Origin: Nitrospinota bacterium
Lineage (GTDB): Bacteria > Nitrospinota > Nitrospinia > Nitrospinales > VA-1
DNA length: 33,627 bases
NCBI GenBank assembly: GCA_014382285.1
Contig: JACNKA010000139.1
Location: 1-33,627 of the forward strand
Direction: 5' to 3'
The position numbers were made by a program, and so were the translations under genes. Position 1 is the stretch's first letter; each line of letters opens with the position of its first letter. The notes under the pieces were generated by a model. That model ran no database searches, had not been told where the DNA came from, and worked only from the letters and a program-made list of their open reading frames with translations. Below are positions 1 to 33,627 of this stretch, piece by piece.

Positions 1-42
1 CGTCAAAGGAACGCCGCTTGATCATGTTCCCATACACCACAT

Positions 43-321
43 TTGACTATAACTCGATGGAAACTTCCAGAGATACATATTGAGATGGTTAGATTTCATC
101 ATAGTCCTGCCAAAGCTCCTTTGTTTGCCAAGGAAGCTTCGATAGTTAACATTGCAAATAGCCTTGCTAACATTTTGGTGCTTGGTAGTAGTGGAGATAT
201 GCAGGAACCTGAAATTGAGAGGGAACCATTAGAAATTCTTGGAGTAAATGAGGAAACCTTTTTGAAATTTACAAAAGAAATCAATGAGCAATATCAAGGT
301 ACTATTGATGTGATTTTGTGA
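43..321 (+). pseudogene. C-terminal fragment of an HDOD-domain signalling protein, possibly frameshifted at its 5' end
   Basis: Translation WKLPEIHIEMVRFHHSPAKAPLFAKEASIVNIANSLANILVLGSSGD resembles the HDOD C-terminal pattern (W-x-LP ... HH ... iv.iAn.la...lG.sG). The TTG 'start' lies inside the domain. Upstream frame 2 encodes ...TPLDHVPIHH, which would join with a 1-nt shift. Confidence 0.5.
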
Positions 322-522
322 AAGTTCGACTGAACAAGTTATTTCGATATCTACCAGCTACCGTATTTTAAAACCCAAGAAATATTTTCTCAAATAAGCT
401 TTTGGCCTTTCCCTCCTTCAAGGGTGGAAACTTTTCCCTATAAAACCTCGGCCCTAGACAAGGGGTTGAATATTTGCTCCTCCGGCGAGGAGGTTTTCAC
501 TCCCTCCCGGCGGGATCGCCGG

Positions 523-1860
523 TTAGTGCGCTACTGGAAGTTCGGAGAGTTTTTTCTTGGCTTCTTCGTTGAAGGGGTCGATTTCCAGAATTGTTTTCAA
601 TTCATTTTCTGCGTCCTGGAATCTCTGGCTTTTTTTGTGGATTTCATAAAGCTTCCAATGCATGGAAAGAAAATCGATGCCCTGGTCTTGCGAAAGTTCA
701 AACACTTTTTGAGATTCATCGAGACGGTTGAGTGCGAACAGCGAATTGCCCAGATTGAAATTGGCAATGGCAAATTCCGGGTTCAGAGCCAGAGCTTTTT
801 TCAGATATGTAATGGCTTCATCAGGGTGTCCCTGTTTGTTCAATGCCGCACCCAAGTTCGAAAGTGCCTGGATGAAATTGGGGTAAACCTGGACGGCTTT
901 TTTAAATAGTCTCACTGCTTCATCGAGTTTTCCTGCACGAAAATAATATCCTCCAAGGTTCGACAAGGCTTCCGGGAAGTCAGGGTTCAGTTGCAGGGTT
1001 TTTTCATATTGGACGATGGCTTTTTCGAGCATCCCTAAGTCGCGGTAGGCAACAGCGAGATCGTAATGGGCCAGAACAAAGTTTGAGTCTTTGGCCAGTA
1101 TTTTTTCAAACTCAGTGATCGCTTTATCAGGGTCTCCCAATCCGTACAGAAAATAATTTCCCCGGTAATACATGGCTTCCAGAGAAGTTTTGTCTTCATG
1201 CAAAAGTGTCTCCAGCGAAAAAGCAGTTTTAGAGTCCAAAAATTCCTTGACCGGGTTTATGGGGAGCGCGAGATTGATGGATCGCCCTTCTAGTGTGGCC
1301 AATCCTATAACTTGATTAGACTTGTTGACAACGGGGCCGCCGCTGAAACCAGGACCGAATGCAGTGGTTGTATAAATAAAAGGTATTTCGGGGTCGGCCT
1401 GAGGGTGGACTCCTAGAACAAAGCCATATGTTTGCACTATTTGGCCTTTATCTTCGTTCACTTGAGCGGAGAGATAGCCCAAGGCACTGGTGTAGTCATA
1501 AGACTTCAAGGCGGAGGAATCACCGATTTCAAGAGTGGAATAAAATCCTTCCTTTAGTTTTATGACGGCAAAATCTTTAGCCCGATCAACCTTGAATACT
1601 CCTGTTACTTTGGAATGCGAACCATCGGGAAAATGTACGTCAATGGTGTGAGCATCTACCAGGACGTGGTAGTTGGTGACGAGAGTTCCTTCCGGGCGAG
1701 CCACAAAACCCGACCCGGTTCCAACGGTTTTTCCGGCCTTGTCTTTTGCAATGAGCAAAGCCACCGCGTTTTTATTGACTTCAAAAGCATTTGCGGCCCC
1801 TGAAACGATCAACAAGCCAATGATGAGGCAAATAGTGGGCAGGACTAAACGATTTCGCAT
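523..1860 (-). CDS. Secreted S1C/HtrA-type trypsin-like serine protease with C-terminal TPR repeats
   Basis: Signal peptide; NYHVL, KDFAVIKL and GPGFSGGPV resemble the His/Asp/Ser motifs; multiple 34-residue TPR units follow (AHYDLAVAYRDLGMLEKAIVQYEKTLQLNPDFPEALSNLG...). Confidence 0.85.
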   Translation of the reverse strand: MRNRLVLPTICLIIGLLIVSGAANAFEVNKNAVALLIAKDKAGKTVGTGSGFVARPEGTLVTNYHVLVDAHTIDVHFPDGSHSKVTGVFKVDRAKDFAVIKLKEGFYSTLEIGDSSALKSYDYTSALGYLSAQVNEDKGQIVQTYGFVLGVHPQADPEIPFIYTTTAFGPGFSGGPVVNKSNQVIGLATLEGRSINLALPINPVKEFLDSKTAFSLETLLHEDKTSLEAMYYRGNYFLYGLGDPDKAITEFEKILAKDSNFVLAHYDLAVAYRDLGMLEKAIVQYEKTLQLNPDFPEALSNLGGYYFRAGKLDEAVRLFKKAVQVYPNFIQALSNLGAALNKQGHPDEAITYLKKALALNPEFAIANFNLGNSLFALNRLDESQKVFELSQDQGIDFLSMHWKLYEIHKKSQRFQDAENELKTILEIDPFNEEAKKKLSELPVAH

Positions 1861-2029
1861 ATCTTATATTTTCGGCCTAAAAGGCCGTTCTCAATTAAGG
1901 GGAAAATTATTTAAGAGATGAATCTATTCTATAAACTGGTTGGAGCGATTACAACTGAATTTAAAAGAAATAATTAAGGAAGGACGGTCAGGAAAACTGG
2001 GTTGTGTGGAAGGCCGGTGGGTTGGAAAT

Positions 2030-2062
2030 AATAAAACCGGGTCGACTTGGGAGCCGACCCGG
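2030..2062 (-). terminator. Intrinsic terminator of the DUF4399-like gene
   Basis: On the minus strand: CCGGGTCG-GCTCCCAAGT-CGACCCGG followed by TTTTATTATT. The stem is a perfect 8 bp. Confidence 0.8.
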
Positions 2063-2077
2063 ACACATAGGGGACTT

Positions 2078-2491
2078 CTACTTAACGTTAATTGTCACCG
2101 TGGCGGTCAAAGCCGGGTCGTAGGGGACGTGATTGCCTTTGGCAAATAGAGTGCGGATGATGTGCTTGCCAGCAGAGAGTGTGATCTCCTTGCAGATGGA
2201 GCCATCTCCCATATGGATGTGGTTTGCGTCTTTTCCAATTGGTTTGCTCAGGTCTTTCGGCAGGTTCACATCAACAATAATGTGATGATGGCCTTTGCCT
2301 TCGTTAACGCCCATTTTGGCTGGTTCCACTTCAACCCCTTCTGTGGCCATGCAAACCTTTACAGGGCTTGAAACCATGGCGCCGTTGGGAGGATCTGTGA
2401 TCGTCACGGCGTTACCAGCGAAAGCATTGGTTGCTCCGGCGATAAGAAGAAAGACAAACGTCGTAATCAGTTTTGAGTAAATATTTTTCAT
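2078..2491 (-). CDS. Periplasmic DUF4399-like protein
   Basis: Signal peptide plus ITDPPNGAMVSSPVKVCMATEGVEVEPA...GKGHHHIIVD...HIHMGDGSICKEITLSAGKHIIRTLFAKGNHVPYDP. Confidence 0.75.
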   Translation of the reverse strand: MKNIYSKLITTFVFLLIAGATNAFAGNAVTITDPPNGAMVSSPVKVCMATEGVEVEPAKMGVNEGKGHHHIIVDVNLPKDLSKPIGKDANHIHMGDGSICKEITLSAGKHIIRTLFAKGNHVPYDPALTATVTINVK

Positions 2492-2701
2492 TTTTTTTGG
2501 GTTCCTTTGAATAATATTGTTGATTCTTCTACTGCTTTGAAGCTTTAAACAGCTGCTCCGAACTTAGATTTAAAAAAAGCGAAAAAGTTGCAGAAAAAAA
2601 ATTCCCAGCGGGTATTGGTGGATTTAGCTCTATTTCTCTTGACATCGGAATCCGAGTTACTTAGTCTCTATAATTCAGTTTCATTTCCCTTGGTGCTCGT
2701 T

Positions 2702-2737
2702 ATAAAAGGGCGTGCGCCCGTTTTTATGTTTTTTTTC
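2702..2737 (+). terminator. Terminator/attenuator-like hairpin in the leader of the Mrp gene
   Basis: ATAAAAGGGCGTGCGCCCGTTTTTATGTTTTTTTT: GGGC/GCCC stem extended by AAAA/TTTT, followed by an 8-T run and then the AGGAGG Shine-Dalgarno. Confidence 0.55.
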
Positions 2738-2748
2738 AGGAGGTTTAG

Positions 2749-3636
2749 ATGGTAGTTACTGGAGAATGCCGGCTCCTTCACACTTGTGAAATGTGTGAGT
2801 TTAATAATGAGACCGACTGCAAAGCTGATAAAAACGAACATAATCGCTGGCTTGTTAACAAGCGGATGAATGAAATCAAGCACAAGATTATTGTTGGTAG
2901 TAACAAAGGCGGAGTCGGGAAAAGCACTGTAACCACCAACCTTGCTATTGCTCTGGCGGAAAAAGGCTTTTCTGTAGGACTGGCAGATGCCGACCTTCAT
3001 GGCCCTAACATCCCGAAATTATTGCAGGCTGAGAATGTCCGATTGAAAGCTACGGATGTTGGCATTGACCCTTATGAAACCAAGAATGGTCTGAAGGTGG
3101 CTTCTTTAGGGTTTCTCATTGAAGACCCCAATATGCATATTGCCTGGAGAGATGCGGTTAAATATGACTTCATTATTGAACTACTGGGGAATATAAACTG
3201 GGGTCCTTTGGATTATCTGCTGTTTGATCTTCCCCCCGGTACTGGCAACGAACAAATCACCATCATTGATTTTATCGGTGAGGTTGATGGCTGCGTTGTG
3301 GTCACCACGCCTCAGGATCTGGCGATTCTCGATGCCCGGAAAATGATTTCTTTCGCCCGCGATAGTAATGTTCCCATAGTGGGGGTGATTGAAAATATGA
3401 GCACGATGTCCTGCCCGCATTGCAATGAAAAAATTGATGTTTTCAAAAAGGGCGGCGGGAAAAAATTAGCCGAAGAACTGGTATTGCCTTACCTGGGTAG
3501 TATTCCGCTGGATGGGGAAATTGTCGCTAATTCAGATAGTGGGGAGCCTGTTGTCTTGTCCCGTCCAGATTCCGAGGCTGCAAAAGCCTTTTTGCAATTG
3601 GCTGATAATGTCCATAAGTTCCTCAATCCTGAATAG
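2749..3636 (+). CDS. Mrp/NBP35-family P-loop ATPase (Fe-S cluster carrier) with an N-terminal Cys motif
   Basis: Walker A GSNKGGVGKSTVTTNLA, DADLHGPNIPKLL, DYLLFDLPPGTGNEQ, CPHC; N-terminal C-x5-C-x2-C-x7-C; AGGAGG Shine-Dalgarno. Confidence 0.92.
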   Translation: MVVTGECRLLHTCEMCEFNNETDCKADKNEHNRWLVNKRMNEIKHKIIVGSNKGGVGKSTVTTNLAIALAEKGFSVGLADADLHGPNIPKLLQAENVRLKATDVGIDPYETKNGLKVASLGFLIEDPNMHIAWRDAVKYDFIIELLGNINWGPLDYLLFDLPPGTGNEQITIIDFIGEVDGCVVVTTPQDLAILDARKMISFARDSNVPIVGVIENMSTMSCPHCNEKIDVFKKGGGKKLAEELVLPYLGSIPLDGEIVANSDSGEPVVLSRPDSEAAKAFLQLADNVHKFLNPE

Positions 3637-3671
3637 CCTGTAAGGGTTAGCGAGTTGAACTCCGCGAGATA

Positions 3672-3699
3672 GGGGGAGCAAATAACCCCGTGTTTTTTA
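3672..3699 (+). terminator. Possible intrinsic terminator after the Mrp gene
   Basis: GGGGgagcaaataaCCCCgtgTTTTTT, 36 nt after the stop codon. Confidence 0.45.
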
Positions 3700-3873
3700 T
3701 CCACCCTTTGAACCGGACTTGAGCCGGGCAGGGAAACGTTTTATTAGTTGAAACAATGAATTGCGTTTCCTGCCAGGATTGAGAGATAATAGTGCTAGAA
3801 GGTCAGTTTTTGGTTTGTCGAAACTGATCATGACTCTTCGATAAGAGCTTTTCCTTTCTTTTATAAACTTCAT

Positions 3874-4959
3874 ATGTGTTTTCATTTTCCTGGTAAATTG
3901 ACTTTCAAAAAGATACTAGCAGTCTCCTTTATGTTTTTAATCGTTGGAACTGTTGAGGTGTTTGCGGATTCGATCAAGAATCCTGTTTACTCGAATAATC
4001 CGATAGCCGCAGAAGTAGATGGAAAACCCATTTACTTGGATGAACTCAAGCATGTTCGTATTCAGGAAGCGCTCAAACAACTGCATGAAATGCAGACCCG
4101 CGCTTTGAAGGAAAAAATTCTTGATAAGCTTGCAGAAAAGCATCCTGATTCGGTTACGGTGCAGGCTCCCAAGGTGACGCAAGTGGAAATCAAACAGTTT
4201 TATGAAAGCAATCCGGGTATCAAGGAGATAGGCAACCTTTCTCAGGTAAGTGCTGAAATTCGCGATTATCTGGAAAAAAGTTTTCAGCAGGTTCATGTTG
4301 AACGGCAGTATCAGCATGCCGTTGAGCAGGGCTGGGTCAAGGTTTATTTAGAACCTCCAAATGATTTTCGTTTGGTGGCAGGGCTTGGCACAGCCATGGT
4401 ATGGGCAAAAGAAAACGTTCCTTCAACCAGACGGGTTTTTGTATTGGAATATTCTGATTTTCAATGTCCGTTCTGTAAGCGTGTGCAAATCACTTTAGAT
4501 AAGATTCGCAAAAAATACTCCAATGAAGTTCAGTTTGGTTATCGCCATTTCCCACTGCCTTTTCACAAAGAAGCTCATGGATTGGCTCAGGCTGTTGAAT
4601 GTGCCAGGGATCAAAATAAATTCTGGGAGCTTCAGAATCTTTTCTATAAAAATATTTCCAACTCTGTGAATGATAAGGAAGTTTTAGGCATGGCTAAACT
4701 TGCTGGAGTCGAGAATATCCGGGATTTCGAATTTTGCTGGCGTAACGGGAAATATGCGGAGCGGGTGAAAAATGATATCCGGGACGGAGCTGAACTGGGA
4801 ATTCAAGGTACCCCGACTTTTATTCTGGGGGCTTATGATTCTGTAGCCCGAACTGTTTCTGGGGAAATGTTTTCCGGTGCGGTTTCTGAAGAAAAGTTTG
4901 TCCTTGTTATAGAAAAATATATTTCCTCTACTCGAACCGAAGCCAAGTTGAACCAATAG
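3874..4959 (+). CDS. DsbA/thioredoxin-like protein with N-terminal SurA-N-like region
   Basis: Signal sequence; IAAEVDGKPIYLDELKHVRIQEALKQLHEM (SurA-N-like), then FVLEYSDFQCPFCKRVQ...YRHFPLPFHKEAHGLAQAVECARDQNKFWELQ...GTPTF. Confidence 0.85.
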   Translation: MCFHFPGKLTFKKILAVSFMFLIVGTVEVFADSIKNPVYSNNPIAAEVDGKPIYLDELKHVRIQEALKQLHEMQTRALKEKILDKLAEKHPDSVTVQAPKVTQVEIKQFYESNPGIKEIGNLSQVSAEIRDYLEKSFQQVHVERQYQHAVEQGWVKVYLEPPNDFRLVAGLGTAMVWAKENVPSTRRVFVLEYSDFQCPFCKRVQITLDKIRKKYSNEVQFGYRHFPLPFHKEAHGLAQAVECARDQNKFWELQNLFYKNISNSVNDKEVLGMAKLAGVENIRDFEFCWRNGKYAERVKNDIRDGAELGIQGTPTFILGAYDSVARTVSGEMFSGAVSEEKFVLVIEKYISSTRTEAKLNQ

Positions 4960-4969
4960 CTCCTTTACC

Positions 4970-5479
4970 ATGATCAGGATACTTCTTTTTATTCTGGCTT
5001 TTCCCCCAGTTTCTGCATTCGCGGACCCCTTTTCATTTCCCTCTCCAAATTTGCTATCTGGCCCCAGCGTAAAGTTAAATGTGGTGGTCGACAAAAACCC
5101 GGTCTATCCGGGAGGTCATTTCAAGTTATACCTGTCTGCCCAGATTGAGGAAGGTTGGCATATTTATTCTTTACAACCTTTGGATGGCAATGAATTGCTG
5201 GCAACTCAAATTACGCTTGAAGATAATGTTTTTGAAAGCCAGGAACACTGGCAGGAATCTCCAACCCGCCTGATTCAGGATGATGCGCAGGAAAAGCTGG
5301 TCAAGGGCCATGTCAACACTGCGGAGTTTTACAATAGTTTTCGTGTGCCCAAAAAACTCAGATCAGGAAACCACTTCATAAAAGGGAAATTTTCATACAA
5401 GGCCTGCGACAACAACCTTTGCACCCTTCCTCAAAGCCTTCCTTTTACCAGCCCCGTTCATGTGGGTGTCATTAAATAG
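4970..5479 (+). CDS. Standalone DsbD-alpha-like (DsbD N-terminal domain) protein
   Basis: Signal peptide; PVYPGGHFKLYLSAQIEEGWHIYSLQP...FSYKACDNNLCTLP, with the paired Cys typical of DsbD-alpha. No transmembrane or thioredoxin segments. Confidence 0.75.
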   Translation: MIRILLFILAFPPVSAFADPFSFPSPNLLSGPSVKLNVVVDKNPVYPGGHFKLYLSAQIEEGWHIYSLQPLDGNELLATQITLEDNVFESQEHWQESPTRLIQDDAQEKLVKGHVNTAEFYNSFRVPKKLRSGNHFIKGKFSYKACDNNLCTLPQSLPFTSPVHVGVIK

Positions 5480-5583
5480 CAGTTTCAGTCAGAAGAATCG
5501 CCTTTCCTTATTTTGATACAATAGGATAAACTCGTATTGCGGGCGAGAACGGAAACTAAAAACAGATTCGTATAGCGAAATCC

Positions 5584-8208
5584 ATGCAAGTCATCACGAC
5601 ACATTTGAATGCGGACTTTGATTGCCTGGCCTCTATGATGGCGGCGAAAAAGCTGTATCCCGAGGCTCATCTCGTCCTTCCCGGGTCGGCAGAGCGTTTG
5701 GTAGAAGATTTTTTGAAAGAAGAGGGCCCTCTTCTTGAGTTCACCCGAATTAAGGACATCCCTTTGGATCAGGTCAGGCTATTGGTGGTTGTCGATACCC
5801 ATGCGCCGGAAAGAATAGGCATATTTGCTCCTCTGATGGATAACCCGAGTGTGGAAGTCCATATTTATGATCACCACCCGGAGCCGGAAATTAAAACCGG
5901 CCAAGTCGTGATCAAAAAAAGAGGGGCCGCCACCACAATTTTTTATGAAATTTTACTAGAAAAAAAAGTGCCTCTGACACCGGAGGAATGCACCCTGATG
6001 GTTCTGGGCATTTATCAGGATACACATTCTCTGATTACTGTCTCGACCACTCCAGAAGATTTGATGGCTGCCGGAGACCTGATTAAAAGAGGGGCGGACT
6101 TGAGCCGGGTTTCCAGCTATATGCGGCAAAGGTTGAACCCAGATCAACTTGATATTTTCAATGAGCTGGTGTCCGGTCTGGAAAGTCATATGGTCAACGG
6201 TGTTGAGGTGACGCTTGTTACAGCATCTTCTGATCATTTTATCAGGGACCTGGCCTATGTGGTCCAAAATGTTATGGACATGGAAAACCTTGCGGCAGTG
6301 TTCGCTCTGGTTCGGCTGGACAAGAGAATCTATTTGATCGCACGTAGCAGTATCGCGGAAGTCAATGTCGCGGAGTTGGCTCAGGTTTTCGGCGGAGGGG
6401 GTCATGAGAGCGCGGCGTCGGCCACCATTAAGGAACTGACACTTGTGCAGGTGAAGGAAAAATTGCTCGGTGAACTGGAACGCCTTGTCCAACCTTTGAG
6501 CCGTATCAGGGATATCATGCATGCCCCTGCAATTTCTGTGGATGTGAGCGATACCATTGAAGGTGTTGAAAAAAAACTGACTCTTTATAACTTGAACACG
6601 CTTCCAGTCTTGTCGGACAAACAACCTGTAGGCCTGATTACACGTCAGATCGTGGAAAAAGCCATTCATCATGGCATGGGAAAGGACTGTGTTGAGGAAC
6701 TGATGATAAGCCGCTTTGCGGTCACTTCTCCCGATGCTTATTTCAAGTCAGTGATTGCTCTGGTAATTGAAGAAAAACAGAAACTCATTCCCGTTGTCGA
6801 TCCTGAAAACATGTTGATCGGTGTGGTGAGCCGGGGCGACCTGCTCCGGGTCTTGCATAATGACATGGCGCAACAGGCGGAGCCTTCAAAAGTCTTGTTT
6901 CAAGGCAAGGTGGGAACCCCGAAGAGCATGAAGAGTCTGATCAAGGAGAGGCTGGATAAGGATGTTTTCAGGCACCTTGACAGTATTGCTCAAATTGGTG
7001 ATCGATTAAGCGTATCGGTTTATGCGGTTGGAGGTTTTGTTCGGGATTTGCTTTTAAACATACCCAACCAGGATATTGATATTGTCGTTGAAGGGGAAGG
7101 GATTCCCTTCGCGGTCTGTCTTGCTGAAGAATTTGGTGGAAGGGTGACGTCTCACGAAAAGTTTGGGACATCTGTAGTGATTTTCTCCGATGGCTATCGC
7201 ATAGATGTGGCCACCGCCCGCATGGAATATTATAAACATCCGGGTGCTTTGCCCACAGTGGAGAAAAGTTCGATCAAGTCCGATCTTTTTCGGCGTGACT
7301 TCACCGTAAACAGCATGGCGGTTAAACTGACGGGTGCCAATGCTTTTTGTCTGATTGATTTTTTTAATGGGGAAAGAGATTTGCGAAGCCGGGAAATTCA
7401 TGTCCTGCATAGTTTGAGTTTCATTGAGGACCCTTGCCGGTTATTCAGGGCTATACGGTTTGAGCAGAGATTCGGCTTTGCAATGGGCAAGCAGGCCGAG
7501 GCGTTTATGCGCAGCACCATCAAAAAACGTCTGGTCGATTCTTTAAGCGGAACGCGTTTGTTTAACGAGATCAAGCTATTGCTCAACGAGAAGTGCCCGA
7601 TGGATTGTGTGCGCAGGATGCAGGAGTTTGATCTGTTTCAGTTTGTGTCTCCGGAAATGTTGAAAGCCCCGCAAGACCTTGAGGTCCTTGAGAGGCTGGA
7701 GTCGGTATTGTCCTGGGCTGAGAGAGTCATCGTTACAGAAAAACCGGAAGTCTGGTATGTCTATTTTCTGGGGCTGTTTTATTCCCTGGATGAAGAAGCT
7801 TTTTTAAAAGCGGCAGATCGTTTGCATTTGCCAAGTCGTATGAAAAACTCACTATGTGAAGATAGAACCCACTGTCGTGAAAGTTTGAAACAACTGAGGT
7901 CCCAAAAGGAGTGGGGGCCGAAAGAGATTTACCATACTTTTGCCAGGCTTTCTGTTGAGGCGGTTGTTCTTTTGATGGCATTGTCTTCCACGGACCGGCT
8001 GAATCAATATGCGAATATTTATTTCACCCAGTATCAGGGTAAGGCGGAGCCCGCATTGACGGGGGACGATCTTGTGGATATGGGATTGGAACCCGGCCCG
8101 GTTTTTCAGTCTGTGCTCAATGCGCTTCGGGAAGCGCGGGTGATGGGCAGAGTGAGTTCCAGAGAAGAAGAGGTCACTCTGGTTGAAGAACGATTTTTGA
8201 AATCCTGA
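5584..8208 (+). CDS. DHH phosphoesterase-CBS pair-tRNA nucleotidyltransferase/poly(A) polymerase fusion
   Basis: THLNADFDCLASMMAAKK, VDTH, DHHPE, GGGGHESAAS (DHH/DHHA1); two CBS-like repeats (MHAPAISVDVSDTIEGVEKKL..., MISRFAVTSPDAYFKSVIALV...); VGGFVRDLLLNIPNQDIDIVVEGEG and RRDFTVNSMA (nucleotidyltransferase). Confidence 0.92.
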   Translation: MQVITTHLNADFDCLASMMAAKKLYPEAHLVLPGSAERLVEDFLKEEGPLLEFTRIKDIPLDQVRLLVVVDTHAPERIGIFAPLMDNPSVEVHIYDHHPEPEIKTGQVVIKKRGAATTIFYEILLEKKVPLTPEECTLMVLGIYQDTHSLITVSTTPEDLMAAGDLIKRGADLSRVSSYMRQRLNPDQLDIFNELVSGLESHMVNGVEVTLVTASSDHFIRDLAYVVQNVMDMENLAAVFALVRLDKRIYLIARSSIAEVNVAELAQVFGGGGHESAASATIKELTLVQVKEKLLGELERLVQPLSRIRDIMHAPAISVDVSDTIEGVEKKLTLYNLNTLPVLSDKQPVGLITRQIVEKAIHHGMGKDCVEELMISRFAVTSPDAYFKSVIALVIEEKQKLIPVVDPENMLIGVVSRGDLLRVLHNDMAQQAEPSKVLFQGKVGTPKSMKSLIKERLDKDVFRHLDSIAQIGDRLSVSVYAVGGFVRDLLLNIPNQDIDIVVEGEGIPFAVCLAEEFGGRVTSHEKFGTSVVIFSDGYRIDVATARMEYYKHPGALPTVEKSSIKSDLFRRDFTVNSMAVKLTGANAFCLIDFFNGERDLRSREIHVLHSLSFIEDPCRLFRAIRFEQRFGFAMGKQAEAFMRSTIKKRLVDSLSGTRLFNEIKLLLNEKCPMDCVRRMQEFDLFQFVSPEMLKAPQDLEVLERLESVLSWAERVIVTEKPEVWYVYFLGLFYSLDEEAFLKAADRLHLPSRMKNSLCEDRTHCRESLKQLRSQKEWGPKEIYHTFARLSVEAVVLLMALSSTDRLNQYANIYFTQYQGKAEPALTGDDLVDMGLEPGPVFQSVLNALREARVMGRVSSREEEVTLVEERFLKS

Positions 8209-8241
8209 TAGCAAAAACTAACTGATCGTGAGGAGATTTTA

Positions 8242-9579
8242 TTGCAGTCTCTTAAACATCAAGTCGACCGATTTTTTCTTTTAAGCCAGAATGGCACGGA
8301 TATCCCCACTGAAATCAGAGCCGGGCTGGCTACTTTCCTGACGGCTTCTTATATCATTTTTGTTCAACCTGCTGTCTTGTCCGAATCGGGAATGGATTTC
8401 GGAGCCGTGATGACAGCCACCTGCCTTTCTGCTGCTTTGGGGTGCCTGATAATGGGGCTGTGGGCCAATTACCCCATCGCTCTGGCTCCCGGAATGGGAA
8501 TCAATTTCTATTTCACCTATACCGTTGTCATTGGTCAGGGAATTCCCTGGGAAAAAGCTCTGGGAGCTGTTTTCTGTTCCGGAATTATTTTAATTGTCCT
8601 CACGGTTATGCGGGTGCGTGAATATATGCTGAACCTGATTCCTGATTCCCTGAAAAGCGGAATTGCCGCAGGTATCGGACTGTTCATCACCTTCATCGGG
8701 TTTGTGCAGGGCGGGCTGGTCGTAGAGAATCCGGGAACTCTGGTGAAACTGGGAAGTCTTAAAAGTCTTCCTGTATTGTTCACGCTTTCAGGATTAGTTT
8801 TGATTGCCGTTCTTTTGCAACGGAAAGTCAAGGGAGCGATTTTGATTGGCATGCTCATGTTGACCTTGTCAGGCCTTCCTCTCGGGCTGGTGAGCTATCA
8901 TGGGCTGGTTTCCTTGCCACCTGCTATGGGACCCACCTTTATGAAAATGGATGTTATGGGGGCGCTCGACCTGGGCCTGGTTACGGTTATTCTGGTTTTT
9001 GTATTTGTGGATTTGTTTGATACGGCAGGTACTCTTGTTGGCGTCAGCCAGCAAGCAGGGCTCTTGAAGCAGGGGAAATTGCCCCGCGCCACCCGCGCCT
9101 TTATGCCGGATGCGGTGGCCACCACTGCCGGAGCCACCCTGGGAACTTCAACAGTGGTTTGCTATATCGAAAGCTCAACCGGTGTGGCAGAAGGAGGACG
9201 TACGGGGCTCACCGCTGTTGTGGTTGCGGTTCTTTTTTTGTTGGCACTTTTTCTCTCCCCAGTGGCTCAAATGATTGGTGGAGGTTACACCCTGGAGACG
9301 GGCAGGACGTTCTACCCCATTACCGCCCCGGTGCTGATCATTGTAGGTTGTCTCATGGCTTCTAACCTGACCCGGATTGACTGGGCTAAATGGGATGAAG
9401 CGCTCCCCGCATTTTTGACCGTTGTGGGCATGCCTTTGACCTATAGTATCGCTGATGGCATGGCTCTGGGTTTCATCACTTATCCTTTTATGAAAATCCT
9501 TTCGGGTAAAGCCGTTCATCCTGTAATGATTCTGATCGCTGTCCTGTTTCTGACTCGATATGTCATGCTCCCCGGTTAA
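8242..9579 (+). CDS. NCS2-family (AzgA/GhxP-like) purine permease
   Basis: TTG start after GAGGAG; TEIRAGLATFLTASYIIFVQPAVLSESGMDFGAVMTATCLSAALG, APGMGINFYFTYTV, FVDLFDTAGTLVGVSQQAGLL; many hydrophobic helices. Confidence 0.9.
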   Translation: MQSLKHQVDRFFLLSQNGTDIPTEIRAGLATFLTASYIIFVQPAVLSESGMDFGAVMTATCLSAALGCLIMGLWANYPIALAPGMGINFYFTYTVVIGQGIPWEKALGAVFCSGIILIVLTVMRVREYMLNLIPDSLKSGIAAGIGLFITFIGFVQGGLVVENPGTLVKLGSLKSLPVLFTLSGLVLIAVLLQRKVKGAILIGMLMLTLSGLPLGLVSYHGLVSLPPAMGPTFMKMDVMGALDLGLVTVILVFVFVDLFDTAGTLVGVSQQAGLLKQGKLPRATRAFMPDAVATTAGATLGTSTVVCYIESSTGVAEGGRTGLTAVVVAVLFLLALFLSPVAQMIGGGYTLETGRTFYPITAPVLIIVGCLMASNLTRIDWAKWDEALPAFLTVVGMPLTYSIADGMALGFITYPFMKILSGKAVHPVMILIAVLFLTRYVMLPG

Positions 9580-9647
9580 AGCAGGAAGCAAATGTGTTAC
9601 AATGCAATCTAAATATTCCCCTTTAACATGTGAACAGGTGGTGGGTC

Positions 9648-10232
9648 GTGGCAAGTGTTGAATACCTTATCAAGCAGTTTTTGACTCCAGATAAAAAAAA
9701 TCTCGATTTGAGCAATCAGAACATTGGTGACAAGGGGGCCATCACGCTTTCCACGTCGAAGAATCTCCGCAAGCTGAAAAAACTGATTTTGCCTAACAAC
9801 AATATCAGCGATGAAGGAATCACTGCAATTGCCAACTCGGAAAACTTTAAGCATCTGACTGATCTGGATATTTATGGCAATGTCATCAGTGATGACGGGG
9901 TCAAGGCGATAGCCGAATCGCCCTATATGAGCAACCTGAAAAAACTCAGTCTGTATGGCAACCTGGTTGAAGATGAAGGGGCCATTGCTATTGCCGAATC
10001 GCAGACGCTTGCAAAATTAAAACATTTATTTATCACCTCTAACCGCATCCGGCGTGAGGGGATTGAATCACTTCAAAAAGCAAAATGTCGTACCCGGCTT
10101 TGCCATCTTCATGTGGATGACCTGAAGGATTTCTATTATGAAGAGGTCTCGAATGATGATGACGAAGATTTGATCAATAGTTGGGAAGAGCTTAAGGCCC
10201 GGTCTGGGAAAGACGGGGATTCAGAGGATTAA
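9648..10232 (+). CDS. Leucine-rich repeat (RNI-like) protein without signal peptide
   Basis: Repeats LDLSNQNIGDKGAITLSTSKNLRKLKKLILPNNNISDEGITAIANSENFKHLTDLDIYGNVISDDGVKAIA. GTG at 9648 preferred over the ORF-track start at 9630. Confidence 0.8.
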   Translation: MASVEYLIKQFLTPDKKNLDLSNQNIGDKGAITLSTSKNLRKLKKLILPNNNISDEGITAIANSENFKHLTDLDIYGNVISDDGVKAIAESPYMSNLKKLSLYGNLVEDEGAIAIAESQTLAKLKHLFITSNRIRREGIESLQKAKCRTRLCHLHVDDLKDFYYEEVSNDDDEDLINSWEELKARSGKDGDSED

Positions 10233-10240
10233 TTCCCCCA

Positions 10241-10789
10241 ATGTTGAAGCGTTTTTTTCTGTTAATGCTGATTCTCCTGCCGGTAAGTTGGGCGCAAGTC
10301 GGTTCGTCCGAGCCGGTGGACTACGAGAAACTCTTTGCTGAAAACCTGTCGATGGGAGGCAAGGTTTTAAACCTCTCGGGAAAAAACATAGGGGATGAAG
10401 GCCTCAAAATTCTCCTCAAGCAGGATTTCATAAAAAAACTCAAAAGAATTGATCTGAGATACAACGCTATCAGCCCAACAGGAGCCAAAATTCTGGCTCA
10501 GACCCCGGCTTTGCCAAAACTCAAAATCTTGATCCTGCGACATAATTTTTTTGCCGATGAAGGCACTCTGGCCTTGGCTGATTCTTCCAGTTTTCCTAAC
10601 CTTGAGGCATTGCAGTTGGGGTGGAATGAGGTTCGCGATTCCGGTGCTTTGGCCCTGGCGAATTCGAAAAATTTCCCTAAACTGAAGAAGCTTGATTTAA
10701 GGGGAAACTTCCTGGCTGGAAAAACAAAAGATAAACTTAGAACCTCCCTGGCTCACCTGAAATCTTTGCGCATATTTCAATCCGAATAA
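10241..10789 (+). CDS. Secreted leucine-rich repeat (RNI-like) protein
   Basis: Signal peptide MLKRFFLLMLILLPVSWAQ; LNLSGKNIGDEGLKILL...IDLRYNAISPTGAKILAQ...LILRHNFFADEGTLALADSSSF. Confidence 0.8.
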   Translation: MLKRFFLLMLILLPVSWAQVGSSEPVDYEKLFAENLSMGGKVLNLSGKNIGDEGLKILLKQDFIKKLKRIDLRYNAISPTGAKILAQTPALPKLKILILRHNFFADEGTLALADSSSFPNLEALQLGWNEVRDSGALALANSKNFPKLKKLDLRGNFLAGKTKDKLRTSLAHLKSLRIFQSE

Positions 10790-10790
10790 A

Positions 10791-10814
10791 CACTAGGCGT
10801 GGAGCCTGCTAGTG
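10791..10814. repeat. Palindromic CACTAGGCGTGG...CTAGTG element
   Basis: CACTAG-gcgtggagcctg-CTAGTG starts 1 nt after the LRR stop. The head CACTAGGCRTGGNGC recurs at 27084-27099 and 27664-27679. Confidence 0.55.
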
Positions 10815-10834
10815 ATAACAGGAAGGGCGAGGAG

Positions 10835-11200
10835 ATGGTGAAAATGTTCAACAAAAGCACAGAAAGAGCCAGGAGGAAATCTCTGCGCAAAGAAATGCCA
10901 CCAGCGGAGGTGGCTTTGTGGCAGGTTTTGCGTAATGGACAGGCTAATGGGCACAAATTTCGGAGACAGTACAGTGTTGGCCAATACATTCTGGATTTTT
11001 ACTGTCCATCTGCAAAACTCGCGATTGAAATTGATGGAGACTCCCATTTCAACGAAGCGGCGATCCAATCGGATGAGATTCGGCAGAAAGCCATTGAGGA
11101 GATAGGGGTACAATTTTTGCGTTTTACCAACCCAGAGGTTTATGAAAACCTTGACGGAGTTTTCGAAAAAATTTTAAAGCATTTACCTCCCAATAAGTGA
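10835..11200 (+). CDS. DUF559 / Vsr-like endonuclease-domain protein
   Basis: RKSLRKEMPPAEVALWQVLRNGQANGHKFRRQYSVGQYILDFYCPSAKLAIEIDGDSHF...RQKAIEEIGVQFLRFTNPEVYENLDGVFEKI is a classic DUF559 pattern. ATG 10835 or 10844. Confidence 0.9.
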   Translation: MVKMFNKSTERARRKSLRKEMPPAEVALWQVLRNGQANGHKFRRQYSVGQYILDFYCPSAKLAIEIDGDSHFNEAAIQSDEIRQKAIEEIGVQFLRFTNPEVYENLDGVFEKILKHLPPNK

Positions 11201-11270
11201 AAAGCCAGGGGAAAGTAATATTTACTCCCATCTCTGATACACCGAGGTCGGCGGAGAAAAGAAATGTAAA

Positions 11271-11309
11271 CTCCCCTCCCTTCATAGGGAGGGGCTGGGG
11301 GAGGGTTGG
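11271..11309. repeat. Inverted-repeat copy 1, GC-rich palindrome
   Basis: ctcccctcccttcatagggaggggctgggggagggttgg. Near-complementary to 11822-11859. Confidence 0.75.
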
Positions 11310-11456
11310 CTTGTTTTTACAGCTCTGAGTCGATGCTAACGTGTAGTCAAGAATGGACTTAGCCCCTTAATTGTGGATGAGTTGAGGAAGGTGAAAAGGA
11401 AAGAACTTGAAAATAGATTTTCTTGATTTCATATATTTTCAAATGGAGACCTGAAT

Positions 11457-11705
11457 ATGGGAATTGTGGTCAATATTCTTGAATATGGAAAAGATGGTGC
11501 AAGGAGTCTCGGAGACCATGAAATTTTGCAACTACCAACTCCAGGGGACCGAGTAGTAATTACTGCACCCATGGGTTCTCTGAATATAATGGAAGTATTA
11601 TGTGTTGAGTACAGTGCTATCGAAATTCCAAAATCGAGAGTTACTGAAAATATCAAACCAACTGCAAGTGTTTATGTAAAGTTCGTTGAACGATTTGATG
11701 GTTAA
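11457..11705 (+). CDS. Hypothetical small protein (82 aa)
   Basis: ATG ORF lying between the two inverted GC-rich repeats. No family recognised. Confidence 0.45.
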   Translation: MGIVVNILEYGKDGARSLGDHEILQLPTPGDRVVITAPMGSLNIMEVLCVEYSAIEIPKSRVTENIKPTASVYVKFVERFDG

Positions 11706-11821
11706 AGTTGTGGTGACAAAAAAAGGTGAAACGGATGAATAGCGAGGAGGCACTTCGCTCCTTGAATATGAGCTTAGATCAAACGATTTGAGCGAAATTT
11801 AAAGCGACCAGAAAAAATAAT

Positions 11822-11859
11822 CCAACCCTCCCTCAATCCCTCCCTATGAAGGGAGGGAA
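11822..11859. repeat. Inverted-repeat copy 2, GC-rich palindrome
   Basis: ccaaccctccctcaatccctccctatgaagggaggga. Its reverse complement aligns with 11271-11309 with a few mismatches. Confidence 0.75.
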
Positions 11860-11895
11860 GAAAGTCAGGCGCTCATGGCCTCTCTAGCTGGCCGG

Positions 11896-12138
11896 TCAGA
11901 CTTTCATGATTCCGCTATCTTCGTCATGAAAGAAGGTGTCGCCGTTGGGTCCGCGGTAGTTTATTTCCTTGACCTCCCAGATCTGTTTCTTTTTCACATC
12001 CGCCTCGGCGGCGTGGAACCGTCCGTTTTCTTCCCGCTGTAACAGGAGGAATTTGTTGTCATTATTCGAGACAATTTCCCAATTAAAAAAATCGCTCTGA
12101 ACGGTTCCTTTTTCGTAGTCGATATTGATGATATTCAT
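11896..12138 (-). CDS. Hypothetical protein (80 aa)
   Basis: Codes MNIINIDYEKGTVQSDFFNWEIVSNNDNKFLLLQREENGRFHAAEAD...; co-directional with and 30 bp from the S41 peptidase gene. Confidence 0.6.
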   Translation of the reverse strand: MNIINIDYEKGTVQSDFFNWEIVSNNDNKFLLLQREENGRFHAAEADVKKKQIWEVKEINYRGPNGDTFFHDEDSGIMKV

Positions 12139-12168
12139 TTCTGTAATCCCTTGAATCTTAATGTTTGA

Positions 12169-13716
12169 CTAATAATCAATGTTGGCGGCAATTTCACGGG
12201 CTTTTTCCATAGACCGTTTTTTGCTGGCAACGGTAGTATTTTTCAGAATGCGAAGAGCCAGCTCCACAGTCGAATCGTGCTCGGCGTTCAAAGTGACACC
12301 TTGTTTTTCAAAAAATTTATTGAGACTGGATGCTTTCAAGTTCAATGAAGACTGTATGGGGCCAACCTTGTCATGTTTATGGACTTCTTCACCTGCGACA
12401 TCATTGATGATGTGGATTTCAGGGACAATGCCGTGTTCGGTGATGTCGATTCCAGAGGGTGTGTAATATTTTGAAGTGGTGAGTCGTAGCCCGGAACCAT
12501 CGCTCAATCTGAAAATAGTTTGCACGGAACCTTTGCCATAGGAATTTTCACCTATGATCAGGGCTTTTCCTGAATCGCGCAATGCCCCGGCGACAATCTC
12601 TGATGCGCTGGCACTGTACTGGTTAACGATAATCGCGACGGGGACTTGATGCAAACTGTCTTTGTATAATCCACGGTATTCGTGGTAATCATCCTGGGCT
12701 CGGCCTTGGGTGTAAACGACCATTCGACCCTTGAAAAGAAAATGGCTGGCGACTTTTACCGATTGGGTGAGTAGCCCGCCTGGATTTTCACGCAAGTCCA
12801 GAATGAACCCTTTCACACCATTTTTTTCAGCTTCATTCAAACCCACCTTCAACTGTTTTTCTGTCTGTTTTGAAAAACTGCTGATCTTTAAATAGCCAAT
12901 CTGGTTGTCGAGCGTTTTATATTCAACCGTGTTGATCAAAATGATTTCACGGGTGAGGGTGTAGGTGCGCTTTTTATTTTTCTTGGGTCGCAAAAGGGTG
13001 AGGGTGACCTGAGTATCGGGGTAGCCTCGAAGCAGGTCGGCGAGTTCCTCAATATGCATCTCGGTGATTTCCTTGCCGTTTACACTCACGAAGGAATCAT
13101 CGGCAAGAATCCCAGCCCTTTGAGCCGGTGAATCGGCCATGGTCTTGACCACGTATAGACGATTATCTTTCATGGTGATCACCATCCCCAGGCCGCCGTA
13201 CTTACCTTCTGTATCACGCATGGACTTTTTAAAGGAGTCCTTATCCATATACTGGGAATAAGTATCAAGCGAATTCATAATCCCCTCAATCGCTGAGCTT
13301 TCAAGGTTTTCTTTTGTGATGGTCTTGTTGGACTGGTCGTGAAGGAAATAATAAACTTTCTGGAGCTCATCCCAATCGTGGTTTCTGTCGTAAGTCAGCT
13401 TATATCGTGTGTCCTCTTTTTTATATCTTAGTGTATTGATGTCGGGGTTTTTGCTGAGCGTCACCAGTTCAGGGTCTACATTTTTTATCATTCCTTCAAT
13501 GGCGGCGGAGAAAAGTTTTTTGTGGTCAGGGGGGTAGACATATTTAGTTGAAACCAAATCCATGACTTCTTCAAATATTTCCAGGTCGCTATTGAAAAAG
13601 CCTGCGTTTGCAAGACCTCCTGGCCCCAGAATGTTAGCCTGAGGCAGGCATAAGAAGGCTAAAAGTCCTGCCACCAGGCCCAACGAATATTTTCGGAAAT
13701 TTTTATTCAGATTCAT
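12169..13716 (-). CDS. S41-family C-terminal processing peptidase (CtpA-like) with PDZ domain
   Basis: GGLGMVITMKDNRLYVVKTMADSPAQRAGILADD (PDZ); GFILDLRENPGGLL, VNQYSASASEIVAGALRDSGKALIIGENSYGKGSVQ (S41 core). Confidence 0.93.
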   Translation of the reverse strand: MNLNKNFRKYSLGLVAGLLAFLCLPQANILGPGGLANAGFFNSDLEIFEEVMDLVSTKYVYPPDHKKLFSAAIEGMIKNVDPELVTLSKNPDINTLRYKKEDTRYKLTYDRNHDWDELQKVYYFLHDQSNKTITKENLESSAIEGIMNSLDTYSQYMDKDSFKKSMRDTEGKYGGLGMVITMKDNRLYVVKTMADSPAQRAGILADDSFVSVNGKEITEMHIEELADLLRGYPDTQVTLTLLRPKKNKKRTYTLTREIILINTVEYKTLDNQIGYLKISSFSKQTEKQLKVGLNEAEKNGVKGFILDLRENPGGLLTQSVKVASHFLFKGRMVVYTQGRAQDDYHEYRGLYKDSLHQVPVAIIVNQYSASASEIVAGALRDSGKALIIGENSYGKGSVQTIFRLSDGSGLRLTTSKYYTPSGIDITEHGIVPEIHIINDVAGEEVHKHDKVGPIQSSLNLKASSLNKFFEKQGVTLNAEHDSTVELALRILKNTTVASKKRSMEKAREIAANIDY

Positions 13717-13766
13717 TCTAGATTTTTAGAGCAGGGTCAATGTTGTGGGCTAAGAAGGCCTTAAAA

Positions 13767-14393
13767 TTAACCATTATTTTTCAAAATATCTGTGAAAATC
13801 AGTTCCAGATTGTCTGTCATCTCTTCAACACTTCCATTGGACATGCTTGGTGCCACTTTCAGGATATCATTGATGATAATCGTTGGTGTTTCATTAGCCT
13901 TGAACTGCTGGGCCATTTCAAGAGAACGGTCTGTCTTGGTTTTGATGGAAGCAGACTGCATGCCTTCGGTCATTTCCTGGGTTATCTTGAAATCACGGGC
14001 TAGAAATTTAATGACTTTAGGTTGAAAAATATCGACGCCCAATTTGAAGCTGGTGTCAAATAACTCCTGGGTGAATTCTTCTTCAATCCCCAGCTCATCG
14101 GCAATATAAAATGCCATTGCCGGGTAGGCCGTCTGGTTGCCCCAGTAAATGGGGAATTTTTTGTGATGAAGTTTGTCCTTGAACTTGGAGCGCAGGCGTT
14201 TGGAGGTTTCCAGAAACCGGTAACAATGCCCGCAGGAGTAATTGAAGAACTCAGACATCTCGATTGTCTTGACATTTTTGAGCTTGCTGATGTCGCCAAT
14301 CACTTCATATTTACCGCGAATTTTGTCACCCGCCTGAACCCATCCGGGTAATAACAAAAAAACAGCCATTAAAAGGGAGGAAACCTTTATCAT
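13767..14393 (-). CDS. DsbA-type thiol:disulfide interchange protein
   Basis: Signal peptide; EMSEFFNYSCGHCYRFLE (CGHC); ETPTIIINDILKV (cis-Pro). Confidence 0.87.
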   Translation of the reverse strand: MIKVSSLLMAVFLLLPGWVQAGDKIRGKYEVIGDISKLKNVKTIEMSEFFNYSCGHCYRFLETSKRLRSKFKDKLHHKKFPIYWGNQTAYPAMAFYIADELGIEEEFTQELFDTSFKLGVDIFQPKVIKFLARDFKITQEMTEGMQSASIKTKTDRSLEMAQQFKANETPTIIINDILKVAPSMSNGSVEEMTDNLELIFTDILKNNG

Positions 14394-14427
14394 GAATAAC
14401 TCCTTATATTTTCAAAATGCAAATTCA

Positions 14428-15738
14428 CTAATGTTTGATCTTCGGCCAGTACTCGGCGTAATTAAAACGCGGGCTGTGGTTTTTCACATGGCACTGTTTG
14501 CAGGCCTCTCGGGCCTTGCCCCCAAAGCCCGCTTGCGGGGCTGATGCGTGGTCCCGCCCGGGGCCATGACATACCTCGCACTGGACGTTTTTCAGGCCGG
14601 GAGTATCCAACTCGCTGATAAAGCCTCCCGCAAGGTTAAAGCCGACCACGTGGCAAACCAGACACTCAGGATCAAACGCCTTGTTAATTTTCCTTAAAGT
14701 ATCATAAGCCCGGCCATGGCGCGAACCAGACCAAACTTTGTGTTCTGCGGAATGACAGGTCTTGCACAGGGCGTCCCCGGCGTAAACGGATTTGTTTCTA
14801 CCGCTCCGCTTGCCAGCCAGAGTTTCGAAAAACATGGCTTCGACTTTTTCATTGTACTTTTCATATAACTCTACCATTTTGGGGTCAGATTTTACACTTG
14901 AATCCAGTTTTACCATGCGGTGACTTAAAGATTTATTGCCTTCGGGGTCAAGTTGCACTCTTAATTCGCCCATTTTTTGGCCTCGAGGGGAGGATTGAAC
15001 GAAAAGCTTGCCATTTCTTTTCACCGGCACCATGTCAATGACATCCGATTCGGTGACAATATGCCCATTGATCACAATATCCACCCCATCCAGTTTCAGG
15101 TAATTCAGTGCCACTTGTTTTTCAGCATGAGTGAGAAGAACGATGAGGTCAGGCTTCTCTGTTTTACGCATACGGGTTATCAGGTTTCGGACTGCCTGCT
15201 TCGGGTCTGTGACGTCCAGACCGACATGGTCATAAAACAATTTGGGGTCGGCAACCGCGAGGATACCGACTTTTAAACCATTTGAGAAGGACTTCACCTT
15301 TGACCGGATGGGTTCAAACTGGTCGATCTTCAGGTTTCCCGCTATCCAGGGAATTTGCGCCCGATTCTTCAGGAATTTGGAGCCGTAGACCATGTCCCGA
15401 TCCCCCAGCGCAACGGCATCGTAGTGCATTTTTTCTGTAGCGATGAGTAGTGTTTCGGCTTTCAGTTTGCCCTGACGCGTGGGTTCTTTAAAATGGTCGC
15501 CGGTATCAACAAGTAAAAGGTTTGGGTGTTGGAGACGTGTCTCCTTGAGGTATTGCATTCGTCGCTCAATACCGCCCTGATCTTCTTCCTTGGCGCATCC
15601 GCAGGGTTTTAGTTCTGCCAACAGGTTGCCAGTGTAAACAATGAGTACCTCTCGAGGACCCGAGGATGAGGTGATACTCTGACTTGCGGACAGGCATCCA
15701 GCGATAAATATAAGAAAAATCAATATCGTTTGTTTCAT
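14428..15738 (-). CDS. Lipoprotein metallophosphatase/5'-nucleotidase-like domain fused to a C-terminal multiheme cytochrome c
   Basis: Lipobox-like MKQTILIFLIFIAGC; VYTGNLLAELKPCGCAKEEDQGGIERR, LLVDTGDHF, GDRDMVYG, INGHI; four CxxCH motifs (CKTCH, CLVCH, CEVCH, CKQCH). The ORF track starts at 15780; the lipoprotein start at 15738 is preferred. Confidence 0.85.
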   Translation of the reverse strand: MKQTILIFLIFIAGCLSASQSITSSSGPREVLIVYTGNLLAELKPCGCAKEEDQGGIERRMQYLKETRLQHPNLLLVDTGDHFKEPTRQGKLKAETLLIATEKMHYDAVALGDRDMVYGSKFLKNRAQIPWIAGNLKIDQFEPIRSKVKSFSNGLKVGILAVADPKLFYDHVGLDVTDPKQAVRNLITRMRKTEKPDLIVLLTHAEKQVALNYLKLDGVDIVINGHIVTESDVIDMVPVKRNGKLFVQSSPRGQKMGELRVQLDPEGNKSLSHRMVKLDSSVKSDPKMVELYEKYNEKVEAMFFETLAGKRSGRNKSVYAGDALCKTCHSAEHKVWSGSRHGRAYDTLRKINKAFDPECLVCHVVGFNLAGGFISELDTPGLKNVQCEVCHGPGRDHASAPQAGFGGKAREACKQCHVKNHSPRFNYAEYWPKIKH

Positions 15739-15909
15739 TTCACTAAGGTATCGGAAATTCTCCATCAAATCAACGCTCACCAGACAAGAGAGCGGAAAAC
15801 CAGAGATTTAGAGGGGGAAAAGCATGCTTGCCTTATTAGGAATACCGCATTTCGTTATGAAATCCATGAAAAAACCGTTAGTATAGAAGGAAACTAAAAC
15901 GGTTAATCT

Positions 15910-16794
15910 ATGCCACTGCGTAAGTCTGAAATCCATATGCATTCTATCTTTTCTGATGGAGAGTTTTCTCCTTCAGAGTTGATAAATATTGCAGAAAAAA
16001 ATAAGGTGTCTATCCTGTCCCTCACCGATCACGACACCTTCGATGGCATTCCTGAATTTCTTCAATCTGCAGAGGCAACGGAGATCACTGCCTTTCCTGG
16101 TATTGAAATCACGGTAAAGTTCCATGATTTCAATGTTCATATGCTGGCTTATTTCAAAGATTATGAGTCCATCAAGCCGGAACTCAGGGAGCGTGTAAAA
16201 AAAATGACAGAAACCCGGGAAATCCGTATGCGGCAGTTGATCGAGCGGGTGAACGAGGTCATCCCCGACAGGTTTCAGGGGACGATTGAATTTGAAAATG
16301 TAAAAAGAGGGGCTGAAGGAGTTCTCGCCAGACCGCATCTGGCACGTGAGATGATGAGGCTTGGCATCGTGTCGAGTACCGGTCAGGCTTTCGAACGGTA
16401 TCTGGTGAAATATAATGTCGAACGCGAAAACCTGGACGCGCAAACCGCCATCACCATGGTGCGGGAAAGTGGCGGCGTGCCGGTATTGGCCCATCCGGGA
16501 GAGCGATCCTACTCCCTGATCTGTCCTGAAAAAGGGAGGCAACCCGAAAATGCTCCTGTTTTATTGGAAGAGTTGCGAGAGATGGGGCTTCTGGGCCTTG
16601 AGTGTCATTATCCCTATCATGAAAGAATGGGGACGGTGGATTACTTCATCGATCTAGCAAATAGTTTTAAATTGATCGTCACCGGTAGCCGCGACTTTCA
16701 CGGGTTCAAAACACACCAAAAAGTCAACATCTTCGGCACCACCAAAATGGAACCCGTTTTCCTCGAACAGTTTCAGGAAGTATGGGCCACATAA
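15910..16794 (+). CDS. PHP-domain metal-dependent phosphoesterase
   Basis: EIHMHSIFSDGEFSPSELINIAEKNKVSILSLTDHDTFDGIPEF, FPGIEI, ARPHLAREM, PVLAHPG, GSRDFHG. Confidence 0.93.
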   Translation: MPLRKSEIHMHSIFSDGEFSPSELINIAEKNKVSILSLTDHDTFDGIPEFLQSAEATEITAFPGIEITVKFHDFNVHMLAYFKDYESIKPELRERVKKMTETREIRMRQLIERVNEVIPDRFQGTIEFENVKRGAEGVLARPHLAREMMRLGIVSSTGQAFERYLVKYNVERENLDAQTAITMVRESGGVPVLAHPGERSYSLICPEKGRQPENAPVLLEELREMGLLGLECHYPYHERMGTVDYFIDLANSFKLIVTGSRDFHGFKTHQKVNIFGTTKMEPVFLEQFQEVWAT

Positions 16795-16804
16795 AAACCA
16801 GCAC

Positions 16805-17866
16805 CTACCGCAACTGAAAACTCACCAGAATCCCGCCCATCACATCATCCAGCGCGAAATCTTTTTTTGGACTATTAGGGTGGCCATTGTGGCAGTTGAC
16901 GCACCCGCGTGTCACGGCAATATCCGGGTAAATTGCCTGGAAATATGTTTTTCGTCCCACTTTGGAATGCTTGATATAAGGGCGAATGGGGTGCACCTCC
17001 ACACTTTCCAACCCGTCTTGTTCAAACTCGTTGGCAGGCCGGTTTTGCGGATTGATGGGATAAAGGCTGATCAAACGAAAGTTCAGTCCCAGTCGTTTGG
17101 ATTTAATAGCACTGTTCAATAAAAACTGGGCCGGAAGCATGAGAGCATTTTCATTTTCCCATTTTTCCTTGGATTGTAGAATGCCCTGTTCCTCCAGGCG
17201 GTTGACAACATATTGTGCATAGACCGTGCGGTCCGATTCCAGTACCGAGTGCACATAGTCCGCCACCACTTCTGGAGTCAGCAGAAACTTTTCATCGACA
17301 TTTTTTTCGGTCCGTTTGCCCAAAGGCAGGTCGATGATGATTCCCCCCATGACATCACCAACTTTAAAATCAGTCTTGGGGCTGTTGGGGTGATTGTTGT
17401 GGCAGGTGACGCAGGTTTCCGAAACAGCGATGTCAGGGTAAATGGCCTCGAAATACCAACGCCCATTCCGCGGAATGACCCAGGTGAAAGGCTTGTCGGT
17501 GTTCTTCACGACTTCCTCCAGCCCGAGTTTTTCGTTTTGAGATCGGGGTGCGTTGTTGTTATTGAGGGGCCAGAGACTCATCAGTCGGTACTTCATGCCG
17601 ATGCCGCGCGAGTTGGAGATTTTGGAAGACATTGAAAGAAACTGGGCTGGCAATAGCAGCGTCTTGTCCTGTTCCCATTTTTCAGAAGCGGGGAGAGAGC
17701 TTTGCAAATGCTCAACTACCTGTTCGGAGTAAGTGGTTCGGCCGGCCTCTACCACAGCGTGGATGAAATCAGCGGCCAGCCCGGCAGGGATGCCATCTTC
17801 CAGGCTTTGAGCCGGGGAGGGAATAAACAGAAAGAACAGAACGATACAGAACGCAAAAGTTTTCAT
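16805..17866 (-). CDS. Secreted tandem Tll0287-like (DUF3365) monoheme-motif protein, internally duplicated
   Basis: Signal peptide; two homologous halves each with KWE...LLPAQFL...R L.SL.P...YFQAIYPDIAV...C.(T/N)CHN.HPNSPK.DF..(D/G)DVMGGI. Confidence 0.85.
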   Translation of the reverse strand: MKTFAFCIVLFFLFIPSPAQSLEDGIPAGLAADFIHAVVEAGRTTYSEQVVEHLQSSLPASEKWEQDKTLLLPAQFLSMSSKISNSRGIGMKYRLMSLWPLNNNNAPRSQNEKLGLEEVVKNTDKPFTWVIPRNGRWYFEAIYPDIAVSETCVTCHNNHPNSPKTDFKVGDVMGGIIIDLPLGKRTEKNVDEKFLLTPEVVADYVHSVLESDRTVYAQYVVNRLEEQGILQSKEKWENENALMLPAQFLLNSAIKSKRLGLNFRLISLYPINPQNRPANEFEQDGLESVEVHPIRPYIKHSKVGRKTYFQAIYPDIAVTRGCVNCHNGHPNSPKKDFALDDVMGGILVSFQLR

Positions 17867-17988
17867 GGCCCTACCTCCCGAAAATGCGCATTACCGTCAA
17901 TATAGGTTGCCAAAGATAAAATCACAACACCGTGAGGCCAATGCTGAAAAACTGTTATCTTTCAATAAGACCTTATGATCGAGTTGTG

Positions 17989-18663
17989 CTACATCTCATC
18001 GGCAATATTGAGCAGGTTGGAAACTTGGGGGATCTTTGAGTTTTCAAGGTTGGCTTGTTTCAAAAGAGGGTCCACAGTGTTGAATTTCACTACATCTTCA
18101 ATGAGAGCTTTTCCGTCTTTAGCAATTCCTTCGACATCATTCGTTGTGCTCAATTTATGGGACAGGGCTAGATAGCGCTCAAAAAATTCTTGCGCTTTTT
18201 TAATGGTGGTTCTGGTCTCGTTAAAATCCAGTTTGCGTTTGTGATGGGCTTTGAAATAGTCCGCATATTTTAACCAGTCTTTAATCTCCCCAAGCTCATG
18301 GGCTTCAACTAAATATTGCTCGACAAACCCTTCCCGTCCCCTTTTCTCCAGCATCGAAACAACCTGACCCGCCACTTCGTTTACAGGTATACCTTCCTGG
18401 CTTTCGCACAGGTAGTTGATGGTGAATATGAGGGCAGTAATTTTAGAATCGACATGAAGCCCGACTATGGCGTGTTTTCTGAATATCTCTCGTCTCTCAA
18501 ATAACGCCCAGGTTCCTCCAGAGCCTTTAATTTTCAGGGCTGAATTTTCAAGAGGACGAAACAGGCTGTAACAGGCCTCCACGTTATTGGCCTCGGCAGA
18601 ACTCAACAGCAGAGGCGCAATCACTAAGGTCTGGAATATGAGAAAAATTCTGAAGAGCTTCAT
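17989..18663 (-). CDS. Secreted hypothetical protein
   Basis: Signal peptide MKLFRIFLIFQTLVIAPLLLSSAEA and a mostly helical composition. No family recognised. Confidence 0.65.
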   Translation of the reverse strand: MKLFRIFLIFQTLVIAPLLLSSAEANNVEACYSLFRPLENSALKIKGSGGTWALFERREIFRKHAIVGLHVDSKITALIFTINYLCESQEGIPVNEVAGQVVSMLEKRGREGFVEQYLVEAHELGEIKDWLKYADYFKAHHKRKLDFNETRTTIKKAQEFFERYLALSHKLSTTNDVEGIAKDGKALIEDVVKFNTVDPLLKQANLENSKIPQVSNLLNIADEM

Positions 18664-18892
18664 GGGTTAAACCCCCGAATATTTCATTAAATGAAAGTTA
18701 ATTTTATCGTCAAATAGTATAGCATCAAAGCTTTTCCAGCTTGAGAGGTTTGACACCGGCTTCGGTTGATTTTGCCAGGGATGATTATTTATAATAGATT
18801 TTATTGGCGCGGTATTTTCTGGAACAAGCCGGGAAAAACATAGATAGCGTTGTTGATGTTTGATTCACTACAAACGGGAAAAGGAGCCTACA

Positions 18893-19159
18893 TTGCTCGT
18901 AGAGAGAAACAATCAATATTCGATGGTGTGCCATACCCGAGTAGCAGAGGACTGCCTTGAAAATGGCGGATGGTGCGACAGCGAAGAAGAAGCGCAGGAA
19001 TGGGTGGAAGAAGAATGCTGGATATTTTCGGGAGAAGGTTGGTTCTGCCCAAAATGTAATATCCACTTCATGCAAAACCTGGCACAAACCCGAAGGGTTA
19101 AGGGGCAAGAGCCACCCCCGGATGACGACTTGTATAAAGGTATCGAAACGATATTATAA
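18893..19159 (+). CDS. Small Cys-rich hypothetical protein, possible zinc-binding
   Basis: TTG at 18893 preceded by AAGGAG; CHTRVAEDC...GGWC...EEC...WFCPKCNIHF. Confidence 0.5.
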   Translation: MLVERNNQYSMVCHTRVAEDCLENGGWCDSEEEAQEWVEEECWIFSGEGWFCPKCNIHFMQNLAQTRRVKGQEPPPDDDLYKGIETIL

Positions 19160-19194
19160 CCGCCCCTCCACATCCGGGGAGAGGGAATGTTTTA

Positions 19195-19222
19195 GTCGTC
19201 ATCCTGATGCTCTCGAAGGATA
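19195..19222. repeat. Short dispersed palindrome of the 'ATCCTGA...CGAAGGAT' type
   Basis: gtcgtcATCCTgatgctctcgaAGGATatt; ATCCT/AGGAT inverted arms. Confidence 0.4.
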
Positions 19223-19508
19223 TTGCAATTCACCTTCCACCAATCCAACATCCTCTCACAGTGTCCTTATGTGATAATATTCTCTAGAGGGAAGCTGTCT
19301 TGCCTCAATAGCCGGTTTATCAAAGGTTTTCCAGTAAGCCTTATTCAGGGTGATTTGTTGCTATAAAGTGTTGCTTTTTTGACCTTGCCCATACTAATCT
19401 TAGGTGCTATACATTCGCTATTGCATGAGGCGTTCTCATGCATCGGCACTACCAACAGAACGACACATTCCTAATGAAACGGTTTTCTTTTTAACGGGGA
19501 GAAAAACC

Positions 19509-21179
19509 ATGCGACGCCTTCCAACAGCAGTATCTCTCTTCACACTTTTATTTTTCATTTTTAGTCTCAGTGGCAATGTGTTGATTGCTGACCCAACTTT
19601 TTCCAGCGTAGCGTTTGCTGATAAGGAGGATGGCAAGATCAAGCTAAAGAAAAGCCCGAAGAAAAAAGGCAAGCGTGATGGTGACAAGGATAAGGATCGC
19701 GGTAACAAAGGAATCCCCGGAAAGATAACTGCTCTCCAGGCAGAGATCGATGCGCTGGAGCAGGAACTGGCTACTATAGAATTGACCCCCGGACCGCAAG
19801 GAGAGGCAGGGTCAGCAGGTAACGATGGCGCAGATGGTTTACCAGGTGCCCCAGGTTCAAATGGTGAAGATGGTGCCCCGGGAGCACCAGGCGACAAGGG
19901 CGATACCGGAGCAACGGGTGCTACAGGCCCTCAAGGTCCGGCAGGTGGTGATGGAAACGATGGTGCCGATGGCGCAAAAGGTGACAAGGGCGATACCGGT
20001 GCAACGGGTGCTACTGGAGCCACTGGGCCAACCGGCCCGGCAGGTATTGACGGCAAGGATGGCACGAATGGTTTGGCTGGAACGCCCGGTGCTGATGGCG
20101 CGGATGGAGCAACAGGCCCCGCAGGCCCAACTGGCGCGGAGATATCAGGTCGACTCGATCCATGTGTTCCTAACGGAGGACTGGGAATGATGGCCCATAT
20201 TCCGGGACGGTCCTTTTCCGTCCGTTTGCCTTATGATGGCAGTTTTGTTTTCAGCCATGTCCCGGTTGGCACACACTCAATTGTTTTTGAATTGAGCGGT
20301 AATGTCATTGGTATGTTGCCCAGTGTGGTGGCTGTGGAAGGTCAGACAACGGATGTTGGAGTGTTTGTCACGGCTTTTTGCGCCGGCGATGGCGATGGCG
20401 ATGGGTTCACTGGCGTGCAAGGGGATTGTGATAATAGCAACGCAAGTGTTTACCCCGGTGCACCGGAGGTTTGCGGCGATGGCGTTGACAATGACTGTGA
20501 TGGGATCGCGGGTGCAGAACGCGAGTGTCTTTCCACGCCTGTGGATTGCCAGGTTTCTGCCTTGAGTGCTTGGACGGCCTGCACCACTACCTGCGGCGGG
20601 GGAACGTCAACCCGGACGCGCACGATTGTTGTTCAACCTGAAAATGGTGGAGAGGCCTGTCCCTCGTTAACACAAACCCAAGCATGTAACACACAACCCT
20701 GTGCCGATCCCTGTCAGGGAGTTGCTTTGACCCAGTCCTGTACCACGGGTCTTCCCGGTGTTTGTTCATCCGGAACGCGGACCCGTACCTGTGACAGTTT
20801 CGGTCAAACTGGTGCGTGGAGTCTCTGCCAATCGGATACCCAGCCGAGTACTGAGGTTTGCGGTGATGGCATCGACAACAACTGTGACGGGCAGGTGGAT
20901 GAAAACATTGGCACAGCAACAGAGTGTGCTGATGCCTGTGGAAACCCGGTGCCTTCAGGGACTGTATGCGGAAGCATCGACCCCTTCACAGGCAACGGGG
21001 CCGGGGCCTGTGATGGGGCTGGCACTTGTATACCTTTCATAGCTTGCCCAACGGGTCAGGACATTTGTACTTCTAGTGCGACCGGGTGTGCAGATTTGAA
21101 CATTGACAATAATAATTGCGGAGCTTGTGGAACTGTCTGTCAATTAGGATCCACTTGCACCAACGGTGTGTGTCAGTAG
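19509..21179 (+). CDS. Secreted coiled-coil/collagen-like (Gly-X-Y) protein with MopE-like metal-binding and TSP1-like Cys-rich domains
   Basis: Signal peptide [79 protein letters not shown]...; [40 protein letters not shown] and [34 protein letters not shown]...[22 protein letters not shown]-track start 19404 judged too long. Confidence 0.88.
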
Positions 21180-21261
21180 ACAGCCCGCAACCGATAGTCC
21201 CAGTTGTGACTCCGATTGAGCAGTGCTGAAGTTGGCTATCTCTAGCTTTTATATTAAATTT

Positions 21262-21296
21262 AAAGGGTGGGGCTCAATGTCCCGCCCTTTTTTATT
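21262..21296 (+). terminator. Intrinsic terminator after the collagen-like gene
   Basis: AAAGGGTGGG-gctcaatgt-CCCGCCCTTT followed by TTTATT; 10-bp stem with one G-T pair. Confidence 0.85.
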
Positions 21297-21304
21297 GGAG
21301 GAAT

Positions 21305-22033
21305 ATGAAAAAAATTCTTTTGTGGGTACTCATTATTTGTCTTGCTCCACTCACGGTCTTTGCTGAAGGCATCACCAAAGAGCAGGGCGATGCGATCCTC
21401 AAAGAGTTGAAAGCCATCCGGCAGGAATTGAATCAGATCAAGAAGAGGGGACTGGCTCCGCAGGGCAGGGGAAGACCCGCCCGGCCCACCACCGCCAGTG
21501 TTTCGACATTGGGCAACCCCATTCTCGGAGACTTGAAAGCCCCGGTCACGATTGTGGAGTTCACCGACTACCAATGTCCTTTCTGCCGCAAGTTTTATAT
21601 GGCGGCTTATAAAGAATTGAAGAAGGAGTATATCGATACGGGTAAACTACGTTTTGTTTTGCGCGATCTACCGTTGGGGTTTCATCAATACGCCAAGCCT
21701 GCTGCTATTTCTGCTCACTGCGCTGGAGAGCAGGACAAGTTCTGGCAAATGCACGATGCTCTGTTTGAGGGGAACAAATTTACTCCTAATGATATTCTTG
21801 GCTACGCAAAATCTATTGGGCTGGATAATAAAGCCTTCAAATCCTGTTTGACCTCAGGCCGGTACAATGAAGGTCTTGAGCAGGATGTTGCCGATGCCAA
21901 TAAAGCCGGCATCACCGGCACGCCCGGTTTTGTGGTAGGGCGCACTACAGATAATATTGTAAAGGGTGCTTTCATCAGTGGTACCCGCCCGTTCGCCACT
22001 TTCAAAAAAGAAATCGATAAACTGCTACAATAG
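21305..22033 (+). CDS. DsbA-family thioredoxin-fold protein
   Basis: Signal peptide; VTIVEFTDYQCPFCRKFYMAAYKELKKEYIDTGKLRFVLRDLPLGFHQYAKPAA...GITGTPGFVVG. Confidence 0.88.
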   Translation: MKKILLWVLIICLAPLTVFAEGITKEQGDAILKELKAIRQELNQIKKRGLAPQGRGRPARPTTASVSTLGNPILGDLKAPVTIVEFTDYQCPFCRKFYMAAYKELKKEYIDTGKLRFVLRDLPLGFHQYAKPAAISAHCAGEQDKFWQMHDALFEGNKFTPNDILGYAKSIGLDNKAFKSCLTSGRYNEGLEQDVADANKAGITGTPGFVVGRTTDNIVKGAFISGTRPFATFKKEIDKLLQ

Positions 22034-22080
22034 GCGTGGGTATTGTCTGAGAGGTTGTAAATCACCCCAACCCCTGCTGA

Positions 22081-22155
22081 TCGTCACCGCGAGCCACTGA
22101 AAGGGGCGTGGCGATCCAGTCTTCTGGATTGCTTCGTTTCACTCGCAAAGACAGG
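22081..22155. repeat. REP-like dispersed palindrome
   Basis: tcGTCaccGCGAGccactgaaaggggcgtggcGATCCAGtcttCTGGATTgcttcgtttcaCTCGCaaaGACagg. Outer arms (GTC..GCGAG/CTCGC..GAC) and inner arms (ATCCAG/CTGGAT) are complementary; resembles the widespread 'CGTCATTGCGAGGAG...GCAATCC' type. Confidence 0.65.
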
Positions 22156-22208
22156 TTTTCAGGCCGAGCTAACCAGCTGCTTGCTCATTGCCACCGGCGG
22201 CTCGCCGG

Positions 22209-23117
22209 TCAGGCTCCGAGGAGTTCGGGGGGTTTTGTGAGGACGAGGTCATCCGTTTCGAGTTGAGACTCCTGAACAGGGGTGTTTTTAAGCATATTGA
22301 GTAAATGCGCGAGGGTGGGTTTCAAGTTTTTACGATGTACCACGTTGTCGATGAGACCGTGGCTCAATAAAAACTCTGCTCGTTGGAATCCGTCAGGAAG
22401 TTTCTGCTTAATGACTTGTTCGATGACACGCGGTCCAGCAAACCCAATCAGGGCGCCCGGTTCGGCGAGGATGATATCGCCAAGCATGGAAAAACTGGCA
22501 GAGACACCACCCATGGTCGGGTCTGTCAGGACGGAGATGTAAGGAACTTTCTGTTTACTCAGCTTGCTGAGGGCCGCAGAAGTTTTAGCCATTTGCATGA
22601 GAGAAAAAATACCCTCCTGCATTCTTGCACCGCCGGAACAGCTTACAATAATCAGGGACGATTTGTTTTCCATGGCTCGTTCGATAGCACGGGTGATTTT
22701 TTCTCCCACGACCGACCCCATGCTTCCCCCCATAAAACTGAAGTCGAAGACGCAAAGCTCAACAGGCAGACCCTCTATGGTCCCGGTGCCGGTGATGATG
22801 GCATCGTTGGAAAGGCCTTTTTTAGCCGATGATTTAATCCGGTCTTTGTATTTTTTTGTGTCTTTGAACTTTAAAGGGTCGGAAGATGTCAGGGTCTGGT
22901 CGTGTTCTTTAAAGGATTCCTGATCAATGAGCTGACGGATTCTTTGTCGGGTCTCCAGGCGGAAATGATAATCGCAATGAGGGCAGACCTTCAGGTTGGT
23001 TTCCAACTCGGCGATATAAATCTGTTCCGTGCACTTTTTACATCCGACCCATAGATCCTCATCTTTGGCGGTTTTTTTTCCGCCAATGCCAGCCCTGATT
23101 TTTTCTATCCACGACAT
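22209..23117 (-). CDS. accD: Acetyl-CoA carboxylase carboxyltransferase subunit beta
   Basis: WVGCKKCTEQIYIAELETNLKVCPHCDYHFRL (zinc ribbon); CSGGARMQEGIFSLMQMAKTSAAL; DPTMGGVSASFSMLGDIILAEPGALIGFAGPRVIEQ. Confidence 0.96.
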   Translation of the reverse strand: MSWIEKIRAGIGGKKTAKDEDLWVGCKKCTEQIYIAELETNLKVCPHCDYHFRLETRQRIRQLIDQESFKEHDQTLTSSDPLKFKDTKKYKDRIKSSAKKGLSNDAIITGTGTIEGLPVELCVFDFSFMGGSMGSVVGEKITRAIERAMENKSSLIIVSCSGGARMQEGIFSLMQMAKTSAALSKLSKQKVPYISVLTDPTMGGVSASFSMLGDIILAEPGALIGFAGPRVIEQVIKQKLPDGFQRAEFLLSHGLIDNVVHRKNLKPTLAHLLNMLKNTPVQESQLETDDLVLTKPPELLGA

Positions 23118-23241
23118 TTGTAGTTTCTCCGTACCACTCTCCTGCACCCACTCTTGTGGGAGGAAACCGGGACTATTAATCCAACCCTTGATAGGGGTGA
23201 AGGGGATTTGATGATTTACACTGGCCTCACAACGAATGAGA

Positions 23242-23982
23242 CTAATGATTGTTTACGGTTGGAGGGGATGTTTCTTCAGCCTCCAGTTTTCTATTTACTA
23301 ACAATAAACTAATCGGGCCAATAACGGCGTAGCTGATACCTAGAATAAACAATGCCACTCTGGGTATGGTCGCAAGAACATAAATGAACAAAATTACGAA
23401 CAGAAAACGGGAGAACACCACCCGTTTTTTAAAGTCAAACTGTTTGAAGGCGGGGTATTTAATATTGCTGACCATGAGGAACGCCAGAGCATAAACCACC
23501 ATTACCATGATGAACGGGTTCATGCGCGTCGCAAACAGATCTTCAAATGCGATAACGATAGATGCTATTACCACCGCTGCCGCAGGACTTGGCAAGCCGA
23601 TGAAATGCTGGCTGCGAACTTCGGGCTTGGTCACATTGAACCGGGCCAGTCTTAGAGCCGCACAAAGCAGGAACAGGAACGCTGCCATCCAACCCAATCG
23701 ACCAAAGGGCTTTAATACCCAGGAATAGGCGAGAAAGGCAGGGGCCATACCAAAGGTGATGATGTCTGCCAAAGAATCATATTGTTCGCCGAATGCGCTG
23801 GTAGTTTTAGTGAGACGGGCGATACGGCCGTCGAGTCCGTCAAAAATCATTCCTATAGCGATAGCCCAGGCGGCGTAATAAAACTGTTCATTCAGAACCG
23901 CGACAAAGGCGTAGAACCCACAGAACACATTTCCTGTGGTGAACAAACTGGGGAGAATGTGAATGCCTCTTTTAGGTTCCAT
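23242..23982 (-). CDS. pssA: CDP-diacylglycerol-serine O-phosphatidyltransferase
   Basis: LPSLFTTGNVFCGFYA; DGLDGRIARLTKTTSAFGEQYDSLADIITFG (CDP-alcohol phosphotransferase motif). Confidence 0.95.
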   Translation of the reverse strand: MEPKRGIHILPSLFTTGNVFCGFYAFVAVLNEQFYYAAWAIAIGMIFDGLDGRIARLTKTTSAFGEQYDSLADIITFGMAPAFLAYSWVLKPFGRLGWMAAFLFLLCAALRLARFNVTKPEVRSQHFIGLPSPAAAVVIASIVIAFEDLFATRMNPFIMVMVVYALAFLMVSNIKYPAFKQFDFKKRVVFSRFLFVILFIYVLATIPRVALFILGISYAVIGPISLLLVNRKLEAEETSPPTVNNH

Positions 23983-23983
23983 A

Positions 23984-24616
23984 CTATTTTAAATATCCAA
24001 TAATGGAGCTTCCTCCGCTGACAATATCGCCAATCTTGACTTTGATGTCAGTTCCCTCAGGCACAAAAACATCCATGCGTGAGCCGAAACGGATTAAGCC
24101 GTAACGTTGTCCTCGTTGAAACTCATCGCCTTCTTTGGCCCAGCAAACAATTCTGCGGGCGATCAATCCGGCGATTTGCTTCACTAAAAGTGTAACATGA
24201 CCATTATTCAAGAGGATAGCGCTTTGTTCGTTATCCAGAGACGCCTTGTGGCTGGCCGCATTTAGAAACTTTCCTTTATTATAGCGGTAGGCCTGAATTT
24301 TCCCGGCGATGGGTACTCGATTGACGTGAACGTTAAACACATTCAGGAAAACACTGATCCGTGTATAGCCGTCTTTCTCAAGCAGGGGGTCCTGTTCTGG
24401 CACAATTTCAACGATCCTGCCATCCCCCGGTGAAACGATGGCATTCGGGTCTTCGGGTATAACCCTTTCAGGGTCACGAAAAAACCAGGTGACGAAAAGT
24501 AATAGCCCGCCAAAAAGTCCGGTGGCCCAGAACCAGGATAAAGCACAGAAGCCCCAAGTTAAAACAACGAGGGGGATGATAAATGGAAACCCCTCTTTAG
24601 CAATAGGAATGCGCAT
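23984..24616 (-). CDS. psd: Phosphatidylserine decarboxylase proenzyme (short form)
   Basis: FRDPERVIPEDPNAIVSPGDGRIVEI; NVFNVHVNRVPIAG; LIRFGSRMDVFVP; DIVSGGSSIIGYL (LGST-like cleavage region). Confidence 0.93.
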   Translation of the reverse strand: MRIPIAKEGFPFIIPLVVLTWGFCALSWFWATGLFGGLLLFVTWFFRDPERVIPEDPNAIVSPGDGRIVEIVPEQDPLLEKDGYTRISVFLNVFNVHVNRVPIAGKIQAYRYNKGKFLNAASHKASLDNEQSAILLNNGHVTLLVKQIAGLIARRIVCWAKEGDEFQRGQRYGLIRFGSRMDVFVPEGTDIKVKIGDIVSGGSSIIGYLK

Positions 24617-24622
24617 AGGTTA

Positions 24623-25624
24623 TTACTGCGCTTTCTTGCCAACAAAAGGCATCATGCTGCGGAGTTTTTCTCCGACCACTTCGATACGATGTTCTTTGTC
24701 CCTTGCCAGCCGGGCATTAAACATCGGGCGGTTGGCCATGTTCTCCAGAATAAACTCTTTAGCAAAACTTCCGTCTTGAATCTCACCAAGAATCTTTTTC
24801 ATTTCGTCACGAGTATCCTGAGTAATGATGCGTGGTCCGCGAGTTACATCGCCGTAGGCGGCCGTGGTGCTGATGGAGTAACGCATATTGCCAATACCAC
24901 CCTCATAGATCAGGTCGACAATCAATTTGAGTTCGTGAAGGCACTCGAAATAAGCCAAGTCTGGATTGTATCCGGCATCCACCAGAGTATCGTATCCGGC
25001 ACGGATCAATTCGGAGACACCTCCACACAATACTGCCTGTTCACCAAACAGATCGGTTTCGGTTTCCTCTTTAAAATTAGTTTCGAGGACACCCGCGCGG
25101 GTTCCACCGATACCCTTGGCATAAGCGAGGGCAATCTTTTTTGCATTTTTTGTGACGTTCTGATGAACCGCCATCAGACAGGGAACGCCTGCGCCCTGTT
25201 CATAGGTTCTTCGAACCAGATGACCGGGACCTTTTGGCGCGACCATGAAAACATCGACATCTTTGGGAGGGACAATCTGGCCAAAATGAATGTTGAACCC
25301 ATGTCCAAAAGCCAAAGCCATGCCTTTTTTTAAATTGGGTTCGATATCTTTCTCATACATGGCCTTCTGTTTGTCATCAGGAATCAGGATCATCATGATA
25401 TCGGATTTTTTAGTGGCTTCCGCAACGGTCATGACATTCAGCCCATCTTTTTGAGCCCTTTTCCAGAAATCACTACCTTTTCTCAGGCCGACGATGACTT
25501 TCATTCCACTGTCGTGGAGGTTTCTGGCATGGGCGTGCCCCTGACTGCCGTAACCAATAATGGCAATGGTTTTCTTTTTTAAGATTTTGATATCCGCGTC
25601 TTTGTTATAAAGAATCTTCGACAA
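24623..25624 (-). CDS. ilvC: Ketol-acid reductoisomerase
   Basis: [68 protein letters not shown]. Confidence 0.97.
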
Positions 25625-25651
25625 AATGGTTCTCCTTATCTTTGTGCAATA

Positions 25652-26140
25652 TTAGTTGAGCGATTTATTTCCGCGACTGATAGCTATTCTTCCGGACCGG
25701 ACGATTTCTTTAATTCCCAAGGGACTCAACATATCCAGAAAGCCGGTTATTTTTCCTTCATCACCGGTGATCTCGATGGTATAGGTGCTGGGGCTCACAT
25801 CGACAACTTTGGCCCGAAATAGATCTACGATTCTGAGGATCTCTTCCCTCACTCGAACCTCAGCGTTCATTTTGATCAATAATAATTCCCGGTCGACAAA
25901 ACTTTCATCAGTCAGGTCAATGACCTTGATGACATCGACCAGTTTGTTGAGTTGTTTGGTGACCTGTTCAATCTTAGCTTCGTCACCCCGGGTGACTATG
26001 GTCATGCGGGAAACTGTAGGATCGGAGGTCTCCGCGACATTCAGGCTCTCTATATTGAACCCACGGCTACTGAAAAGACCTGATACGCGGGACAAAACCC
26101 CGAAACGGTTGTTCATTAACACAGAAATGGTATGCTGCAT
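25652..26140 (-). CDS. ilvN: Acetolactate synthase small subunit
   Basis: HTISVLMNNRFGVLSRVSGLFSSRGFNIESLNVAETSDPTVSRMTIV (ACT domain). Confidence 0.96.
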   Translation of the reverse strand: MQHTISVLMNNRFGVLSRVSGLFSSRGFNIESLNVAETSDPTVSRMTIVTRGDEAKIEQVTKQLNKLVDVIKVIDLTDESFVDRELLLIKMNAEVRVREEILRIVDLFRAKVVDVSPSTYTIEITGDEGKITGFLDMLSPLGIKEIVRSGRIAISRGNKSLN

Positions 26141-26284
26141 TTTCTTGAAATCCGGGTTTAAGGTTCACCCTAACCTCTTATGGGGGAATGGGTTTTTTAA
26201 AAGCTGTTATATTAGCAAAATCAACGCTTTTTTACTAATAAGAATTGCTTTTGATAGCAAAATAGTGGGGCAGCGTGAATAATC

Positions 26285-26959
26285 ATGGAATTTCCTCTCA
26301 GTAAGGTTTTAGCCGCAGTGAAAAAGGCGGTTCGTGGGTTTCGGACTCCCAGTGTGACTGTCATCAGCCAGAAGAACGATGCTTTTGCGGTACTGGTCAG
26401 TTGCATCATCAGTCTGCGGACTCGGGATGAAGTCACCGAACCCGCTTCGGCGCGTTTGTTCAAGCTGGCGAAAAACCCGGCTCAATTGATGAAACTTTCT
26501 AATGCAAAAATAGAAAAGGCCATCTATCCGGCGGCATTTTTTCGCAATAAGGCTCAATCACTGAAAGAACTTTGTAAAGACTTGGTAGATAATAATGAAG
26601 GAAAGGTTCCTGATAAGTTGGAAGAGCTTTTAAAGTTAAAAGGGGTGGGGCGCAAAACCGCCAACCTGACCTTGATTCTGGGGCATGACAAACCCGGTAT
26701 CTGTGTAGACATTCATGTCCACCGTATTTCTAATCGATGGGGCTATGTCAAAACCAAAACTCCAGATGAGACCGAAAAGGTATTGAGAGAAAAACTTCCG
26801 CGACGATACTGGAAAGGTTATAACGATTTGCTCGTCACCTTCGGCCAGAACATCTGCAAACCCGTCTCGCCGTTTTGCGGCTCCTGTGCCATAGCCGATA
26901 CCTGCCCGAAAATGGGTGTCACCACTCGGCGTGGGGTCAGTGTTTTAACCTCCTCCTGA
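26285..26959 (+). CDS. nth: Endonuclease III
   Basis: LVSCIISLRTRDEVT; LLKLKGVGRKTANLTLI (HhH); DIHVHRISNRWG; C-terminal Cys cluster CKPVSPFCGSCAIADTCP. Confidence 0.92.
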   Translation: MEFPLSKVLAAVKKAVRGFRTPSVTVISQKNDAFAVLVSCIISLRTRDEVTEPASARLFKLAKNPAQLMKLSNAKIEKAIYPAAFFRNKAQSLKELCKDLVDNNEGKVPDKLEELLKLKGVGRKTANLTLILGHDKPGICVDIHVHRISNRWGYVKTKTPDETEKVLREKLPRRYWKGYNDLLVTFGQNICKPVSPFCGSCAIADTCPKMGVTTRRGVSVLTSS

Positions 26960-27000
26960 CTTTAAAGCTCAACGAATTATAACTTATCCCTCAATCATAT

Positions 27001-27030
27001 ACTCACCCAGCCTCTCCTCATGAGAGGAGA
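27001..27030. repeat. GC-rich REP-like palindrome
   Basis: actcacccagccTCTCCTCATGAGAGGAGA, similar in layout to 11822-11859. Confidence 0.45.
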
Positions 27031-27093
27031 TATTATAGTATTGCGCGTGAGGGCTTGGCTCGCTTTACGGGTAATGCAGTGCTGGCCCCACGC

Positions 27094-27609
27094 CTAGTGG
27101 TTGAATCTTTTGACTTCGAAGCGGTAGAGGTCGTAGGGGTCGGTTTCTTTGATGCCGCCTTTTTTCAGGCAGACTTTTAGTTGCTGATCTATTGTTTTGA
27201 TGTTTTCCAGATTGGGGAGCAGTAGCCCGCGTCTATCTTCACTGCGAACGATCAGTCCATAGCGTTCCACGTTTAGTGATGTAAGGTCGTCGATTTTTTC
27301 CGGCGTGGTCAACACGTCTACCGAGAAGGTGAGCTGGTCGAGTTCGTTTTCTTTTATTGCGGGAAAGCGCGGGTCTTCGTTCGCCGCCTTGATGGCGTTC
27401 TGGATCACTTCTTCGGCGAGATTGTCATATTTCGGCGAGATAGTCCCGATACACCCTCTTAGCAATCCGTTCTTTTTGATGGAGATAAAGGTTCCGGCCC
27501 GGTCTTTCATTTCTTCTGGCAAAGGATCGGGACAGGGCAGGGGGCGACCCTTTTTTAAGTGGTGTTTAACTGATTGGATGGCAAGGTCAACCAAAGGATG
27601 GGAAGGCAT
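27094..27609 (-). CDS. amrA: AMMECR1-domain protein (AmmeMemoRadiSam system protein A)
   Basis: AGTFISIKKNGLLRGCIGTISP; ANEDPRFPAIKENELDQLTFSVDVLTTPE; GLIVRSEDRRGLLLP. Confidence 0.92.
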   Translation of the reverse strand: MPSHPLVDLAIQSVKHHLKKGRPLPCPDPLPEEMKDRAGTFISIKKNGLLRGCIGTISPKYDNLAEEVIQNAIKAANEDPRFPAIKENELDQLTFSVDVLTTPEKIDDLTSLNVERYGLIVRSEDRRGLLLPNLENIKTIDQQLKVCLKKGGIKETDPYDLYRFEVKRFNH

Positions 27610-27673
27610 ATCGGAGTACCTCCGCAGGTGAATAGCAATTACATTTTATTTCTTGCAGCAATGAGCGCCATGC

Positions 27674-28669
27674 CTAGTGGGCGCTGACTGTATGGCGGCT
27701 GTGGATGTAATCTGCCACGGCATCAAAGTGTTCGATGTATTGCGGAGCCGGGAAGTCGGCTTTTCTGAGATGTGATTTGGCCCTGTCAATATAGAAGCGA
27801 GCGAGGTCCACGGTGTAGTCGATGGATTTATGTTTGTGCATATGTCCAACGACATACTGCAAATCTTTTTCTGTGATGTTTTCGTTTTTGACGAAGGCTT
27901 CGAGTTCTTTTTTCAGGGATCGGTCTGCCTTGGTATAGAGGTGGTGCAAGGGCAGGGTGACATGGCCTTCTTTGAAATCGGTTCCCGGCGGTTTACCCAG
28001 CACGGCTTCATCGGCATCGTAGTCGAGCGCGTCATCCATCAACTGGAACGCCATGCCAAAATCGTCACCAAAAGAGATGATGGCGGTTTCCTGTTGTTCG
28101 GTGGCGTTTGCCAGCAGCCCCCCGAGTCTCGCGCTGACAGAAATCATCGACGCGGTTTTACGGTGGATGATGTCGAGTATATGTTTTTCGCTTACTTTGA
28201 TATTGCGGGCTTCGGTGTATTCGTGAATGCCGCCTTCGACTAAAATTTTGGTGGCTTCGGTGACGGCCTGGATGATTTTACGTTCGCAGTCCTGAGCAAG
28301 AATCAGTATTGCACGGGAGATGAGGAAGTCGCCGACAAGTATGCTGGCATCACTCCCCCATTTGGCGTTGACGGTTTCTTTGCCGCGCCGGACAGTGGTT
28401 TCATCGACCACATCATCGTGGAGCAGGGTGGCGGCGTGGATATATTCGACAACACAACCATGTTTGACGACGGTGTCATCTGTTTCGCGTCCGCAGAGTT
28501 TGGCACCAAGAAGGGTGAGCATGGGGCGAATGCGCTTGCCACCACAACTCATCAGATAGGAACTGATTCCTGGAATCAGAGGTACATCTGACTTATAGTT
28601 CTGATTGATCGCCTTTTCGACCCTGGCTAGATCGCTTTTTAAATCTTGTGTGACGTCCCTGAAATCCAT
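27674..28669 (-). CDS. Polyprenyl (all-trans) diphosphate synthase
   Basis: GGKRIRPMLTLLGA; LLHDDVVDETTVRRG; GDDFGMAFQLMDDALDYDAD. Start at 28669 (MDFRDV) preferred over 28687. Confidence 0.93.
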   Translation of the reverse strand: MDFRDVTQDLKSDLARVEKAINQNYKSDVPLIPGISSYLMSCGGKRIRPMLTLLGAKLCGRETDDTVVKHGCVVEYIHAATLLHDDVVDETTVRRGKETVNAKWGSDASILVGDFLISRAILILAQDCERKIIQAVTEATKILVEGGIHEYTEARNIKVSEKHILDIIHRKTASMISVSARLGGLLANATEQQETAIISFGDDFGMAFQLMDDALDYDADEAVLGKPPGTDFKEGHVTLPLHHLYTKADRSLKKELEAFVKNENITEKDLQYVVGHMHKHKSIDYTVDLARFYIDRAKSHLRKADFPAPQYIEHFDAVADYIHSRHTVSAH

Positions 28670-28729
28670 ATCGAACCTGAATGTCAAGCCACTCTACTGG
28701 CTTGCCCCTTGTTAGTGCTTGATCGGGAA

Positions 28730-28755
28730 AAGCCCGGCTAGTGGGCTGTTTTTTA
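28730..28755 (+). terminator. Orphan intrinsic-terminator-like hairpin
   Basis: AGCCC-ggctagt-GGGCT followed by gTTTTTT in the intergenic region between divergent genes. Confidence 0.45.
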
Positions 28756-28980
28756 ATCCGTTACTCATTGGAAAGGCATTAGTTTTATTGGAATTTCGCG
28801 GGTTTGTCAAGGCATTTATGATGAGGCTTCGGTTGTGATATGCTTGCATTTGCCTACCTTATTGAAGTTAGGGCTGTTTCCAGTTTTAGGGGAAGATGAG
28901 GACTTACTTTTTATCGGGCGGCACCTCGCAACGAGATTGTGTCAGGCCCGAGTTATGACAAGAAAAGGGATATAAAAACA

Positions 28981-29826
28981 ATGAGTAAGGTCACAGTCAT
29001 CCTCCCCACATTCAATCGCGGCTATTGCCTGGCCGAGTCAATTCAGTCGGTGCTGGACCAAAGCTTCACCGATTTCGAGTTGATCGTGGTGGATGATGGA
29101 TCGATGGACAACACTACTGAGGTCCTGAACCCATTTTCAGGTATTCAGCAGATTCGTCTGGAGAAGAACCGGGGAGTTTCTTTCGCGCGCAACCGGGGCC
29201 TGGAACAGGCGCGGGGAGAGTGGATTGCATTTCTCGACTCGGACGATTTGTGGGAACAGAATAAACTGGCTACTCAGATGAAATGGGTAGAGCATCACCC
29301 GGAGCATCTTGCGGTCTACACAGATGAAATTTGGATTCGCAACGGAGTGCGGGTGAACGCGATGAACAAGCACCACAAATATTCCGGCGATATTTTTCGC
29401 TATTGTTTGCCGCTTTGCATTGTCAGTCCGTCTTCGGTGTTACTGCACGCTGAGTTGTTGAGGGAGGTCGGGGGATTCGATGAGTCCATGCCGGTCTGTG
29501 AGGATTACGATTTGTGGTTACGCATTGCTAAACGGGTGCCTTTTCATTTTATTGAAGAGAAGTTGATCGTCAAACGGGGCGGGCACGAAGACCAGTTATC
29601 GCGCAAGTTCTGGGGCATGGACCGCTGGCGGGTTCACGCGCTGGAGAAATTGTTGCAGGAGAACGGGATGAATGAAGAGCAAAGGGATGGGGTCGTGGCG
29701 ATGCTCATTGAAAAATGTGGGATTCTTGTTAGCGGCTATGGCAAACGGGGGAAAAGTCAGGACGAGGAGCATTATCGGAACCTGGCGGCAAGATATTCCG
29801 GTCTGGTTGGGGAGCCTCTGAAATGA
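28981..29826 (+). CDS. Family 2 glycosyltransferase
   Basis: VTVILPTFNRGYCLAESIQSVLDQSFTDFELIVVDDGSMDNT; GVSFARNRGLEQARGEWIAFLDSDDLW. ORF-track start 28939 judged too early. Confidence 0.93.
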   Translation: MSKVTVILPTFNRGYCLAESIQSVLDQSFTDFELIVVDDGSMDNTTEVLNPFSGIQQIRLEKNRGVSFARNRGLEQARGEWIAFLDSDDLWEQNKLATQMKWVEHHPEHLAVYTDEIWIRNGVRVNAMNKHHKYSGDIFRYCLPLCIVSPSSVLLHAELLREVGGFDESMPVCEDYDLWLRIAKRVPFHFIEEKLIVKRGGHEDQLSRKFWGMDRWRVHALEKLLQENGMNEEQRDGVVAMLIEKCGILVSGYGKRGKSQDEEHYRNLAARYSGLVGEPLK

Positions 29827-30935
29827 TGAATCGATTACTGAGTGCCCTGCTTGTGTTATTGGTTCTCCCGCAGATGGGGTTTGCCGAGTCGCGGCCCGAA
29901 ACCATTTTCAAGAAAATACGCGAGACCAGCCTGACAGTTTTGCAGAAGGCTTATCAAAACGAGCGGGCATTTTTGCGTGCAGCGGCGGCGCGTGCGGCTG
30001 GGGAATCTCAGGATGCGGAACTGGTTCCTCTGCTCAACAGGGCGACGGAGGATGTCTACCCCACAGCCCGCTTGTTTGCTTTGCAGGGGTTGCAGAAGGT
30101 TTCCCGTGTCGATGCATTGAAGGCGGCGCGCCGGATGACGGGGGACACGGATATATGGGTCCGCAGTGTGGCGGTTGAGATACTGGGTGATGAAGGTGGG
30201 GCGGTCGATGAAGTGAGAGTGTTTTTAAAATCCTACGATGTGCCGGTGCGCATGGCGGCTTCTTCTGGGCTGGTGAAACGCGGTGAAGGAAAATATCTGG
30301 CAGATGTGCTGGACCCGCTCACTCATCCTATTCCCGACCGCAGGTATCAGGCCATTGGATATCTTGGCAAGATTGGTACGGAGGCCGTTCTGCCGCATCT
30401 GTCGAAGTTGTTCGATCATAAGGAACCGGAGATGGTGTTCTACAGCCTGAAAGCGGTCGAAGGTAAAACCACTCCTGACATGTTGCCGAAGCTGAGAGAA
30501 TTGATTCGGCGCGACAATGCATCCATTCGTCAGGCGGCGGCGTTGGCGATGGGCAACCTTCGTGAAGCGGAGCCGGATTTGATTCCCTTATGCGCCGATA
30601 AGGATGGAATGGTGAAGCTGTCGGCGGCACTGGCGCTGAACCGTATGGGGTCCAACTCCTGCCAGATTGTGTTTGAAGAGTTGTTGACGCATCCCGATTA
30701 TAGTGTGCGCAGTTCTACGGCGCGGGTTTTGGGGGAGTCGAAGATCCCCGACCGGGTTCGTTTGTTGAAAATTGCGTTGGGCGATGAGCATTCCAGGGTG
30801 CGCACAGCGGCGGTCAGAGCAGTGGGGATGATGGGAGGACCTGAAGCCTTCCCGATATTGGTGGACTTGTTGCAGGATTCGCTGGAAGTCGTCCGCACCT
30901 ATGCGGCTGGCAACCTGATTCACCTTTTGCGTTAA
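29823..30935 (+). CDS. Secreted HEAT-repeat protein
   Basis: Overlaps the glycosyltransferase stop (ATGA); signal peptide; repeated HEAT units (LLKIALGDEHSRVRTAAVRAVGMMGGPEAFPILVDLLQDSLEVVRTYAAGNL). Confidence 0.87.
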   Translation: MMNRLLSALLVLLVLPQMGFAESRPETIFKKIRETSLTVLQKAYQNERAFLRAAAARAAGESQDAELVPLLNRATEDVYPTARLFALQGLQKVSRVDALKAARRMTGDTDIWVRSVAVEILGDEGGAVDEVRVFLKSYDVPVRMAASSGLVKRGEGKYLADVLDPLTHPIPDRRYQAIGYLGKIGTEAVLPHLSKLFDHKEPEMVFYSLKAVEGKTTPDMLPKLRELIRRDNASIRQAAALAMGNLREAEPDLIPLCADKDGMVKLSAALALNRMGSNSCQIVFEELLTHPDYSVRSSTARVLGESKIPDRVRLLKIALGDEHSRVRTAAVRAVGMMGGPEAFPILVDLLQDSLEVVRTYAAGNLIHLLR

Positions 30936-30970
30936 TCCGGCTACTCGCCAGCGGTCATAATATTTTCTTT

Positions 30971-32068
30971 TTACTTATAAAATTTAAAGTCGGTATAGCC
31001 TTCCTTTTCGAATGAAAACCATGCATCCATATCCGCATCGGGAGCCAGCGGCCAATCGTTACGAAATCGATCTACAAGGTCCGGGTTGCTGATATAAGGC
31101 CGGCCAAATGCGATGAGATCGGCTCTTTGTTCCTGGATGGCAATCTCTGCTGTCTCCTGAGTGTAGCCACAGTTCCCCATTAGAGGCCCTGAAAAAACCT
31201 TGCGAAACTCTTGTAACGTCATGGGCTTTCCAAGTTCATGAAAACCGAATCCGAGGCCGTCTACAACATGAAGGTAAGCCAGACCGACTTTGTCTAGTTG
31301 ACTTGCAGCATAGGTGAAGGTTTCACGGTAATCTTCAGAACCCATGTCATTGAAATTTCCATTCGGGCTCAACCGAACACCGACTCGATTTGCGGGCCAG
31401 ATTTCTGTGACCGCATTGACTATTTCATGGAGCAAGTGAAACCGGTTTTCCAGACTCCCCCCATAACGGTCTGCTCGTTTGTTGGTTTTGGATTGCAGGA
31501 ACTGGTCCAGAAGATATCCGTTGGCACTGTGTATTTCTACACCATCGAACCCCGCCTCTTTGGTCCGGCTGGCTGCTTGTTTGTAGTCTTCAACAACTTC
31601 AGGGATTTCACTTGTATCAAGAGCTCTGGGTGTTTCGTAATCTTTTTTTCCTTCAGGAGTATGTATGTATTCTCCATTTAACTTTATAGCTGAGGGGGCT
31701 ACGGTTGGTTCTCCGCCATGAAAAGCACTGTGTGAGGCGCGACCGCAATGCCATAACTGTAGAAATATTTTTGACCCTTTGTCGTGAACCGCGCCGACAA
31801 CTTTTTTCCAGGCCTCACCCTGTTCGTTCGAATAAATCCCAGGAGAATTGAGCCAGCCTATGCCCTGTTCAGAAACAACGGTTGCTTCAGTAATAAGAAG
31901 CCCTGCCGAAGACCGTTGAGAATAATATTCGGTCATCAGGTCATTGGGCATTCGCTCCGCTCCCGCCCTGGATCTTGTCAGGGGGGCCAACACTACCCGA
32001 TTGTTCAGTTTCATATCACCCAGTTGGAATGAACTGAGCAATTCGGGCGATTTTGTTTCAGTTGTCAT
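30971..32068 (-). CDS. Old yellow enzyme family alkene reductase (NemA-like)
   Basis: LNNRVVLAPLTRSRA; ITEATVVSEQGIGW; QLWHCGRASH; GFDGVEIHSANGYLLDQFLQSKTNKRADRYGGSLENR; FGRPYISNPDLVDRF. Confidence 0.94.
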   Translation of the reverse strand: MTTETKSPELLSSFQLGDMKLNNRVVLAPLTRSRAGAERMPNDLMTEYYSQRSSAGLLITEATVVSEQGIGWLNSPGIYSNEQGEAWKKVVGAVHDKGSKIFLQLWHCGRASHSAFHGGEPTVAPSAIKLNGEYIHTPEGKKDYETPRALDTSEIPEVVEDYKQAASRTKEAGFDGVEIHSANGYLLDQFLQSKTNKRADRYGGSLENRFHLLHEIVNAVTEIWPANRVGVRLSPNGNFNDMGSEDYRETFTYAASQLDKVGLAYLHVVDGLGFGFHELGKPMTLQEFRKVFSGPLMGNCGYTQETAEIAIQEQRADLIAFGRPYISNPDLVDRFRNDWPLAPDADMDAWFSFEKEGYTDFKFYK

Positions 32069-32223
32069 TGGCAGGAGTCCCAGTGTTTTATGTTGATAAT
32101 AATTGAGTCAATTTTATGCGTGTACCTTAACAATCTATTTGCGGATTATCATAAATTTATGCCCTGCGGTTAGCAGGCGGAGAATCTCCGCAGATAACTT
32201 GTATTTTATCGTTAGCAACGATG

Positions 32224-32955
32224 TTATTTGCTGAAGGGGCTCTTGCTATCGGCCCTTGCGGTTAGCAGTTCGCCGGAACCGAGAAGCTGTTGTTTCCCAT
32301 TTGGGGTTTGAAGGATCAGTTTGCCTTCGGGGTCGAGTCCCACTGCGATACCTGTCAGAGAATTCCCTTTTTGGTGGACCGTCACGGTTTTGCCAAACAT
32401 GTCGGTTCTGTCGGTCCACTTTTTGACCAAGTGGGTTCTCTTTTCTTGCAGGAACTCTTCATACTCGCGATCCAGACTTTCAAGCAGGCTTAGAACAATT
32501 TTAGCGCGATTGACGGTATTTCCAGTTGCCAGTTTCAACGAGGTGGCTATGTCTTGAATATCTTCGGGAAAGCAGGTTTGGTTCAGGTTTATTCCGATTC
32601 CTACGATGACGGCCGTACCGGGGATGTATTCACATAAAATTCCCGCGAGTTTTTTACCGTTCAACAAGATGTCGTTTGGCCATTTGAGCTTCACCGGCAC
32701 CGATGCCTGTTGCTGGATGGCGGATACGGTTGCGACCCCTGCCATTAAAGTGATGAGGGCCAGTTTTTCAGGGGTTAAATCTGGTTTTAAAAGTGTGGAC
32801 AGATAGAGTCCTGTGCCGGTCTCAGAATGCCACGAGCGCCCCTGTCGACCCCTTCCTTGAGTTTGTCGGTCGGCGATGACGACTGCGCCCTCTGGGAGCG
32901 TCAGGTTACGCCGAATTTCCTCATTGGTTGAATCGACTTGCGACAGAACCTGCAA
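32224..32955 (-). CDS. birA: Biotin-[acetyl-CoA-carboxylase] ligase (catalytic domain only; start uncertain)
   Basis: SQVDSTNEEIRR; ADRQTQGRGRQGRSWHSETGTGLYLS; KLKWPNDILLNGKKLAGILCE; GIGINLN. Coding similarity appears to continue upstream to about 33030. Confidence 0.92.
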   Translation of the reverse strand: MQVLSQVDSTNEEIRRNLTLPEGAVVIADRQTQGRGRQGRSWHSETGTGLYLSTLLKPDLTPEKLALITLMAGVATVSAIQQQASVPVKLKWPNDILLNGKKLAGILCEYIPGTAVIVGIGINLNQTCFPEDIQDIATSLKLATGNTVNRAKIVLSLLESLDREYEEFLQEKRTHLVKKWTDRTDMFGKTVTVHQKGNSLTGIAVGLDPEGKLILQTPNGKQQLLGSGELLTARADSKSPFSK

Positions 32956-33208
32956 CGGATTGCCGATTTTGACCGTGGTGAGCTTGCCTTCAAGGGCTGA
33001 AATATCAATGTCGAAAGAAGAACCCAGGATAACACCTTGACGTTAAAGGTTTGTGGCGAAGAATCTAAACTGCTCGTATTGTAGGGCAAAGTGCCAGAAA
33101 ATGATTGAAATCTTATCTAAATGTTGATAAAAAGCTTATTCCAAAAACGTTTTCATGTGATGAACAATGTTTTTAGGAAATCGAAACCTTTTGAGAGGAG
33201 AGGGCTGG

Positions 33209-33337
33209 ATGAAAAAGTTGGTAATTTCACTTATTTGGATTTCGCTGGTATTGGTTTTATCTTCCTGTTCGATGGAATCAAAGTTCAATGGCGAAGGTCA
33301 CCAGTACGCACCTGAGGGTGTTGAAAAGAAACATTAA
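33209..33337 (+). CDS. Short lipoprotein (42 aa), absent from the supplied ORF track
   Basis: atgaaaaag...cattaa encodes MKKLVISLIWISLVLVLSSCSMESKFNGEGHQYAPEGVEKKH with a lipobox-like LSSC and GAGAGGAGAGG Shine-Dalgarno upstream. Confidence 0.75.
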   Translation: MKKLVISLIWISLVLVLSSCSMESKFNGEGHQYAPEGVEKKH

Positions 33338-33393
33338 TCTGCTGTTTTGCAGATAGCAATAACCCTTTCTCACGCTCGTGAGGCTGTTATTGC
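33337..33393 (+). ncRNA. Candidate structured RNA (stacked hairpins) downstream of the lipoprotein
   Basis: ATCTGC-tgtttt-GCAGAT (33337-33354), then GCAATAAC ... GTTATTGC (33356-33363/33386-33393) enclosing CTCAC-gctc-GTGAG (33369-33382). Confidence 0.5.
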
Positions 33394-33427
33394 CAGTGAC
33401 CTTGCGTGGTAAAGAGGTGTTATTTTT

Positions 33428-33470
33428 GGCGGGGAACGCTTTTGTTCCCTGCCTTTTTCTGTTTTTGATT
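33428..33470 (+). terminator. Intrinsic terminator
   Basis: GGCgGGGAAC-gctttt-GTTCCCtGCC followed by TTTTTCTGTTTTT. Confidence 0.85.
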
Positions 33471-33586
33471 TTGATTCCTTCCATATAAGTTTTTCCTGCA
33501 ATATTTTTCTTTCTTTAATTTACGCTGATGGGACTAACCCACATACTTCATAAGTCTTTCTTCGTGTTGGTTGAAAACACTATAAA

Positions 33587-33627
33587 ATCCCCCTCATCCT
33601 AGCCTTCTCCCTCCAGGGGAGAAGGGA
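33587..33627. repeat. GC-rich REP-like palindrome, cut by the window edge
   Basis: atccccctcatcctagcctTCTCCCtccaggGGAGAAggga, same general type as 11271-11309. Confidence 0.5.

Follow-up and report, generated by a model that had tools for sequence, protein, structure and literature searches.

REP sequences are palindromes of 20-40 nt tagged with GTAG or CGTC at one end (PMC3733652), and the REPs (or PUs) and BIMEs of Enterobacteria and Pseudomonas, assigned to GTAG and CGTC superfamilies, are short imperfect palindromes present in about 100 or more copies per genome, mostly outside genes and forming mosaics with palindromic modules of other kinds (PMC2817692, PMC3733652). The BOX, RUP and SPRITE elements of Streptococcus pneumoniae are modular, structured and intergenic, belong to nearly one species group, vary at orthologous sites and can be co-transcribed (PMC3049150). 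MITEs are short non-coding elements with inverted terminal arms and many copies. Stem-loops between a stop codon and an intrinsic terminator are also found in 3′UTR-derived sRNAs such as CpxQ, SdhX and OppZ, and within its own gene CpxQ is the most conserved part (PMC9438474).

Here, we describe the 3′UTR of a small lipoprotein gene near the end of a 33,627-nt stretch of DNA (the window), which comes from the genome of a marine, Nitrospina-type member of the Nitrospinaceae (2.97 Mb, 94% complete; G000). The middle hairpin of this 3′UTR (h2), which lies before an ordinary terminator, is probably a copy, shortened internally and decayed, of a palindromic repeat that is genus-specific and high in copy number.

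The lipoprotein gene and the end of its mRNA

The lipoprotein has homologues in 26 of 46 Nitrospinaceae genomes, with Nitrospina sp. and Nitrospinota MAGs as its closest named matches; none of the Pfam families searched matched it, and a search of viral contigs returned no homologue. Its upstream neighbour is a divergent biotin ligase gene. A putative promoter 5′ of the lipoprotein gene (33105-33133: TTGAAA and TAAAAA separated by 17 nt, a TG preceding the second hexamer by one base) is very conserved and retained across genera. The 5′UTR (33144-33208) is predicted to form a hairpin and, after it, a weak CCUUUU..AGAGGG stem covering the Shine-Dalgarno sequence. Across 16 genomes from two genera, 98% of cells pair in this structure and there are 21 two-sided changes, a number reached by 0 of 500 shuffles and inflated by relatedness. 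One pair is broken in the window itself, and a model of the structure gave strong matches at the lipoprotein gene only. As a possible cis-regulatory RNA, this 5′UTR is in our view more promising than the 3′UTR. G005 and G011 (L036, L037) carry a truncated lipoprotein homologue, and an extra small lipoprotein ORF, MKRFFGIVLLLFLVTIMTPGCYGMGG..., separates it from the promoter region.

Table 1. Positions of the lipoprotein gene and of the elements downstream of it in the window.
Feature	Position	Strand	Sequence or remark
Lipoprotein ORF, 42 aa	33209-33337	+	MKKLVISLIWISLVLVLSSCSMESKFNGEGHQYAPEGVEKKH; RBS GAGAGGAGAGGG; TAA at 33335-33337
h1, 6-bp hairpin abutting/overlapping the stop codon	33337-33354	+	ATCTGC 33337-33342 / GCAGAT 33349-33354
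Match to repeat model R3	33346-33403	both	E = 0.0019; model built without the lipoprotein locus
h2, middle hairpin	33356-33393	+	GCAATAAC 33356-33363 / GTTATTGC 33386-33393
Inner hairpin of h2	33369-33373 / 33378-33382	+	CTCAC / GTGAG; enclosed by the h2 outer arms
Second GTTATT, alternative pairing partner	33419-33424	+	conserved no further than G013
Intrinsic terminator	33428-33458	+	GGCGGGGAACGCTTTTGTTCCCTGCCTTTTT; stem GGCGGGGAAC/GTTCCCTGCC + T5

The preliminary description of this locus had reported a 6-bp hairpin at the lipoprotein stop, an 8-bp outer stem around a CTCAC/GTGAG hairpin and a strong intrinsic terminator, and all three are present (Table 1). The folding energy of h1 and h2 together (33335-33396) is -23.5 kcal/mol, where shuffles average -10.9 (z -5.0, reached by 0 of 200 shuffles), with h1 at z -4.3 and h2 alone at z -3.9. 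Since its pairing starts at 33337, the first base of h1 is also the final one of the stop codon; such a stop-abutting hairpin recurs in relatives, in another genus with a different sequence (TCAG..CTGA). The terminator has the GC-rich stem followed by a U run of intrinsic (Rho-independent) terminators, folds alone at -19.6 kcal/mol (z -5.05 against shuffles), and is conserved within the window's genus, g1 (GGCGGGGAAC..GTTCCCCGCC), and, with changes, in genus g6 (GGCGGGGAA..TTCCCCGCC). At its 3′ end the lipoprotein mRNA has an ordinary, conserved intrinsic terminator, with a stop-abutting hairpin before it.

Across relatives, no part of the gene is less conserved than the region from stop to terminator, mean pairwise identity being 52% for the 3′UTR, 82% for the promoter and 5′UTR, 81% for the CDS and 85% for the terminator. 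We found h2 in 7 of 11 lipoprotein 3′UTRs of g1 (G000, G013, G002, G010, where the arms are broken, G008, G009 and G014) and in none from other genera; it is rearranged in G003 and absent in G015, G005 and G011.

A dispersed palindromic repeat in the genus

A direct DNA search of the window's genome for copies gave nothing significant, and it was a structure/profile model alone that revealed the repeats. When a covariance model of h2 (R1) was searched over 46 genomes, the extra matches were weak (E 0.003-1), about 55 nt long and confined to g1, with none in the 30 genomes of other genera; the sites had in common a full internal sequence, GGCGAGCAAAGAGTTGTCTCGGCTT, that is absent from the query. 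A gapped search for the arms confirmed the g1 copies, the few matches in other genera having unrelated interiors and a reversed-pattern control being nearly empty. We then used a second model (R3), made from 38 copies, none of them at the lipoprotein locus; most were picked by their exact arms, so arm conservation in this seed set is partly a product of selection. Among the 16 g1 genomes, R3 identified at least 107 copies in five, including that of the window, and 104, 98, 90, 89, 72, 71, 62, 29, 16, 9 and 8 in the others, the genomes being incomplete MAG assemblies and the E-values rough owing to a shortened calibration. The 30 genomes of other genera gave no matches in 20, 1-9 in nine and 23 in one (G035), a count that weakens strict restriction of the repeat to the genus. 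The matches in G035 and in several g6 genomes (1-9 each) may reflect real spread or MAG contamination.

The core of the repeat is 52-53 nt long (GCAATARCTC..~33 nt..GAGTTATTGC; consensus, by inspection, GCAATARCTYTTTCTGGCGAGCAAAGAGTTGTCTCGGCTTRACGAGTTATTGC) and is bounded by the arms GCAATARC and GYTATTGC in inverted orientation. As judged by inspection, the palindrome often runs on into flanks (GGGGCCAACTA..TAGTTGGCCCC) that finish with one or another GC-rich hairpin module, for example CCACTAGGCGTGG, CCAGCGTNACGCTGG, CCCTCGCTAGAGGG or CCGGCGGCTCGCCGG. G000, G013 and G003 share an orthologous site where the core is retained and the flanking modules differ. An empty-site test at two G000 copies away from the lipoprotein gene yielded no clean empty site, as most relatives keep a recognisable copy in place with different flanking modules. 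By simple, approximate ORF calling, six of ten G000 copies fall between ORFs and the other four extend to an ORF edge. The arms of the dispersed copies display no covariation, and thus no sign of selection on RNA structure.

These properties (short imperfect palindromes in high copy number, mostly extragenic and joined to other palindromic modules in mosaics) resemble those of REPs and BIMEs. Unlike REPs, however, the repeat has a core of about 53 nt instead of 20-40 nt and is not matched by the presence of a Y1/RAYT transposase: Y1_Tnp (PF01797) was found in 4 of the 16 genus genomes and in none of the high-copy G000, G003, G011 and G015, which are incomplete MAGs. The two are not co-distributed, and coupling to a RAYT is not supported. 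Inspection of the 38-copy alignment identified no GTAG or CGTC tag beside the cores, so that membership of the REP superfamilies fails on both tag and RAYT coupling. The likeness to BOX, RUP and SPRITE is one of organisation (modularity, structure, intergenic location, near-confinement to one group, variation at orthologous sites and the potential for co-transcription); host and modules differ. The family also recalls MITEs in its short, non-coding nature, inverted terminal arms and copy number, but neither a target-site duplication, which the palindromic flanks would mask, nor a parent transposon was identified, PF01797 being the transposase family searched for. It is apparently an undescribed family of a known, REP/BIME/BOX-like kind: in the Nitrospina gracilis genome paper (PMC3578206) "palindrom" is absent and "repeat" occurs once, in an unrelated sense, and a search of non-subscription literature on Nitrospina with repetitive and palindromic elements found no paper.

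Elsewhere in the window, R3 has a weak second match (22148-22194, minus strand, E 0.17), and the contig end (33590-33627) carries an inverted repeat, CCTTCTCCC/GGGAGAAGG, perhaps another dispersed repeat which stopped the assembly.

The middle hairpin and its possible origins

Within the window, the best match to R3 is h2 (Table 1), and the same locus is matched in five relatives: G014 (E 3.4e-4), G013, G009, G002 and G008. As R1 finds the repeat and R3 finds h2, the two retrieve each other reciprocally. The h2 arms of the window match the repeat arms exactly, and h2 is 38 nt long, without 14-15 nt from the middle of the core. The full core with its internal GGCnAGCAAAGAG..TCTCGGCTT is not present in h2; because most of the repeat interior is missing, we call it a shortened or decayed relative and not a full copy. 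Fuller copies do occur at the equivalent place in other genomes. That in G003 lies in the lipoprotein 3′UTR (R3 E 1.7e-4), and in G012, which yielded no lipoprotein homologue, a full-length copy (L010, 1558-1631) lies 14 nt from the equivalent terminator (1501-1544). Given these two copies, the terminator region has probably received repeats more than once. Against the reading of h2 as a repeat copy stand its score, 20 bits compared with 60-90 for good copies, and its own inner hairpin, which together with the missing middle leave some chance that an 8-bp palindrome arose here by convergence. We consider it unlikely that h2 is a hairpin of the lipoprotein 3′UTR in its own right, kept as an mRNA-stabilising structure and resembling the repeat by chance. 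The stability of h2 on its own would fit such an origin, as would the retention of the local fold and outer arms in six of seven genomes with one two-sided change (G-C to A-U) and two one-sided changes, a pattern compatible with selection on RNA structure; yet covariation across the homologous regions was no better than in column shuffles (170 and 86 of 500 reached the observed values), and chance likeness is difficult to square with the reciprocal model matches, the fuller copies in G003 and G012, and the left arm of h2 in G009, GCAATAACTCTTTCTTGCG, set beside GCAATAGCTCTTTCTGGCG in the repeat.

The preliminary description had instead proposed a stable 3′UTR-derived sRNA or a cis-regulatory element with switching structures. 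Processed sRNAs of this type do typically combine stable structures with a U-rich intrinsic terminator (PMC9438474), but for one ending at the terminator here we found no positive support, and we regard it as very improbable: the stretch is the least conserved in its gene, the opposite of CpxQ (PMC9438474), the 3′UTR being unconserved beyond the terminator (its mean identity is 52%, that of the CDS 81%); it is missing or replaced in G015, G005, G011 and G003; an internal promoter did not rise above chance; and a search of Rfam, at gathering score and at a relaxed E-value, matched no known family, with sub-gathering matches at chance level. A cis-acting switch between GCAATAAC:GTTATTGC and AATAAC..:..GTTATT is more improbable still. 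The second GTTATT does exist, starting at 33419 rather than at 33418 as first reported, and the alternative pairing is thermodynamically possible, the long-range and local folds of the window having -29.6 and -27.7 kcal/mol and the two folds lying about 2 kcal/mol apart in G000, G013 and G002. The long-range pairing, however, is found only in the window and in its nearest relatives, G013 and, more weakly, G002, and is gone or no better in G010, G008, G009 and G014; since this partner is unconserved, the switch is unsupported. Furthermore, neither fold touches the terminator stem, so that an element downstream of its own gene would have no obvious output.

Consequences for the genus

If h2 is a decayed copy of the repeat, as we favour, absence in other genera would favour insertion over deletion as the polarity of change. 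The repeat, which we infer to be mobile, would have entered the lipoprotein 3′UTR within the genus or at its base, upstream of an existing terminator, and was most likely tolerated there; in some species, shortening, loss or replacement would have followed. Once transcribed, h2 would form an extra stem-loop ahead of the terminator, and this could slow decay from the 3′ end or protect against 3′ exonucleases, plausibly by analogy with REPs (PMC3733652). It is conceivable, if doubtful, that in these repeats marine nitrite oxidisers harbour mobile palindromic DNA of a new, mosaic class, in which a constant core of about 53 nt swaps its GC-rich hairpin ends among copies, spreads with no need of a RAYT, prefers gene 3′ ends beside terminators and shapes mRNA 3′ ends across the genus.

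On the reading that we favour, a testable repeat family takes the place of a guess at a riboswitch or sRNA. In a nitrifier lineage of ecological importance, the model of one odd 3′UTR hairpin can expose palindromes that have gone unannotated and number some 100 or more per genome; these repeats are potentially useful as strain markers, and should be masked ahead of sRNA and terminator prediction in these genomes.
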